Source: Arenibacter catalasegens
Lineage (GTDB): Bacteria > Bacteroidota > Bacteroidia > Flavobacteriales > Flavobacteriaceae
Length of the DNA stretch: 64,000 nt
Assembly (NCBI RefSeq): GCF_002909235.1
Contig: NZ_PHQQ01000006.1
Location: 124,001-188,000 of the forward strand
Direction: 5' to 3'
Part shown: piece after piece, positions 1 through 64,000 of the stretch
Layout of the letters: each line of letters begins with the position of its first letter
How positions within the stretch are numbered: the first letter of the stretch is position 1
Notes under the pieces: generated by a model
Seen by the model: the letters and a program-made list of their open reading frames with translations, nothing else
What the model was told of the DNA's origin: nothing
Database searches by the model: none
Program-made: the position numbers and the translations under genes

Positions 1-1
1 T

Positions 2-730
2 TTTAAGACGGCCAATTTTTCCGAGAACATTCCTGTTATATTAGCACTTATTAGTGTTTGGTACAATAATTTTTATGGTGCGGAGACCGAGGCCATTATT
101 CCTTATACCCAGTATTTAAGTAGGTTTTCGGCCTATTTACAACAGGGCATCATGGAGAGCAATGGTAAAAGCGTAGATAGGAACGGAAATAAGGTAACCT
201 ATGAAACGGGCACCATAATTTGGGGAGAGCCAGGAACAAATTCACAGCATGCTTTTTTTCAATTAATCCATCAAGGAACCAAAGTAATACCGACCGATTT
301 TATTGGATTTAAGGAATCGTTACATGGAGACAAAGACCACCACAATAAGTTAATGGCCAACTTCTTTGCCCAGTCAGAGGCGCTGATGAATGGCAAAACC
401 TCGGATGAGGTTAGAAAAGAGTTGGAGGATAAAAAGGTACCGGAAAAAGATATTGCTGAAATTTTACCTTTCAAGGTTTTTGAAGGGAACAAACCTACCA
501 ATACGGTTTTTATAGATAAATTAACCCCCAAGAGCTTAGGATCACTTATAGCAATGTATGAGCACAAGATCTTCGTCCAAGGGATTATATGGAATATTTA
601 TAGTTATGATCAATGGGGTGTGGAGCTGGGCAAACAATTGGCTACTGCCATTTTGAACGACATTGAGGGATCCACCGTTGCGAATCATGATGCTTCTACG
701 TTAAATCTTTTAGATTTATTTAAGAAATAA
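2..730 (+). CDS. pgi: glucose-6-phosphate isomerase, C-terminal part (truncated by window edge)
   Basis: The reading frame is open from base 2 and has no start inside the window, so the 5' end lies upstream. The product interconverts glucose 6-phosphate and fructose 6-phosphate in the cytoplasm. The active-site stretch [18 protein letters not shown] carries the catalytic Glu and a conserved His. The second family signature is recognisable as [12 protein letters not shown], with the conserved Lys near the C-terminus. The visible 242 residues match the second half of a protein of about 530-550 residues. The partial state is an edge effect and not a broken gene. Confidence 0.95.
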
Positions 731-802
731 AAGGCAATTTTACCATTTCCATACAAACGGTATTAACATGCTGTTTTTCAGGGTTTTTATAAGTTTTAAT
801 GT

Positions 803-810
803 TAAATTTG
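803..810 (+). promoter_or_regulatory. candidate -7 box for the TonB receptor gene
   Basis: TAAATTTG matches the Bacteroidota -7 consensus TAnnTTTG and lies about 90 bases before the receptor start. No clear TTTG element is visible at the expected upstream distance, so the call rests on one box. Confidence 0.3.
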
Positions 811-844
811 TGCCAACTAATTTAACATTATGATAATATATTGT

Positions 845-868
845 TGCAAAATTTACTACACTTTTGCA
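845..868. promoter_or_regulatory. inverted repeat TGCAAAA-N10-TTTTGCA upstream of the receptor
   Basis: TGCAAAA (845-851) and TTTTGCA (862-868) are perfect 7-base inverted copies with a 10-base spacer, 32 bases before the receptor ATG. The arrangement would suit a dimeric repressor or activator site in the leader. No regulator gene is adjacent, and an RNA hairpin is an alternative. Confidence 0.3.
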
Positions 869-900
869 GCAATTATTAAAACTAATTAACTCTTTGAAAA

Positions 901-3471
901 ATGAAAAAAATGTACTTTGTTATTGCCGCATTTTTGTTGACGGCAGCTGGTTATGCTCAGGAAACTATTACTGGTTCTGTAGTGGATGGTGATTTTGGAG
1001 ATCCCCTACCGGGAGCTAATATTTTGGTTCAAGGGACCACAAACGGGGTTGCCGCAGACTTTGATGGTAACTTTACCATAGACGTAGCCCAAGCTTCGGG
1101 AACTTTAGTTATCTCCTATATTGGATTTATTAGTAAGAAAGTAAATTTCACCTCAGTAGGCAATATTGGGACCATATCCTTAAAACCTGACGCTCAGGAA
1201 TTGGAAGGAGTGGTAATAGTTGGTTCGGGTATTATAGATTTGGCAGATGATAGAGAAACGCCGATCGCGGTATCGACCATTAAGGCCAATGAAATTAGGG
1301 AAAAAACTGGTAACTGGGATTTGCCAGAGGTTTTAAAGTCGACCCCTTCCGTGCAAAATATTAAAGGAGGAGGTTTTGGAGATGGTCAAATGTTCTTACG
1401 GGGATTTGATCAGACCAATACGGCATTCTTATTAAACGGTCAGCCCATTAACGGTATAGAAGACGGTAAAATGTACTGGTCCAACTGGTCTGGAGTATTG
1501 GATATTGCTAACGCCGTACAAGTACAAAGGGGATTGGGTTCTTCTAAATTGGCAATTTCTTCGGTTGGTGGTACAGTAAACATTGTTACTAAGACTGTAG
1601 ATAAGCGTGAAGGTGGCTTTTTTCAGACTATGGTTGCTAATGACAATTATATTAAGACTACTGGATATTATTCAACAGGGTTAATGGAAAATGGATTAGC
1701 TGTTTCAGCTATGTTGGGACATTGGCAAGGTGATGGTTATGTAGATAATACAGGAGGTCAGGGACAAACCTATTTCCTGTCTTTTGGATATGTGCCGAAC
1801 GAAAAAAATATCTTCAATTTTATATTAACAGGCGCACCACAATGGCATGCAGCTGCTGGGTCCGATGACTTAAGGACTTTCTTGGATAATGGTAGAAAGT
1901 ATAATTCATGGAATTTTGATAATGTAAATAGCCCTAATAGATTAAATGGTGGTGCTTATCCTGGCGGTAGAAATATCTACCACAAGCCGGTAGCCAACAT
2001 AAGCTGGGATTTAACCTTTGATGATACTGCATCCTTGTCAACAGTATTGTACGGTTCTCTCGGTAGAGGTAGTTTTGCGCAATTGATTACAGATAGAAAT
2101 ACTGGGGAGGCCCTTTACGCTAGAGGGTCAAATAATAATCACAACTGGTCTGGTCTGGTATCCAACTTTAATAAAAAGATAAACGAAAATCTTAATTTTA
2201 ACCTTGGAGCAGATGTTCGTTTGTACAAAGGAATCCACTTTAGGGATGTAAGGGAATTTATTGGAGCTAATTCTGTTTCTACTTCTAGTAACTACAATGG
2301 AGGAGCATACGAACTTACCAATTCTTATGGAGGTATTAATCCGTGGAATGTTACTTTTAATCCTAATGATGATCATTCACAAAGATTTGGTTATGACTAT
2401 GAGGAGGTAATCAATTATGCTGGTGTATTTGGCCAACTGGAGTATTCCAACGATGCTTTTTCCGCATTCTTTCAAGGGTCGGCTTCTACCCAAAGCCATG
2501 TTAGAACGGAATTTTTGAATGCGGCCAACGAAGGACAGGCAGACGAATCTGAAAAAGTCAACAATCCTGGTTTTAACGTTAAAGGAGGTGCAGCTTATAG
2601 CCTTTCTGAGCAAAACATACTCTTTGTAAATGCTGGTTATTATTCACGTCAGCCATATCACAGTGATTTATATGTTGACGACAGAAATTCCAATCAACTC
2701 AATCCTTTGAGCAAGGAAAATCAGAAAATTACCGGTCTTGAGGGAGGATATAAATTTTTGGGTGATGTTATCTCTGCCAATTTGAATGTTTACTACACCA
2801 TTTGGGACAATAGAATAGTTTACAGTTCAAATGATACGGATGATGATAATATCGTGGATGAATTTACACAATCCAGCCCATTAAAGCAGGTACACTCAGG
2901 GGTGGAATTGGAAGTATTTGCTCGTCCTGCAGACGGATTGAATTTTCAAGGCTTTGTGTCCGTGGGGGATTGGAAGTACGACGGAGACGTTACAACAACC
3001 ACTTCGGATGAAAATGGAAATATATTATCCACCGGGGATGCAAGTTATATTGATGGAGTAAAGATTGGTCAGGCAGCACAATTTACGGCTGGAATCAGTG
3101 GTAATTATGAAATTTTTCCAAGATTAAAAGTGGACGCTAACTGGAATTTATACGATAATCTTTATGGAACAACTAATTTTGGCGATTCGGAATTTAGAAG
3201 TCAGGATAATAGGGGTGCTATTAAATTACCATCGTACAACACAATTGATACTGGACTGTCCTATAGATTATTGGTAGGGAAAGAGGATAATAGATCCATT
3301 CAGTTCCGTCTGAATATAAATAACCTTCTTGATGAAGAGTATTTGGAGAGTTCTCAGGATAACGTTCATGTTGAAGCAGGAGATGACGTTTGGAACGGAG
3401 TAAATACAGATAACCGTGTAAGGTTTGGTTATGGAAGAACTTGGAACGTTAGCATGCGCTATAATTTCTAA
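901..3471 (+). CDS. TonB-dependent outer-membrane receptor with carboxypeptidase-like N-terminal domain
   Basis: The 856-residue protein is an outer-membrane transporter powered through TonB-ExbB-ExbD. Residues 1-19 are a Sec signal peptide ending in GYAQ. Residues about 22-100 form a CarboxypepD_reg-like domain with the DxDG.F/Y pattern (ADFDGNFTID). A TonB box-like stretch (LEGVVIVGSG) and a plug domain (about 115-235) follow, then a 22-strand-type barrel ending in an aromatic residue (SMRYNF). The plug motif LLNGQPINGIEDG with a nearby NWSG is shared with the receptor at 5901, so the two are paralogues. The substrate cannot be read from sequence. The DUF1080 gene downstream on the same strand may be functionally linked. 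Confidence 0.9.
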   Translation: MKKMYFVIAAFLLTAAGYAQETITGSVVDGDFGDPLPGANILVQGTTNGVAADFDGNFTIDVAQASGTLVISYIGFISKKVNFTSVGNIGTISLKPDAQELEGVVIVGSGIIDLADDRETPIAVSTIKANEIREKTGNWDLPEVLKSTPSVQNIKGGGFGDGQMFLRGFDQTNTAFLLNGQPINGIEDGKMYWSNWSGVLDIANAVQVQRGLGSSKLAISSVGGTVNIVTKTVDKREGGFFQTMVANDNYIKTTGYYSTGLMENGLAVSAMLGHWQGDGYVDNTGGQGQTYFLSFGYVPNEKNIFNFILTGAPQWHAAAGSDDLRTFLDNGRKYNSWNFDNVNSPNRLNGGAYPGGRNIYHKPVANISWDLTFDDTASLSTVLYGSLGRGSFAQLITDRNTGEALYARGSNNNHNWSGLVSNFNKKINENLNFNLGADVRLYKGIHFRDVREFIGANSVSTSSNYNGGAYELTNSYGGINPWNVTFNPNDDHSQRFGYDYEEVINYAGVFGQLEYSNDAFSAFFQGSASTQSHVRTEFLNAANEGQADESEKVNNPGFNVKGGAAYSLSEQNILFVNAGYYSRQPYHSDLYVDDRNSNQLNPLSKENQKITGLEGGYKFLGDVISANLNVYYTIWDNRIVYSSNDTDDDNIVDEFTQSSPLKQVHSGVELEVFARPADGLNFQGFVSVGDWKYDGDVTTTTSDENGNILSTGDASYIDGVKIGQAAQFTAGISGNYEIFPRLKVDANWNLYDNLYGTTNFGDSEFRSQDNRGAIKLPSYNTIDTGLSYRLLVGKEDNRSIQFRLNINNLLDEEYLESSQDNVHVEAGDDVWNGVNTDNRVRFGYGRTWNVSMRYNF

Positions 3472-3497
3472 TAAAATAACAGTTCAAAAATTAAAGA

Positions 3498-3522
3498 CCC
3501 TGCTAAACAGCGGGGTTTTTTT
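3498..3522 (+). terminator. intrinsic terminator after the TonB receptor
   Basis: CCCTGCT (3498-3504) pairs with AGCGGGG (3509-3515), with one G-U pair, across a 4-base loop. A run of seven T follows. It separates the receptor from the small membrane protein gene. Confidence 0.8.
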
Positions 3523-3562
3523 ATTCCCAAAATTCATTACATTTATAAATTAAAACAAAATT

Positions 3563-4021
3563 ATGGAAGATTACGGATTAGCACATCAATGGATACTCTC
3601 CTTACACTCTTTATTTGCCTATGTGGTATTGGCCGTTTTATTTTTAGCGGTGGCCAATGGTATTTTAGGGTGGACGGGAAAAAAGGATTTTACCCTAAAA
3701 AAAGATTTTAGAATTAGCCTGTTTGCGCTTATTTTATCGCATTTACAACTCTTGGTGGGACTAGTACTCTATTTTCTGTCTTCCAATGGGCTAAATGCCA
3801 TTAAAACACTAGGAATGGGCGGGTTAAACTCGGCATCCCGATTATTGGCCGTAGAACATCCTTTTATAAATATAATTGCTGTTGTGTTTATCACGGTTGG
3901 CTGGTCCAAACACAAAAAGGTTATGGAAGGTAAAAGAAAGTTTAAGACCATTACCATATTTTATGGACTGGGATTGATACTTATCTTAAGTAGAATTCCT
4001 TGGGGGCAATGGCTGAATTAA
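3563..4021 (+). CDS. small four-helix membrane protein, possible cytochrome b-like
   Basis: The 152-residue protein has four strongly hydrophobic segments (about 16-36, 49-72, 97-113 and 128-145) and no signal peptide. Several histidines lie in or near the helices (H8, H15, H60, H98), which would suit heme binding. Similar-sized flavobacterial proteins are often labelled cytochrome b-like, but that label is not proven here. The gene stands alone between a terminator and the DUF1080 gene. Confidence 0.7.
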   Translation: MEDYGLAHQWILSLHSLFAYVVLAVLFLAVANGILGWTGKKDFTLKKDFRISLFALILSHLQLLVGLVLYFLSSNGLNAIKTLGMGGLNSASRLLAVEHPFINIIAVVFITVGWSKHKKVMEGKRKFKTITIFYGLGLILILSRIPWGQWLN

Positions 4022-4136
4022 ATTAATTTATTAGCATATTCGGAATGTTTCCTCGGACTCTAAATTATTTAAAAAATAGTTTGGCTAGGACAATCGAAAT
4101 ATTATAATCCAATATTAATCTTATCAATTTAAAAAA

Positions 4137-4730
4137 ATGAAAAACCTTTTAGTTGTTTTTATAGCGCTATTAGCCTTACCTGCGGTTTCCCAGGAATTAT
4201 CCTTGTTTAATGGAAAAGACCTTAGTGGATGGACGGTCTATGGAACCGAAAAATGGTATGTAGAGGATGGATTACTTATATCTGAAAGTGGACCGGACAA
4301 ACAATACGGATATTTGGCTACAGATAAGTATTATGATGATTTTGAATTAACGCTGGAATTTAAACAGGAAGCCAATGGTAACAGTGGGGTGTTTATTCGC
4401 TCAACTATCGATGGGACTAAGGTTAGTGGCTGGCAAGTAGAGGTTGCGCCACCAGGGCACGATACTGGGGGGGTTTATGAGTCTTATGGTAGGGGTTGGC
4501 TTATTAAACCGGACCAGAAGAAAGATAAGGTACTAAAGGAGGGGGAGTGGAATACCATGAAAATTAAACTTTCTGGGAATACGTTAACTTCATGGCTCAA
4601 TGGTACGGAAATGGTAACCATTACCGATGATAAAATAGGAGCAGGTAAAGGTGCCATTGCCCTACAGATCCACGATGGTGGTGGTATAAAGGTGAAATGG
4701 AGAAATATCAAAATTGCCTTACCGCAATAA
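4137..4730 (+). CDS. secreted DUF1080 (3-keto-disaccharide hydrolase family) protein
   Basis: The 197-residue protein has a signal peptide (about 1-18, ending VSQ) and then one DUF1080 domain of concanavalin-like fold. Typical features are LFNGKDLSGW near the N-terminus, the GVFIRS strand, and a terminal KVKWRNIKI strand. Some members of the family hydrolyse 3-keto-glycosides made by Gfo/Idh/MocA dehydrogenases, and an exported Gfo/Idh protein lies at 41001. Others have unknown roles. It probably acts in the periplasm or on the outer membrane. The gene ends 4 bases from the convergent exonuclease-family gene. Confidence 0.88.
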   Translation: MKNLLVVFIALLALPAVSQELSLFNGKDLSGWTVYGTEKWYVEDGLLISESGPDKQYGYLATDKYYDDFELTLEFKQEANGNSGVFIRSTIDGTKVSGWQVEVAPPGHDTGGVYESYGRGWLIKPDQKKDKVLKEGEWNTMKIKLSGNTLTSWLNGTEMVTITDDKIGAGKGAIALQIHDGGGIKVKWRNIKIALPQ

Positions 4731-4734
4731 ACTT

Positions 4735-5778
4735 CTAATCTACTTCTTTAATTAGGTGGATATATACCGGAAAATGGTCACTATATCCGCCAATATAGCT
4801 CCCTCCTGCATAGGTTCGCAAGGGATAACCTTTGTATTGACCTTTTTTATCAATAAGATAGGCAGGACTATATACCCCGGCCTTCCAGAAGTGGTACTTT
4901 CCAGTAGATTTTTGAACAATATTGGCAGTGAAATAAATTTGATCAAATAGATTCCACCGGTCTCTATAGGCTAATGATCCGAGCCCCTTTTTAAAAAGCA
5001 TTTCCATGGGATTATATAGGTCGTTGGGCTCTAACTCAGCTACCTTTCCTTTGGTTTTTAATATCTTCTTTAAACTATCGTCTATTGGGTCGTCATTAAA
5101 ATCGCCCATACTGATAATTTTGGCTTCTGGATTAAATTTAGAAATGGAATCTATTATTTTTCTGTTTAATCTGGCGGCTTCTATTCTATTGGGTTTGCTT
5201 CTAGCTTCCCCTCCACTTCTGGAAGGCCAATGGTTAACAATGAAATGTATCTCTTCTCCATCCATAATCCCGCCAACAACCAATTGATCTCTTGTGTAAT
5301 CACGGAAATCATCCCTATTAGTCAGCATTAATCGTAGACTGCTAAATGATGTTGGAAGAAAGGCTGTCTTTTTATATAAAAGGGCAACATCTATGCCTCG
5401 TTCATCAGGGGAATCAAAATGAATTATTCCGTAGTCTTTCTCCCATAGATTGGGATGATTAATGAGGTCCTTGATTACTTGAATATTTTCCAGTTCGCAA
5501 ATCCCAATAATGTCTGGCGAATTTTGGGCATTAGTACTACCTATTTCAGATAGTACCTTAGACATATTGTCTATTTTTTGACTATAACGTTCCTTGGTCC
5601 AATTGTCTTTTCCAGTTGGGGTTCGGTCATCATCAAAAGTCAAGGAGTCATTGACAGTGTCGAATAAGTTCTCCAAATTGTAAAAGGCCACGGTCCTTAT
5701 TTTATAGGTCTTACTTTCCTGCGCTATGGTGCCGCTAATTATAAATAGGGATACGAAAATTGTGAAAGGGACACGCAT
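4735..5778 (-). CDS. secreted endonuclease/exonuclease/phosphatase family protein
   Basis: The 347-residue protein starts with a Sec signal peptide (about 1-19). It then carries the metal-dependent EEP fold: FYNLENLFDT near the start, GICELEN with the metal-binding Glu, the INHPN region, FIVNHWPSRSGG with the catalytic His, SMGDFNDDP (Asp/Asn pair) and YSDHFPV (Asp-His pair) at the end. These are the residues used by DNase I-like enzymes to cut phosphodiesters. Many flavobacterial homologues are extracellular nucleases or phosphatases. It is divergent from the receptor/DUF5689 pair starting at 5901, which suggests nucleic-acid or phosphoester scavenging. Confidence 0.9.
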   Translation of the reverse strand: MRVPFTIFVSLFIISGTIAQESKTYKIRTVAFYNLENLFDTVNDSLTFDDDRTPTGKDNWTKERYSQKIDNMSKVLSEIGSTNAQNSPDIIGICELENIQVIKDLINHPNLWEKDYGIIHFDSPDERGIDVALLYKKTAFLPTSFSSLRLMLTNRDDFRDYTRDQLVVGGIMDGEEIHFIVNHWPSRSGGEARSKPNRIEAARLNRKIIDSISKFNPEAKIISMGDFNDDPIDDSLKKILKTKGKVAELEPNDLYNPMEMLFKKGLGSLAYRDRWNLFDQIYFTANIVQKSTGKYHFWKAGVYSPAYLIDKKGQYKGYPLRTYAGGSYIGGYSDHFPVYIHLIKEVD

Positions 5779-5900
5779 AGATTACATAATTGATGGATTA
5801 TTTTAAGTATAAATATTAAATTTCTTGGAATAAATTAAGAATAAACTGTCAATTATTAATATCTTAATAACCATTTTGTTAAAATATTTCATCTTCGACA

Positions 5901-8642
5901 ATGAAAAGCGGTTTAGCAATATCCTTTTTAATACTGCAAGGCATCTTGGGATATGCACAGGAAGATTACCGTGTGTTGGGTATTGTAAAGGATTTGCTTA
6001 CTCAGGAAAATATAGTGTTTTCCGATATAGCAATTTCTGGATTCAAGCCTGTAAAACCTAATTCCGTCAATGGACAATTTAATATTTCACCAATACAAAC
6101 TGGCGATTATATATTAACTATCAAGGCTCAGGATTATCTAAGCAAAAGGATGCCCATTTCCATAATGAATCAAAATTTGGATTTAGGAATTATCTACTTG
6201 GAACGCGATATCACCCAAGAAAAAACCGATAACTTAATCACATTAACGGATTCCGAATTGCTAGAGGATGAAAGAGTTTCAATGACTTCCGGCATGTTAC
6301 AGGCCACTAAGGATATTTTCCTTAACCGGGCAGCCTTTGATTTTGGGCAAGCGTTTTTTCGTGTTCGTGGGTATGGATCGGAAAGTGGTAAAGTGCTTCT
6401 GAACGGTATTCCAATGAATAAATTGGCAGATGGAAGACCGCAGTGGAACAATTGGGGAGGCCTAAATGATGTAACTCGTAATCAAGTATTTAGCCATGGA
6501 CTCCAGGTATCGGACTATTCCTTCGGTGGAATTTTGGGAACTACCAATATGAGTACTAGGCCTTCTACATTTAGAAAGGGCATGCGTCTATCTTCCTCAG
6601 CTTCCAATAGAACCTATGCCGGGCGACTAATGGCTACATATACTTCGGGAGTCCCTCAAAAGAATATTTATTACAGTGTTTCGGCTTCCAGAAGATGGGC
6701 CAAGGAAGGTTATATCGATGGTACTTTATATGATGCTTATTCCTTTTTTGGCGCCTTGGAATATCAATTTAATGACAAGCATAGTATTGGTCTAACCAGC
6801 ATTTTCTCTTCTAATCGCCGGGGTAGGTCTTCTGCCATAACTGAAGAAATTTTTCAATTGGCAGGGAACCGGTACAATCCCTATTGGGGAAATCAAAATG
6901 GCAAAATCAGGAATGCTAGGGAAAGAAAAATTGCAGAACCTATATTTATGCTGAATCACTATTACAACTCAAAAAATTTTAATTTAAACACTGGGATATC
7001 ATATCAATTCGGATATAATTCCAAAAGCAGATTGGGATATTACAATGCTCCTAATCCAGACCCAACCTATTACCGGTATTTACCAAGTTTTTATATCAAT
7101 AGTCCAATAGGTGCTAATTTTATAGGAGCCAATATGGCAAGGGACGGATTCTTGGAAAACCCGCAGTTAAACTGGAACATGCTTTATAAAGCAAATAGTA
7201 GTTTATCTGTCCAAGATAAAGCGGCCTATATTGCCTATGAAGATACGGCTGAAGACCAACAATTTAATGTGGTCACAATTGGGAATTACACCATAAATGA
7301 TTTCCTAAAATTAGATTTTGGGGGGCATTACACCAGTTTGGACTCGGATAATTACGCGGAAATAAACGATTTGTTAGGGGCGGAGTATTATGTAGACATG
7401 GATCCATTTTCCAATACAAAAAATGATGTTGATGGAAACCTAAATAAATCCACCGGCAATATATTCAACTATTTATACAATATTAAGGCTGGGGAATTTG
7501 ATGCTTTCTCCCAATGGACTGCGACATTTCCCAAATGGGGCGGATTCTTGGCCGTAAATTATACGTCCACCAATTACCAGAGGGATGGCAAATATAAAAA
7601 CGAACGATTTCTGAATACCTCATTTGGAAAGGGTGAAAAGGTGACCTTTTCCAATTTTGGCACCAAAGGTGGGTTAACCTATAAATTCAACGGACGGCAT
7701 TGGGTAGTTTTAAACGCTGCTTATTTAACCAAGCCCCCAGTTTATCAGAATGTTTTTATAAACCCAAGGGAAAATAATCAGCTTGTAAATAATATTCAAA
7801 ATGAAAACATCACAACCACAGATCTCAACTATTATATAAGACTTCCTAAATTAACAGGACGGGTATCCGGTTATTATACAAGATTTCAAAATACGACCGA
7901 TATTAATTTTTTCTTTGTGGACGCAGGGGTAGGCAGCGATTTTGTCCAAGAGGTCCTGACAGATTTGGACAAACTTCATTTGGGTACGGAATTAGGATTG
8001 GAATATCAGCTTTCCTCGGCTGTAAAATTATCCTTGGTAGCATCGGTCGGGAAGTTTCTTTATGCTAGTGATCCTTTGGTGACCATAAACTTTGATACGG
8101 CCGGGGCAGAAGAAGATGTGCTTAATCCTATTGGTAATATAGATTTGGGCGTAGCAAAAATTAAAGATTACAAATTAGCACAAGGACCACAGAGGGCATT
8201 TGCATTTGGAGTAGAATACAGAGATCCTAAATATTGGTGGGTCGGCACCACTGCCAATTACTTGGGGAATAATTATGCCGGAATTTCTACTATTACAAGG
8301 ACACACAGTTTTTATTTGGATCCAGAAACCGGCGTCCCATTTCCGAATGCAACAGACGAAAATGTAAAAGAGCTGTTGACCCAGAACAAACTGGACGATT
8401 TTTATTTGTTGAATTTGATAGGGGGTAAATCCTGGCTAAAAAATGGCAAGTATATCAGCGTATTTACAAGCATCAATAATGTTTTTGATGCCGTTTTTAG
8501 GACTGGGGGATACGAACAAAGTAGGAATGGAAATTTTGGGCAGTTACAACAAGACAATTTAAGTGGCAACCCATCATTTGCACCCAAATATTGGTATGGT
8601 TATGGACGCACCTATTTTATAAATTTCGCAATTAGTTTTTGA
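5901..8642 (+). CDS. TonB-dependent outer-membrane receptor
   Basis: The 913-residue protein has a signal peptide (about 1-19, ending GYAQ), a short CarboxypepD_reg-like domain (about 22-100), a plug with FRVRGYGSESGKVLLNGIP followed by a NNWGG motif, and a large barrel ending in an aromatic residue (NFAISF). It resembles the receptor at 901 in the plug (LLNGxPxN...DG...NWxG). The lipoprotein gene 89 bases downstream and the divergent secreted EEP enzyme suggest a shared uptake task. The substrate is not known from sequence. Confidence 0.9.
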   Translation: MKSGLAISFLILQGILGYAQEDYRVLGIVKDLLTQENIVFSDIAISGFKPVKPNSVNGQFNISPIQTGDYILTIKAQDYLSKRMPISIMNQNLDLGIIYLERDITQEKTDNLITLTDSELLEDERVSMTSGMLQATKDIFLNRAAFDFGQAFFRVRGYGSESGKVLLNGIPMNKLADGRPQWNNWGGLNDVTRNQVFSHGLQVSDYSFGGILGTTNMSTRPSTFRKGMRLSSSASNRTYAGRLMATYTSGVPQKNIYYSVSASRRWAKEGYIDGTLYDAYSFFGALEYQFNDKHSIGLTSIFSSNRRGRSSAITEEIFQLAGNRYNPYWGNQNGKIRNARERKIAEPIFMLNHYYNSKNFNLNTGISYQFGYNSKSRLGYYNAPNPDPTYYRYLPSFYINSPIGANFIGANMARDGFLENPQLNWNMLYKANSSLSVQDKAAYIAYEDTAEDQQFNVVTIGNYTINDFLKLDFGGHYTSLDSDNYAEINDLLGAEYYVDMDPFSNTKNDVDGNLNKSTGNIFNYLYNIKAGEFDAFSQWTATFPKWGGFLAVNYTSTNYQRDGKYKNERFLNTSFGKGEKVTFSNFGTKGGLTYKFNGRHWVVLNAAYLTKPPVYQNVFINPRENNQLVNNIQNENITTTDLNYYIRLPKLTGRVSGYYTRFQNTTDINFFFVDAGVGSDFVQEVLTDLDKLHLGTELGLEYQLSSAVKLSLVASVGKFLYASDPLVTINFDTAGAEEDVLNPIGNIDLGVAKIKDYKLAQGPQRAFAFGVEYRDPKYWWVGTTANYLGNNYAGISTITRTHSFYLDPETGVPFPNATDENVKELLTQNKLDDFYLLNLIGGKSWLKNGKYISVFTSINNVFDAVFRTGGYEQSRNGNFGQLQQDNLSGNPSFAPKYWYGYGRTYFINFAISF

Positions 8643-8731
8643 TTTTTTAAGAGTTGAATAAGATTAAAATAGTTTGAGATTTTGCGATATAGATTGTTCC
8701 CCGCAAGTGTAAAAGGATAAATAGTACAACA

Positions 8732-10102
8732 ATGAATTTTAGGATCAACATTCTCATATGCAGTGTGGCCCTTATGGCTTTATGTCTCCTAATGGCCTGT
8801 GTTAAGGATAAGGATTTCACGGTTCCCGAATCCAATTGTTCTTCGGGTCTTTCGGCGAATATTACTATGACAGCGCTAAAAGCACTATATGTTGATGAGG
8901 TTTTGCAGATTCAGGAAGATTGGGTTATTGAGGGTTATGTAGTATCGTCCGATGTGGCTGGCAATTTTTTCGGAACCCTTCACATACAGGATCATCCAAC
9001 CAACCCCACTCGTGGCTTACAATTGGAAATTGACCTTAGGGATTCACACTTATTTTATGAAGTTGGGTCAAAAGTTTTTTTAAAAACCAAGGGACTTTAT
9101 ATGGGTATGAGTAAGGGGGTTATCAAGTTGGGTGGCATTTTTAGTGCCTTTGGAAACCTTTCGGTAGGGCGTCTGCCAGCGGCAATAGTAGGGCAACATC
9201 TATTTAGTACATGTGATCCAATGCAACCGCTGGAATCTACCAAAACTACTATTGATGAGCTGGACGATTCCATGCTAAGCACCTTGATTCAGCTTAACGA
9301 TATGGAATTTTTATTGGACCAAGTGGGACAAGTATTTGCTGTAAAAGAGGAAGAAACCGTCAGAACGTTGACTAATTGTGAAGATTTGGAACTTGAACTT
9401 CTAAATAGCGGGTATTCAGATTTTCAGGCCAGCCTGTTGCCCGAAGGTAATGGAACCATAACTGGGGTTCTAACAAAGGATAATAGGGATTATCAATTGG
9501 TAATTAGGGATGTCTCTGATATTGCTTTTACTGCCATACGTTGTGAAGATTTGGTAGATGAATTTACATCAACAAAAATTTTTATTTCCGAATTGGCCGA
9601 TCCAGATAACAATGCTGGTGCGCGGTTCGTGGAGCTTTATAATTCAGATTCTGAATTACTCGATTTAAAAGGTTGGACTTTAGTGAGATATACTAACGCT
9701 AATACAGAAGTAAGTTCTGTCATTGATTTATCCGGATTTGTGGTTCAAGGAAAAAATACCTTAGTTATTTCGCCCAATGCTTCGGAATTTGAGTTGGTAT
9801 ATGGCTTCCAGGCAGATCGTAGTGTTTCCACAAATAGTCCTGCAGATTCCAATGGTGATGATAATTTGGAATTGGTGGACCCTTTTGGGAAGGTAATTGA
9901 TCGTTTTGGTGTTGTGGGTGAGGATGGTTCAGGTACCAACCACGAATTTGAGGATGGCAGGGCCGTAAGGCATGAGGACGTAACCACAGCCAATCCTATA
10001 TTTACAATTAGTGAATGGAACATATTTAATGACACTGGGGAGGCCGGTACCGTTAATCTGCCACAAAACGCTCCAGAAGATTTTAATCCAGGAATCCGTT
10101 AA
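8732..10102 (+). CDS. DUF5689 and lamin-tail domain lipoprotein
   Basis: The 456-residue protein has a lipoprotein signal with Cys23 (LLMAC), so it is anchored in the outer membrane and may face outward. Residues about 45-270 match DUF5689, an OB-fold-like domain (WVIEGYVVSSDVAGNFF, LHIQDHP). Residues about 280-405 look like a lamin-tail domain (IFISELADPDN, RFVELYN, LDLKGWTLVRY). Lamin-tail domains occur in secreted bacterial nucleases and nucleic-acid-binding surface proteins. The position after a TonB receptor and near a secreted EEP enzyme fits surface capture of nucleic acid, which is inference. The stop overlaps the convergent response regulator gene by 4 bases. Confidence 0.85.
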   Translation: MNFRINILICSVALMALCLLMACVKDKDFTVPESNCSSGLSANITMTALKALYVDEVLQIQEDWVIEGYVVSSDVAGNFFGTLHIQDHPTNPTRGLQLEIDLRDSHLFYEVGSKVFLKTKGLYMGMSKGVIKLGGIFSAFGNLSVGRLPAAIVGQHLFSTCDPMQPLESTKTTIDELDDSMLSTLIQLNDMEFLLDQVGQVFAVKEEETVRTLTNCEDLELELLNSGYSDFQASLLPEGNGTITGVLTKDNRDYQLVIRDVSDIAFTAIRCEDLVDEFTSTKIFISELADPDNNAGARFVELYNSDSELLDLKGWTLVRYTNANTEVSSVIDLSGFVVQGKNTLVISPNASEFELVYGFQADRSVSTNSPADSNGDDNLELVDPFGKVIDRFGVVGEDGSGTNHEFEDGRAVRHEDVTTANPIFTISEWNIFNDTGEAGTVNLPQNAPEDFNPGIR

Positions 10103-10512
10103 TTTTCAGAGTTGCGAATATCTGACAATAATTTAACCAAATCATTTGATTTTATAGGTTTTAGGATGTAGCTGCTGACCAAACTATAGTTTTTGGCCTT
10201 AAGAATATCCCGTGGGTCTATGGAGGAACTAATAATATAAATGGTAACCTTTTCTGTATTGCTATTCGGAATCTTTATAAAATCCTCCAAAAACTCCCAT
10301 CCATCCATTATGGGCATATTAAGGTCCAATAAAATAATGGCTGGTAGCGCTGTGCCCTCCTCAACCATAGTATTTAATCCGTCTATTGCATCTTGTCCAT
10401 TATTGTAGATAATTATTGTATCACAAAAGTCGATTTCCTTCATTGATTTTTTAATCCCATAAATGGCTATAGGATCATCATCAATAATACAACTGCTTTC
10501 AATTTTCCCCAT
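10099..10512 (-). CDS. single-domain response regulator (CheY/Rcp1-like)
   Basis: The 137-residue protein is a receiver domain without an output domain. The acidic pocket is D11-D13, the phosphoacceptor is D63 in LLDLNMPIMDGWEF, and the conserved Lys is in SYILKPIK. It follows the PAS histidine kinase with a 32-base gap on the same strand, so the two form an operon and probably a phosphorelay pair. Output is likely by protein-protein contact. Confidence 0.92.
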   Translation of the reverse strand: MGKIESSCIIDDDPIAIYGIKKSMKEIDFCDTIIIYNNGQDAIDGLNTMVEEGTALPAIILLDLNMPIMDGWEFLEDFIKIPNSNTEKVTIYIISSSIDPRDILKAKNYSLVSSYILKPIKSNDLVKLLSDIRNSEN

Positions 10513-10544
10513 TATCTTAATAGTTTTAAGTTAGTGTTTAGTTT

Positions 10545-12743
10545 TTATGCAGCATCAAAGGTAATTTTGAAAAGGGTACCTTCGTCAACAACACTTTCCA
10601 CTTCAATTTTACCGTTCATAGCCTCTATTTGGTTTTTGGTTATGAAAAGTCCAATTCCCTTGGCATCCTCATGCTTGTGAAAGGTTTTGTACATCCCAAA
10701 CAATTTTTCACCATGTCTTTCTAGGTTAATTCCCAACCCATTATCCTTAAAATTCAAAACTATGGTCTTCTCAACTTTATTGGCTTGAATCGAAATTCTT
10801 GGGATTCTATTTGGGCTACTGTATTTGATACTGTTGGTAAAAAGATTTAAAAGAATACTATCTAGATAGGCATGGATTCCTTTAACCTTAATGGATTGGT
10901 CTATGGAGATATCGCATTCCACATTTTTTTGCTGTAGGAGAGCACTAATATTTTTCTCAACGTTTTTAACAATTGCGTTTAAATTCACATCTTTTAATTG
11001 ACCTTTTGCTTCAGTAGTGATCTGCACAACTTCATTTAAGTGCATAACCGTTTCATCTAAGCTTTCCGAAGCATCCATTATCATTGCTTCGATCTCTTTT
11101 CTTTCGCTTTCCCCTTCCTCATCAACTAAATAGTTTGATAGCATGGAGAGATTGGATGAGTGTGACCGTAGATTGTGTGACACAATATGCGCAAAGTTTA
11201 ATAAACTGTTATTTTGATTCTTGGTTAATTCCAAAAATTCCTCGGATTTCTTCTGGGCTTCGATTTTAGCTGAAATATCCATAACCTGGGAGATAAAATG
11301 GGAAAGATTTCCTTCAATATCCTTTACTGCCGTAACGGTAAGGACCACATATACGATATGTCCCTCTTTATGCAAATATCTTTTTTCCAAATGGTAACTA
11401 TTTCCTTGTCCATCTAATAGTGTTTGCAAATGTTCTAAATCACTGTTAAGATCTTCTGGATGTGTAATATCTTGAAAGTTAAGTTTTAGAAGCTCCTTCC
11501 TTGAATATCCCAAGCTAATGCAGAGGCTGTCATTTACGTCCAACCAAGAGCCATCCTTTGCTACCAATGCCATTCCTACTGCCGAAGATTTGAAAGACCC
11601 CTTGAAAGATTCCTCACTTTTGTCCAATTTCAATTGGGTATTAACAAGTTGTGTAATATCCCAATTGGTGCCTACCATTTTAATAATTTTCCCATCACTA
11701 TCCTTAAAAAGTCCTGCATTGGCTTTGATATGTTTAACGGAACCATCGGGATGAATAATTCTAAATTGCGTTTTAAAATCTTGAATTCCTGACAATGCCA
11801 AATCAAACTCTTTTAAGCACCTATCTAGGTCTTCTGGGTGTACAGTAGCTTTCCAGGATTCAAAATCACCCTTGAATTCTTCTCGCTTTACTCCAAATAG
11901 TGGGAACATTTGTTCGTTCCACTCCAGTTGGTCATGAAGGACATTGTATTCCCAAATTCCAATATTGGCTACTTCAGTGGCCAAATCCAACCTTTCCTTA
12001 ATTTGTGCATTCTTAATCTCGGCCTTTTTCTCTTTATCTATATCTTGAAAAATTCCATAAAGCCGAACACATTTTCCTTCAACAAACTCTGGCATACCTT
12101 TGGCCCGTACCCATAGTTCTTTGCCTTTTGCCGTTATAATCTGCAATTCTGTATCCCAGGCTTCTCCGTTGGTGACAGCATTGTGGATCAACTTGGTAAT
12201 ATTTCCCCTGTGTTCACCTTCTTTATAAAAGTTAATTCCAGTATCCAAAGTAGGTATATAATCTAAAGGCACTTCATGTATTTCCTTAGTGATTTTGGAC
12301 CAATGAATGGTATTGGTAATCATATCCAAATCCCAACCACCCATTTTGGCTACATTTTCGGCAGCTATCAGAAGTTCTTTAACACGTTTCTCAGTGGTTA
12401 TGTTCGTATGGGTGATTATCAAGCCACCAATTACATCGTCTGACTGTTTCCAGGGTTTAATGTTCCATTTATACCATTGGCGACTGCCATCGGGCATGAT
12501 ATGCCTTTGCTCATGCACAATATTATCCTTTAATGAAATACTATTTTCTAGGACTTTTCGAAATATTGGGGAGGAATTGGGAACTACATCAAAAAAGGAT
12601 TTTCCTACAATTACCTTGTCTGAGGTCATAAATGTTTGTTCCCATGAGCTGGAACAATTTATAAAACAGAGGTTGATGTCTAATGTGGCAATGGCTATAG
12701 GAGCTTCTTCTATTGAAATGGTTCGTACTAATGTGTCCAACAT
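10545..12743 (-). CDS. multi-PAS sensor histidine kinase, no membrane segment
   Basis: The 732-residue protein has four PAS/PAC units (roughly 8-115, 120-235, 245-370 and 375-495). A dimerisation/phosphoacceptor region follows with the H-box IVSHNLRSH, then a HATPase_c domain with the N-box (LFTNSIKYS), the G1 box (FKDNGLGIN) and the G2 region (AKGIGLFITKN). No signal peptide or transmembrane helix is present, so it senses a cytoplasmic cue. The repeated WxxTVHPED and HPEDL motifs are typical of PAS_3-type folds. It is co-transcribed with the receiver-only regulator. Its ligand and target are unknown. Confidence 0.93.
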   Translation of the reverse strand: MLDTLVRTISIEEAPIAIATLDINLCFINCSSSWEQTFMTSDKVIVGKSFFDVVPNSSPIFRKVLENSISLKDNIVHEQRHIMPDGSRQWYKWNIKPWKQSDDVIGGLIITHTNITTEKRVKELLIAAENVAKMGGWDLDMITNTIHWSKITKEIHEVPLDYIPTLDTGINFYKEGEHRGNITKLIHNAVTNGEAWDTELQIITAKGKELWVRAKGMPEFVEGKCVRLYGIFQDIDKEKKAEIKNAQIKERLDLATEVANIGIWEYNVLHDQLEWNEQMFPLFGVKREEFKGDFESWKATVHPEDLDRCLKEFDLALSGIQDFKTQFRIIHPDGSVKHIKANAGLFKDSDGKIIKMVGTNWDITQLVNTQLKLDKSEESFKGSFKSSAVGMALVAKDGSWLDVNDSLCISLGYSRKELLKLNFQDITHPEDLNSDLEHLQTLLDGQGNSYHLEKRYLHKEGHIVYVVLTVTAVKDIEGNLSHFISQVMDISAKIEAQKKSEEFLELTKNQNNSLLNFAHIVSHNLRSHSSNLSMLSNYLVDEEGESERKEIEAMIMDASESLDETVMHLNEVVQITTEAKGQLKDVNLNAIVKNVEKNISALLQQKNVECDISIDQSIKVKGIHAYLDSILLNLFTNSIKYSSPNRIPRISIQANKVEKTIVLNFKDNGLGINLERHGEKLFGMYKTFHKHEDAKGIGLFITKNQIEAMNGKIEVESVVDEGTLFKITFDAA

Positions 12744-13092
12744 TATGTATTATTTAAGTGGAATTAATCATGTATTCTGTACAGAACGTAGGAATATACG
12801 TATAAATTGTAATATAGTTATGAATTGGCCAGGGATAGTATATTTTTTTGAATTATATAATGGGACTAAGGTGGACTTCAGTTTGAGATTTGCATCAAAG
12901 GGTTTAATTACTTCGCTAGACATTTGTAAATAATAAAATAAGCAATTAGGACAAAACGCCCGGCTTATAGGTAATGGACCATTTTGGATGGTATTTAGGT
13001 TAATTGGCAATAGGTTGAAATATGGGTGAAACCAATATTTCAATGAATATAAGTGATGGTTTTTTCATACATTTAACTAACAGAAATTAACT
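12744..13092. other. 349-base intergenic region without a convincing gene
   Basis: This is the divergent space between the histidine kinase and the ankyrin gene, so it must hold promoters for both. A 91-codon minus-strand frame inside it lacks any recognisable domain and reads like noncoding sequence. No clear TAnnTTTG box or hairpin stood out. Confidence 0.5.
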
Positions 13093-13563
13093 ATGAACGA
13101 ATTTTTCTTTAATGAAATTAGAAACGGGAACTTCGATGAGGTAAGGGCCATGTTGCAGAAAAATCCCTTACTGCTGGACAGTAAGGACCAACGGGGATCT
13201 ACACCGCTTATCTTATCTACGTATTATGACCAAGAGGAAATAACCGATCTTTTATTGGAAAATGGCGCCAAAATTGATGCCAAGGACGCCTCCGGTAATA
13301 CGGCCCTGATGGGCGTCTGCTTTAAAGGTTATACGGATGTTGCCAAAAGGTTGATAGACATAGGAGCGAGTATAAACGAACGTAATACTATGGGTGCTAC
13401 GTGTCTTATTTATGCGGCAACATTCAATAGGGAGGAGATTGCGAAAATGCTTTTGGCCAAGGGAGTGGATACAACGATCAAGGATGTTCGCGGTCTTTCT
13501 GCTCTGGATCATGCAAAAGAACAAGGGACACAATCACTTATTACTTTACTGGAAAATTCTTGA
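13093..13563 (+). CDS. ankyrin repeat protein
   Basis: The 156-residue protein consists of about four ankyrin repeats with the usual G.TPL..A/S and LL..GA....D patterns (GSTPLILSTYYDQEEITDLL, GNTALMGVCFKGY, GATCLIYAATFNREEIAKML). There is no signal peptide, so it is probably cytoplasmic and a protein-binding module. In some bacteria such proteins accompany catalases, but none lies here. It is followed closely by a 44-codon frame and the amidase gene, suggesting one transcript. Confidence 0.9.
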   Translation: MNEFFFNEIRNGNFDEVRAMLQKNPLLLDSKDQRGSTPLILSTYYDQEEITDLLLENGAKIDAKDASGNTALMGVCFKGYTDVAKRLIDIGASINERNTMGATCLIYAATFNREEIAKMLLAKGVDTTIKDVRGLSALDHAKEQGTQSLITLLENS

Positions 13564-13572
13564 AATAAATTT

Positions 13573-13707
13573 ATGGATTTGCAGGGAGCCGCTCTTTTTG
13601 ATATTGACAATCTGCCGGAACTATCAAAGGACAGGATTTTGGATTCACAAATTGATCAACTGTACAAACTGGCCACCATGAATCATCCGGAAATGTATTT
13701 TGATTAG
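13573..13707 (+). CDS. possible 44-residue protein between ankyrin and amidase genes
   Basis: An ATG frame starts 9 bases after the ankyrin stop and ends 17 bases before the amidase start. The translation (MDLQGAALFDIDNL... ending PEMYFD) is acidic and has no membrane segment or known motif. The tight packing in a same-strand run is the only support. It could be a chance frame. Confidence 0.4.
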   Translation: MDLQGAALFDIDNLPELSKDRILDSQIDQLYKLATMNHPEMYFD

Positions 13708-13724
13708 GGCAATAGGAAATTCAA

Positions 13725-14495
13725 ATGGAACTCAAAATAGCAATTATTCAGTCCTCCCTTGTATGGGAGAATCCAGAAAAGAATAGAGAAAATTTTTCAA
13801 GTAAACTGGATTCAATTACTCCTGATGTTGATTTGATAGTGCTCCCGGAAATGTTTAGCACGGGCTTTACTATGTCTCCTCAAAATATAGCCAGGGAGGA
13901 AGGGGAAAAGACCGTTAAATGGATGCAACAGGAAGCAGAGAGAAAAAATGTGGCCTTAGTCGGAAGTGTAGTCTTTTTTGCTGATGGGAATTATTATAAT
14001 AGACTTTGGTTTGTGGAGCCCGATGGAAAATTGAGTTACTATAACAAGAGACATACCTTTACCCTTGCAGGTGAGGATAAGGTATATAGCAGAGGGGAAA
14101 AAAAGATTATCATTGACTACAAAGGGTTTAAGATCTGTCCCCTTATTTGTTACGATCTTCGCTTTCCTGTATGGGCCAGAAACACTGAGAATTATGATGT
14201 TCTTATCTATGTTGCCAATTGGCCAGAACCAAGAATAAAAGCCTGGGACGTGCTACTTAAAGCACGTGCTATTGAAAATATGGCATACGTGATCGGGGTC
14301 AATAGGACAGGGACGGATAATGCCGGGAATAACTATCCTGGCCATTCCACAGTAAATGATGTTTTGGGCGACCCAGTTGTTTTTTCAGAGGAGGAAACGA
14401 TACTTTATGCTACTTTGAGCAAGAAACATATTTCCAAGGCCAGAGAGAAATTGAAATTTTTGGACGATAGGGACTATTTTAGTTTGAAAGAGTAA
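13725..14495 (+). CDS. nitrilase-superfamily amidohydrolase (omega-amidase/YafV-like)
   Basis: The 256-residue protein has the complete carbon-nitrogen hydrolase triad: Glu in VLPEMFSTGF, Lys in YYNKRHTF and the Cys nucleophile in LICYDLRFPVWAR. The motif order and the length match the YafV/Nit2-type omega-amidases, which hydrolyse alpha-ketoglutaramate and related deaminated amides. It is cytoplasmic. Its last 17 bases overlap the convergent Ig-like lipoprotein gene. Confidence 0.9.
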   Translation: MELKIAIIQSSLVWENPEKNRENFSSKLDSITPDVDLIVLPEMFSTGFTMSPQNIAREEGEKTVKWMQQEAERKNVALVGSVVFFADGNYYNRLWFVEPDGKLSYYNKRHTFTLAGEDKVYSRGEKKIIIDYKGFKICPLICYDLRFPVWARNTENYDVLIYVANWPEPRIKAWDVLLKARAIENMAYVIGVNRTGTDNAGNNYPGHSTVNDVLGDPVVFSEEETILYATLSKKHISKAREKLKFLDDRDYFSLKE

Positions 14496-16101
14496 AGGTT
14501 TGTTCAAGTTCCCAGTTGGCCCTTACCTCCAAGACATTTGGGTAATAGACTACTCTTTCTGGTTGAGTTTGTTGAATATAATTTCCCGTGTCCCACTTTT
14601 GGTTGCCATTACTATCAAATATTAACCGTATCAGATACTTGGAAGGCACAATATTGCTGAACTCGAAAACCGTGGGTTCCGTTGCGAACATTTCCTTTTT
14701 TGTAACCCCTTTCTCATCTGTTAATTGTACAATTAAAGGATAGCTGACAGGGCCTTCTAGGGTAAGGCTTAAATTCCCAAAATCAGCATAACTTTTGGTA
14801 GAAAGTTTGTACGAAATGGTATCGTTTTCAATGCCAAAAAAATCGGTTACACTTCCAGGGAGTAAATCCAAGGTATAATTTTCGTTGGGCTCTACTTCAA
14901 AATCAAAATCAATTTTATTGCCCAAGGTGTCCAATTCCATGGCAACTAGTACCAAAGTAGAATCCTTTCGCATCATACTTATTTTAGAACTATCAATTTT
15001 TGAAATGGGTGTATTGGCCCCGATATAAAATGGATTTCCAAATTCTAGTGATCCTCGCTGATTGGGTTGTAAAATCAGTGAGTCCATAGCTACTTTTTTT
15101 GTTTTTACGCTAAAGGTGTCTATAAGTCTTTCCTTTTCATTGGAGACCGTAAAAACCAGTGAATCCGCTTTAAAGGGGGTAAACCAGTAGTTTAGTGTGT
15201 CCTTATCCCGCTCTTTTGTGATTTTTGTTCTAACGGTATCCGGCAATGTGCTTAAATTTTTGATCGAGATATCCTTGACATTGCCCTGATAACCAAAAAT
15301 AATTTTGTTTTTCGCCGCAAAATTTGGGACAGAAATACTATAATCCGGTAATTCCTTGAACAAAGTTAATAGATAAACAGAATCTGTAGGGAGGCTTAAG
15401 GTATCCTTTATAAATGCAATTTTATCTGTCTTTTGATTAAAAATGTTGTTTTTGGCCTCGTCTTTAACTCCGAACATAGCATATTTTCCCTCCTTTAAAT
15501 TCTTTAAATGAAAGATGGGAGTACTGTCCAGCGTATTAGCAATATAATTTGGAGGTTGCCTATAAATAGTAGAATCGGTATAGGTGCTATCTATTTCGTA
15601 GAGCATAATACTTATAAACGTATCAGCCTTCTTATTGAAGGCATCTTTTACCACACCAGAGACGGTAAGGGAATCTATATAATCACCAGTTGAAAATACA
15701 TATGTGAAAAAACGATTAGGGTTGCCTTCGTTATTGTCAATAATACTTAGGCCGAAATTGAAGGTATAAGTGGTATTCGCTTTTAGGGTATCTTTTAGGA
15801 TGATTTCCACATATTTATTAGCTGATCCCTGCGGGGTGATTATAGGTGTGTATTTCAATGGTGGGGACACTATAAGCTGCTTGTCAATATCCTTGAGCTT
15901 AACATACTCGTCAAAATACAATCGAATTTTAGTGGCCTTAAAATTAATGGACATATTCTTTGGTTCTGCCTTTATCAACTTAGGTGGCGTAAGATCTTTA
16001 TCGCCTCCACTGGGCGCACCTCTTCGGGCACATTGTACCAGGGCCGAGACCGTTAATAACAAAAATAAAAACCCTAAAATGCGTTGGATCATAGTAGTCA
16101 T
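14479..16101 (-). CDS. Ig-like (Big_5/SbsA type) lipoprotein
   Basis: A lipoprotein with lipobox VQC (Cys24 from the ATG at 16101), followed by an SbsA-like Ig domain (TPPKLIKAEP...IRLYFDEYVKL, about 45-145) and further beta-rich repeats. The C-terminal part has the FDSNGNQKWDTG motif common in this flavobacterial family. The frame extends to a TTG at 16116, but the ATG codons at 16101 and 16092 place the signal sequence at the right distance. Homologues are widespread in Bacteroidota and their role is not established. It is probably co-transcribed with comF upstream (44-base gap). Confidence 0.85.
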   Translation of the reverse strand: MTTMIQRILGFLFLLLTVSALVQCARRGAPSGGDKDLTPPKLIKAEPKNMSINFKATKIRLYFDEYVKLKDIDKQLIVSPPLKYTPIITPQGSANKYVEIILKDTLKANTTYTFNFGLSIIDNNEGNPNRFFTYVFSTGDYIDSLTVSGVVKDAFNKKADTFISIMLYEIDSTYTDSTIYRQPPNYIANTLDSTPIFHLKNLKEGKYAMFGVKDEAKNNIFNQKTDKIAFIKDTLSLPTDSVYLLTLFKELPDYSISVPNFAAKNKIIFGYQGNVKDISIKNLSTLPDTVRTKITKERDKDTLNYWFTPFKADSLVFTVSNEKERLIDTFSVKTKKVAMDSLILQPNQRGSLEFGNPFYIGANTPISKIDSSKISMMRKDSTLVLVAMELDTLGNKIDFDFEVEPNENYTLDLLPGSVTDFFGIENDTISYKLSTKSYADFGNLSLTLEGPVSYPLIVQLTDEKGVTKKEMFATEPTVFEFSNIVPSKYLIRLIFDSNGNQKWDTGNYIQQTQPERVVYYPNVLEVRANWELEQTFTLSN

Positions 16102-16145
16102 GAAAATGTTCAACAAAGAAACAACTAATTTGTAGAATTGTAAAA

Positions 16146-16847
16146 TTAAGGTACAATAGCCATGGAGGCAATATATATATTTATCCCTTGCGTGTGTGAT
16201 AATGCTGTGGCACAGGCTTCCATTGTTGCCCCTGTTGTAATAACATCGTCCAATAATAGTACGTTCTTATTCCTGAATATCTCATAATCCGTTAAAACAT
16301 AAAGGGCTTGTTTATTTTGCCACCTAAGGATTCTGGACTTTTTGGTTTGCGTCTTTGTATTGGCAGTTTTAAGCAATACGCCATCTATGTATTGGGCATT
16401 GATATGAATGGCGATTGATTTTGCAAAAAGGGCTACTTGGTTAAAACCTCTTTTTCTTAATTTTTTTCGGTGTAGCGGAACGGGGATTACATAGTCAATT
16501 TTGTTGAGGAAGTTGTTTTCCTTTAAAATATGGCCATACCAATTCCCTAAAAATGAACCAATTTGTTCTTGGTTTCTATATTTTAAATAGTGGATAAGAC
16601 TCTTTACAATTCCTTTTTCGGTAAAAAATAGAAATGCACTTGCCTTGATTATGTTAATTCTTCCGTAAAAAATACGGTCAACAGGGTTTTCTGCGTTAAA
16701 TGTATATTCGGTGAGTGGTAATTGATTCCGACAAACGGTACAAACATGTTCTTCTCCTCTGTATAATGGTGCATTACATCCAAAACATAGCCTTGGCACA
16801 AGGACTGTGTTGATATCGTTTAGTATATTTGAAATCTTGGAATACAC
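16146..16847 (-). CDS. ComF family phosphoribosyltransferase-like protein
   Basis: The 233-residue protein has an N-terminal zinc-finger-like double CxxC (CFGC and CTVC around residues 21-39). It is followed by a PRTase domain with VPVPLHRKKLRKRGFNQ and the PRPP loop LLLDDVITTGAT. This layout is that of ComF, needed for DNA uptake during transformation in several bacteria. Competence has not been shown for most flavobacteria that carry it. Confidence 0.92.
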   Translation of the reverse strand: MYSKISNILNDINTVLVPRLCFGCNAPLYRGEEHVCTVCRNQLPLTEYTFNAENPVDRIFYGRINIIKASAFLFFTEKGIVKSLIHYLKYRNQEQIGSFLGNWYGHILKENNFLNKIDYVIPVPLHRKKLRKRGFNQVALFAKSIAIHINAQYIDGVLLKTANTKTQTKKSRILRWQNKQALYVLTDYEIFRNKNVLLLDDVITTGATMEACATALSHTQGINIYIASMAIVP

Positions 16848-16890
16848 AAATCTAGATTACTATTAACCTACTTAATACGCATGCTTTTAG

Positions 16891-17787
16891 ATGGATACTG
16901 AAGATAATAAATTTAATTATAAGATAATACTTGCCGCTTTGGCAGCTATTATATTAGGTATTCTAATTGCCTTCTACTATAGTTATGCCCAATCCAAAAG
17001 TCGCATTGGTTTTTTGGAGCAAGAGAAAGAATTGTTGGTCAAGGACCTTACTTTAATGAAATCTGACGTAGATCGGCTTTCGGCACTTAATGAGGTCAAT
17101 GAAATTGAATTGCAAGATTCTAAATATAGAGTACAACAATTGTTGGATTCCGTGGGACGTTTGAACTTTACAGTTGAAAAATTAAAGGAATACAAAACCG
17201 AACTTAGGAAACTTGAAGCCAAAAATGATAGCCTTAAGCTAAAGAACAATTTCCTAAAATATAATAATATGCTCCTTGGTAATAAATATGAGGAAACCAG
17301 GAAGATGATCGAAGAGCTAAGGGGAAAGAGCAGTTCATTGGCAGAAGCAGAGGCTTTACTGCGGAGGAAGAACAAAGAGCTGAGTCAAGAGCTTAAGACC
17401 AAAAGCTATCTTAAATTGGAAAATTCCGAAGGTAGTGGATTTAGGTTTCGATCTGGGAAACATATTAAGACCAATAAGGCCAATATCATATCCAAGCTAA
17501 GAGGATGTGTCACTATTATGGGGAATCCCAATTCTAAAAATGAAGAAAGGGTGATTTACTTTCAGTTCATGGGACCTAATATGGGTGTAATCGAAGATAA
17601 TGCCAACACTATTTCCGTAAATGGCAATGTTTATAGCAAACGTGTGGAGCTAGTTTTTATGGGCCAGGAGTTTAGTGTTTGCGATGCGATATCTGTACCG
17701 GAAGGGTCTTTGGGCGAAGGAACTTATACCCTTAATGTTTTCGAAAATGAAAAATTATTGGCGTCTTCGGAATTTCAATTAAAATAA
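16891..17787 (+). CDS. membrane-anchored coiled-coil protein, function unknown
   Basis: The 298-residue protein has a single N-terminal membrane helix (about 10-32) without a cleavage site. A long charged coiled coil (about 38-170) follows, then a beta-rich C-terminal domain (about 185-298) containing RGCVTIMGNPNSKN and YFQFMGPNMGV. Similar proteins occur next to glyS and comF in flavobacteria, in my recollection. It is probably anchored in the inner membrane with the coil in the periplasm. No enzymatic motif is visible. Confidence 0.75.
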   Translation: MDTEDNKFNYKIILAALAAIILGILIAFYYSYAQSKSRIGFLEQEKELLVKDLTLMKSDVDRLSALNEVNEIELQDSKYRVQQLLDSVGRLNFTVEKLKEYKTELRKLEAKNDSLKLKNNFLKYNNMLLGNKYEETRKMIEELRGKSSSLAEAEALLRRKNKELSQELKTKSYLKLENSEGSGFRFRSGKHIKTNKANIISKLRGCVTIMGNPNSKNEERVIYFQFMGPNMGVIEDNANTISVNGNVYSKRVELVFMGQEFSVCDAISVPEGSLGEGTYTLNVFENEKLLASSEFQLK

Positions 17788-17812
17788 AGCCCCACCTTTT
17801 ATACTATTATTA

Positions 17813-17820
17813 TATTTTTG
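17813..17820 (+). promoter_or_regulatory. candidate -7 box of glyS, unusually close to its ATG
   Basis: TATTTTTG fits TAnnTTTG and ends only 4 bases before the glyS ATG at 17825. With the usual 5-7 base distance to the start site, the transcript would begin at or inside the start codon, that is, it would be leaderless. Confidence 0.35.
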
Positions 17821-17824
17821 CCAA

Positions 17825-19369
17825 ATGGTGAAACAAGAAGACGATTTTAAAAAAGTAATCTCGCATGCAAAGGAGTATGGATACGTTTTCCAGTCCAGCG
17901 AAATTTACGACGGACTAAGTGCCGTATACGATTATGCCCAAAATGGGGCCGAGTTAAAAAAGAACATCCGTGAATATTGGTGGAAGGCCATGGTGCAGAT
18001 GAACGATAATATTGTGGGACTTGATTCTGCTATATTAATGCACCCTACTGTATGGAAAGCCTCTGGACACGTAGATGCCTTTAATGACCCATTAATCGAT
18101 AACAAAGATTCCAAAAAAAGATATCGTGCCGATGTTTTGGTGGAGGATTATACCGCTAAAATTGAAGCCAAAATAGACAAAGAAGTTGCCAAGGCGCAAA
18201 AGCGTTTTGGGGATACTTTTGATAAAAAACAATTTTTGGAAACCAATCCAAGAGTAGTAGGTTACCAAGAGCAGATAACCACTATTTTAAAGCGATTGGG
18301 AAAATCCTTGGAGAATGAGGATTTGGTCGATGTAAAAAATTTGATCGAAGAATTGGAAATTGCCTGTCCGCTATCCGGATCGAGGAATTGGACAGAGGTG
18401 AAGCAATTTAATCTCATGTTCGGCACCAAATTGGGCGCTTCTGCCGATAGTGCCATGGACCTTTATCTAAGGCCCGAGACGGCTCAAGGTATTTTTGTTA
18501 ACTTCCTAAATGTCCAAAAGACCGGAAGAATGAAAATTCCGTTCGGGATTGCTCAGGTAGGAAAGGCCTTTAGGAACGAAATAGTTGCAAGACAGTTCAT
18601 CTTTCGCCAAAGGGAGTTTGAACAAATGGAGATGCAATTTTTTATTCGTCCCGGATCGCAAAAAGAATGGTATGAAACTTGGAAAGAAAAGCGGATGGCC
18701 TGGCATTTGTCTTTGGGATTAGGGGCAGATAACTATAGATTCCACGACCATGAGAAATTAGCCCATTATGCTGATGCAGCTGCCGATATAGAATTTAAAT
18801 TCCCGTTTGGATTTAAGGAGTTGGAAGGGATTCATTCCAGAACAGATTTCGATCTTAGCAGCCACGAAAAATTCTCAGGAAAAAAATTACAATATTTCGA
18901 CCCAGAATTGAACGAAAGTTATGTGCCCTATGTGGTTGAAACTTCAATAGGTTTGGATCGTATGTTCTTGGCCGTATTTTCAAACTCCTTGGTGGAGGAG
19001 GAATTAGAGAACAATACTACTAGAACAGTACTTAAATTACCGTCTGTTTTAGCACCGAACAAGGCAGCAGTTTTTCCCTTGGTAAAAAAGGATGGTCTGC
19101 CGGAATTGGCCCAAGAAATCATTGAAGACCTTAAATGGGATTTTAATGTGGTATATGATGAAAAGGATGCTGTAGGGCGCCGTTACAGAAGACAGGATGC
19201 CAATGGTACCCCATTTTGCATTACGGTGGACCACCAATCCTTGGAGGATAATACAGTTACCATACGCCATAGGGATACCATGGAACAACAACGAGTGGCC
19301 ATTACGGATCTAAAGGGGATTATTCATAAGGAAGTGGATATGAAAAGCTGGTTGAAAAGAATGGAGTAG
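17825..19369 (+). CDS. glyS: glycine--tRNA ligase
   Basis: The 514-residue class II aminoacyl-tRNA synthetase is of the eukaryote/archaeon-like alpha2 type used in Bacteroidota. The N-terminal YGYVFQSSEIYDG region, motif 2 (AFRNEI with RQREFEQMEMQFF), and motif 3 (SIGLDRMF) are intact. A C-terminal anticodon-binding domain follows (about 405-510). The length is normal. It is followed by a shared bidirectional terminator. Confidence 0.97.
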   Translation: MVKQEDDFKKVISHAKEYGYVFQSSEIYDGLSAVYDYAQNGAELKKNIREYWWKAMVQMNDNIVGLDSAILMHPTVWKASGHVDAFNDPLIDNKDSKKRYRADVLVEDYTAKIEAKIDKEVAKAQKRFGDTFDKKQFLETNPRVVGYQEQITTILKRLGKSLENEDLVDVKNLIEELEIACPLSGSRNWTEVKQFNLMFGTKLGASADSAMDLYLRPETAQGIFVNFLNVQKTGRMKIPFGIAQVGKAFRNEIVARQFIFRQREFEQMEMQFFIRPGSQKEWYETWKEKRMAWHLSLGLGADNYRFHDHEKLAHYADAAADIEFKFPFGFKELEGIHSRTDFDLSSHEKFSGKKLQYFDPELNESYVPYVVETSIGLDRMFLAVFSNSLVEEELENNTTRTVLKLPSVLAPNKAAVFPLVKKDGLPELAQEIIEDLKWDFNVVYDEKDAVGRRYRRQDANGTPFCITVDHQSLEDNTVTIRHRDTMEQQRVAITDLKGIIHKEVDMKSWLKRME

Positions 19370-19393
19370 TTCCGTAATCTATAAGAAATTAAA

Positions 19394-19425
19394 GGTCCAA
19401 TAAACTAACGTATTGGGCCTTTTTT
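19394..19425 (+). terminator. intrinsic terminator between glyS and the convergent TonB receptor
   Basis: GGTCCAATA (19394-19402) pairs with TATTGGGCC (19411-19419), one G-U pair, across an 8-base loop. Six T follow on the plus strand. A short A-run before the stem could let it also stop the minus-strand receptor transcript. Confidence 0.8.
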
Positions 19426-19433
19426 CATTTGGC

Positions 19434-21515
19434 TTAAAGTGAATACCCCAATCGTAAACTACCATAGTAGTTTCTGTCGTTTCCGGGATAGTAATACCTA
19501 GGCTCGGCCCCGCCAAACCCTGTTGTGTTTATAAGAACGGATTGAGCATAGTTGACATCGAAGATATTGTTGATGCCAAAAGCGATGTCCATTGATAGAT
19601 TTTTCCCCAATTGTTTTTTATAACCCACCTTAGTATTAATTACATTAAATGCGGAACTGTAGAGACTATTGGCATCCGTTAATGGAATTTCTCCCACATA
19701 TTGATGGGTAGTATACCAGTAAAACCTATTGTTAAGTTGGGCCTGTAGGCCAGAATTTAATCTGTGTTTGGGAACTCCGGTCAATGGATTTCCGGAATAA
19801 TTGTTGTCCTCGTCCACAAAGGTCACAAAACTGTGGTTGTTTAAAGTATAGCTGATAAAGGGAGTAATCCTAAATTTTGAAGTAATATCCAAATTATATT
19901 CGGCTTCCAATTCTAGGCCCTGATGTTGGGTCTTACCAGCATTTTTACCCACATATTGATCCTCGCCAACCCTTTGTGCCACTAAAAGATTTTTGATATC
20001 CATTCTATAAATGGCAATGTTCATGTTTAATTTTCTGTCCAGCAAAAGTAATCTAGTGCCAATTTCATAATTCGTACCTGTCTCTTGGGCAATATCTGGG
20101 TTAATTACCCCATCTGGAGTAAGTGTTTCTTCCAAAGTAGGGTTGGAAAATCCTCGACTTATATTGGCGTAAAGTGAATTTACTTCCGAAAAACTGTAGT
20201 TGAGGTTTAAGCTGGGTAAAACAATGGCTTTAAAATTCCTTTCCGCACTCCTATTGCTAGGCCCTTGATTAAATTCATCCCTAAAATCGTAATAAGTCTT
20301 GTTAACGTTTAATCCAATTTGTGTGTAAAAGTCCTTAGCTAGGGGAATAAGTATATTCCCAAAAGCATTGAACTGCCGCCTAAATTCCTTGTTTTCGGCA
20401 AATTGATCGCCTTGTAGGCTTCCTTGCCCATTATTTTCTTGATATAGATTTTCGAATTCGCTCCACTGGTATTCATCTTTGTATAATTCTGCACCAAAAT
20501 TATAATCGATCTTAGTTTTATTGGCAATCCATTCACCGGCAAATTTTGTCCTAAAGCCGTATCCATGAGTGTATTCATCCAAAATCCCAAAAGGTCTGGG
20601 TTCGTAGTGATCCAGATAGGAATAGAAAATACTACTTGTGTTTTTTAATTTATCTGAAATGGAGTGATTTAAGGTCAGCCCTGCCAGGCTATATTTGTTG
20701 TCCTCATAACCTTTGGACGATTTCCATGTAAAAGCGGCCTTCGATGGGTTTTCCTTAAAATCGGTTTCCCCCAAAGAACTAGGGATCTGCGCGTTATAAT
20801 CTACATGGTTAAAGAGAAGCCCAATATTTGTTTTGGCGCTTATTTGGTAATTGGCATCCACGAGAACACCTTCACGTTGAAATCTATTATTTTCTCTGTA
20901 GCCATCTGTCTCCAAATAGCCATAATGCACATTTAGTGCAATCTTATTCTCCTTAAGGCTAAATTGGAGGTTATTTTTTAAAAGGTTGTAGGAACCAATG
21001 GTGAAGTTGTTTCTAAAGTAGGTAGCCCCATCATTGGGTTGTTTGGAATTCAGCAAAATGGCCCCTCCTAAATTGGCCCCAAAATTAGTGGCTTTTGGCC
21101 CTTTGATCACCTCTACCGAGCTCAGATTTTCCAGATCGAAGGATTCTATAGTGGAGAAGCCAGAACCATTTGTAATCGGAATATCATTGTAGTATAGTCG
21201 CAGTTTATCCGTCCCGAACAAGGTTCTTGCACCAACTCCTCGGATGGTAATCCTATTGGTGTTTAATGCTCCGGACAATATATACACGCCAGATACCTGA
21301 TTTATAGCTGAAACCATATCAACGGGACTAAAGTTCTGAAATACCTTGGTGCCAATAATTTTGGTTGCAATTATACCATTGCCTGAAGAGGATTGTAGGG
21401 AGTCCAAAAGGATAATTTCATCCAATTCCGTGATGCTGTCTGTTTGTACAGGTACTTGAGCGGAGGTTGTCAAGATAAAAAGAAGGGTAAATAGTAAACT
21501 AAGGGAGAATTTCAT
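19434..21515 (-). CDS. TonB-dependent receptor without carboxypeptidase-like domain (FecA/siderophore style)
   Basis: From the ATG at 21515 the protein is about 693 residues. It has a signal peptide ending TSAQ and a TonB box-like LDEIILLDS. A plug domain carries RITIRGVGARTLFG and SVEVIKGPKATNFGANLGGAI. The barrel ends in RLGYSL. An upstream TTG at 21536 would add seven residues and is less likely. The plain plug-plus-barrel design, similar to iron-siderophore or vitamin B12 receptors, contrasts with the other receptors in this window. The substrate is not evident. It is a single-gene unit divergent from xth. Confidence 0.9.
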   Translation of the reverse strand: MKFSLSLLFTLLFILTTSAQVPVQTDSITELDEIILLDSLQSSSGNGIIATKIIGTKVFQNFSPVDMVSAINQVSGVYILSGALNTNRITIRGVGARTLFGTDKLRLYYNDIPITNGSGFSTIESFDLENLSSVEVIKGPKATNFGANLGGAILLNSKQPNDGATYFRNNFTIGSYNLLKNNLQFSLKENKIALNVHYGYLETDGYRENNRFQREGVLVDANYQISAKTNIGLLFNHVDYNAQIPSSLGETDFKENPSKAAFTWKSSKGYEDNKYSLAGLTLNHSISDKLKNTSSIFYSYLDHYEPRPFGILDEYTHGYGFRTKFAGEWIANKTKIDYNFGAELYKDEYQWSEFENLYQENNGQGSLQGDQFAENKEFRRQFNAFGNILIPLAKDFYTQIGLNVNKTYYDFRDEFNQGPSNRSAERNFKAIVLPSLNLNYSFSEVNSLYANISRGFSNPTLEETLTPDGVINPDIAQETGTNYEIGTRLLLLDRKLNMNIAIYRMDIKNLLVAQRVGEDQYVGKNAGKTQHQGLELEAEYNLDITSKFRITPFISYTLNNHSFVTFVDEDNNYSGNPLTGVPKHRLNSGLQAQLNNRFYWYTTHQYVGEIPLTDANSLYSSAFNVINTKVGYKKQLGKNLSMDIAFGINNIFDVNYAQSVLINTTGFGGAEPRYYYPGNDRNYYGSLRLGYSL

Positions 21516-21714
21516 CAAAATAATAATAAGCCCCAAACTTAAGTATTATTATCTAATTTTTTGATCATTTTTACTGAATCTAGAGAATGTACACCTTAAA
21601 CGGCCGTAAAATTCTTAACTATATCGATAGACCTTTTTGGTTACAAAAAACATTAACTATTTTTAGCCCGATTTTGGTTTGTTTGAAGCTAAATTAAACT
21701 CTAGGTCCACCTTT

Positions 21715-21734
21715 AATGTCATTAAATGTCATTA
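21715..21734. repeat. tandem 10-base repeat in the receptor/xth intergenic region
   Basis: AATGTCATTA occurs twice head to tail. It lies 32 bases before the xth start and could be a regulator site. Chance is possible in AT-rich DNA. Confidence 0.35.
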
Positions 21735-21765
21735 CAAGGGTTGGTTGGATGTAAAAAATATTTAA

Positions 21766-22527
21766 ATGAAAATTGTTTCTTATAATGTAAATGGAATTAG
21801 GGCAGCAGTAAACAAAGGTTTTTTGGATTGGCTTGAAAGTGTAGATCCAGATGTGGTGTGTTTACAGGAGATCAAGGCCAATCGCGATCAATTGGACCTC
21901 GGCATTTTTGAGGCTTTGGGTTATCACTATCACTATTGGTACAGTGCGCAAAAGAAAGGCTACAGCGGTGTAGCCATACTAGCTAAGACACAGCCAGATC
22001 ATGTAGAATTTGGTACCGGAATAGAATATATGGATTTTGAGGGGCGAAATATTAGGGCCGATTTTAACGGCGTTTCGGTCATGAGCCTTTACTTGCCATC
22101 GGGAACCAATATTGCTCGATTGGATCATAAACTACAGTATATGGCCGATTTTCAAGAATATATAGATAAATTGAAAATAGAAAAACCGAATCTTGTTATT
22201 TGCGGGGATTACAATATTTGTCATGAGGCAATAGATATTCATGACCCGGTTAGAAACAAAAATGTTTCTGGGTTTTTACCGGCGGAAAGGGCCTGGATCA
22301 GCAATTTTATGGAAAACGGATTTATTGATAGTTTTAGGCATTTTAACCAAGAACCCGATAATTACACTTGGTGGAGCTATAGGGCAAATTCTAGGGCAAA
22401 CAATAAGGGTTGGCGACTGGATTACGGACTTGTCAGCAGCCCATTGTTGAGCAGGTTAAAACGTTCCGTTATTTTATCCAAGGCCGTTCATAGTGATCAT
22501 TGTCCTATATTGGTAGAATTGGAATAG
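21766..22527 (+). CDS. xth: exodeoxyribonuclease III / AP endonuclease
   Basis: The 253-residue cytoplasmic EEP-family enzyme repairs abasic sites. Conserved elements are SYNVNGIRAA, the metal-binding Glu in CLQEIKA, YSGVAIL, CGDYNICHEAIDIHDP, GWRLDYGLVS and the terminal SDHCPI. The NVNGIR start and the SDHCP end separate it from the secreted EEP paralogue at 4735. Length is normal. Confidence 0.95.
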   Translation: MKIVSYNVNGIRAAVNKGFLDWLESVDPDVVCLQEIKANRDQLDLGIFEALGYHYHYWYSAQKKGYSGVAILAKTQPDHVEFGTGIEYMDFEGRNIRADFNGVSVMSLYLPSGTNIARLDHKLQYMADFQEYIDKLKIEKPNLVICGDYNICHEAIDIHDPVRNKNVSGFLPAERAWISNFMENGFIDSFRHFNQEPDNYTWWSYRANSRANNKGWRLDYGLVSSPLLSRLKRSVILSKAVHSDHCPILVELE

Positions 22528-22578
22528 TCCACATGCCATTTTTAAAATTAAATAGATAATAAATAGTTATTGTACCAA

Positions 22579-23619
22579 ATGAAATACACAAACCTCCCCC
22601 ATACAGATGTTGAAGTTAGCAAAATATGCCTAGGCACTATGACCTGGGGGAATCAAAATACGGAGGAGGAAGGTCACCAACAAATGGACTATGCCCTGGA
22701 ACAGGGGGTTAATTTTTTTGATACGGCCGAATTGTACCCCATACCGGCGGCCAAGGAACGCTATGCCGATACGGAGAGGATTATTGGCACTTGGTTTAAA
22801 AAGAAAAGAAACCGGGATAAGATTATTTTGGCTTCAAAAATCGTAGGTAAGGCGGAAATGACAAAGTTCATTAGAACAACAGGGATAAATCGTGAAACCA
22901 TAAAATTGGCCGTGGAGGGAAGTCTCACGCGTTTGCAAACAGACTATCTGGATCTATATCAGTTGCACTGGCCTGATCGTACTACCAATTATTTTGGAAA
23001 AAGGGGATATAAACATAGTATCACTGACCATTGGGAAGACAATATCCATCAGATATTGGAAACCTTAAGAGACTTGGTTCGCGAGGGTAAAATTAGACAT
23101 GTGGGTGTTTCCAATGAAACTCCATGGGGGGCCATGAGGTACTTGGAGGAAAGTAAGGTACATGCTAGTTTGCCCAGAATGATTACCATACAGAACCCGT
23201 ATAACCTTTTAAACAGACTTTTTGAAGTTGGTTTGGCCGAAATATCCCATCGTGAAGATTTAGGACTATTAGCCTATTCACCTTTGGGTTTTGGGACTTT
23301 AAGCGGCAAATATTTGGGAAGTAGGAAACCGGAGAATGGCAGGATTACCCTTTTTCCAAATTACAATAGATATAGTAGTGATACAGCGGTTAAAGCAACC
23401 CAGAAATATTTTGAATTGGCCCAGGCGAACGGTTTGTCATTGACACAAATGGCACTTGCCTTTGTAAATTCAAGACCATTTCTAACGTCTAATATAATTG
23501 GAGCCACCACAATGAATCAGTTAACGGAAAATATTGGCAGCATAGATATACAATTAAACGAGGAAGTACTTAAGGGTATTGAGGCGATACATAATGAAAT
23601 TCCAAATCCAGCTCCTTAA
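22579..23619 (+). CDS. aldo/keto reductase (Tas-like)
   Basis: About 346 residues from the ATG at 22579; a TTG at 22570 would add three. The TIM-barrel NADPH-dependent reductase shows the catalytic tetrad regions: Asp in FFDTAELYP, Tyr in ERYADTERI, Lys in LASKIVGKAEM and His in LYQLHWPDR. GVSNETPWGAM and the C-terminal IIGATTMNQLTEN are typical of the Tas group. The physiological substrate is unknown. A small membrane-protein frame follows 4 bases after the stop. Confidence 0.92.
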   Translation: MKYTNLPHTDVEVSKICLGTMTWGNQNTEEEGHQQMDYALEQGVNFFDTAELYPIPAAKERYADTERIIGTWFKKKRNRDKIILASKIVGKAEMTKFIRTTGINRETIKLAVEGSLTRLQTDYLDLYQLHWPDRTTNYFGKRGYKHSITDHWEDNIHQILETLRDLVREGKIRHVGVSNETPWGAMRYLEESKVHASLPRMITIQNPYNLLNRLFEVGLAEISHREDLGLLAYSPLGFGTLSGKYLGSRKPENGRITLFPNYNRYSSDTAVKATQKYFELAQANGLSLTQMALAFVNSRPFLTSNIIGATTMNQLTENIGSIDIQLNEEVLKGIEAIHNEIPNPAP

Positions 23620-23623
23620 CATT

Positions 23624-23731
23624 ATGATGACGATTAATTTTTTAAAAGTAGGTTTCGGGCAACTGGGATTAATAGTTGTCGTTATTGTATTAATGCTCGT
23701 TTTGGCAAGGATTTTTAATTCAAAAAATTAG
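23624..23731 (+). CDS. possible 35-residue single-helix membrane protein
   Basis: An ATG frame begins 4 bases after the aldo/keto reductase stop. It encodes a short N-terminus, one strong hydrophobic helix (LGLIVVVIVLMLVLA) and a basic C-terminal tail ending RIFNSKN. The hydrophobic core and the spacing after an upstream gene support a real small protein translated by coupling. It ends 9 bases before the convergent radA stop. Confidence 0.5.
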   Translation: MMTINFLKVGFGQLGLIVVVIVLMLVLARIFNSKN

Positions 23732-23739
23732 GGATCTGT

Positions 23740-25101
23740 TTAGGAGAACAGGCTACTGGCAACATCCTCTATCCTTGCCGCCAATTGAATTCGGATTTGG
23801 GTATTTTTTAATGTAATCTTATTGTTTTTGGAGACATAGATTGTACTGAAACCTAATTTTTCTGCTTCCAGGATGCGCTGATCTATTCTCTGAACGGGCC
23901 TTATTTCACCTGCCAGACCTACTTCTGCAGCAAAACACACGCCTTTTTCAATAGGAATGTCCTCGTTGCTAGAGAGTATGGCTGCAATTACTGCTAGATC
24001 AATTGCCGGATCATCCACGGATATTCCCCCCGTAATATTGAGAAAAACGTCTTTTGCCGCTAATTTAAATCCGGCTCTTTTTTCTAGGACTGCTAGAAGC
24101 ATATTTAAGCGCTTTGCATTATAACCCGTGGTGGAACGTTGAGGTGTTCCATAAACGGCTGTACTTACCAAGGCCTGTATTTCAATCATTAGAGGGCGCA
24201 TACCCTCTACAGTGGACGCAATGGACGTTCCGCTTAATCCTTCGTCGTTCTTGGAAATTAAAATTTCGGAGGGATTGTTTACTTCGCGCAACCCACTACC
24301 CTGCATTTCATAAATGCCCAATTCGGAAGTAGATCCAAATCTGTTTTTAAGGGACCTCAAGATCCGGTACACATAATTTCTATCACCTTCAAATTGCAAT
24401 ACGGTATCTACCATATGCTCCAATATTTTTGGTCCGGCTATGGTGCCGTCTTTTGTGATGTGCCCAATTAGGATAACCGGAGTGTTGGTTTCTTTGGCAA
24501 ATTTTATAAGTTCAGCAGTGCATTCCTTAATTTGGGAAATGCTACCAGCTGAAGATTCAATATAATCGGTATGAAGGGTTTGTATGGAGTCTATAACCAC
24601 GATATCGGGCTCTGTGGCCTCGATCTGGCGGAAAATATTTTGTGTTTTGGTCTCGGTCAGTATAAAACAAGTTTCACTATTGGGATGTATACGATCCGCC
24701 CGCATTTTAATCTGTTTTTGGCTTTCTTCCCCTGAAACGTATAAGGTTTTATACGGGAGTTTAAGCGCAATTTGTAACATTAAAGTGCTTTTTCCCACTC
24801 CCGGCTCTCCACCTAAAAGCGTTAATGAGCCAGGGACCAAGCCGCCACCAAGGACTCTGTTAAATTCTAAATCGAAGGTGTTGAGCCTAATTTCCTTGTC
24901 GGAGCTAATTTCGTTGACTCTTAATGGTGTTGCAACTTTTTTGGTGGGTTGGGAAGAACTTTTCCAGGAAACTTTTTCCTCTTTCTGAATAACTTCTTCT
25001 ACTATGGTATTCCATTCTTTACAGGAGCCACATTGCCCCACCCACTTGGCATATTGCGTTCCGCAGTTCTGACAAAAAAATGCCGTTTTTGTTTTGGCCA
25101 T
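23740..25101 (-). CDS. radA: DNA repair protein RadA (Sms)
   Basis: The 453-residue protein has the N-terminal zinc finger C10xxC13...C24xxC27, a RecA-like ATPase with Walker A GGEPGVGKST, the RadA-specific KNRFG motif (LKNRFGSTSELG), and a C-terminal Lon protease-like domain. It drives branch migration in recombination. Length is typical. Confidence 0.97.
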   Translation of the reverse strand: MAKTKTAFFCQNCGTQYAKWVGQCGSCKEWNTIVEEVIQKEEKVSWKSSSQPTKKVATPLRVNEISSDKEIRLNTFDLEFNRVLGGGLVPGSLTLLGGEPGVGKSTLMLQIALKLPYKTLYVSGEESQKQIKMRADRIHPNSETCFILTETKTQNIFRQIEATEPDIVVIDSIQTLHTDYIESSAGSISQIKECTAELIKFAKETNTPVILIGHITKDGTIAGPKILEHMVDTVLQFEGDRNYVYRILRSLKNRFGSTSELGIYEMQGSGLREVNNPSEILISKNDEGLSGTSIASTVEGMRPLMIEIQALVSTAVYGTPQRSTTGYNAKRLNMLLAVLEKRAGFKLAAKDVFLNITGGISVDDPAIDLAVIAAILSSNEDIPIEKGVCFAAEVGLAGEIRPVQRIDQRILEAEKLGFSTIYVSKNNKITLKNTQIRIQLAARIEDVASSLFS

Positions 25102-25301
25102 TGTTTACTATAAGCTTTGTGCTAAGGTAGTAAGAAGTTTGAAAAATAAAATGGGATTTGCGGACTTAGATCAAAATGATGCTAACAACATTTTGGGTTA
25201 TACCATAGGGATATTGATTATTTGCGCTCTAGGGATTTTCAAATTTATCCTTTTCAAAAAACCCAGGATTTCAGTTTTTGTTTTATTGGAATTGCACTTC
25301 T

Positions 25302-26444
25302 TTAGTATCCAAAATCAGCTTTTAGGGCATCAATTTTTTCTAATGCCATCTCTTTGGTGAGAAAATCTATTTCTTCCATACCAAAAGCTTTTTCAAAGGT
25401 TCTGAGCGCTTTTTTGGGTTCGCCCAATTGTTCATAATATTCCCCTTCAAAATAAAACCCCAACATAGTATTTGGATACTCTTTTTTACACAGATCGGAC
25501 AATGGCTTAAGGGATTCAAAATCTTCCTTTTTCCGAGAAGCTGCGTAAATGGCCATAATGTCGTTGAGACTTGTAGTTTTTCTAAAGCCAAAAAGGTTTT
25601 CTATTGAAGATTGCTTGTCAGCCAAATAATCGAATACAGGTCCCACCGAAGTTAGAATCTTTTCTTTGTACTCTTTGGGACTTATTGGCTTGAACATTCC
25701 AAAAATATTGTCAAAGGCTTTCCCTATTCCGTAGGTGGCTACTGAAATTTGGTCTGCATTCTCGTATTTATCAAAGAAATAGTGCAAATTATCGCTGTCC
25801 ATCGCTTTTAAATTTTTATCCAGTGTCAATACCCTATTGCTATTTTCACTTCTTTCACCCTCCAAAATCAATTGATAGAAAATTTTCTTTTTCATGACCG
25901 ATAACCTGGATGGCACCCTTGTTTCCATTTCAGGGGCCAAATAAGGTGAAATGCTTATATAGGCATTGAATAGGGAATCGTCCTTAAATAGGTAGAAATT
26001 TCCAAAATTGGCGGTAATATCGTACCCCACGAACATTTTAAATGGAGCTGTGCTAAATTTGGTTTCCAAATAGGGAATAAGTTCCATTCCTAAAAATTCA
26101 AAAAATAATTTACCTTTTTCTGAGGGTAGGCCATTATCGGGCTCAAAGCCACAATCTTGATTCCTTAAATTAATTTTGGATTGATTTACGCCAACAATAA
26201 TAGCTTCTGGCATACCGTGAAAATTGCTATAAAACTTGGCATTGGCCACCACTTGATCAAACAGGTATTCTCCATCGAGCACTACGATTAACGGATATTT
26301 TTTATCTGCTGTGTAGCTCTCAGGGAAGTAGTATTGCACATCCCTACGTTCCTGTAATTTGAAGGATTCGAATATTTCCTGTGTTACTTGAGCGTTGCTG
26401 CCAAAGTATATAAACAAGGCCAATAAAGTAAAAAAACGTTGCAT
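25302..26444 (-). CDS. secreted alpha/beta hydrolase-like (esterase D type) protein with altered nucleophile elbow
   Basis: Using the ATG at 26444 (the frame extends to a TTG at 26462), the 380-residue protein has a signal peptide ending SNAQ and an esterase D-like fold (YPLIVVLDGEYLF, AIIVGVNQ, AYISISPYLAPE). At the expected nucleophile elbow the sequence is VGYDITANFG (residues 139-148). The usual GxSxG is absent, with Asp in the Ser position. TPR-like helices occupy the C-terminal ~70 residues. It may be a non-catalytic relative or use Asp. It lies just upstream of the flippase-like gene's 3' end, with a 7-base spacer, on the same strand. Confidence 0.8.
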   Translation of the reverse strand: MQRFFTLLALFIYFGSNAQVTQEIFESFKLQERRDVQYYFPESYTADKKYPLIVVLDGEYLFDQVVANAKFYSNFHGMPEAIIVGVNQSKINLRNQDCGFEPDNGLPSEKGKLFFEFLGMELIPYLETKFSTAPFKMFVGYDITANFGNFYLFKDDSLFNAYISISPYLAPEMETRVPSRLSVMKKKIFYQLILEGERSENSNRVLTLDKNLKAMDSDNLHYFFDKYENADQISVATYGIGKAFDNIFGMFKPISPKEYKEKILTSVGPVFDYLADKQSSIENLFGFRKTTSLNDIMAIYAASRKKEDFESLKPLSDLCKKEYPNTMLGFYFEGEYYEQLGEPKKALRTFEKAFGMEEIDFLTKEMALEKIDALKADFGY

Positions 26445-26469
26445 AGAACAGTATTTGGGCAATAGAAGA

Positions 26470-27435
26470 CTATTTGTTTCTGTTCCATAACGGTAAAATC
26501 AGAAAAGATATTGCGCCAAAAACCACTACCATTAAAGTTTGTGAAATCCACATTATCCATCCAAAAGCATCTCCAGACACCTTGCTTATGCCAAAAATTG
26601 CCAATGCACTGCTTACGGCGATGGGATAAATGCCTATTCCCCCATTGGTGGCAGACATGGCAAAGGCTCCGGCAACAAAGGCGACCAATAACTGGCTAAT
26701 ACTGAGATCTATGGTTTCCAAAACGGTATATTTTATCACCCAGAACATGGCAATATAGGCGAGCCATATAAATAGGGTATGAAAAACAAAACCCCATTTA
26801 TTCTTCATTCTAAAGATACTAAGGATACCATCCAAAAGACCTTTTAAAAATAATCTCAATTTTACGGCCAATTTTGATTTGGATTTTTTTACCAGATATA
26901 TCATTAAGGCCATGCCTAAAATTGCAGAACCCAACAATATGGATAGTAGTACAAGATTAATCCCCTTTTGCTCGAGGAAACCCCAGATAATTTCAGTTTG
27001 TAAAAACAGGGCAATACCAACTATCAAAAATAGCATAATCAGGTCTATAACCCTCTCCGTTACTATAGTTCCAAACCCTTTTTCAAAAGGGACATGCTCG
27101 TAAGTAGCCAATGCCGTGGCCCTTAGTATTTCTCCTGATCTTGGTATGCCCAAATTTGTAAAATAGGCAGTTAAAATGATCAATATATTGTTGAATAATT
27201 TTGGTCTAAAGCCTAGCGGTTCTAATAAATAATTCCATCTTATGGCTCTGGATAGGTGGGTAAGGATACCTAAAAAAATGGATATACCGACCCAAAATAG
27301 GTCGGCATTTTTTATATAATGTATTATTTCATCCCTATCCTCTTCAGAGGTGGAATTGTATGAATACCAAACTAAAAACACGCCCAATAATATAGGAAGA
27401 AATGTTTTTAAGGTTTTCTTTATGGAAGACTTCAA
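26470..27435 (-). CDS. lysylphosphatidylglycerol synthase TM region / flippase-like membrane protein
   Basis: The 321-residue integral membrane protein has about eight hydrophobic helices. The family motif area is LTHLSRAIRWNYLLEP, followed by NLGIPRSGEILRATAL and FGTIVTERVIDL, which match the UPF0104/LPG_synthase_TM family. It lacks the soluble aminoacyl-transferase domain, so it is more likely a lipid flippase-like protein than a synthase. It follows panD by 2 bases, indicating an operon. Confidence 0.88.
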   Translation of the reverse strand: MKSSIKKTLKTFLPILLGVFLVWYSYNSTSEEDRDEIIHYIKNADLFWVGISIFLGILTHLSRAIRWNYLLEPLGFRPKLFNNILIILTAYFTNLGIPRSGEILRATALATYEHVPFEKGFGTIVTERVIDLIMLFLIVGIALFLQTEIIWGFLEQKGINLVLLSILLGSAILGMALMIYLVKKSKSKLAVKLRLFLKGLLDGILSIFRMKNKWGFVFHTLFIWLAYIAMFWVIKYTVLETIDLSISQLLVAFVAGAFAMSATNGGIGIYPIAVSSALAIFGISKVSGDAFGWIMWISQTLMVVVFGAISFLILPLWNRNK

Positions 27436-27437
27436 AA

Positions 27438-27788
27438 CTAGGTCAGTAGATTGGTTTCCTCATTGGGGAAAACCAAGGAAGGGTTGAATTTCTTGGCCAA
27501 TTCAATATCCATTGTGGCGTAGGTTATTAATATCAATACATCGCCCACGGCTACTTTTCTTGCGGCAGCACCATTCAAGGTTACCTCACCACTTCCTCTG
27601 GCTCCGGGTATAGCATAGGTCTCAAGTCTTTCTCCATTGTCGTTGTTGACAATTTGCACCTTCTCACCTCTAATAATATTGGCAGCATCCATCAAATCCT
27701 CATCAATGGTAATACTGCCTATATAGTTGAGGTCAGCACCCGTCACTTTTACGCGGTGTATTTTAGATTTTACTACTTCTATTTGCAT
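27438..27788 (-). CDS. panD: aspartate 1-decarboxylase
   Basis: The 116-residue pyruvoyl enzyme makes beta-alanine for pantothenate. The self-cleavage site is G24-S25 in NYIGSITID, where Ser25 becomes the pyruvoyl group. The [12 protein letters not shown] stretch and [10 protein letters not shown] are conserved. It lies between panC and the flippase-like gene on one strand. Confidence 0.96.
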
Positions 27789-27864
27789 GGGACAAAGTTA
27801 ATAATTTATGCCAATTAGATTTCCAATTTTATTATTGGCGGCATTTTGGAATAAGAATGTAAAA

Positions 27865-28707
27865 TTAAAGGGCAATATTATCAATAAGCCTTACCTCTCC
27901 GGCATAAACAGCAATAAAGGCCCTGTATTTTAAATTTTTGTTTTTTCTTATAACCGGCTTCAATTGATTTACATCGGCAATTTTAATATATTCCAGTTTT
28001 AAGTTTGGATAGGTCTTAAATTCATTTTCAACCCATTCCATTACAAAATTAGCACTTTTCGTGCCAAATTTTTGTTTGGCAGTTTTGAGGGTTTTGTAGA
28101 TATGGGAGGCTTCTTGCCTTAGTTCCTTGGGCAATCGTTCATTTCTGGAACTCATAGCCAGTCCGTTGCTTTCCCTAACTATAGGGCAACCAATTATTTT
28201 TATGGGTAAATTGGTGATTTTTACTAATTTTTTGATAATCTGCAGTTGTTGAAAATCCTTTTCTCCAAAATATGCGCTTGTTGGTGTAGTCAAGCGCAGT
28301 AATTTTTCAACAATAGTGCCTACGCCGTCAAAATGCCCTTCTCTAAATTCGCCCTCCATAACATTTTCCAATCCTTCAAAATCATAGGTCTTGGTGATAA
28401 TACCTCCAGCATACATTTCTGGGGCAGATGGCGCAAAGACTATAATCTCGTCGGAAACAGCTTTTAAAAGGGATTTATCTGCCTCCAAGGTGTCCGGGTA
28501 CTTGTCAAGGTCCTCCTTGTTATTAAATTGGGTGGGGTTTACAAAAATGCTTACAATGGTGACATCGTTTTCGCTAACTGATTTTTTAACCAGGGAAATA
28601 TGTCCTAAATGTAGAGCTCCCATAGTTGGTACCAAACCGATAGTTTTAGATTTGGCCAAGGACGATAGATAAGATTGAAGCTCCTTTTTAGTGTTAATTA
28701 ACTGCAT
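27865..28707 (-). CDS. panC: pantothenate synthetase
   Basis: The 280-residue enzyme joins pantoate and beta-alanine using ATP. It has the nucleotidyltransferase HxGH motif in PTMGALHLGHISLV, the FVNPTQFNNKEDLDKYP signature, YFGEKDFQQLQII and MSSRNERL. It is first in the panC-panD-flippase-like run. The pairing with panD fits coenzyme A precursor synthesis. Confidence 0.97.
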   Translation of the reverse strand: MQLINTKKELQSYLSSLAKSKTIGLVPTMGALHLGHISLVKKSVSENDVTIVSIFVNPTQFNNKEDLDKYPDTLEADKSLLKAVSDEIIVFAPSAPEMYAGGIITKTYDFEGLENVMEGEFREGHFDGVGTIVEKLLRLTTPTSAYFGEKDFQQLQIIKKLVKITNLPIKIIGCPIVRESNGLAMSSRNERLPKELRQEASHIYKTLKTAKQKFGTKSANFVMEWVENEFKTYPNLKLEYIKIADVNQLKPVIRKNKNLKYRAFIAVYAGEVRLIDNIAL

Positions 28708-28766
28708 GTGTTTTACTTAAAAGTCAGCAAACTTACTATAATTACTGCTAATCTGCATAATTTTTG

Positions 28767-28774
28767 TAATTTTG
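28767..28774 (+). promoter_or_regulatory. candidate -7 box for the glycogen synthase-like gene
   Basis: TAATTTTG fits TAnnTTTG and is followed by CAC. It lies 36 bases before the ATG at 28811, in the divergent region shared with panC. No good upstream TTTG element is visible. Confidence 0.45.
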
Positions 28775-28810
28775 CACTTTCGCTTACACTATAAATAAAA
28801 TATTGCTTTT

Positions 28811-29620
28811 ATGAATGGCAAAAAGATATTGTTTGTATCTTCAGAATTAGTACCCTATCTACCAGAGAACGAAGTTTCCTTAATGTCTTATGAAACCCCA
28901 AGAATGGTCAGCAGTAATGGTGGCCAAATAAGGATTTTTATGCCGAGATTTGGGAATATAAATGAGCGTAGACATCAGTTGCACGAGGTTATTAGATTAT
29001 CAGGTATGAATCTGGTAATCAACGATATGGATATGCCGTTGATAATAAAAGTGGCATCCATTCCTAGAGAACGTATTCAGGTTTATTTCATTGATAATGA
29101 CGAATATTTTAAAAGGAAGGCAACTTTTACTGATGAGGACGGAAACGCTTTTGCGGACAATGATGAAAGGGCGATTTTTTTCGCCAAGGGTGTTGTAGAG
29201 ACAGTTAAGAAGTTAAATTGGTCCCCAGATATTATTCATGTACATGGTTGGATGGCGTCTTTGCTTCCCCTTTATTTGAAAAAGTTATATGCCGATGAGC
29301 CTCTGTTTTCTGAAAGCAAAATTGTCATGTCCGTCTATGGACAAGGCTTCGATGGCGCGTTAGATAAAGACCTCATCAAAAAGATTGCGTTCGACGGTGT
29401 TTCTGAAGATAGTATAGTGGCTTTGGCTGAGCCCAATTATAATAATTTGTTAAAAGTAGCTGTGGATTATGCCGATGCTGTTATTTTAGCGGCCGCAGAT
29501 ATTCCAGCTGATTTGGAAGACTACATATCCAAGCTCGAAAAACCTGTTTTGCCCTTTGTTCCCTTACAGGAATTTGAGGAGGCTTACATGAATTTTTATA
29601 ACACCAAAGTATTAAAATAA
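28811..29620 (+). CDS. glycogen/starch synthase N-terminal (GT5) domain protein
   Basis: The 269-residue protein matches only the first Rossmann domain of GT5 glycogen synthases: LFVSSELVPYL at the start, FMPRFGNIN, VYFIDNDEYF, and PDIIHVHGWMASLLPLY. The ADP-glucose-binding C-terminal GT1 domain is absent, and the usual KxGGL loop is changed to SSNGGQ. Proteins of this length are common in Bacteroidota, so this is not a truncation in this genome. Whether it has synthase activity is unclear. Confidence 0.85.
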   Translation: MNGKKILFVSSELVPYLPENEVSLMSYETPRMVSSNGGQIRIFMPRFGNINERRHQLHEVIRLSGMNLVINDMDMPLIIKVASIPRERIQVYFIDNDEYFKRKATFTDEDGNAFADNDERAIFFAKGVVETVKKLNWSPDIIHVHGWMASLLPLYLKKLYADEPLFSESKIVMSVYGQGFDGALDKDLIKKIAFDGVSEDSIVALAEPNYNNLLKVAVDYADAVILAAADIPADLEDYISKLEKPVLPFVPLQEFEEAYMNFYNTKVLK

Positions 29621-29625
29621 TCTAA

Positions 29626-31461
29626 ATGAATTTACTGAACAGATTAAAATTACCTGCGGTTGCAGGTATATTGCTTGTTGTCATGGGGTCCTGTGAGGAG
29701 GATTTTACTACGATTGGTAGTGGTGTGGTTGGTGGTGAACCATTTACTGCCAATAAGGCGGTTTATGATGTTTTTGCGTACAATAAAAAAATAGAGGCCG
29801 TTAGGACCAATAAATTACCAGTTTATCAAATAGGTAATTTTAATGACCCGGTTTATGGAAAAACAGAAGCAAGTATAACTACTCAAGTGCAATTGTCGGC
29901 TACTTCCCCAATATTCGGAGGATATTCGGCCCAGGTAGAAGAAGCTGCAGATACAGATTCCAGTACTCTTACCATCAAAGAGAATGAGACGGTAACTGAT
30001 GTAATTCTGTTTATTCCGTTTTTAACAAACCCCAAGGGAGATCGCGATTTGGACGGTGTTGCAGATATATTTGATGCGGATCCCGAAGATGCCAACAGCG
30101 ATAGCGATGGGGATACCCTAACCGATATTCAGGAAAGATCCTTAGGTACCGATCCGCTAAACAAGGATACTGATGGCGATGGGATAAATGATAATTTGGA
30201 TGATGATACGGCAGGGAATAGATTCCCCGTTAAATATGATCTGGATAGTATTTTTGATGCCGCGGGAAATATTCCGGAATCGTTTAATATTAAGGTGGAG
30301 AAGTCTACTTATTTCTTAAGGGATTTGGATCCCAATACCAATTTTCAGGAAGCACAGCAATATTATTCGTCCCAACAGTTCTCTCCTAGCTTTGTGTCGG
30401 ACCTTATGTATGAAGGCCCAGTTGCAATTACGAATGTAGAACAATTGATTTTTCAGATAGATGACCCGGAAACGGAAGATGTGGATGAATCAGAGGAGGC
30501 TCCTACTCGAATTGCACCAGGTATAAGAGTTCAATTGAACTCTGCAATCTTTCAACAAAATATCCTTAATAAGGAAGGTTCCTCAGAGTTGTTGAGTCAG
30601 GCGAACTTTGTTGAGTTTTTTAGAGGTATTCATTTATCCGTTCCAGACGATGTTTTGGTGTTATTGGATTTGACCCGAGGCAATATTACCATAAATTATA
30701 CGTATGATGCTGTAACTAGTTCAACTGATGCCACAGTTGTTCAAAGAGAAAGGGAATATGTCCTAAATTTAATAGGGAGAGATAGCAATACTGGGGCAAC
30801 CATAGGCAATGCCGTGAATACCTTTATAAATGAGGCCTATCCTGCCGAAATCACAAATGCCTTGGACAATGGCAGCAATGCTTCAAAAATTTACCTAAAA
30901 GGAGGGGCAGGTAGTTTTGCCCAGATTAAACTTTTTGACGACGTCAACGGGTATGAACTAATTAATCAGATCAAGAACCAAAATTGGATCATAAATGAGG
31001 CTAATTTGGTATTTTATGTGGATCGCAATACTTTGGATGCTGCAGGGAGTATTATTGAACCTTCAAAATTGTATCTGTATAAAGATAATACCAATAGGCC
31101 TGTATACAATCAATTTCTAGAATCTGAAGCGGATTTTACCGCTGGTAACATTACCAACTATGGTGGTGGACTAAACAAGGTAAGCGGGAAAGGACAGAGT
31201 TATAAAATAAAGATTACCAACTATATTAATGATCTTATAGTAAGGGATTCTACCAATGCTACGCTAAATCTGACATTGACATCGGACATTAGGATTAGCG
31301 CCACCGGAAAAGCCATGTTGGCGAATAGTAAAGAGGGGGAAGTATCGGTCATGTCTTCTGTTAATCCTTTTGGGACAGTACTTTATGGAAGTAATAATGT
31401 GCCAAACGATCAGTTGGGTAAAAAATTAAAACTAGAGATTTTTTATACCAAGGCCAACTAA
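29626..31461 (+). CDS. DUF4270 lipoprotein with thrombospondin type 3-like calcium repeats
   Basis: The 611-residue lipoprotein has Cys23 (MGSC) and the DUF4270 fold ([21 protein letters not shown]). An insertion at about 139-194 carries Asp-rich DxDxDGxxD repeats ([36 protein letters not shown]), which bind calcium in thrombospondin type 3 and OmpA-linked proteins. The gene starts 5 bases after the GT5 protein, so they are co-transcribed. It is probably on the cell surface. Role unknown. Confidence 0.88.
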
Positions 31462-31512
31462 GGGCAAAAAAAGTACCATTCAAGGTAAATTTAGGTTAAT
31501 TGTCTAAAAGAT

Positions 31513-31562
31513 AAAAGGTTTTATATAACAAGGTGTTAACTTTGTTATATAAAACCTTTTTT
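31513..31562 (+). terminator. strong hairpin terminator before glmS
   Basis: Bases 31513-31531 and 31542-31560 form a perfect 19-bp stem with a 10-base loop. A-rich sequence precedes it and T-rich sequence follows. It ends the DUF4270 transcript. No glmS ribozyme core was recognised in the remaining 26 bases before glmS. Confidence 0.85.
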
Positions 31563-31588
31563 AATTGCTAATCAATTAACGTTAAATT

Positions 31589-33436
31589 ATGTGTGGAATT
31601 GTAGGATATATTGGGCATAGGGACGCTTATCCCATTATTATAAAAGGACTTCAACGTTTAGAATACAGAGGCTATGATAGTGCTGGAATAGCATTATATG
31701 ATGGCAATGATATAAATTTATCAAAGACAAAAGGGAAAGTAGAGGATTTAAAAAAGAAGGCCAAAAGTACTATTTCTTTGGAAGGTAAACTGGGAATCGG
31801 CCATACCAGATGGGCTACCCATGGTATACCCAATGACGTTAACTCTCATCCACATTATTCCAATTCAGGGGATTTGGTAATTATCCACAATGGAATTATA
31901 GAAAATTATGATTCCATAAAAAAGGAATTAACTAAAAGGGGCTATACATTTTCTTCGGACACAGATACGGAAGTATTGGTCAACCTTATAGAGGAAGTGA
32001 AGCGTAAGGAAGGAGTTAAGCTTGGTAAAGCCGTTCAAATTGCTTTGAACCAAGTTGTAGGGGCGTATGCCATTGCAGTTTTCGACAAGCAAAAACCAGA
32101 TGAAATCGTTGTTGCCAAATTGGGCAGTCCATTGGCTATAGGCGTAGGGGAAAACGAATTTTTTATAGCTTCCGATGCATCACCTTTTATAGAATTTACC
32201 AACAATGCCATTTACTTGGAGGATGAGGAAATGGCGGTACTTAGGTTGGGTAAGGAAATCAAATTGCGAAAAATAAAGGATGATGCTATTGCTTACCCAT
32301 CAATTCAGGAATTAAAACTCAATCTTGAGGAGATTGAGAAGGGTGGTTTTGATCACTTTATGCTTAAAGAAATCTATGAACAACCAAGAGCTATTTTAGA
32401 CACCTACCGGGGGCGCCTTTTGGCCAAGGAAGGAATTATTAAAATGGCGGGTATAGATGATAACCTGGAAAAATTTTTGAATGGCAATCGTATTATAATT
32501 GTAGCTTGTGGTACCTCCTGGCACGCAGGACTGGTTGCCGAGTATATTTTTGAGGATCTGGCCAGGATACCTGTAGAAGTGGAATATGCCTCTGAATTCA
32601 GATATAGAAACCCGGTTATTACGGATAAGGATGTGCTTATTGCCATTTCTCAATCCGGAGAAACGGCGGATACCTTGGCGGCTATTAAATTGGCCAAGGA
32701 AAAGGGAGCTTTTGTATTTGGGGTATGTAATGTGGTGGGTTCTTCCATTGCAAGGGAAACAGATGCAGGGGCATATACCCATGCAGGTCCGGAAATTGGA
32801 GTAGCTTCAACCAAGGCATTTACGACACAAATTACAGTATTAACCCTATTGGCATTAAAATTGGCCAAGGAAAAGGGAGTTTTCAATAATACCCGCTTCC
32901 ATGAGCATTTGACCGAATTGGAGAATATTCCCGCCAAGGTAGAAAAGGCGCTGCTTTCTAATCCACTGGTTGAAATAATAGCTGAGGTTTATAAAAATTC
33001 TACTAACTGCCTTTATTTGGGAAGGGGCTATAACTTTCCAGTAGCTTTGGAAGGTGCTTTAAAATTAAAGGAAATAAGTTACATACATGCTGAGGGGTAT
33101 CCTGCGGCAGAAATGAAACATGGGCCAATTGCTCTAATAGATGAGCATATGCCAGTTGTAGTAATTGCAACCAATAAGGGCCATTATGAAAAAGTAGTAA
33201 GTAATATACAGGAAATTAAATCTAGAAAAGGTAAAATTATTGCTGTGGTAACGGAAGGGGATGAGCAAGTAAGGGATTTGGCGGACCATGTTATTGAAAT
33301 TCCTGAGACTTTGGAAAGTTTAACACCCTTATTGACTACTATTCCGTTGCAATTGTTGTCCTATCATATTGCGGTAATGAGAGGTTGTAATGTAGATCAG
33401 CCCCGTAATTTGGCAAAATCGGTTACGGTGGAGTAA
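31589..33436 (+). CDS. glmS: glutamine--fructose-6-phosphate aminotransferase (isomerizing)
   Basis: The 615-residue enzyme makes glucosamine 6-phosphate for cell-wall synthesis. Cys2 of MCGIVGYIG is the N-terminal glutaminase nucleophile. Two SIS domains follow (CGTSWHAGLVAEY and SQSGETADTLAA in the first, GRGYNFPVALEGALKLKE in the second), and the C-terminal PRNLAKSVTVE is conserved. Length is normal. Confidence 0.98.
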   Translation: MCGIVGYIGHRDAYPIIIKGLQRLEYRGYDSAGIALYDGNDINLSKTKGKVEDLKKKAKSTISLEGKLGIGHTRWATHGIPNDVNSHPHYSNSGDLVIIHNGIIENYDSIKKELTKRGYTFSSDTDTEVLVNLIEEVKRKEGVKLGKAVQIALNQVVGAYAIAVFDKQKPDEIVVAKLGSPLAIGVGENEFFIASDASPFIEFTNNAIYLEDEEMAVLRLGKEIKLRKIKDDAIAYPSIQELKLNLEEIEKGGFDHFMLKEIYEQPRAILDTYRGRLLAKEGIIKMAGIDDNLEKFLNGNRIIIVACGTSWHAGLVAEYIFEDLARIPVEVEYASEFRYRNPVITDKDVLIAISQSGETADTLAAIKLAKEKGAFVFGVCNVVGSSIARETDAGAYTHAGPEIGVASTKAFTTQITVLTLLALKLAKEKGVFNNTRFHEHLTELENIPAKVEKALLSNPLVEIIAEVYKNSTNCLYLGRGYNFPVALEGALKLKEISYIHAEGYPAAEMKHGPIALIDEHMPVVVIATNKGHYEKVVSNIQEIKSRKGKIIAVVTEGDEQVRDLADHVIEIPETLESLTPLLTTIPLQLLSYHIAVMRGCNVDQPRNLAKSVTVE

Positions 33437-33458
33437 ATTCTTATTGTTTAAATTTATT

Positions 33459-33515
33459 TGACATCCATATATAGTGGTTCGTAAAGAATCAATATATATG
33501 GATGTCATTTTTTTT
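33459..33515 (+). terminator. intrinsic terminator after glmS
   Basis: TGACATCCATATATA (33459-33473) and its exact complement (33493-33507) form a 15-bp stem with a 19-base loop. Eight T follow. Confidence 0.85.
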
Positions 33516-33682
33516 GGACCTATTTTTTGTCAATTTTTTACTAAAAACTGTTAAATTTTGAACAAAAAATACTATGCATGCATAATTTATTTGATTTTGG
33601 TATTGTTAATTTGAAAATTAGTGTATATTGGCAAATAGATGATATATTACCATTAACTAATACTAATTTAACTCAATTTTTT

Positions 33683-36442
33683 ATGAGATCAATTCTTCTA
33701 TTATTCTTTTTCATGTTTGGAATACTATCCTATTCACAGACGATTATAAAAGGAAATGTGGTGGACCAAAACAGCGTTCCCGTGCCTGGGACCAATATTG
33801 TAATTGCGGGCAAAGCAATTGGAACGGTAACGGATTTTGACGGGAATTTTGTATTGAACACTACTGAGAACCCCCCATTTACATTGAATATTACTAGTAT
33901 CGGTTTTGAAGGTACTACCACCAATATTACACAAAATAATCAAACTATTTCGGTTACTTTAAACGAGGAACAGACAAGTTTGGACGAGGTGGTAATTTCT
34001 GCTTCAAGGACTCCGGAGCGTGTTTTTGAATCTCCGGTTACGGTGGAACGTTTTGGAACGCAAGATATTAAAAATACTACAGCGGCAGATTTTTACGGCG
34101 GATTGGAAAATTTAAAAGGTGTAGATGTAAACACTAACAGTTTAACTTTTAAATCAGTAAACACTAGGGGTTTTGCGTCTTTTGCCAATACTCGATTTAT
34201 GCAATTGGTTGATGGTATGGATAATTCAACTCCGGCCTTAAACTTTCCTATTGGAAACTTAGTAGGGATGGTAGAGACAGATGTGCTAAGTGTTGAATTA
34301 CTTCCTGGGGCATCCTCCGCATTATATGGTGCCAATGCCTTTAACGGGATACTTTTTATGCGCAGTAAAAGCCCTTTTGATCATGAAGGAATTAGTGTCT
34401 CTATAAAAAGAGGTGTCACCTCTCAAGAGTCGGCAGGAACAAATCCGTATACTGATTTTGGTATTCGTGCAGCACATAAATTCTCCGATAAATTTGCTGG
34501 AAAAGTAAACTTTGGATATTTAAAAGGGACAGATTGGGCCGCAACTAGTGAGGTTGATAAATTCGATCCAACTAGAACAAGAGCTAATTATAACTATGAT
34601 GGAATTAATATATACGGAGATGAAGTTTCTACGAACATTAGATCTGCATCTGGTGTAGGAATTATTCCAGATGTAGAGGTAAGTAGAACGGGTTACAATG
34701 AGCGTGATTTAACCAACTATAACGCTGAAAGTATAAAAGCAGATTGGGGTTTATACTATCGTCCAATTGAAGACAACAGCCTAGAGCTTTCCTACGTGGG
34801 TAAAGTGGGTACTGGTTCTACTATTTATCAAGGAACAAACCGTTACAATATCAATGGTTTTTTTCAAGAGCAACATAAACTAGAAATTAAAAATGACAAT
34901 TTCTTTTTAAGAGGATATGTTGTAGGTGATAAAGCAGGGAACTCTTATGACATGGTGTTTACAGGGATTAACATTAACAGATCTTGGAAATCTGATGAAG
35001 ACTGGTTTGGAGATTATATAGCAACTTATGCTGGAATAGAATTGTCTGGTAATCCTTCTGGTTTAACAGATGATCAAAAGCATGATAAGGCGAGAGCCGT
35101 TGCAGATACGGGTCGTTACTTGCCAGGAACACCAGAATTCGAAGCTGCATTTAATAAAAGTATAAATGATCCTGATCTATCAACAGGTTCTAAATTTCAA
35201 GATGCCTCTAAATATTACCATGCTGATGGTAATTATAACTTTAGTCATTTGATTGATATTGCTGAAATTCAAATTGGAGGCTCCTATAGAAAATACAGTT
35301 TAAATTCTGGCGGTACAATATACACGGATACTGATGGTCCAATTGATTATTCTGAATATGGTATTTATACCCAAATTCAAAAAAAGATTGAACTTTCTGA
35401 TGTGAAAAGCATAAAATTAACAGGATCAGCACGTTATGATAAATCAGAATTTTTTGATGGCTTCTTATCGCCACGTATTTCTGCTGGGTTCACACTTAAT
35501 AGAAATCACAACATTAGGGCTTCCGTGCAAACTGGATTTAGAAACCCAACCACACAAGATTTATTTATTGGATTAGATGCAGGTAGAGCAATTTTAGTTG
35601 GTTCCGCACCTGATAATTTGAATCGTTATTCTGATACCTATGATGTAAGTTCAACTGGTCAATTGTCGGGCCAGCCTGAATCAGTAGTACAAACAGGAAG
35701 AGCAGCTTATGAAAATGCCTATTCAGCGCAGTCGGTAGAGACTTTTAAGCTTACTGATAACGTGGCTGATTTAAAGGTTGCAAATCCGGATTTGGTAAAA
35801 CCCGAACAGGTTACCTCAATTGAGGTTGGGTATAGAGGAAAGATAGATAAACTAGTAGTTGATTTTAGTGCCTATTACAATAGTTATAAAGACTTCATTT
35901 CTCAAGAAGTTGTAGATGCACCTTATTATGGTGTTGCCGGTGATGGCAACCTCTCTGTAGACGCTATCAGAAACGATGATATACAACGTTATAGTGCATA
36001 CACTAATACGGATGCCGATGTTAACTCTTACGGAGCTTCTATTGGTTTAGACATGAAGGTACTTGGTAATTTTGATTTAGGGGGTAGTTATACTTTTACA
36101 AAGTTGGATTTTGATCGAGAAGCAAATCCTGATGTTATGTTGAATTTTAATACTCCAGAACATAAGTTTAAAGCCTCTTTTGGGAATGAAGAATTATTCA
36201 AAAATTTCGGCTTTAATCTAGCATACAGATTTAGTGATGATTATTTTTGGGAAGCCACTTTTGGCGAAGGTGTTGTGCCGGAATTCCATACACTTGATGC
36301 TCAAATTAGCTACACTGTACCTAGCATCAAATCTTCCTTTAAGTTAGGTGGAACCAACATTACCGGAAAGGAGTATTTTACTGCCTTCGGAACAGGTTTT
36401 ATTGGGTCTATGTACTACCTATCTTGGACAATTAATAACTAA
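33683..36442 (+). CDS. TonB-dependent receptor paired with an SGNH hydrolase
   Basis: From the ATG at 33683 the protein has 919 residues. The frame extends upstream to 33578, but only this start puts the signal peptide (MRSILLLFFF..., ending SYSQ) at the N-terminus. A CarboxypepD_reg-like domain (DFDGNFVLN), the TonB box LDEVVISASRTPERVFESP, a plug with GASSALYGANAFNGILF, and a barrel ending in a terminal aromatic segment (SWTINN) follow. It lies 24 bases before an SGNH-hydrolase lipoprotein gene. This pairing suggests uptake of an ester or lipid-like compound, which is inference. Confidence 0.9.
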   Translation: MRSILLLFFFMFGILSYSQTIIKGNVVDQNSVPVPGTNIVIAGKAIGTVTDFDGNFVLNTTENPPFTLNITSIGFEGTTTNITQNNQTISVTLNEEQTSLDEVVISASRTPERVFESPVTVERFGTQDIKNTTAADFYGGLENLKGVDVNTNSLTFKSVNTRGFASFANTRFMQLVDGMDNSTPALNFPIGNLVGMVETDVLSVELLPGASSALYGANAFNGILFMRSKSPFDHEGISVSIKRGVTSQESAGTNPYTDFGIRAAHKFSDKFAGKVNFGYLKGTDWAATSEVDKFDPTRTRANYNYDGINIYGDEVSTNIRSASGVGIIPDVEVSRTGYNERDLTNYNAESIKADWGLYYRPIEDNSLELSYVGKVGTGSTIYQGTNRYNINGFFQEQHKLEIKNDNFFLRGYVVGDKAGNSYDMVFTGININRSWKSDEDWFGDYIATYAGIELSGNPSGLTDDQKHDKARAVADTGRYLPGTPEFEAAFNKSINDPDLSTGSKFQDASKYYHADGNYNFSHLIDIAEIQIGGSYRKYSLNSGGTIYTDTDGPIDYSEYGIYTQIQKKIELSDVKSIKLTGSARYDKSEFFDGFLSPRISAGFTLNRNHNIRASVQTGFRNPTTQDLFIGLDAGRAILVGSAPDNLNRYSDTYDVSSTGQLSGQPESVVQTGRAAYENAYSAQSVETFKLTDNVADLKVANPDLVKPEQVTSIEVGYRGKIDKLVVDFSAYYNSYKDFISQEVVDAPYYGVAGDGNLSVDAIRNDDIQRYSAYTNTDADVNSYGASIGLDMKVLGNFDLGGSYTFTKLDFDREANPDVMLNFNTPEHKFKASFGNEELFKNFGFNLAYRFSDDYFWEATFGEGVVPEFHTLDAQISYTVPSIKSSFKLGGTNITGKEYFTAFGTGFIGSMYYLSWTINN

Positions 36443-36466
36443 ACGAAAATCAAATCATAATTTGAC

Positions 36467-38194
36467 ATGAAAAATTTAAAATATATATTCTTAGCTTCTT
36501 CACTATTTTTATTTACGAATTGTAGCGATCCTGAAGATGTAGATTTGAACCCTATTGTTGAAGAGGAGGCAAAACCTGCATTGACTGCTGGTTCTGCTAA
36601 TTTTTCCAAATATGTAGCTATAGGAAATTCATTTACTGCTGGTTTCACTGATAATGCATTATTTATTGCATCACAGCAAAATTCTTTTCCTAATCTATTG
36701 TCACAAAAATTTTCATTAGTTGGTGGCGGTAATTTTTCCCAACCATTAATGAATGATAATTTTGGAGGACTTTTATTAGGAGGAAGTCCTGTTTTACATC
36801 CATTAACTGGAAAAAATCTATTCGGTCCAAGACTCTATTTTTATAATGATTCCAATTCAGCATGCCCTGACTATACTGGGCCTGTTGTTCTTGGAATTGA
36901 CCCTAATGATACCAATACACAGGTCTCTAGTTCTACAACAGATTTTTTATTAAATAATCCAACAGGGCCATTTAATAACATGGGTGTTCCTGGTGCAAAA
37001 AGTTTTCATTTATTAGCTCCAGGTTATGGAAGTTTGGCAAATGTTCCATTAGGGTTGGCAAATCCTTATTTTGTAAGAATGGCTTCAGAATCTAGCGCTA
37101 GCGTTTTAGGAGATGTTCTTGCACAATCACCAACCTTTTTTACACTTTGGGTTGGGATTAATGATGTTTTAGGTTATGCCCTTTCTGGCGGAGACGGATC
37201 TAGTGCGATCACCCCAATAGATGGAGCTCCGGGAGTTGGTTTCAATCAAACTTATGCTACCTTGATCGGAGCAGTAACGGCAGGTGGCGCACAAGGCGTT
37301 GTGGCAAATATTCCAGATGTAACAAGTATTCCACATTTTACGACGGTACCCTTTGATCCTTTAGACCCTAATGATGAATGTTTACAAGCATATACTAATC
37401 AAATACCAACTTTAAATGGGGTATTTGGTCAGTTGAATCAGGTGTTTGCTTTTTTGGAGAGTCAAGGAGTTCCAAACGCCACAGATCGACAAATTATTTT
37501 TTCAACAACTGAGGCAAGTGCGGTTGTGGTCAAAGATAAATCTTTAGATGATTTGTCGGCTCAAATTGCTGGAGTATTGAAGTTAAGTCCTGCGTTTCCT
37601 GCGTTTGTGCAATCATTTGGTTTGCCAGTTGAAGCCGCACCAGTGGTAGCTGATCTTTTTGGTTTTATTTACGGACAAGCAAGGCAAGCTACAGCTGGCG
37701 ATTTGTTTGTATTGCCCAGTTCATCTATTATTGGTACTGTAAACACCAGTTCAGTAGCATTTTTAATGTCCCAAGGACTATCTCAAGCATTGGCTGGGCA
37801 ATTTTCAGTAGAAGGGGTGTCTTTACCATTAGCAGATAAATGGGTTTTACTACCAAGTGAACAAGCAGAGATAGCAACAGCAACAAGTGTGTTTAATGCA
37901 ACTATCGCAGCAAGTGCTACTCAGGCAGGTTTGGGTTTGGTAGACGCTAATAGTTTAATGAATAAATTAGCTAATGGAGGATTTACTAGTGGTAATTTTA
38001 TCTTAACGTCTGCATTGGTTAGGGGTGGGGCATTTTCTTTAGATGGTGTTCATCCAACAGCTAGAGGATATGCTTTGATAGCTAATGAATTTATGAAAGC
38101 GATAGATGTTACTTATGGTTCAAATTTTGAAGCATCAGGTTCTTTATTGGATATAGGTGCCTATCCAACAAATTATTCTTCAACGCTTCAATAA
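36467..38194 (+). CDS. SGNH/GDSL-type hydrolase lipoprotein
   Basis: The 575-residue lipoprotein (Cys19 in LFTNC) has the SGNH blocks. Block I is AIGNSFTAGF with the nucleophile Ser55 (GNS in place of GDS). Block III is WVGINDVLGYA, and block V is LDGVHPTARGYALIANEF with the catalytic Asp and His. A large insertion separates blocks III and V. It is probably a surface or periplasmic esterase acting with the upstream TonB receptor. Confidence 0.88.
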   Translation: MKNLKYIFLASSLFLFTNCSDPEDVDLNPIVEEEAKPALTAGSANFSKYVAIGNSFTAGFTDNALFIASQQNSFPNLLSQKFSLVGGGNFSQPLMNDNFGGLLLGGSPVLHPLTGKNLFGPRLYFYNDSNSACPDYTGPVVLGIDPNDTNTQVSSSTTDFLLNNPTGPFNNMGVPGAKSFHLLAPGYGSLANVPLGLANPYFVRMASESSASVLGDVLAQSPTFFTLWVGINDVLGYALSGGDGSSAITPIDGAPGVGFNQTYATLIGAVTAGGAQGVVANIPDVTSIPHFTTVPFDPLDPNDECLQAYTNQIPTLNGVFGQLNQVFAFLESQGVPNATDRQIIFSTTEASAVVVKDKSLDDLSAQIAGVLKLSPAFPAFVQSFGLPVEAAPVVADLFGFIYGQARQATAGDLFVLPSSSIIGTVNTSSVAFLMSQGLSQALAGQFSVEGVSLPLADKWVLLPSEQAEIATATSVFNATIAASATQAGLGLVDANSLMNKLANGGFTSGNFILTSALVRGGAFSLDGVHPTARGYALIANEFMKAIDVTYGSNFEASGSLLDIGAYPTNYSSTLQ

Positions 38195-38220
38195 AATGAA
38201 GTTAATTTAAACAGATATAT

Positions 38221-38244
38221 AGCACCTTATTTAAGGTGCTTTTT
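38221..38244 (+). terminator. intrinsic terminator after the SGNH hydrolase gene
   Basis: AGCACCTT (38221-38228) pairs with AAGGTGCT (38233-38240) across a 4-base loop. Four T follow. Confidence 0.75.
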
Positions 38245-38447
38245 AATGGAACTGATTTTAGTTTTTTATGTTTAAGTGAAAATTGGGCATTATTTGAAAG
38301 CTTTTATATGTTGTATAGCATAAGCTAAGAAAGGAGAAAAAGGTAATAAAGTGGTGGAATGGGAAGATTTTTTAGCAAATGGAAAAAGTATACATCAGTT
38401 CTTCTATAAAAATCAAAAAAAACAATTTCTTTTTAAAATGGAAAACA

Positions 38448-38455
38448 TATCTTTG
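38448..38455 (+). promoter_or_regulatory. candidate -7 box of atpD
   Basis: TATCTTTG fits TAnnTTTG and is followed by CAGCC, 74 bases before the atpD start. The TTTGCAGCC context is typical of strong flavobacterial promoters as I remember them. No clear -33 element is seen. Confidence 0.5.
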
Positions 38456-38511
38456 CAGCCTTAAAAACAAAGCGACAATTGCATTGTTTTTATTTTAAAT
38501 GATAACAGTAA

Positions 38512-40038
<1,527 letters not shown>

Positions 40039-40112
40039 ACCAGTAAACAGTGGACAGTTTTAGTTGGTAAGAACAACTTAATTGAATATTGAAAACCGAA
40101 TACTTGAAAAAT

Positions 40113-40391
40113 ATGTATCTAGAAATTGTATCACCAGAGGCTACTTTATTTGCCGGAGAAGTTACCGCAGTAACAGTTCCTGGAATTGATGGTGAATTTC
40201 AAATGTTGGACAATCACGCCCCTATTGTTTCCCTATTACAAGAAGGAAAGGTAAGGTTTAAAGGAAATATAGTGCTGGACGAAGCTTATGGAAATAAATT
40301 TTCCAAAGCTCCCAATGGCGATACTATCCTTGAAATTAGTAGTGGTACTGTTGAAATGAAGAAAAATAAAGTTATTGTATTGGCAGATTAA
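40113..40391 (+). CDS. atpC: ATP synthase F1 subunit epsilon (short form)
   Basis: From the ATG at 40113 the protein has 92 residues; the frame runs back to a TTG at 40089. MYLEIVSPEATLFAGEV and FQMLDNHAPIVSLLQEG match the N-terminal beta-sandwich of epsilon. The C-terminal two-helix regulatory domain present in longer forms (about 130 residues) is missing, as in many Bacteroidota. It is in an operon with atpD. Confidence 0.93.
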   Translation: MYLEIVSPEATLFAGEVTAVTVPGIDGEFQMLDNHAPIVSLLQEGKVRFKGNIVLDEAYGNKFSKAPNGDTILEISSGTVEMKKNKVIVLAD

Positions 40392-40417
40392 CAAAGTTTA
40401 AAGCCTTTCACAAATAA

Positions 40418-40448
40418 ACAAAAGCCATACAGAACGTATGGCTTTTGT
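40418..40448 (+). terminator. hairpin terminator after atpC
   Basis: ACAAAAGCCATAC (40418-40430) and its exact complement (40436-40448) form a 13-bp stem with a 5-base loop. The 3' arm itself carries the T-run (CTTTTG). Confidence 0.7.
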
Positions 40449-40461
40449 CGTTTTATAGTAG

Positions 40462-40983
40462 ATGTGTAAGAAGAAAATTATTATTTCAGAAGGAGTTAGG
40501 CCCATGTGGCAGACCATGGTGGCTGCAGGCTGCTTTACTTTAACCATTATTCTGATGGTCATGTTCTTTTTTGGTTATGAAATATTTCCTGAGGACGGAA
40601 TGGATAACAGGTGGAATTTTGGGGTATTCTATATTGCCATTGCCTGTGCAGCCCAGGGAATTTTATTTTCAAGTGTAAAAAGTGTTTTCTTCGATTTGGA
40701 AAATCAAAAATATAAGGAAGAATATAAGGTGGGCCCAGTGGGCCTAGGTAGGTGGAAAGAACTTCCCAAAATAGAATACGTATCGGTTTTTAGACAATTA
40801 AAAGCAAATGGTTCCTATACCTATGAGGTAAATTTGTGGATGAAGGGGAATAGAAATTTTACCATTTATGAAACTGGGGAGTTGGCAACGACCTTTGCTA
40901 TGGGCGAGAGCACCGCCAAGGCTTTAAAAGTGGATTTATTGGATGCTACGGTGCCCAATGATTTTAAGTGGGTAAATCTTTAG
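40462..40983 (+). CDS. conserved hypothetical two-helix membrane protein
   Basis: The 173-residue protein has two hydrophobic segments (about 18-40 and 51-72) and then a soluble domain with KEEYKVGPVGLGRWKELP and FTIYETGE. I do not recognise a named family. The start lies just after the atpC terminator. The soluble part is probably cytoplasmic. Confidence 0.7.
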   Translation: MCKKKIIISEGVRPMWQTMVAAGCFTLTIILMVMFFFGYEIFPEDGMDNRWNFGVFYIAIACAAQGILFSSVKSVFFDLENQKYKEEYKVGPVGLGRWKELPKIEYVSVFRQLKANGSYTYEVNLWMKGNRNFTIYETGELATTFAMGESTAKALKVDLLDATVPNDFKWVNL

Positions 40984-41000
40984 TATTCTTTATTCAATAA

Positions 41001-42107
41001 TTATTTTTTTAGCTTCACAGTACGTTCTATTTTAGAACTTTGAACGGCAGCTTCCAGGATTTCCATGGTAATCATATTGTTTTCCAAGGAATAGGGGTCG
41101 TAAGAACCAAGGGTAGTTTCTCCTTTGATAATAGAGGCGAACAAGGCGAAGGGTTCGTCATAGGGCGCATCTCTTTCACCTAGCTTAAAGGCTTCTTCCT
41201 CAAAACCACCATAGCCTTCAGAAATTCTTACCTTCAAGTCATGTTTATTTTCGGCATAAATGGCTCCTTTTACGCCATAGATTTCCATATCCTTACGGCC
41301 AATGGGCCAATTCCATGAGGGTTCCAAAATGGCCATGGCAGTGTCATAGGTAAGTATTATGGTGGCATCATCATCAACTTTAAGGTTGTTTTCGGGCTGT
41401 AACTGCTGGGTGACAGCGGTCACCGAATTCGGTCTTTTGCCTTGTTGCAACCAGGTCATAAGGTTGGCCCCGTAACATCCAAAGTCCATTATGGCTCCAC
41501 CGCCATTTAGTTTGGGGTCCGTTAGGAATTCCAAAAATTCTGCGCTTACTCCAATTTTTTTAGGTCCTTTATGTCCATCGCGTACAATCACCTTCCTAAG
41601 ATCGCCAATAGCACCTTCATGGAGTAGTTCATAGGCTTTTACATTGGTAGGGTACCAGGAGGTTTCATAATTGGTGAGCAAATGAATTTTATGTTTTTTG
41701 GCCAGCGCCTCCATTTTTTTGGCGTGCTCCAAGCTTACCGCCAAGGGTTTTTCTACCATAACATGGATGCCTTTAGGGGCACAAGTTTCTACAATGGCCA
41801 GGTGATCGTATATATTGCCAAAGCCTGCCACTGCTTCAGGCTCAACGGCAGCAATCATTTCGTCCATGGTATTGAATACCATTGCCATAGGAAAACCGTG
41901 CTCGTCGGATAGGCGTTGTGCCAGATCACGATTGGTTTCCACTATTCCTACCATAACAATATCTCCCTTGGCTTCCCTACTTAAGATCCAGCCTACATGC
42001 CCATGGGTAAGGCCTACAACACCCAATTTTATTGGTTTTTCCTGTGCGAAGGTGCTCGTGAGCGTCAACAAAATAACACAAAGGGTTAGTATTAAGTAGT
42101 TTTTCAT
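41001..42107 (-). CDS. exported Gfo/Idh/MocA family oxidoreductase
   Basis: The 368-residue protein has a Sec-type signal peptide (about 1-21, ending TFAQ) and a Rossmann domain (IKLGVVGLTHGHVGW). The family Lys lies in VMVEKPLAVS, and the C-terminal GFO_IDH_MocA domain contains GGGAIMDFGCYGANLM. Export is unusual for a nucleotide-dependent enzyme unless the cofactor is bound tightly before transport, and the signal lacks a twin-Arg motif. Such proteins often modify sugars in concert with DUF1080 hydrolases and sulfatases. The next genes upstream on the same strand are an ABM monooxygenase and a sulfatase. Confidence 0.88.
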   Translation of the reverse strand: MKNYLILTLCVILLTLTSTFAQEKPIKLGVVGLTHGHVGWILSREAKGDIVMVGIVETNRDLAQRLSDEHGFPMAMVFNTMDEMIAAVEPEAVAGFGNIYDHLAIVETCAPKGIHVMVEKPLAVSLEHAKKMEALAKKHKIHLLTNYETSWYPTNVKAYELLHEGAIGDLRKVIVRDGHKGPKKIGVSAEFLEFLTDPKLNGGGAIMDFGCYGANLMTWLQQGKRPNSVTAVTQQLQPENNLKVDDDATIILTYDTAMAILEPSWNWPIGRKDMEIYGVKGAIYAENKHDLKVRISEGYGGFEEEAFKLGERDAPYDEPFALFASIIKGETTLGSYDPYSLENNMITMEILEAAVQSSKIERTVKLKK

Positions 42108-42125
42108 GGTTATATGTTTACATAC

Positions 42126-42155
42126 AGACCACGGTAATATTGTTTACCGTGGTCT
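42126..42155. terminator. 12-bp hairpin between the monooxygenase and the Gfo/Idh gene
   Basis: AGACCACGGTAA (42126-42137) and its exact complement (42144-42155) enclose a 6-base loop. It lies 3' of the ABM monooxygenase gene on the minus strand, but only a weak T-run follows there, so termination is uncertain. Confidence 0.45.
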
Positions 42156-42188
42156 TTGAAAGATACTACATTTTTAAATATGAAATGT

Positions 42189-42485
42189 TTAACTGACAGA
42201 GGATAATTGACCGATAACCACCTCTACTACGGCCCCTTCGGTAGCCTTTTTGTGGGCTGCTATATGTGTACTGTTGTTATGTTTTTGCCAATGATCGTAA
42301 CTAGTCCAATTTTCATAAAAGAAAAAACGATCGGGATTTTCATTGTCCTGGTGCAGATCGTAGTTTAGGCAGCCATCTTCTTTTAGCGTCGGTGGTATTA
42401 GTTTTAATAGGGCTTGTTTTACAAATTCCCTTTTATCTGGTTTGGCCAAAATACTGGCGGTGATGGTCAATTGCTTGTTGCTCAT
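42189..42485 (-). CDS. antibiotic biosynthesis monooxygenase (ABM) domain protein, quinol monooxygenase-like
   Basis: The 98-residue protein has the dimeric ferredoxin-like ABM fold with LTITASILAKPDK, CLNYDLHQDNENPDRFFFYENW and the HWQKHNNSTHIAAHKK helix. Homologues such as YgiN act on quinols without cofactor. No signal peptide. Function here is open. Confidence 0.88.
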   Translation of the reverse strand: MSNKQLTITASILAKPDKREFVKQALLKLIPPTLKEDGCLNYDLHQDNENPDRFFFYENWTSYDHWQKHNNSTHIAAHKKATEGAVVEVVIGQLSSVS

Positions 42486-42646
42486 TTTTATTTTAAGTTT
42501 TATGCTTTAAATATACAAACTTCAGCTGGTCGTAGGATGGTGAATTCATGGTTGATTCTACTGCCCTTTAGAATTATTTAAATGGAAATTTAAGTGTTAT
42601 GGTGTTATTGCTTATTCCAAGCAATTTTTATCGAATAGGCCCATGG

Positions 42647-44095
42647 TTAAAATTTCCCTTTTGCGTTATTCCTAGTGGCGTTCAACTTTTTACCTGGCAT
42701 TTCTCCCCTTATGTTGTGAAACTCAGTTTTTATTAAACCGGCTTCTTTAAGATACCAATCTTTCGTGAGGTTTTCAGGGATGTTATCACCTGTATCCACC
42801 ATCCATTCCGTCAATGTTTTTCTCAAAGCACTAAGGGTTTCCTTATATTCTGGTAATGATGCCACATTAAGCAATTGTAGGGGGTCTCTCTTGTAATCAT
42901 AAAGCTCTTCATGTGGCCTGGGTACCATAAACACATCGGCTTGGATTGCTGAAAGCTCCCCTTTATCCCTTAATCCTTCCAATTCCCTAAATGAAGGACT
43001 GCCAACGGCATCTAAAGGACCGTTTTGTGGCTTCATGGGTCTAGAATTTAAAATGTACATATAATCTTTATTCCTTACCATGCGTTCGTGTGCTTCATAA
43101 TCGTGCCAATTGTGTTCGGCATATATATAGTTGCGAAATGTATGTTCAGGTTCTATTAAAAGTAGATCGAAGCTAATTCCTTGAAATTGATCAGGATAGT
43201 CTATTCCTGCTATGGTCAATAGGGTTGGCGCAATATCCACGGCACTTACCAGACTATGGCTACTAAGACCTTTATTTTTTATTCCTTTCGGCCAATGCAT
43301 GACAAATGGAGTTTTCATGCCCCGGTCATTAACCCTTGTTTTACTGTGGGGGAAGGGTCGTCCATTGTCCGACATAATAATTATCAGGGTATTGTCCAGC
43401 TCTTTTTGTGCTTTTAATTCCGTGACCACCTCTCCTATATAGAAGTCGAATCTTTTAATTTCGTCATAATATTTGGCCAAATCGGATTTGGTGCCAGTGC
43501 CATTGGACAAATAGAATGGAGGTTCCATTTCGTCGGGCCGGTGTGTTCCAGAAAATTTATTGGGTCCCCATTCCCTGTGGGCGTCATATGAGGCGAACCA
43601 CATAAAAAATGATTTATTTTTTGGCCTTTCCTTTAGGGAAATTACCCAGCTTTCTTCACCCCCATCACCATTGTCCTTGTGCCCCTCGTACATCTTATCA
43701 AATCCACGTTTCGCATAAGGACCCATATGAAATTTTCCTGCTAGGACGGAATAGTAGTTGTTATTTCTTAATAATTCGGGAAAGGACATCATGTCCAAGG
43801 GGGGTGTGGTATGTAATTCGGCTGCTCCGGTATTATGGGGGTATCTACCCGTTATTATGGAATTTCTGCTGGGACTACATGAGCTTGCCGTTAAATAAAA
43901 ATTATCAAATTTTAATCCGTCTTTTGCAAGTTGGTCAATATTCGGAGTTTTAACCTGTGTATTCCCGTAGCAGCCTAAATCGTCCCAGCTAACATCATCG
44001 GCAATAAAAACAATGATATTCAATTTTTCATTTTGGGAATGAACCGTGGAGTTGAAAGACAGATATAAAGTGACTAGAACAAATAATTGTTTCAT
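42647..44095 (-). CDS. secreted sulfatase (type I, formylglycine-dependent)
   Basis: The 482-residue protein has a signal peptide (about 1-20) and the sulfatase core: metal ligands in FIADDVSWDDLGCYG and the modification site C73-S-P-S-R77, whose Cys is converted to formylglycine. IITGRYPHNTGA and IIMSDNGRPFPHSKTR follow. A maturation enzyme is required, and none is in this window. It probably removes sulfate from marine polysaccharides or their fragments. It sits in the minus-strand run before the SusC/SusD cluster. Confidence 0.94.
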   Translation of the reverse strand: MKQLFVLVTLYLSFNSTVHSQNEKLNIIVFIADDVSWDDLGCYGNTQVKTPNIDQLAKDGLKFDNFYLTASSCSPSRNSIITGRYPHNTGAAELHTTPPLDMMSFPELLRNNNYYSVLAGKFHMGPYAKRGFDKMYEGHKDNGDGGEESWVISLKERPKNKSFFMWFASYDAHREWGPNKFSGTHRPDEMEPPFYLSNGTGTKSDLAKYYDEIKRFDFYIGEVVTELKAQKELDNTLIIIMSDNGRPFPHSKTRVNDRGMKTPFVMHWPKGIKNKGLSSHSLVSAVDIAPTLLTIAGIDYPDQFQGISFDLLLIEPEHTFRNYIYAEHNWHDYEAHERMVRNKDYMYILNSRPMKPQNGPLDAVGSPSFRELEGLRDKGELSAIQADVFMVPRPHEELYDYKRDPLQLLNVASLPEYKETLSALRKTLTEWMVDTGDNIPENLTKDWYLKEAGLIKTEFHNIRGEMPGKKLNATRNNAKGKF

Positions 44096-44238
44096 ATTTA
44101 GAAGTATGATTTAAACTCAACCTAAAAGAAGGGATTCAAGAGGTCTATTTTTGTGCATAGGGTTGTTAAAAATATATAAAAAGTATTAAATGGTTTAAAA
44201 GGTGTCAGGTTTTAGGGTTAATGTAAAGCCATTATACA

Positions 44239-45363
44239 CTACTGTTGGACAATTGAGTCCGATTTTTTAAGTGTTTCCATTAAGCGGGTGCCAAGGTTAT
44301 CTATATTCATACTATTTTTGTGCCCTGCTGAAATATTGGAGAGAATAATTACTCCATTTTTGTTTGCGATATCAAGTACTATATTGGATCTATAGCCCCC
44401 AGTTCCACCGCTATGCATAAACCTTATCCCGTGCTGGTTTCTAATAATGGCCCAGCCCAATCCCATGTCCGCTTTGTTGGCTTGCAGGTTAAAGGTAGGT
44501 TTTCTGGTCAATGCCAATACTGGGTTGGAATCAATGAATTGTGCTTGCGCAAATTGGGACAGGTCCGCTACAGAAGACAAAATTCCACCAGCCCCCATCA
44601 GTACATTTAAATCCCAGTTGGAAGTTTGGTTGCCATCGGCATCTAGCCCGCTAACCAATTTTTGCATAATACGGCTTCTGTCTGTTGTAGTACTGGCCAT
44701 ATCGTACTTCGTACATATTTTGGTCTGGAGTAGGCTTTCATAAGAGGTAGCATCTATTTCACTCAAAATAAAACCCAACAATCCAACGCCCAGATTTGAA
44801 TATTCCGATTTTTCTCCTGGATTTTGGTTCAATTGAAGATCTTGGGTTAAATACTGTTTCAATTTATTCTCGTCATAATCTTTATATGGGTTCTCGTGAT
44901 CTACGGAATCTGGAAGCAGGTTGGTGGGCAGTCTTGGTAGGCCAGAGGTATGATTGGACAACTGTTTAAATGTTATTTTCACATCACATTTAAGAGGCCA
45001 TTCCAAATAATCGTTGATATTATCATCCAGGCCAAGTTGATTGTTCACTACCAAATCCGCCAATAAGGTCGCTGTAAATACTTTGGAAATAGAGCCAATT
45101 TCAAAAACCCCATCATGATTATCAACAGTGAAAATGGTATCGTTCTCACGCTTTACACCATAGAATTTAGTAGTCCCGTCCTTTATGATGGCAAAGGACA
45201 GTTGGGTATTGTTTGGGAAGTCTTTGGACTCTGCAAAAATGTTTTTGGATTGAATGTCCGATATGCTTTGATTGAAATCTTTTTGGCCATTTACTGCAAC
45301 TTTTTCGTGGCTACATCCATAGGATATAATAAATAGCAATATGAGCGTAAGATACTTTATCAT
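44239..45363 (-). CDS. serine hydrolase lipoprotein (beta-lactamase class C / PBP-like)
   Basis: The 374-residue lipoprotein (ISYGC near the N-terminus) has the class C triad: SISK (S-x-x-K, in GSISKVFTATL), YSN (in SEYSNLGVGLLG) and HSG (in FMHSGGTGGYRS). These enzymes hydrolyse esters, D-amino peptides or beta-lactams. Substrate cannot be told. Probably periplasmic. Confidence 0.92.
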   Translation of the reverse strand: MIKYLTLILLFIISYGCSHEKVAVNGQKDFNQSISDIQSKNIFAESKDFPNNTQLSFAIIKDGTTKFYGVKRENDTIFTVDNHDGVFEIGSISKVFTATLLADLVVNNQLGLDDNINDYLEWPLKCDVKITFKQLSNHTSGLPRLPTNLLPDSVDHENPYKDYDENKLKQYLTQDLQLNQNPGEKSEYSNLGVGLLGFILSEIDATSYESLLQTKICTKYDMASTTTDRSRIMQKLVSGLDADGNQTSNWDLNVLMGAGGILSSVADLSQFAQAQFIDSNPVLALTRKPTFNLQANKADMGLGWAIIRNQHGIRFMHSGGTGGYRSNIVLDIANKNGVIILSNISAGHKNSMNIDNLGTRLMETLKKSDSIVQQ

Positions 45364-45410
45364 TATTTATATGGATTATCATAGTGGCCAATGATCTGAA
45401 CGGTCATGGT

Positions 45411-45914
45411 CTATAATTTTTGGTTTTTATTGCTGATGGTACTTCGGCCCGCAGCTGTTTTACTTGTTCTTATAACCGTAAGATAGACCCACACTATAAA
45501 AAATACTTGCAAGGGTACTCTAAACCACAAATAGCTCAGGCTATTGCCGTTTTGTTCCCCGGTCTGATAGTTGATGTTTTCCATGGCTGCTTTAATATTG
45601 CCTGGAAGAATGAGGATAAAAAATATGAGGAGCAACCATGCCGTACGGACTTTTAGTTTTGGAATAAGCAATCCGATCGCAAATAGTATTTCTATGACTC
45701 CGGTGGCATATACCATTTCTTTTTTCATGGGGATAAAATCTGGCATCATGGCAATCATGCCTTCGGTATACATAAAATGCCCCAAGGAAGTAAACAATAA
45801 CATAACGGCCATGGCAATTCGTCCGGCCAATGGCCATTGTATTTTTTTTGAGCGCAGATAAAGTACGAACAGTGCTATTAAAAACGAAACTAGGAGTACG
45901 ATCAGAGGTTTCAT
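45411..45914 (-). CDS. DoxX family membrane protein
   Basis: The 167-residue protein has about four transmembrane helices and the DoxX-like pattern (RIAMAVMLLFTSLGHFMYTEG, ATGVIEILFAIGLLIPKLK, PGNIKAAMENINYQTGEQ). Roles proposed for the family range from redox homeostasis to quinone-linked functions. Confidence 0.85.
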   Translation of the reverse strand: MKPLIVLLVSFLIALFVLYLRSKKIQWPLAGRIAMAVMLLFTSLGHFMYTEGMIAMMPDFIPMKKEMVYATGVIEILFAIGLLIPKLKVRTAWLLLIFFILILPGNIKAAMENINYQTGEQNGNSLSYLWFRVPLQVFFIVWVYLTVIRTSKTAAGRSTISNKNQKL

Positions 45915-46000
45915 CTCACTTGGTTTATGTTGGTTTAAATATTGAATCTAAAAACTGTAGATTAAAAAAAGGAACATTTATAAATGGCCAAATTTTCAAA

Positions 46001-46372
46001 TTAAACATGTTGGTCAATTAGAATTTGGTTGCCATCGGGATCGGTGAGCATAATGCTTGCAGGTCCTGTCGTTTTTTCGTCAGCTTCTTGTTCCAACTTT
46101 AGGTTATTGTTTTTTAAATGGGTTTGAATCTTTCTAACATCATCAAAGGAGTTGAGGGCAGTGGCATTCTCGTCCCAACCCGGATTAAAGGCAAGAATGT
46201 TCTTAAGAAACATATCTTGGAACAATCCAACGAGGGCGTTGCCATTTTTCATGATCAGATAATTCATTTTTAGGTCTCCCGCAAATAAGGAGAATCCCAG
46301 TTTCTCGTAAAATTCTTTGGAAACGTTTAAATCCTTCATGGCTAAACTAATAGAAAAGGCCCCTAGTTTCAT
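46001..46372 (-). CDS. VOC family (glyoxalase-like) protein
   Basis: The 123-residue protein has one vicinal oxygen chelate unit: FSISLAMKDLNVSKEFYEKLGF at the start, the FAGDLKMNYLIMKNGNALVGLF strand, and TDPDGNQILIDQ at the end. The specific activity is unknown. It is cytoplasmic. Confidence 0.9.
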   Translation of the reverse strand: MKLGAFSISLAMKDLNVSKEFYEKLGFSLFAGDLKMNYLIMKNGNALVGLFQDMFLKNILAFNPGWDENATALNSFDDVRKIQTHLKNNNLKLEQEADEKTTGPASIMLTDPDGNQILIDQHV

Positions 46373-46943
46373 AATTGTTTTTATTGGCTATTTAAACTAT
46401 ACAACAATTCGTTTAAGATGTGTCCGGGGGAAGGTGGTAGGAAATTGCCGACTATACTAAGATAGTTATTTTTAGGGATTTCTCGTAGGACGATTTCGAA
46501 GGGAACAATTGTTAATCGAGGAGATTTTGAGCTAGTCTGCCCAAGTTCATTACTATCCTTAGAAATGTGCTGTTTTAACTTGGGGGCCCAGTGTGAACTT
46601 GAGAATTTAAGAGTTAAATTTTCAACAGTTAACAAGTTTTTTTAACAATATTTTCACTTATATTAACAAAACTTTAGTAAATTTTATATATTTGCAATGT
46701 AAGTGTTATTCTTACGGTTATTGATATGTTGAAATAGAATTAAAGTTGGACTAGGAGGATTTTAATTTTATTATTCGATTTGGAATAGAAAAATTTCCAC
46801 AAACATTTTTGAAATATTACTCTGATTTAGGGAATCATTAAAAAGATTGTTTAGAAGTTCTACATGCCAAATTCTAAAAGTAACTATGTTGATGTACTGT
46901 AAAGTGCCGCTTATATTAACTAACTAACTTAACATTTGACATT
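46373..46943. other. 571-base intergenic region before SusC
   Basis: It separates the minus-strand VOC gene from the plus-strand SusC gene. An 84-codon minus frame at 46381-46635 begins with TTG, has no recognised motif and is not called. The half nearest SusC holds a candidate -7 box and a long leader of about 250 bases with no frame. Confidence 0.5.
46687..46694 (+). promoter_or_regulatory. candidate -7 box for the SusC operon
   Basis: TATATTTG fits TAnnTTTG and is followed by CAATG. It lies 249 bases before the SusC start, implying a long untranslated leader. No clear -33 element is seen. Confidence 0.5.
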
Positions 46944-49900
46944 ATGGAGAAAAAAACTTGGTTTTCTGTCCAAACAGAAATCATTCAAAGAAGGAAGCTC
47001 ACAATGAAGCTTTCGGTTTTGATGTTTGCCATGGCATTGTGCAGTGTACAGGCATTTGCAAATCTTAAAACCGAAGCGATTAATTCTGTATCGGTTCAAC
47101 AAACCATTTCTGGAGTGGTATCCGACGCTAACGGACCATTGCCTGGAGCTAGTATTGTAGTCAAAGGGACCACTAATGGTACCCAAACCGATTTTGACGG
47201 TAACTATACCTTATCTGGTGTAGCCAACAATGCAGTACTGTTATTTAGCTACATTGGTTATAAAACGCAGGAAGTGCCTGTGAATGGTCAATCCACGGTA
47301 AGTATTACCTTGGAAGAAGATGCCAGTCAGCTGGAAGAAGTGGTTGTAGTGGGTTATGGTGTGCAGAAAAAGGCCACTTTAACTGGATCTGTAGCTACGG
47401 TAGACGGAGATGCACTTGAAAAATCTTCTTCACCCAACTTGGGGACGGCACTGGCCGGTAAGGTTGCCGGGTTGTATATAGATACTGGTAATGCGGCTCC
47501 CGGTGCAGAAAATACCGGAATAAGGGTACGTGGTACCAATACCTTTAATAACTCTTCCGCCTTGGTGGTGATTGATGGTATCCCTGATAGAGCCGGGGGT
47601 ATTACGAGGATTAATCCTGCGGATATTGAAAGTATTTCGGTTCTTAAGGATGCTTCTGCGGCCATTTATGGAGCTAGGGCTGCGAACGGCGTTATCCTGG
47701 TAACTACCAAGCGTGGTAAGGTAGGTGCGCCAGAAGTAAAGATTACAAGTAATTACGGTTTACAAAACTTCACTACAACACCGGATATGTTGAAAGGTGC
47801 GGAATATATGGATTTAGTAAACCTTCTAAATGTATATAAGCTTCCTACAGCTGAGTGGGCAAATGCCAACGCAGTTAGGGGAACGCCTTTTACCCGTCCA
47901 AATGGAGAGGTTTTAAATCCAACCTATCCCACGGATAGAATCCAAAATACTGCTGCGGGTAATGACCCATGGTTATATCCGGATACGGATTGGATGAAGG
48001 AAGTAACCACTAGGGGGGCTCCTATTCAGCGCCAAAATTTACAAGTTTCAGGAGGTACGGAGCATGTTAGATATCTTGCATCTTTGGGCCACTTGAGGCA
48101 AGATGTAAACTTTAAGAATGCACCTAAAGGATACACCCAATACGACCTTAGACTTAATCTTGATGCAACTATCAATGATTATTTAAGTATGAATGTGGGG
48201 CTGTATTCTCGACAAGAAGAGAATTATACGTCTACCAATTCACCCAGTGGTGTGTTTAATGATTTGGTAAGGCAATATCCTTGGTTCCCGGCATACTGGC
48301 CTACTGGTGAATTTGGACCAGATATTGAAAACGGAAACAACCCGGCCATTAGGGTCACTGATCTACCTGGTTACACGAACAGAAGTACTAATTTTGTTCA
48401 GAGCAATATAGGGCTTACTTTTAAGGTTCCAGGAGTAGAAGGTCTGCAATTGATGACTACTATTTCTTATGACAAAATGAATTTTGATTATAAGCAATGG
48501 CAAAGACCATGGAAGTTATATACATGGGATGGGGTTAATAGAAATTCTTCTGGTCTTACAGCTGCCCAACGTGGTCCTGGTGACCCTAGTTTGAATCAAC
48601 AGCATACCACATTAACGGATTTTACTGCTTCTTTAAATGCTTCCTATGAAAAAGAATTTGGGAATCATTACTTCAAATTGCTTGGAGGGGTTACCCGTGA
48701 GGAGTCAGAACAAAGTTTCTTTGGTGCATTTAGAAGGTTTTTCCTTTCCAGTGATCTTGCACAATTGGACCTAGGTGGTAATGAAGGGCAAAATAGCTTT
48801 GGTAGTGGTTATGAGACTGCTCGTTTAAACTATTATGGCCGTCTAAATTACACCTATAAGGATAAGTATTTATTGGAGGGTCTATTTAGATATGACGGTT
48901 CTTACCTATTTCCTAAAAACAATCGTTTTGGGTTTTTTCCAGGAGTATCCGCAGGTTGGGTAGTTTCGGAGGAATCCTTCTTTAAAGAGGGCTTGCCATT
49001 TATTAATTTCTTGAAGTTCAGAGGTTCTTGGGGTGAGTTGGGTAATGATAATGTGGAACCTTTTCAGTATATTGCATCATACGAGTTGTCAGCTACAGGT
49101 TTAGGGCCTGTATATACAACGGCGTATGAGAGCAAAGTAGCGAACCCGAATATTTCTTGGGAAACCGCCACATCAAGAAACGCAGGTTTCGATTTAAGAA
49201 CGTTGAACAATAAGTTAACGATTGGTTTCGATATCTATAAAAACTCAAGAACGGACATTTTGACAACTCCTTTGAAAACGTTGCCAGAATATAGCGGTAT
49301 TGCTGCACCGGCAATAAATATTGGGGAGTTTGAAAATACTGGTTATGAAATTACCATGGGCCTAAGAGGCGGGAATGATTCTGGTTTCGATTATAGCATG
49401 ACGTTTAACTTCAGTGATTCTGATAACAAATTGATTTTCTTTGATGAACCGGATTTGGCGGACCGCCCTTGGCAACGTGAAACTGGTGGGGAGATTGGAA
49501 GGCCACTTCGTTATAAATTCGACGGAGTTTTTCGTTCCCAAGGTGAAATTGATTCTGAATCCTTGGATTATAGTGGGGTAACACCCGCCCTTAAACCGGG
49601 AGATGCCAGAGTATTGGATATAAGTGGTGACGGGAAAATTGGTCCCGAGGACAGAACTAGGGTAGGGGGAAGTGCTTTTGCAGATACCCAATTTGGATGG
49701 AATACTGCCATAAATTATAAAAACTTGGACTTTAATATGTATTGGACAGGTTCGGCAGGAGGTTATAATACCTACGAATGGAGTTTTATGTCGGGTACCC
49801 TTGCCAACGTGCAACGAGATGTTCGTGATCGTGCTTGGTCTATTGACAATCCTAATGCTTATGGCCCAAGATTGGCGGATCGTGGAGATCAATGGTATTC

Positions 49901-50192
49901 TGGTCAAACGGATGCCTTTCTTATAACTAGGGATTTCTTCAGGTTAAAAACCTTGGAGTTAGGTTATAGTTTGGATAAAGACCTTATAAGTCAAATTGGA
50001 GTAAAAAGTTTACGTATTTCTGTATCAGGTACCAACTTGATTACGATTACAGACTTTCCTTTTGATCCAGAGGTGACCCAAGGTGGTGTAAATGTAGGTA
50101 GTACTAGAGATGCCAGTGGTGGAGCGGTCAATAATGGTGGTGCATACCCCATGTTGAGAACAATAATGACTGGATTGCAAATAACTTTTTAA
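46944..50192 (+). CDS. SusC/RagA family TonB-linked outer-membrane transporter
   Basis: The 1082-residue protein has a long N-terminal signal region (hydrophobic core at about 23-38) and a CarboxypepD_reg-like domain (about 54-125, TDFDGNYTL). The SusC signature LEEVVVVGYGVQKKATLTGSV (131-150) follows, then a plug with GIRVRGTNTFNNSSALVVIDG and ISVLKDASAAIYGARAANGVILVTTK, and a large barrel. It forms the transport channel of a SusCD complex with the next gene, 13 bases downstream. No sigma/anti-sigma pair or hybrid regulator is adjacent. Confidence 0.97.
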   Translation: MEKKTWFSVQTEIIQRRKLTMKLSVLMFAMALCSVQAFANLKTEAINSVSVQQTISGVVSDANGPLPGASIVVKGTTNGTQTDFDGNYTLSGVANNAVLLFSYIGYKTQEVPVNGQSTVSITLEEDASQLEEVVVVGYGVQKKATLTGSVATVDGDALEKSSSPNLGTALAGKVAGLYIDTGNAAPGAENTGIRVRGTNTFNNSSALVVIDGIPDRAGGITRINPADIESISVLKDASAAIYGARAANGVILVTTKRGKVGAPEVKITSNYGLQNFTTTPDMLKGAEYMDLVNLLNVYKLPTAEWANANAVRGTPFTRPNGEVLNPTYPTDRIQNTAAGNDPWLYPDTDWMKEVTTRGAPIQRQNLQVSGGTEHVRYLASLGHLRQDVNFKNAPKGYTQYDLRLNLDATINDYLSMNVGLYSRQEENYTSTNSPSGVFNDLVRQYPWFPAYWPTGEFGPDIENGNNPAIRVTDLPGYTNRSTNFVQSNIGLTFKVPGVEGLQLMTTISYDKMNFDYKQWQRPWKLYTWDGVNRNSSGLTAAQRGPGDPSLNQQHTTLTDFTASLNASYEKEFGNHYFKLLGGVTREESEQSFFGAFRRFFLSSDLAQLDLGGNEGQNSFGSGYETARLNYYGRLNYTYKDKYLLEGLFRYDGSYLFPKNNRFGFFPGVSAGWVVSEESFFKEGLPFINFLKFRGSWGELGNDNVEPFQYIASYELSATGLGPVYTTAYESKVANPNISWETATSRNAGFDLRTLNNKLTIGFDIYKNSRTDILTTPLKTLPEYSGIAAPAINIGEFENTGYEITMGLRGGNDSGFDYSMTFNFSDSDNKLIFFDEPDLADRPWQRETGGEIGRPLRYKFDGVFRSQGEIDSESLDYSGVTPALKPGDARVLDISGDGKIGPEDRTRVGGSAFADTQFGWNTAINYKNLDFNMYWTGSAGGYNTYEWSFMSGTLANVQRDVRDRAWSIDNPNAYGPRLADRGDQWYSGQTDAFLITRDFFRLKTLELGYSLDKDLISQIGVKSLRISVSGTNLITITDFPFDPEVTQGGVNVGSTRDASGGAVNNGGAYPMLRTIMTGLQITF

Positions 50193-50205
50193 AAAAAATA
50201 CTGAA

Positions 50206-52077
50206 ATGAAGAAGAATATTTTAAAAATCACAGCCTTTTTGGCCTTCGGATTTCTGCTTGTAGGTTGTAACGAGGATTTCCTGGAAACTAGCCCACTAGG
50301 TGAAGTAGCAGAAAGCAGTGTATGGTCAGATTCAAAACTTGCCGAGGCAGCTGTTTTGGATTTGTACCAAGGAACATGGGCGGGTACGCTTACCCGTGAG
50401 GAAACTACTGATGCCTTTACCGACCAGGCTGTTTTTACACATCCAGGTAGGGGTGTAGATGGTTACACGGAAGGTAAAATGAACCCGGCAGGTAACTTTA
50501 TGGACATGCAGTGGTTTAGTTGGCCACAATTATACCCATTTATTCGTAGTGCAAATGTCGCTATTCAAAAGCTTACCCTTAATGAGGCGGCGATGGATGC
50601 GGCTACGGTAAACCGTTTACTTGGGGATGCTTATTTTATGAGAGGGTATTATTACACCCAATTGATGAGACAATTCGGAGGCGTGGTATTGCTTACCGAG
50701 CCTTTAACGTTGGATAGTGAAGCCAATAACCCAAGAGGTACTTTTGCAGAAACGGTAAATCTGATTTTGTCGGATTTGGACCAGGCAATCGATTTGTTGG
50801 AAGATGCACCTAGAGATCCTGCAAGGGCGGATAAGATTACCGCTTTGGCAATGAAGTCTAGAGTTTTGACCCATGTTGCTAGTGACCTGTACGAGCCCTC
50901 TAAAAATTCAGGGGTTTCTACTATAGCAGCCTATAGCAATCCTGAATTGATCGGGTGGACAAGTGGTTCTCAATTACAACGTTGGGAGGCAGCTAAAGTG
51001 GCCTCCAAAGCATTGTTGGATGCAACTACAGGATATAAATTGGACTATACATCGCCAGCTTCACAAGCAGAGGCTATCCAAAATTATGAGGATATATGGC
51101 TTCAAGGAGATGAAAACCAAGATTTTATTTGGGGAAGATTGGTTGAGGAATTTGGATTTGGTTCCAGAACGTATCCTGGTGGAGACGGATGGTCCCAAGG
51201 ACCTGGAATGGTAGCCTTATATCATGGTCCTAACGGATATCATGAATGGGCGGGAACGACCCCAACAGAGGCTTTGGTTTCTAAATATGATTTTGCCGAT
51301 GGTACCAAGTTCGATTGGAACAATCCCGCACATGCAGCAGCACCCTATGAGAATCGTGAGGCTCGTTTTTATTCCACTTTCCTTTATGATGGTGGTGCAT
51401 GGAAGCCTAGGACAGATGATGTGGTTAAATTTGATAAATTCAATGAAATCCAGACTGGTTATTATACTTTGTCCAATGGTACCATTATAAATGGAGTGGA
51501 TACTCGTCAAGGGCCTATTGAGGATTGGAACGGTTCCAGGACAGGTTACTATTTTAGAAAATTTGCAGATCCAAGGCAACCAGCTTCATGGCCCAACGAT
51601 CTTCAAAAAGTGGATGCTCCATACATTAGATATACCGAGGTATTGTTGAACTATGTGGAGGCCAATATAAATACGAATGCTGAAGGGGAAGCCATAACTT
51701 GGTTGAACAAGCTTCGATTTAGAAATGGTCTGCCGGCAGTAACTGCATCCGGTTCTACACTACTGGAACTTTATAAAAGGGAGCGTGATAAGGAATTGGT
51801 CAATGAAGATGCCAGGCTCTTTGATATGAAGCGATGGCTAGAAGGCCCCCAATCCTTGAACAAACAAGTACAGCAAATCCTAATTCAGGCTACACAAAAA
51901 CCAGGCACTATTGTTACTGACTATAGAAAGGATACATCTTCTTTTAATTATCTTTATAGGCCAACAGATATTGTTTTTGAAAATAGACTTTGGCAAGACC
52001 ATGTTTATTTTATGCCCATAAAACAAGAAGAGATCGACAAGGATCCTTCTATAATCCAGAATCCTGGATATAATTAA
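50206..52077 (+). CDS. SusD/RagB family nutrient-binding lipoprotein
   Basis: The 623-residue lipoprotein (Cys21 in LLVGC) starts with the SusD pattern NEDFLETSPLG and contains TPR-like helices (GDAYFMRGYYYTQLMRQFGG). The C-terminal signature APYIRYTEVLLNYVEA, ERDKELVNEDARLFDMKRW and a final PIKQEEIDKDPSIIQNPGY complete the family match. It acts as the lid and ligand-binding partner of the upstream SusC. Confidence 0.97.
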   Translation: MKKNILKITAFLAFGFLLVGCNEDFLETSPLGEVAESSVWSDSKLAEAAVLDLYQGTWAGTLTREETTDAFTDQAVFTHPGRGVDGYTEGKMNPAGNFMDMQWFSWPQLYPFIRSANVAIQKLTLNEAAMDAATVNRLLGDAYFMRGYYYTQLMRQFGGVVLLTEPLTLDSEANNPRGTFAETVNLILSDLDQAIDLLEDAPRDPARADKITALAMKSRVLTHVASDLYEPSKNSGVSTIAAYSNPELIGWTSGSQLQRWEAAKVASKALLDATTGYKLDYTSPASQAEAIQNYEDIWLQGDENQDFIWGRLVEEFGFGSRTYPGGDGWSQGPGMVALYHGPNGYHEWAGTTPTEALVSKYDFADGTKFDWNNPAHAAAPYENREARFYSTFLYDGGAWKPRTDDVVKFDKFNEIQTGYYTLSNGTIINGVDTRQGPIEDWNGSRTGYYFRKFADPRQPASWPNDLQKVDAPYIRYTEVLLNYVEANINTNAEGEAITWLNKLRFRNGLPAVTASGSTLLELYKRERDKELVNEDARLFDMKRWLEGPQSLNKQVQQILIQATQKPGTIVTDYRKDTSSFNYLYRPTDIVFENRLWQDHVYFMPIKQEEIDKDPSIIQNPGYN

Positions 52078-52104
52078 TTACAAATATTAATTAACATTAA
52101 ATTT

Positions 52105-52138
52105 GAATAACCCTTAGCACATATGTGCGGGGTTATTC
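52105..52138 (+). terminator. hairpin after SusD, overlapping the longest frame of the next gene
   Basis: GAATAACCC (52105-52113) pairs perfectly with GGGTTATTC (52130-52138). Inside lies the palindrome GCACATATGTGC (52117-52128). A T-rich tail follows. The ATG of the longest downstream frame (52123) falls in this hairpin, which argues against it as a start. Confidence 0.7.
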
Positions 52139-52170
52139 TTATTTTAGGGATGTTATGTCAATACCGATTT

Positions 52171-55100
52171 ATGATGCAAAGATTTAGTTATTTTATTTTT
52201 TTGGCACTGTCATTATTATCATGTGAACCAAAGTCAACGCAATTATTCACCAAGCTTGATGCCACCAAGACAGGAGTGGACTTTAAAAATAAACTCACAG
52301 AAACTCATACCTATAACTACTTTACTTATCCCTACATGTATCTTGGAGGAGGAGTTTCAATTGGAGATGTGAACAATGATGGTCTAGAGGATGTTTTTTT
52401 TACCGGTAATATGGTGGCCAATAGACTCTATTTGAACAAGGGCAATCTAAAATTCGAGGATATTTCGGAAAGTGCGGGAATAACCGGTGATGATCGCTGG
52501 TATTCCGGGACGACCTTTGTAGATATCAATCAAGATGGCTATTTGGATATCTATTGCTCCGTAGGCGGAAAAAATGGTCCCAACAATAATGTGCTCTACA
52601 TTAATAACCAAGACAATACGTTTACCGAAAAAGCGGCAGAATACGGAATAGATTGTGACGGCATAAGCATGCAATCTACTTTTTTTGATTATGATAAAGA
52701 TGGGGACCTAGATCTGTACGTAATTAATTATCCACCAACTAGTTTTACGGCTCCTGTGGAATACTACCAATATATGTTGGATAATCATGACATAAAGGAT
52801 TCCGATAGGCTCTATCGAAACGATAATGGGCAATTTACCGATGTAACCGTAGCGGCAGGTTTAAGTTCCTTTGGTCTAAGTTTGGGAGTTGTGGCCTCTG
52901 ATGTTAATGATGATGGTTACACTGATATTTTTGTTTCTAACGATTTTAATGCACCCGACTTTTTATTTATTAACAATCAGGACGGTACGTTCACCAACCA
53001 AATCAATACAAGTTTACAACAGACATCATTTTTTGGGATGGGCGTGGATATTGCCGATTTCAATAACGACGGGCTAATGGATATCTTTCAATTGGATATG
53101 TCCGCAGAGGATAACTTCCGCTCCAAGGCCAATATGTCATCCATGGATCCCGCTGCATTTTATAAATCCGTAAATGTTGGTCTACACCGTCAATACATGC
53201 AAAATTCACTTCAAATGAATAACGGAAATGAAACGGGTGAGCTTCCTTTATTCAGTAATGTCTCCCGCTTGGCAGGGGTTTCATCCACGGATTGGAGTTG
53301 GGGAGGTCTCATGGCGGATTTTGATAATGACGGGTGGAAGGATATCTTTGTTACCAATGGCATTCGCCGAGATGTGAACAACAAGGATTTTTATGCAAAA
53401 TATAGGGAGTTTTTCAATAAAATGGAAAAAGACCCCAATTATAAAAACAAGGAGGAAGAGGTTGGGCTATTAAAATATTTGGAAGAATTGCCATCAGAAA
53501 AATTGAACAATTATATATTTCACAACAACAAGGACCTAACTTTTACTAAGAAAACAGAGGAATGGGGCTTTGAAGAAAAGACCTTTTCCAACGGAGTGGC
53601 CTATTCCGACCTGGATAATGATGGGGATTTGGACCTGGTAATCAATAATTTGGAAGATACGGCAAGTATCTATCGCAACAATTCTACTGGCAGTAACCAA
53701 TTGACTTTGGAACTTAAAGGGCAAGGGAAGGTTTTACCCAATGGAAGTAAGGTTTTTCTATTTACATCAGAGGGGTTACAGGTTCAGGAGTACAATACGG
53801 TTAGAGGCTATTTGTCCTCCGTTTCGCCATTACTTCATTTTGGGCTTGGATCAGTGCAGCAGGTGGACAGTGTCGTGGTGGCATGGTCCAATGGATCAAC
53901 TACCAAGCTTGATCAAATAAAGGCGAATCAAAGGCTTACCATAAACTATGACAATACTAAACTGGTAGGTTCCCATAAATCTCAGAATAGGACTATAAAG
54001 CTATTTGAAACCATTGATACCCCGGATATATTTAAGCACAATGAAAATATTTTCAACGATTTTGAGGTGGAAGTGTTATTGCCCCACAAGAATTCTACCT
54101 TGGGACCATCATTGGCTACTGGGGATTTAAATGGAGATGGACTGGACGATTATATTGTTGGGGGAGCTGTAGGGCAGCCTGTATCGGTGTTTTTACAAGG
54201 TAAAGATGGCAAATTTTCTGAATTGGTCGTTCCGGATTTGGCTAATGATAAATATTACGAAGACCTTGGAATATTAATTTTTGATGCTGATAAGGATGGG
54301 GACAATGATTTTTATATTGCCAGTGGTGGTAACGAGTTTAAGCCTAATTCTCAGGGATACGAGGATCGTTTTTATGAGAACATGGGGGATAATAAATTCA
54401 AACGTAATAAGGAGGCCATTCCGGACACCAAAATTAGTGGACTAAATGTTTCTGCCGCGGATTTTGATAAGGATGGTGATTTGGACCTATTCATTGGAGG
54501 TAGGCTTGTTCCTAAGAAATATCCCTACCCGGCGGATTCCTATATATTGGAAAATGTAAGTACGCCAGAGGGAGTAAAATTCGTTGATGCTACCGAAAAA
54601 GTACTTCCAGGCCTAAAATCTTTGGGACTAGTAACCTCTTCCAGTTGGGTTGATTTTGATAATGACGGTTGGGAAGATCTGGTAATTGTTGGCGAGTGGA
54701 TGCCTATAAAATTCTTTAAGAATGTAAAAGGCATTTTCGAAGATGTATCGGACCAACTGCTACAAGGCAATACTTCTGGCTGGTGGTTCTCTGTTGAGAA
54801 GGGAGACTTTGACAATGATGGGGACCAAGATTTGGTAGTAGGCAACCTAGGAAAAAATTATAAGTACCAAGCCAGTGACAAATCGCCCTTTAAAGTGTAT
54901 TTGAATGATTTTGACAGTAATGAAACCTCGGATATAGTACTTAGTTATAAAAAGGGAGAGAAAGAATTTCCATTGCGTGGACGCCAATGTTCTTCCCAAC
55001 AAATGCCAGCAATTAAGGTAAAGTTCCAAGATTACAATTCGTTCGCAAGCGCAACATTGAATCAAATTTATACCGATAAATTATTGGAGGAATCATTGAG

Positions 55101-55479
55101 CTATGAAATTACCTCGTTTGCAAGTGTATATCTCGAGAACAATAATGGAAAGTTTACTGCAAAACAATTGCCCCAGATGGCACAAATTTCCAGTATAAAC
55201 AAATTCATAGTGAACGACGTTAACAAAGATGGTAATTTGGACGTTGTTTTGGCGGGGAATTTATATAATTCCGAAGTAGAAACCCCTAGGAACGACTCCA
55301 GTTTTGGACTCTTCCTCCAAGGGGACGGTAGAGGAAATTTTGTGCCGAAAACAATGAAGGAGTCCGGTTTGAAAATTGTAGGGGATGTTCGCGGAATGGA
55401 ACTGTTATCTGTAAAAGGACAAAAACATATTCTGGTAGCCAAAAATGATGATTTTATGCAAATGATAAAAGTGAATTAA
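52171..55479 (+). CDS. FG-GAP/VCBS repeat lipoprotein with ASPIC/UnbV domain
   Basis: From 52171 (ATG ATG; 52174 is equally possible) the protein is about 1100 residues with a lipobox ending LLSC. It has many beta-propeller FG-GAP repeats with calcium loops of the DVNNDGLEDVF, DINQDGYLDIY and DYDKDGDLDLY type. An ASPIC/UnbV domain (GSKVFLFTSEGLQVQEY, LHFGLGSVQQVDSVVVAWSNG) sits around residues 500-600, and a second set of repeats follows. Such proteins are surface-exposed and probably bind ligand or partner proteins. The same-strand position between SusD and a multiheme cytochrome suggests a joint role. Confidence 0.93.
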   Translation: MMQRFSYFIFLALSLLSCEPKSTQLFTKLDATKTGVDFKNKLTETHTYNYFTYPYMYLGGGVSIGDVNNDGLEDVFFTGNMVANRLYLNKGNLKFEDISESAGITGDDRWYSGTTFVDINQDGYLDIYCSVGGKNGPNNNVLYINNQDNTFTEKAAEYGIDCDGISMQSTFFDYDKDGDLDLYVINYPPTSFTAPVEYYQYMLDNHDIKDSDRLYRNDNGQFTDVTVAAGLSSFGLSLGVVASDVNDDGYTDIFVSNDFNAPDFLFINNQDGTFTNQINTSLQQTSFFGMGVDIADFNNDGLMDIFQLDMSAEDNFRSKANMSSMDPAAFYKSVNVGLHRQYMQNSLQMNNGNETGELPLFSNVSRLAGVSSTDWSWGGLMADFDNDGWKDIFVTNGIRRDVNNKDFYAKYREFFNKMEKDPNYKNKEEEVGLLKYLEELPSEKLNNYIFHNNKDLTFTKKTEEWGFEEKTFSNGVAYSDLDNDGDLDLVINNLEDTASIYRNNSTGSNQLTLELKGQGKVLPNGSKVFLFTSEGLQVQEYNTVRGYLSSVSPLLHFGLGSVQQVDSVVVAWSNGSTTKLDQIKANQRLTINYDNTKLVGSHKSQNRTIKLFETIDTPDIFKHNENIFNDFEVEVLLPHKNSTLGPSLATGDLNGDGLDDYIVGGAVGQPVSVFLQGKDGKFSELVVPDLANDKYYEDLGILIFDADKDGDNDFYIASGGNEFKPNSQGYEDRFYENMGDNKFKRNKEAIPDTKISGLNVSAADFDKDGDLDLFIGGRLVPKKYPYPADSYILENVSTPEGVKFVDATEKVLPGLKSLGLVTSSSWVDFDNDGWEDLVIVGEWMPIKFFKNVKGIFEDVSDQLLQGNTSGWWFSVEKGDFDNDGDQDLVVGNLGKNYKYQASDKSPFKVYLNDFDSNETSDIVLSYKKGEKEFPLRGRQCSSQQMPAIKVKFQDYNSFASATLNQIYTDKLLEESLSYEITSFASVYLENNNGKFTAKQLPQMAQISSINKFIVNDVNKDGNLDVVLAGNLYNSEVETPRNDSSFGLFLQGDGRGNFVPKTMKESGLKIVGDVRGMELLSVKGQKHILVAKNDDFMQMIKVN

Positions 55480-55560
55480 TTGGGTAACATTAAAATTAAA
55501 ACCGGCACTATTAATTAGTGTTGGGCATTCAGGATACAAAAGAAAGGTATAGGGGTTCAT

Positions 55561-56799
55561 ATGGCTAAAATGGATAAGAAGTTCTTTGCGAATAGCGTAA
55601 TGGTTATAATGCTATTGGGCCTTGCCACTTTTGTTCACTATTGTAAAAATGTGAAAACCGAATCTGATTATTACAACCCTGAAGTTTTGGCGACTCATGA
55701 CAATGGGGAACATTTTGTAGGTTCTGAAACGTGTAAGGAGTGTCATGCCGATATTTATAAGACCCATTTGAAGACGGCCCATTATAACACCGGTGCTATG
55801 GCTGATTCTACCAATATTAAGGGTAGTTTCAAGCTTGGGTCTAACATATTGGATCTTAAGGATGTGGAGTTTATTATGTCGGCAGTAGGGGATGATTTTT
55901 ATCAGCATACCAGAATTAAAAATAGGAGTACGGAAATTTCGCCATCAAAATTTGATATTGTAATTGGATCGGGTGTCAGGGGGCAGTCCTATCTTACTTG
56001 GGAAAATGACGATTTATATCAATTGCAAGCTTCGTATTATACACCAACGGACAATTGGGTTAACAGTCCTGGATATCCTACTTATTACGATGAACTAAGA
56101 CCCATCCGTGATGCCTGTCTAAAATGCCATATTACCTTTTCCAAAGTCGTGGAACTCTCACCAAAGGGAAACCGCTATGACAAGACGGAAATGATTTATG
56201 GGATAGATTGCGAAAAATGCCATGGACCGTCTGCTAAGCATGTTATATACCATAGAGAGAATCCTGAGGCAATTGAGTCTGAATTTACCTTAATAATCGA
56301 GGGTCTTGCCCGCCAACAACGTTTAGATCTATGTGCCCAATGTCATTCTGGACCAAGAAATATCGTGGTTAAAGGCAATTCATTTTCCTATGCTACGGGT
56401 GAAGATCTTAATAAATATTCCAAAAATGTTGATAATGGCAACTCCGAGGTTAAATTGGACGTTCACGGAAACCAGTATGGGCTGCTAACCAGAAGTGAAT
56501 GTTTCAAACAAACTACTACAATGGATTGTAGTACCTGTCACGACCCCCATAGCAATGAGAGAGGGAATACCTCCCATTTTAATAGTAAATGTATAAGCTG
56601 TCATAGTGATAGGGCAATGGTTTGTTCCAATGAAACCCAGGACACCCATATAATGGAAAATAATTGTATTACTTGTCATATGCCAACCACCCCTTCCCAA
56701 GCTATGATGGTACAATTAACTAAGGATAGTCTTGAAACCTCATTTAATATAAGGACTCATTTAATAGCCATCTATGACAAGGAGTTATGGCGTGATTGA
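55561..56799 (+). CDS. seven-heme c-type cytochrome
   Basis: The 412-residue protein has an N-terminal export signal or anchor (about 8-27). Seven CxxCH heme-binding motifs are visible, at residues 58-62, 186-190, 217-221, 258-262, 323-327, 344-348 and 369-373. The arrangement CFKQTTTMDCSTCHDPH and the later CISCH and CITCH resemble the cytochrome c554-like multiheme family. Heme is attached outside the cytoplasm, so it is periplasmic or outer-membrane associated. Cys28 could be a lipid anchor, but the preceding residues are a poor lipobox. It is 81 bases after the UnbV gene. An alternative start is at 55570. Confidence 0.92.
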   Translation: MAKMDKKFFANSVMVIMLLGLATFVHYCKNVKTESDYYNPEVLATHDNGEHFVGSETCKECHADIYKTHLKTAHYNTGAMADSTNIKGSFKLGSNILDLKDVEFIMSAVGDDFYQHTRIKNRSTEISPSKFDIVIGSGVRGQSYLTWENDDLYQLQASYYTPTDNWVNSPGYPTYYDELRPIRDACLKCHITFSKVVELSPKGNRYDKTEMIYGIDCEKCHGPSAKHVIYHRENPEAIESEFTLIIEGLARQQRLDLCAQCHSGPRNIVVKGNSFSYATGEDLNKYSKNVDNGNSEVKLDVHGNQYGLLTRSECFKQTTTMDCSTCHDPHSNERGNTSHFNSKCISCHSDRAMVCSNETQDTHIMENNCITCHMPTTPSQAMMVQLTKDSLETSFNIRTHLIAIYDKELWRD

Positions 56800-57114
56800 T
56801 CAATAAGAAGATTTTGTTTTCCAAATCAGTTAATATAAAGTTGTAAGTAGCTCTTTTATTTCAAGATGATTTTTCTCAAGGAATTGCCATAGGGGGTTTC
56901 CAGCAGTACGGCATATACGCCCGATGGCAGGCCAGAGATATCGAAGGGAATGGAATAAGATGATGCTCCCCTTTCCGTCATGCAACTAGCAAAAGCTTGG
57001 CGTTTTCTTTTTTCTTTATTATTTCAAAAGCAAAATCCCAAAGATTTTGCGGACTTCATAAAAATACACAAACCTTGTGATTAAGCCCGAAGCCCGTATT
57101 GTTTATAGGTTTTG
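56800..57114. other. 315-base region with a gene remnant and a palindrome
   Basis: No intact gene is present. The minus strand holds a decayed C-terminal tail resembling a type IX sorting domain (56856-57024). The plus strand holds an 8-bp hairpin (57030-57037 with 57043-57050) and the first attC-like palindrome beside the zinc-ribbon gene. Confidence 0.6.
56856..57024 (-). pseudogene. remnant of a C-terminal domain like a type IX secretion sorting signal
   Basis: Reading the minus strand, an open stretch bounded upstream by a TGA ends with residues FDISGLPSGVYAVLLET, followed by PYGNSLRKIILK and a TAA stop at 56856-56858. The pattern D[IL]S.L.SGVY.V.....G....KiiL is that of type A C-terminal sorting domains of Bacteroidota secreted proteins. 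Only about 50 codons remain and no signal peptide or catalytic domain precedes them. Confidence 0.5.
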
Positions 57115-57122
57115 TTATATGC
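57069..57122. repeat. attC-like palindrome at the 3' end of the zinc-ribbon gene
   Basis: CAAACCT (57069-57075) is nearly complementary to AGGTTTTG (57107-57114), with one extra T. The site ends in the core GTTATATGC (57114-57122), whose complement GCATATAAC also borders the other side of the gene. The stop codon of the gene falls inside this core, as often happens in integron cassettes. Confidence 0.4.
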
Positions 57123-58071
57123 TGCCCTTTTTTAGTTTCGATATTTCCGTCAATAGATTTATTGCCAGATTCCCTAAAATTAGAGTATCATTTGATTTAA
57201 TTACAAGTCTCTCACCTTCTTGATATTGAGTATCCCCAGTTTTCTCTATGTACTTAGAATCTATAATTCCAGACCTATGTTCTAGTATGTGTCTTTTTTG
57301 CGTATAATTAGTAAGTTGTATTAATTCAGTTTCCGATAGCCAATCACTATATCCTAAGCCAACTAAACCAATCCAAAGTTTATTGCTTTTTTCTACATTT
57401 TGAAATGCATTAAAAGGGGCGTTACTACTAGATAAAGAGTTGTATTTGATTTCGCTATAACTTTGCAGGGTCCCAATAATCTCTGAAATCGACTTTTCTA
57501 TTATTGATTTAGTGATTATTGTCGCTTCGTCTTTATTTAAACTATTTTCTAATGTCTCCTGAATCAATGATATTTTATTGGCATTAGAGATTATTTTCTT
57601 TACGGTTTTTTTAGCGTTTTTCTCAATATTATTGTCCCCGCAAGATGGGCAGAAATATGCCGAGCCAACTACCGAGTATCTGCATTCGCATTTGTTACAC
57701 TTAATATTTAACTCAAATTCTTCTCTTGGATTAACAGATATGTTATCTCCAGTTACTGAATATCCGTAATCCCAAAATTCTCGAATGGATTTTCTTAAAT
57801 CACCGACAATTTCATTATTCTGTTCAATAAGTAAATATTCTTTTGCTAAAGAATTGTTTCGGCAAAATGGACAAAACAATTCTTCATCACGTACAATACT
57901 TAGCCAATCTTCTTTATGTACTTTGAAAAATGATTCACATTCATTTTTAGGACATTGCCTATCAATCATTCCGTTTTTATCTGGTATAATTGGGATTTCC
58001 TTATTCGATATATCCTCGATATGATTTTTGAATTCATCGAATTTGTTAATCAAATCTTGAATAGTGCCCAT
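57115..58071 (-). CDS. zinc-ribbon protein with a C-terminal HEPN-like R-x4-H motif
   Basis: I do not recognise a named family for this 318-residue protein. Two zinc-ribbon-like cysteine sets are visible: C40, C45, C67, C70 and C125, C128, C141, C144 (with an extra C130). The C-terminal helical part contains QKRHILEHRSGIIDSKYIEK. R260-x4-H265 and the following HRSGxIDxxY resemble the catalytic motif of HEPN RNases found in toxins and defence proteins. No signal peptide or membrane helix is present. It stands alone between palindromic, attC-like sites, so it looks like a mobile cassette gene. Nuclease activity is inference. Confidence 0.7.
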   Translation of the reverse strand: MGTIQDLINKFDEFKNHIEDISNKEIPIIPDKNGMIDRQCPKNECESFFKVHKEDWLSIVRDEELFCPFCRNNSLAKEYLLIEQNNEIVGDLRKSIREFWDYGYSVTGDNISVNPREEFELNIKCNKCECRYSVVGSAYFCPSCGDNNIEKNAKKTVKKIISNANKISLIQETLENSLNKDEATIITKSIIEKSISEIIGTLQSYSEIKYNSLSSSNAPFNAFQNVEKSNKLWIGLVGLGYSDWLSETELIQLTNYTQKRHILEHRSGIIDSKYIEKTGDTQYQEGERLVIKSNDTLILGNLAINLLTEISKLKKGSI

Positions 58072-58395
58072 TTTCTAAAAGTTATTTTTTTTTGGTTGCA
58101 TATAACATTCGGATATAGATACTATATTCCTTATATAGACCTAATGTAGTAATTTTTTGTTATAGCAATGTATATTTAATGACTGTGGTAGCCCTTTACA
58201 ACACATAGTATGTACTTATTGTAATGCGCTACATTTGTTGGCATGGACAAGCTCTACAAAAAATGTGATTAAGTGGACTAGTCTGGCGTAAAATCGCAGT
58301 GGTGATTTTTTTATGGGTGTTGGTAAGACATGGTAGGGCAAAGTCTGAAAGCAATGCGAAGCGCAATCAATTTACATTTATTTAAACCGGAAGGT
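58072..58395. other. 324-base gap with two palindromic elements
   Basis: No reading frame of interest is present. The part nearest the zinc-ribbon gene is the attC-like element at 58098-58166. A second, weaker one lies at 58199-58240, where CAACA pairs with TGTTG and encloses small palindromes. The remainder to 58395 shows no clear feature, and no PIN-domain toxin for the adjacent antitoxin. Confidence 0.5.
58098..58166. repeat. attC-like imperfect palindrome upstream of the zinc-ribbon gene
   Basis: The element begins with GCATATAAC (58098-58106) and ends with GTTATAGC (58159-58166). These pair fully apart from one extra A, which is like the extrahelical base of integron attC sites. Inside, CATTCGG (58106-58112) pairs with CCTAATG (58140-58146) with one mismatch. 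CTATAT (58122-58127) pairs with ATATAG (58133-58138) around a 5-base loop. No integron integrase is in the window. Confidence 0.45.
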
Positions 58396-58644
58396 TCATT
58401 TATATTTATTAGTCAAATAATTGGAGTATTCAGATTTATAATCAAAATCAGCAGGAATTCTAGTTCCTGTAGAAATGCTTTTTACAAAGGGTGAAATTTC
58501 AAAATCTAGGGAACTTTTTTCAGAGACCAGGGATTGAAGGTAAGCTTCTACTATTCGTGATAAACTCATTTTTTTGTCGGAGGCATATTCTTTTGCTCTT
58601 TTAATTGTCTTCTTATTAAGCCTCAAGGTTAATTTTGTGTCCAT
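58396..58644 (-). CDS. DUF6364 family antitoxin-like protein, without a partner
   Basis: From the ATG at 58644 (MDTKLTLRLNKK), where family members usually begin, the protein has 82 residues. A longer version starts at 58668. The N-terminal KLTLRL strand and IKRAKEYASDKKMSLSRIVEAYL suit a ribbon-helix-helix DNA-binding fold. The tail ISPFVKSIS and DYKSEYSNYLTNKY matches the toxin-binding part of DUF6364. Such genes normally precede a PIN-domain VapC toxin, but none follows here. Confidence 0.8.
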   Translation of the reverse strand: MDTKLTLRLNKKTIKRAKEYASDKKMSLSRIVEAYLQSLVSEKSSLDFEISPFVKSISTGTRIPADFDYKSEYSNYLTNKYK

Positions 58645-58775
58645 TATAAATTCATCCAACTTTATCATAATAAGAAATTATATGTTATTAGATATAAAAA
58701 TAGCAAAAATTTTAAATTTATATTCTTTTGCATATAGTTTGACTATTGTTATCTGTAAATATCGAGATTGTACCC

Positions 58776-59258
58776 CTACCTCAAAACAATCAATTTCCAA
58801 TCCTGTCCGCCTGCATTGTAGGTTTTTAGGTCCCTAAACCCTACCGTATAATGTGCCTCCAAGGAACGCAGGTTGGTGGCATCTACCTCTGTGATGATTT
58901 TGTTAAACCGAGGTTGAAGGTTATTTTTCATGGTCTCGTACCGTTTTCTAAAAATGCCCTGCCGCCGATACTCCTTGTCTATACAGCTTTGCCCCATTAC
59001 CATATAAGATTCCGCTTTGGGCATTACTGTTGCTATCTTCTTGAACATGGGTTTTAACACCTCTATATCGTTCCTAAAACTGGGATGCATGCAAAGCGCA
59101 TAGCCTACCACTTTCTCTTGGTCCTTGGCTATGATATGTGGACAAGCGGTATTCATCTTTGTTAGGAGTTCCAAAGTATGGGATACGGTTACAAAACCTT
59201 CTTTTTCTTCTTCGTCTAAAGGTGTTTGCCCATCATGATAGTTTAACTCTAATCCCAT
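58776..59258 (-). CDS. chimeric gene: start of mobile mystery protein B fused to a duplicated acetyltransferase
   Basis: The first ~20 residues (MGLELNYHDGQTPLDEEEKE) match the N-terminus I recall for mobile mystery protein B, a Fic-family protein. From residue 21 (GFVTVSHTLELLTKMN...) the sequence follows residues 38-177 of the intact GNAT protein at 59899 without gaps. The start overlaps the stop of the mobile mystery protein A gene by 10 bases, as in normal A-B pairs. The Fic catalytic part is absent and so is the first third of the GNAT fold. The acetyl-CoA loop reads EYRRQGIF, but function is doubtful. Confidence 0.8.
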   Translation of the reverse strand: MGLELNYHDGQTPLDEEEKEGFVTVSHTLELLTKMNTACPHIIAKDQEKVVGYALCMHPSFRNDIEVLKPMFKKIATVMPKAESYMVMGQSCIDKEYRRQGIFRKRYETMKNNLQPRFNKIITEVDATNLRSLEAHYTVGFRDLKTYNAGGQDWKLIVLR

Positions 59259-59710
59259 AATGATTTTCTTAACTCTCTTTTAATTTCAATAGCAAGGTCT
59301 TTTATTGTTTTATTGATTTTTTCATCTCCAATTCCTTGGTTCTCTAGTTTCATATTTTGATTGGTCCTCAATACTATTTTTTGAGCCAGTTTTTGAGATT
59401 TTAGGGTGATTAAATTGTCAATGGCTCCATCGTTCGGGACAAATCCATATACAAATTTCATGTCCAATGCATGGCCAACATCTCTTAATTTATTAATTGT
59501 AATTTGGCCTGAAGCTTCACGTTCTTCAATTTTTTGTATCGCTCCTTTTGTTAATTGTAGTTTGGCCCCTAGCTGTTCCCTTGTCATGTTAAGTGTAGTC
59601 CTAATTGCGTTTATCCATCCTTTTTCTGGGACCAAGACCATCTCAGCATCTTTAAATTTATCTAATTTTAGGTCTAGTTGTTCTATTAGTAGTTGTTTTT
59701 TATTTCTCAT
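59249..59710 (-). CDS. mobile mystery protein A (XRE-type HTH regulator)
   Basis: The 153-residue protein matches the mobile mystery protein A pattern: KQLLIEQLDLKL near the start, PEKGWINAIRTTLNMTREQLGAKLQLTKGAIQKIEEREASGQITI as helix-turn-helix (about 30-72), FVYGFVPNDG, and a terminal KSLWD. The family is typically next to a Fic-domain partner B on mobile DNA, acting like an antitoxin or repressor. Here B is reduced to a fused fragment. Inverted operator-like repeats lie upstream. Confidence 0.85.
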   Translation of the reverse strand: MRNKKQLLIEQLDLKLDKFKDAEMVLVPEKGWINAIRTTLNMTREQLGAKLQLTKGAIQKIEEREASGQITINKLRDVGHALDMKFVYGFVPNDGAIDNLITLKSQKLAQKIVLRTNQNMKLENQGIGDEKINKTIKDLAIEIKRELRKSLWD

Positions 59711-59749
59711 TTGTTCTCAATAATATACGTACGATTAAAAAATTAAAAG

Positions 59750-59797
59750 TATACTTATATGTATTCTTTTTTTAAAAAAGGTATACGGATAAGTATA
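59750..59797. promoter_or_regulatory. candidate operator of the mobile mystery protein A gene
   Basis: TATACTTATATGTAT (59750-59764, plus strand) and TATACTTATCCGTAT (59797-59783, minus strand) are inverted copies that differ only in two central bases. They lie 40-87 bases before the gene, a good place for autoregulation by its HTH product. Confidence 0.45.
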
Positions 59798-59820
59798 AAA
59801 TAAATGGTTTATAGAACGTC

Positions 59821-59870
59821 TGCCCCGCTAGTCCGAAGCCCCGCTGGCGCGAGCGTCACCCTAGTTCCCG
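59821..59870. repeat. GC-rich patch, possible dispersed-repeat remnant
   Basis: This 50-base stretch is markedly richer in G and C than its surroundings. It carries CCCCGCT twice (59823-59829 and 59839-59845) and GCTGGCGCGAGCG. I recall similar strings between genes in other flavobacteria, but that is not checked. Confidence 0.35.
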
Positions 59871-59898
59871 AGTCTTACGATTATTCCATAAAATTCCG

Positions 59899-60432
59899 TT
59901 ACCCCAAAACAATCAATTTCCAATCCTGCCCGCCTGCGCTATAGGTTTTTAGATCTTTAAACCCTACCGCATAATGGGCCTCCAGCGAACGTAGATTGCT
60001 GGCATCCACCTCCGTGATAATGCTGGTAAAATAAGGTTGAATGGTGTTTTTCATGGTCTCGTACAGCTTTCTAAAAATGCCCCGCCGCCGGTACTCCTTG
60101 TCTATACAGATTTGCCCCATTACCATATAGGGTTCCGCTTTGGGCACTACAGAAGCTATTTCCTTGAACATGGGTTTTAATACTTCTATATCGTTCCCAA
60201 ATAGGGGATGCATGCAGAGCGCATAGCCCACCACCTTCTCTTGGTCCTTGGCTATTATATGTGGACAAGCGGTATTCATCTTTGTCAGGAGTTCCAAAGT
60301 ATGGGATACGGTAACAAAACCTTCTTTTTCTTTTTCGCCAGGACCTAGGTTGGTAATCAGGTTCTTTTGTTGCAAGCTCAGTATTTGCTGTAATTCGCTG
60401 TCCTTGGTACAGCTTGTAACGACTACCTCCAT
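59899..60432 (-). CDS. GNAT family N-acetyltransferase (intact copy)
   Basis: The 177-residue protein has the GNAT beta-strand and acetyl-CoA loop: VVGYALCMHP, MVMGQICIDKEYRRRGIFRKLYE (pyrophosphate-binding R-R-x-G-x-F region), ITEVDASNLRSLEAHYAVGFKDL. Substrate unknown. The start lies one base beyond the stop of the M61 peptidase gene upstream, so the two are translationally coupled. Bases 59905-60337 are homologous, without gaps, to 58782-59214. Confidence 0.9.
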   Translation of the reverse strand: MEVVVTSCTKDSELQQILSLQQKNLITNLGPGEKEKEGFVTVSHTLELLTKMNTACPHIIAKDQEKVVGYALCMHPLFGNDIEVLKPMFKEIASVVPKAEPYMVMGQICIDKEYRRRGIFRKLYETMKNTIQPYFTSIITEVDASNLRSLEAHYAVGFKDLKTYSAGGQDWKLIVLG

Positions 60433-60433
60433 C

Positions 60434-62242
60434 TTATTCCACTTTTAACCAATCCTTTCTATTTTTTAGTACCTGCTTGCTCGGTTTTTCGCCATCCTTT
60501 TCCATAAGTTCTATGGTATAGGTGGGATCTCCTGTTAAGACAACAGTGGTGGATTTTGGAATCCCGTAACGGGTGTAGGCTACTTGCACACTTTCCCCTA
60601 CCTTAAATGATCCAATTAATTCCCCAAAACTCTGGTTAGAAGTGAGGGGGAAATTGTTTATTGAGGTAATCACATCCCCATAATCTAGCCCTGCGGTATA
60701 GGCTGGACTTCCCATGACGGTATTCCGTTGAATATTGCCCACCCCAAATTGGTTGATGTTTAAACTGGCCCCAAAATAAGGTTTGTCAGTGGCACGCTTT
60801 AGCACTATGCCAACAGATTTGAACAGCTCCTCATAATCGGGCATATCACTGTTATGGATATATTGATCAAAAAAGCGATTTCCAAATTCCTTTCCGGCGT
60901 ATTGTACCAAGGTTAAACGCAGATCGGACAGCGTATAGGGAATTTCCTGTTTCCCATAGGTCTGCCAAACTAATTTCATGTAATCATCCAAGTTCAACTT
61001 GTTTTGTCGCAACGAAAGGTCTAGGGCCAATCCCAAAACACTGCCATAGGAATAATAGGAGATAAAGGTATTGTCCCTATTTACAGGATCTACGGAAGTT
61101 GAGGCGTCCACAAAGGGTGCCTGATAGCTCATTTCTATGGGATTAAAGAACTGTCGGGCGGGCGAGTTCCAAACATAGTTGAAAGTGCCCGCAAGGCCCT
61201 CTACATATTCCTTAGGAGTGATGATGCCTGCGCGACAAAGGATAAAATTGGTGTAATAACTGGTAAAACCTTCCGCAAACCAAAGCTCCCCGCTCATATT
61301 AGCTTCGGCAAAATTGAAGGGTTCCAAAGCCTGTGGCCGAATACGTTCTACATTCCAACAATGAAAAAATTCATGGGCAACGGTGCCTATATTATTTTTC
61401 ATGCCACCTTCTGCGAATCCTTCCCTGTCCGTAAGAATGGTAGAATTTCTATGTTCCATACCATCACCGGAAGCATTGGGAATATAGCATGCCAAAAAGG
61501 TGTAGGTTCCATAATCATAGCTGGGAAGTTCCCCAAAAACGTCTTTTTCGGCCAATACCACTTTTTTCACCTGCTCAAAATAGGTGTCCAGCTCTGCTTC
61601 CGTACCGTTGTGGTGCAATACAAATTCTATGGTTTGTTGCTGGCCATTATGGTCCACTGTAAATTGGCGTAGTCCATAATTGCTGATTTCCGTGGGGCTA
61701 TCCATAAAGTACTGTAGGTTGGGCGCGGTATAGGTATTGCCCATAACCTTGGGCATTTGGGTGGCCACTTTCCAGTTGAGGTCTTCCCGGACCTTAAAGT
61801 CCACTTCTATTTTCCGATTACTTAGATCGGTCACGTACATAAAGGTGGCCGGGATATTTAGATGGGCATGGGTCTCATCTATTTGTGCATAGGTGCCGTC
61901 CCCACGATTGGCAAAAAGGGTATAACTTATCTTCACCTCTCCATCATGACCGCTAATATCCCATTGGTAGGGATTGGGCCTATTAATTTCCAAGGCTTTT
62001 CCCTTGCTATCGGTGGCCCTAAAATTATATACGTTCTTGGCAAACTCGTGCAGGGCATAGCGCCCAGGGGAGGAGCGGCCCATACGTACCGATAGTACAG
62101 CTGCATCCAGCTCGGGAAAGGTCGCTGTGATTTCCGCTTCGTGATGTACGGCATTCTCAAAGGATATGGTGTAGTGGTTGGTCTGACCTTGCAAACTCAT
62201 GGAAATGGCAAGGAATAAAAGGCTAAGGATTCTAAATTTCAT
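60434..62242 (-). CDS. M61 family metallopeptidase (glycyl aminopeptidase type) with PDZ domain
   Basis: The 602-residue exported peptidase has a signal peptide (about 1-20) and an N-terminal beta domain with MGRSSPGRYALHEFAKNVY. The zinc motif HEFFH is at 290-294 with WNVERIRP, and the distal zinc ligand is E324 in ELWFAEGFTSYY. A C-terminal PDZ domain lies at about 490-585 (GSPAYTAGLDYGDVITSIN). It cleaves N-terminal glycine or alanine from peptides in studied members. It is first in an operon with the GNAT gene. Confidence 0.95.
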   Translation of the reverse strand: MKFRILSLLFLAISMSLQGQTNHYTISFENAVHHEAEITATFPELDAAVLSVRMGRSSPGRYALHEFAKNVYNFRATDSKGKALEINRPNPYQWDISGHDGEVKISYTLFANRGDGTYAQIDETHAHLNIPATFMYVTDLSNRKIEVDFKVREDLNWKVATQMPKVMGNTYTAPNLQYFMDSPTEISNYGLRQFTVDHNGQQQTIEFVLHHNGTEAELDTYFEQVKKVVLAEKDVFGELPSYDYGTYTFLACYIPNASGDGMEHRNSTILTDREGFAEGGMKNNIGTVAHEFFHCWNVERIRPQALEPFNFAEANMSGELWFAEGFTSYYTNFILCRAGIITPKEYVEGLAGTFNYVWNSPARQFFNPIEMSYQAPFVDASTSVDPVNRDNTFISYYSYGSVLGLALDLSLRQNKLNLDDYMKLVWQTYGKQEIPYTLSDLRLTLVQYAGKEFGNRFFDQYIHNSDMPDYEELFKSVGIVLKRATDKPYFGASLNINQFGVGNIQRNTVMGSPAYTAGLDYGDVITSINNFPLTSNQSFGELIGSFKVGESVQVAYTRYGIPKSTTVVLTGDPTYTIELMEKDGEKPSKQVLKNRKDWLKVE

Positions 62243-62506
62243 CTATTTAAATTTTTTGTTTGAATCTATAAATGAACTTAATAAACATTTCTGCCTAGAT
62301 TAATCGCTTCCCTGGCGCCTAAAACATTTAATTATTTAGGGGGGTAAGCAAAAAATCAATTCTGTTTATGCCCATTTCATAGAATTCAATCTCGATACGA
62401 TTAGTTTTTTCGGGAACGAAGCCAATAGCCTGCCCCAATATTATTTTTCCAAGGCTTTGTATTAACGAATATACTATTTAAATACAGGATATGCTACATT
62501 TGTAAT

Positions 62507-63655
62507 ATGACGGAATTTCCAAAAAAATTAACGGCAAAGCTCACCGAAAGACAGGCCAATAACGCCCTTAGGAAGTTGCCCGTGCCCATTGGTTTGATCG
62601 ATTTTTCTTCTAATGATTACTTGGGATTAGCCAGAAACCAGACCATTTTTAAAAATGCCGCCAATATCCTGAAAAAGAAAGGTAGTATTGCCAATGGGGC
62701 TACGGGATCTAGGTTGTTAACGGGAAATAGTGGACTATATAGTGAATTGGAAGATTTTTTGACAGATTTTTTTGGTTCAGAGTCATCCCTGGTCTTCAAT
62801 TCGGGCTACGATGCCAATATCGGATTTTTTAGTGCCGTGCCCCAGCGTACAGACATTGTATTTTATGATGAACTGTCCCACGCCAGTATTCGTGACGGCA
62901 TTGGAATGGGCCGGGCACAAAGCTATAAATTTAAACACAATGCTGTAGCCGATTTAAGCCGGCAGCTAGACCGTGTGCTGGAAAGCAAAACCGATAGTGA
63001 TATCTACGTGGTTACGGAGTCTGTCTTTTCCATGGATGGGGATACACCGGATTTGGAAGCCTTGGTAGCGTTATGCGAATCCAAGGGAGCCTATTTGGTA
63101 ATCGATGAAGCCCATGCCATAGGAGTATTTGGTAAGAAAGGAGAGGGATTGTTGAAAGAACTGCAATTGCAGGATAGGGTATTTGCCAGGATCGTCACCT
63201 TTGGGAAAGCTATGGGCTGCCATGGTGCGGCAATTTTGGGGAGTGATGCCCTTAAAAGTTATTTGGTGAATTTTGCGCGCAGTTTTATTTATACCACGGG
63301 TATGCCCCCGCATTCGTTGGCGACCATATTGGCAGCCTGCGAACAGGTAGCGGGCACAAAAGGGGAGCAAAATCAACTTAGGAATAATATTGATTTTTTT
63401 AAAAATGAATTGAAGACTAATAACCTTCAGACTAATTTTATTTCTAGCAATTCCGCCGTACATTGTTGTCTGGTGGAAGGCAATGAAAAGGTGAAAAAAT
63501 GGGCTCAGCATTTACAGGAAAACGGATTTGATGTAAAGCCTATAATGTCGCCCACAGTACCAGAAGGAAAGGAACGTTTGCGGTTTTGTTTGCATAGTTT
63601 TAATACCGAAAAGGAAATTAGTGAGGTGCTTTTACAATTGTCCAATTTATTTTAG
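62507..63655 (+). CDS. bioF: 8-amino-7-oxononanoate synthase (aminotransferase class I/II fold)
   Basis: The 382-residue PLP enzyme of the alpha-oxoamine synthase family condenses pimeloyl thioester and alanine in biotin synthesis. The conserved residues are visible: FSSNDYLGLA, GATGSRLLTGN, SHASIRDG (H125), VIDEAHAIGVFGKKGEG (D200, H203) and the PLP-binding K234 in TFGKAMGCHGA. A relative with another acyl donor cannot be excluded, since the rest of the biotin genes are not in view. A DUF2007 gene follows 4 bases later. Confidence 0.9.
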   Translation: MTEFPKKLTAKLTERQANNALRKLPVPIGLIDFSSNDYLGLARNQTIFKNAANILKKKGSIANGATGSRLLTGNSGLYSELEDFLTDFFGSESSLVFNSGYDANIGFFSAVPQRTDIVFYDELSHASIRDGIGMGRAQSYKFKHNAVADLSRQLDRVLESKTDSDIYVVTESVFSMDGDTPDLEALVALCESKGAYLVIDEAHAIGVFGKKGEGLLKELQLQDRVFARIVTFGKAMGCHGAAILGSDALKSYLVNFARSFIYTTGMPPHSLATILAACEQVAGTKGEQNQLRNNIDFFKNELKTNNLQTNFISSNSAVHCCLVEGNEKVKKWAQHLQENGFDVKPIMSPTVPEGKERLRFCLHSFNTEKEISEVLLQLSNLF

Positions 63656-63659
63656 CAGT

Positions 63660-64000
63660 ATGGAGAACCAAGAATTTTATACCCTGGCCGCTTTTGAATA
63701 TGTGGCCGATGTTCAAATATTAAAAGGCCGCTTGGTGTCGGACGGTATCCCTGTTTTTCTCAGGGATGAGAACACCCTTAATTCAGATCCCCTAATCAGT
63801 AATGCCATAGGTGGAGTGAAGCTACAAGTGTATTATTCCGATAAGGAAAGAGCTACCGAAATATATAATGAAATAAGATCTTATACCATGGATGATCATG
63901 GCAATATTAGAACTTGCCCCAATTGTAGCGCGCAAAGAATGGAGATATATTTTAACAGGAAAGGCCTATTTTATAAACTTTTTCCTTTTTTTGAAAAAAG
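63660..64000 (+). CDS. DUF2007 (putative signal transducing) protein, 5' part
   Basis: The frame opens at the ATG in 63660 and is still open at the window end. MENQEFYTLAAFEYVADVQILKGRL and GIPVFLRDENTLNSDPLISNAIGGVKLQV match the small DUF2007 domain. It is followed by a CPNC-type zinc half-site (RTCPNCSAQR) and the start of a hydrophobic stretch. Function unknown. Probably cotranscribed with bioF. Confidence 0.85.
   Translation, partial: MENQEFYTLAAFEYVADVQILKGRLVSDGIPVFLRDENTLNSDPLISNAIGGVKLQVYYSDKERATEIYNEIRSYTMDDHGNIRTCPNCSAQRMEIYFNRKGLFYKLFPFFEK

What the first reader, a model, noticed from the sequence alone, without database searches (positions are those of the whole stretch)
58776..59258. 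In-frame chimera of a Fic-partner gene start and a duplicated acetyltransferase
Residues 1-20 read as the start of mobile mystery protein B, and residues 21-160 are collinear with residues 38-177 of the neighbouring GNAT. The junction lies in a shared run encoding EKEGF (about 59200-59217), so microhomology could have joined the two. The start codon still overlaps the A gene by 10 bases, so the fusion would be translated in place of the Fic protein. The copies have diverged visibly, so the event is not fresh and the frame has stayed open.
Basis: partly seen in the sequence, partly recalled or inferred. Interest (0 to 1): 0.75.

Follow-up and report, generated by a model that had tools for sequence, protein, structure and literature searches.

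The report
Toxin gene start fused to acetyltransferase
In a marine bacterium the first codons of a Fic-type toxin gene are joined in frame to the last four fifths of a neighbouring acetyltransferase gene; it looks like a scar left by DNA shuffling at a spot where toxin-antitoxin genes come and go, and probably not a new enzyme.

Summary
ORF 58776-59258(-) is a two-parent chimera: bases 1-60 match mobile mystery B (mobB) genes at 72-90%, then identity falls to 30-48%; the rest matches the neighbouring GNAT (87.8% DNA). At the junction 14-16 bases fit both parents, in the same frame. All 39 other mobA loci examined keep the mobB start overlap; 36 have an intact Fic gene, 3 a broken one, none a fusion.

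New here: the two GNAT copies carry different 3' flanks. The chimera's resembles the end of GNAT in G005, the intact GNAT's that of G016/G009/G002/G014/G006. So one tandem duplication need not explain them, and their divergence does not date the fusion. Most likely incoming GNAT-mobA-mobB DNA paired with the resident GNAT on one side and was joined by microhomology on the other; a deletion in a GNAT-mobAB-GNAT array is the main rival. Trees cannot decide and no donor was found. The product lacks GNAT strand 1 and helix 1 and models poorly: probably inert. An ordinary kind of event in an instructive place.

The parts
58776..59258 (-). chimeric ORF, 160 aa (called the chimera or FUS)
59196..59258 (-). 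mobB head, codons 1-21
   Evidence: 72-90% DNA identity to 38 mobB rows (35 distinct loci) over bases 1-60
59194..59209 (-). junction: 14 (up to 16) bases compatible with both mobB and GNAT, same reading frame in both
58776..59195 (-). GNAT-derived part, corresponds to residues 39-177 of the intact GNAT
59249..59710 (-). mobile mystery protein A (HTH, antitoxin-like), without its Fic partner
   Evidence: TIGR02612 128.3 bits, cut-off 122.6
59711..59805 (-). region upstream of mobA with near-palindromes such as TATAAGTATACTTTTA; possible operator
   Evidence: function inferred
59867..59898 (-). 3' flank of the intact GNAT, alignable to the GNAT 3' flank of G016, G002, G014 and G006
59899..60432 (-). 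intact GNAT acetyltransferase, 177 aa
   Evidence: PF00583 31.3 bits; order BioF-M61-GNAT in relatives; fold
58675..58775 (-). 3' flank of the chimera, aligned to the GNAT 3' flank and hipB promoter of G005
58645..58668 (-). eight codons that resemble the start of HipB, in frame with DUF6364: a second probable chimeric junction
58396..58644 (-). DUF6364 antitoxin-like gene from the start codon that its relatives use; no PIN gene seen behind it
   Evidence: PF19891 from residue 9; five relatives' starts; ORF list
60434..62242 (-). M61 peptidase, conserved upstream neighbour of GNAT

Best explanation
The ORF is a recombination scar at a site downstream of a GNAT gene where toxin-antitoxin genes turn over. 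Most likely a DNA piece carrying GNAT-mobA-mobB from another Arenibacter-like lineage paired with the resident GNAT or M61 gene on one side. On the other side it was joined, through a stretch like AAGAAAAAGAAGGT(TT), inside the resident GNAT at codons 34-39. The result is a full GNAT and mobA, and behind them mobB's first 21 codons fused to the displaced 3' end of the resident GNAT with the resident downstream flank. The toxin body of mobB was lost; its start site, overlapping mobA, now heads an N-terminally truncated GNAT that is probably inactive. Shown: the two parents, the junction, the unlike flanks, no other mobB over cut-off in the genome. Inferred: the order of events, the single step, and inactivity.
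For: Sharp identity switch at the junction. mobB start at the 10-base overlap in 39 of 39 other loci, 36 intact, 3 frame-broken, 0 fused. M61-GNAT order in 14 of 14 relatives' loci examined, BioF also found in 13 of 14, one GNAT in each. The chimera's end and flank align to the GNAT end of G005 as one 556-base match to 58675, with GGGTACAATCTCGA identical at the stop codon; the intact GNAT's match to G005 ends 3 bases past its stop codon but runs 32-38 bases past it with G016, G002, G014 and G006. Its flank scores above all 500 shuffles against G016, G009, G002, G014 and G006. No mobB over cut-off in the genome. TA genes behind GNAT in 7 of 14 relatives' loci and in the window. Chimera model pLDDT 59.7 against 86.3 for the intact GNAT from the same 17 sequences; strand 1 and helix 1 absent. 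The chimera departs from 2 of the 60 columns invariant in 15 relatives, the intact GNAT from 0.
Against: No donor found: mobA occurs in 3 of the 17 other genus genomes and in none of them beside GNAT. The only mobAB found beside a GNAT orthologue has the other order, mobA-mobB-GNAT (G365), which favours the deletion rival. The tree does not say which copy is foreign. By shuffles alone the first 53 bases of the chimera's flank are weak: 15 of 500 reach the score against G005 and 28 of 500 against the intact GNAT's own flank; the intact GNAT's flank against G013 is weak too (33 of 500). A similar hipB promoter also stands away from GNAT in G002, so the promoter match alone does not prove the same site. 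The nearest mobB shares only a 7-base exact run with GNAT at the joint. Inactivity: in leave-one-out 10 of 15 relatives depart from invariant columns at 0 positions and 4 at one, but G010, an intact relative, at 5, so two departures are not decisive. On the chimera's branch 13 of 24 changes are non-synonymous, fewer than the 78% expected without constraint (p 0.01), so some constraint acted, perhaps before the joining; its excess over the other GNATs is not significant (p 0.18 against the intact GNAT, 0.12 against three pooled).
Confidence: 0.5

Rival explanations
1. Deletion: the locus first held GNAT-mobA-mobB-GNAT (by duplication or by arrival of a mobA-mobB-GNAT piece), and slippage or recombination between the similar stretches in mobB and the second GNAT removed most of mobB and about the first 38 codons of that GNAT.
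For: G365, from another genus, has BioF-mobA-mobB-GNAT with a full GNAT 0.2 kb behind mobB, so the needed neighbour order exists. The junction is the same as in the best explanation.
Against: Needs at least two events and an intermediate with two full GNATs, not seen in the 14 relatives' loci examined. The unlike flanks of the two copies still call for a second source of GNAT DNA.
Confidence: 0.33
2. Functional replacement: the chimera is a working GNAT partner of the HTH protein MobA, so a Fic toxin was swapped for an acetyltransferase and the operon is a new toxin-antitoxin type pair, analogous to GNAT toxins such as TacT and AtaT (recalled, no call).
For: In frame, start site and 10-base overlap intact; changes on its branch are less often non-synonymous than random; still over the Pfam cut-off for an acetyltransferase (23.9 against 20.7 bits).
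Against: Strand 1 and helix 1 missing and low model confidence; two invariant residues changed; not found behind any of 39 other mobA genes.
Confidence: 0.08
3. Assembly error joining two loci.
For: Draft genome of 82 contigs, two similar GNAT stretches close together.
Against: The locus is inside a 207-kb contig. The chimera's GNAT part differs from the intact copy at 12% of bases and has its own flank, so it is not a copy of reads of the other gene.
Confidence: 0.03

Closest known systems
Homology-facilitated illegitimate recombination, as proposed for sequential displacement of T6SS effector-immunity modules in Vibrio cholerae (PMC5361080; passages seen)
   Same: A new module enters by homology on its upstream side and an illegitimate joint on the other; the old antidote gene or gene end is pushed downstream as an orphan.
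   Different: Here the anchor is a GNAT gene and the cargo an HTH/Fic pair; the new pair itself lost its toxin body and the displaced GNAT end was captured by the toxin's start. Donor not identified, mechanism inferred.
Mobile mystery proteins A and B (TIGR02612, TIGR02613)
   Same: mobA with the start of mobB at the usual 10-base overlap
   Different: The sequence stops being mobB after codon 21.
GNAT acetyltransferases (PF00583)
   Same: The C-terminal 139 residues
   Different: The first 37-38 residues (strand 1, helix 1) are replaced by mobB's head.

Membership tests
mobile mystery protein B (TIGR02613) | profile match over 124.4 bits, Fic motif | tested here: not met
   No TIGR02613 hit for the chimera at E up to 1; the real mobB of G005 scores 253.9; no Fic motif
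mobile mystery protein B (TIGR02613) | start overlapping mobA by 10 bases (seen in 39 of 39 other loci here) | tested here: met
mobile mystery protein A (TIGR02612) | profile match over 122.6 bits | tested here: met
   59249-59710: 128.3 bits
GNAT acetyltransferase (PF00583) | Pfam score over 20.7 bits | tested here: met
   chimera 23.9, intact GNAT 31.3
GNAT acetyltransferase (PF00583) | complete fold including strand 1 and helix 1 | tested here: not met
   present in the intact GNAT model, absent in the chimera's, where residues 1-40 are under pLDDT 50; only 17 sequences in each alignment
GNAT acetyltransferase (PF00583) | acetyl-CoA dependent activity | not testable with these tools
   needs an assay
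product of homology-facilitated illegitimate recombination | microhomology at the illegitimate joint | tested here: inconclusive
   14-16 bases of the chimera fit both parents, and mobB rows with exact runs of 14-16 to the GNAT exist (5 of 38 rows), but the parental mobB is unknown and the nearest one has 7
product of homology-facilitated illegitimate recombination | homologous exchange on the other side with a traceable donor | tested here: inconclusive
   the intact GNAT's flank is of another allele type, but no donor locus was found and identity along BioF-M61-GNAT names none

The most novel reading that the evidence does not exclude
A Fic toxin was replaced in one recombination step by an acetyltransferase that inherited the toxin's start site and MobA control: toxin-antitoxin operons may gain new effector chemistry by microhomology capture of a neighbouring gene's 3' end.
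Probability: 0.07. Interest if true: 0.8.

Novelty: new member of a known kind. Interest (0 to 1): 0.33.

Why it matters
It is a clear natural example of how a toxin gene can be lost and a chimeric ORF made at one joint whose similar stretch is read in the same frame in both parents, at a place where several kinds of TA genes sit behind the same GNAT. If turnover at such sites works as proposed for Vibrio T6SS arrays, orphan antitoxins such as MobA and DUF6364 here would be traces of past replacements. It also warns that ORFs in such places that still pass a GNAT profile may be scars.

Tried and rejected
The 22-residue head against NCBIfam gave nothing. A plasmid search gave 9 records, best identity 32%. 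A junction pattern in viral contigs gave 0 matches; of 141 loci it is in 7, all taken from the window's own genome and locus (origins). The 81-base stretch behind the intact GNAT that looked like an interspersed repeat has one match in the genome, itself. Trees of the GNAT part: the first, with distant relatives, placed the chimera beside G015 (support 44); the second, without six rows (G015, G001, G007, G010, G018, G028), joined it with the intact GNAT at support 51, and no placement is rejected. NG86 dN/dS between chimera and intact GNAT is 0.16. Paper searches: 'mobile mystery protein' 4 papers, listing and abstract starts seen; 'homology-facilitated illegitimate recombination' 49 papers, 10 listed, one read in passages, one searched for three terms with no occurrence; 'toxin-antitoxin' + 'illegitimate recombination' + 'orphan antitoxin' 0; 'chimeric gene' + 'microhomology' + 'toxin-antitoxin' 0; 'Arenibacter' + 'toxin-antitoxin' 2, listing only. 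No solved structure matched MobA at E 0.001; the mobB of G005 matches Fic proteins.

Full report
What is there. The ORF at 58776-59258(-) encodes 160 residues and overlaps the end of the gene at 59249-59710 by 10 bases. That gene is mobile mystery protein A (TIGR02612, 128.3 bits against a cut-off of 122.6).

The head is mobB. I examined 39 distinct mobA loci outside the window: all 37 others over the family cut-off in a 397-genome family sample and two genus relatives outside that sample (G005, G001). mobA-like hits under the cut-off were not examined. All 39 have ATG at the same 10-base overlap; 36 are followed by a mobB of 197-198 residues with a Fic motif and 3 by a frame-broken mobB. None is followed by a fusion. 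Against 38 full-length mobB rows (35 distinct loci; L094 and the 3 broken ones left out) the chimera is 72-90% identical over bases 1-60 and 30-48% over bases 64-90. The mobB of G005 is nearest, 90% over the first 60.

The body is GNAT. Residues 21-160 match residues 38-177 of the GNAT at 59899-60432 (86% aa over 145; 87.8% DNA over 417). This GNAT follows an M61 peptidase in 14 of 14 relatives' loci, with BioF found in 13 of 14, and is single in each. Relatives of it occur in 131 of 397 family genomes at E up to 1e-20. Its model has a complete GNAT fold.

The joint. The sequence of the chimera compatible with both parents is AAGAAAAAGAAGGT at 59196-59209, 16 bases with TT. Among the 38 mobB rows the longest exact run to the GNAT in this register is 16 in one, 14 in four others and down to 4; the nearest mobB has 7. 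The parental mobB is unknown, so the true length of the shared stretch is not shown. EKEG is read in the same frame in both parents, so a joint within it is in frame.

Two GNAT alleles. The chimera's 3' end and flank form one 556-base match to the end of GNAT in G005 and the hipB promoter behind it, with GGGTACAATCTCGA identical at the stop codon. The intact GNAT's match to G005 ends 3 bases past its stop codon. It runs 32-38 bases past it with G016, G002, G014 and G006, 15-17 with G013, G003 and G015, not at all with G017, and with G009 it ends inside the gene. Flank scores beat all 500 shuffles for G016, G009, G002, G014 and G006, not for G013 (33 of 500). Weak points: by shuffles the first 53 bases of the chimera's flank give 15 of 500 against G005 and 28 of 500 against the intact GNAT's flank, and a similar hipB promoter stands about 3.6 kb behind GNAT in G002. 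I still read the two copies as two alleles of this locus. dS between them is 0.43, against 0.33 (G005) and 0.62 (G003) for the intact GNAT; the AU test rejects none of five placements. Identity along BioF-M61-GNAT does not name a donor: it is highest with G005 in the last part (0.90-0.94 from 61300 on), and with G016 it is higher in M61 (0.88-0.92) than in BioF (0.77-0.85) or GNAT (0.79-0.83).

A TA-rich site. Behind GNAT lie HipBA (G005, G017), ParD, with ParE in three of the four (G016, G002, G013; only ParD seen in G006), and DUF6364-PIN about 1.8 kb away behind another ORF (G014): 7 of 14 relatives' loci with flank. A fifteenth, G001, had too little flank and was left out. The other seven were judged by reading the ORF list only. 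Pfam was run on proteins of G016, G005 and G014, a further ParD of G002 and one ORF of G003, which has no hit. No comparison with random sites was made. In the window the DUF6364 ORF begins with eight codons that resemble HipB's start behind a hipB-type promoter, while five relatives of DUF6364 start at its codon 9: probably a second, in-frame chimeric joint. No PIN gene was seen behind it.

Mechanism. The simplest account is one event in which GNAT-mobA-mobB DNA paired with the resident GNAT or M61 and its far end was joined by microhomology in the resident GNAT, a mechanism like that proposed for T6SS modules in Vibrio cholerae (PMC5361080, passages). Against it: no donor of that order was found, and G365 shows mobA-mobB-GNAT, which makes a deletion route plausible. 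I put the one-step route at 0.5 and deletion at 0.33.

Function. The chimera lacks strand 1 and helix 1 and models at mean pLDDT 59.7 against 86.3 with the same 17 sequences. It changes two of 60 columns invariant in 15 relatives (a Leu to Arg shortly after the stretch I recall as the acetyl-CoA motif, and an Ala to Thr), the intact GNAT none; but in leave-one-out one intact relative, G010, departs at five, four relatives at one and ten at none, so this is only suggestive. The open frame is weak evidence for function: 45% of 5000 simulated copies with 24 substitutions stay open. On its branch 13 of 24 changes are non-synonymous against 78% expected without constraint (p 0.01), and not significantly more than in the other GNATs (p 0.12). 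A product may still be made, since the start site is intact.

Noticed in passing
58396-58668: Probable second in-frame chimera: hipB-type promoter and eight HipB-like codons joined to a DUF6364 antitoxin-like gene with no PIN gene behind it.
   Followed up: partly
L140 3658-6809 (G365): In another genus mobA-mobB sit between BioF and the GNAT orthologue, with a short HTH-like stretch (read by eye) between mobB and GNAT and no M61 match on the contig.
   Followed up: partly
L055 5426-5584 (G011): In a congener only about the last 46 residues of GNAT are left directly behind M61, split over two frames, so GNAT seems dispensable there.
   Followed up: no
L066, L076, L078: Three of 39 mobB genes in relatives are frame-broken behind an intact mobA: loss of the Fic gene with the A gene kept recurs.
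   Followed up: partly
59711-59805 and upstream of mobA in relatives: Near-palindromes around GTATAC; GTATACTT is in 12 of 41 mobA upstream rows (window and repeated loci included). Possibly operators.
   Followed up: no
window 60701-62200 against L033 (G016): M61 is closer to G016 (0.88-0.92) than the genes on either side are (0.77-0.85 and 0.79-0.83), which may mark an exchange of M61 between lineages.
   Followed up: no
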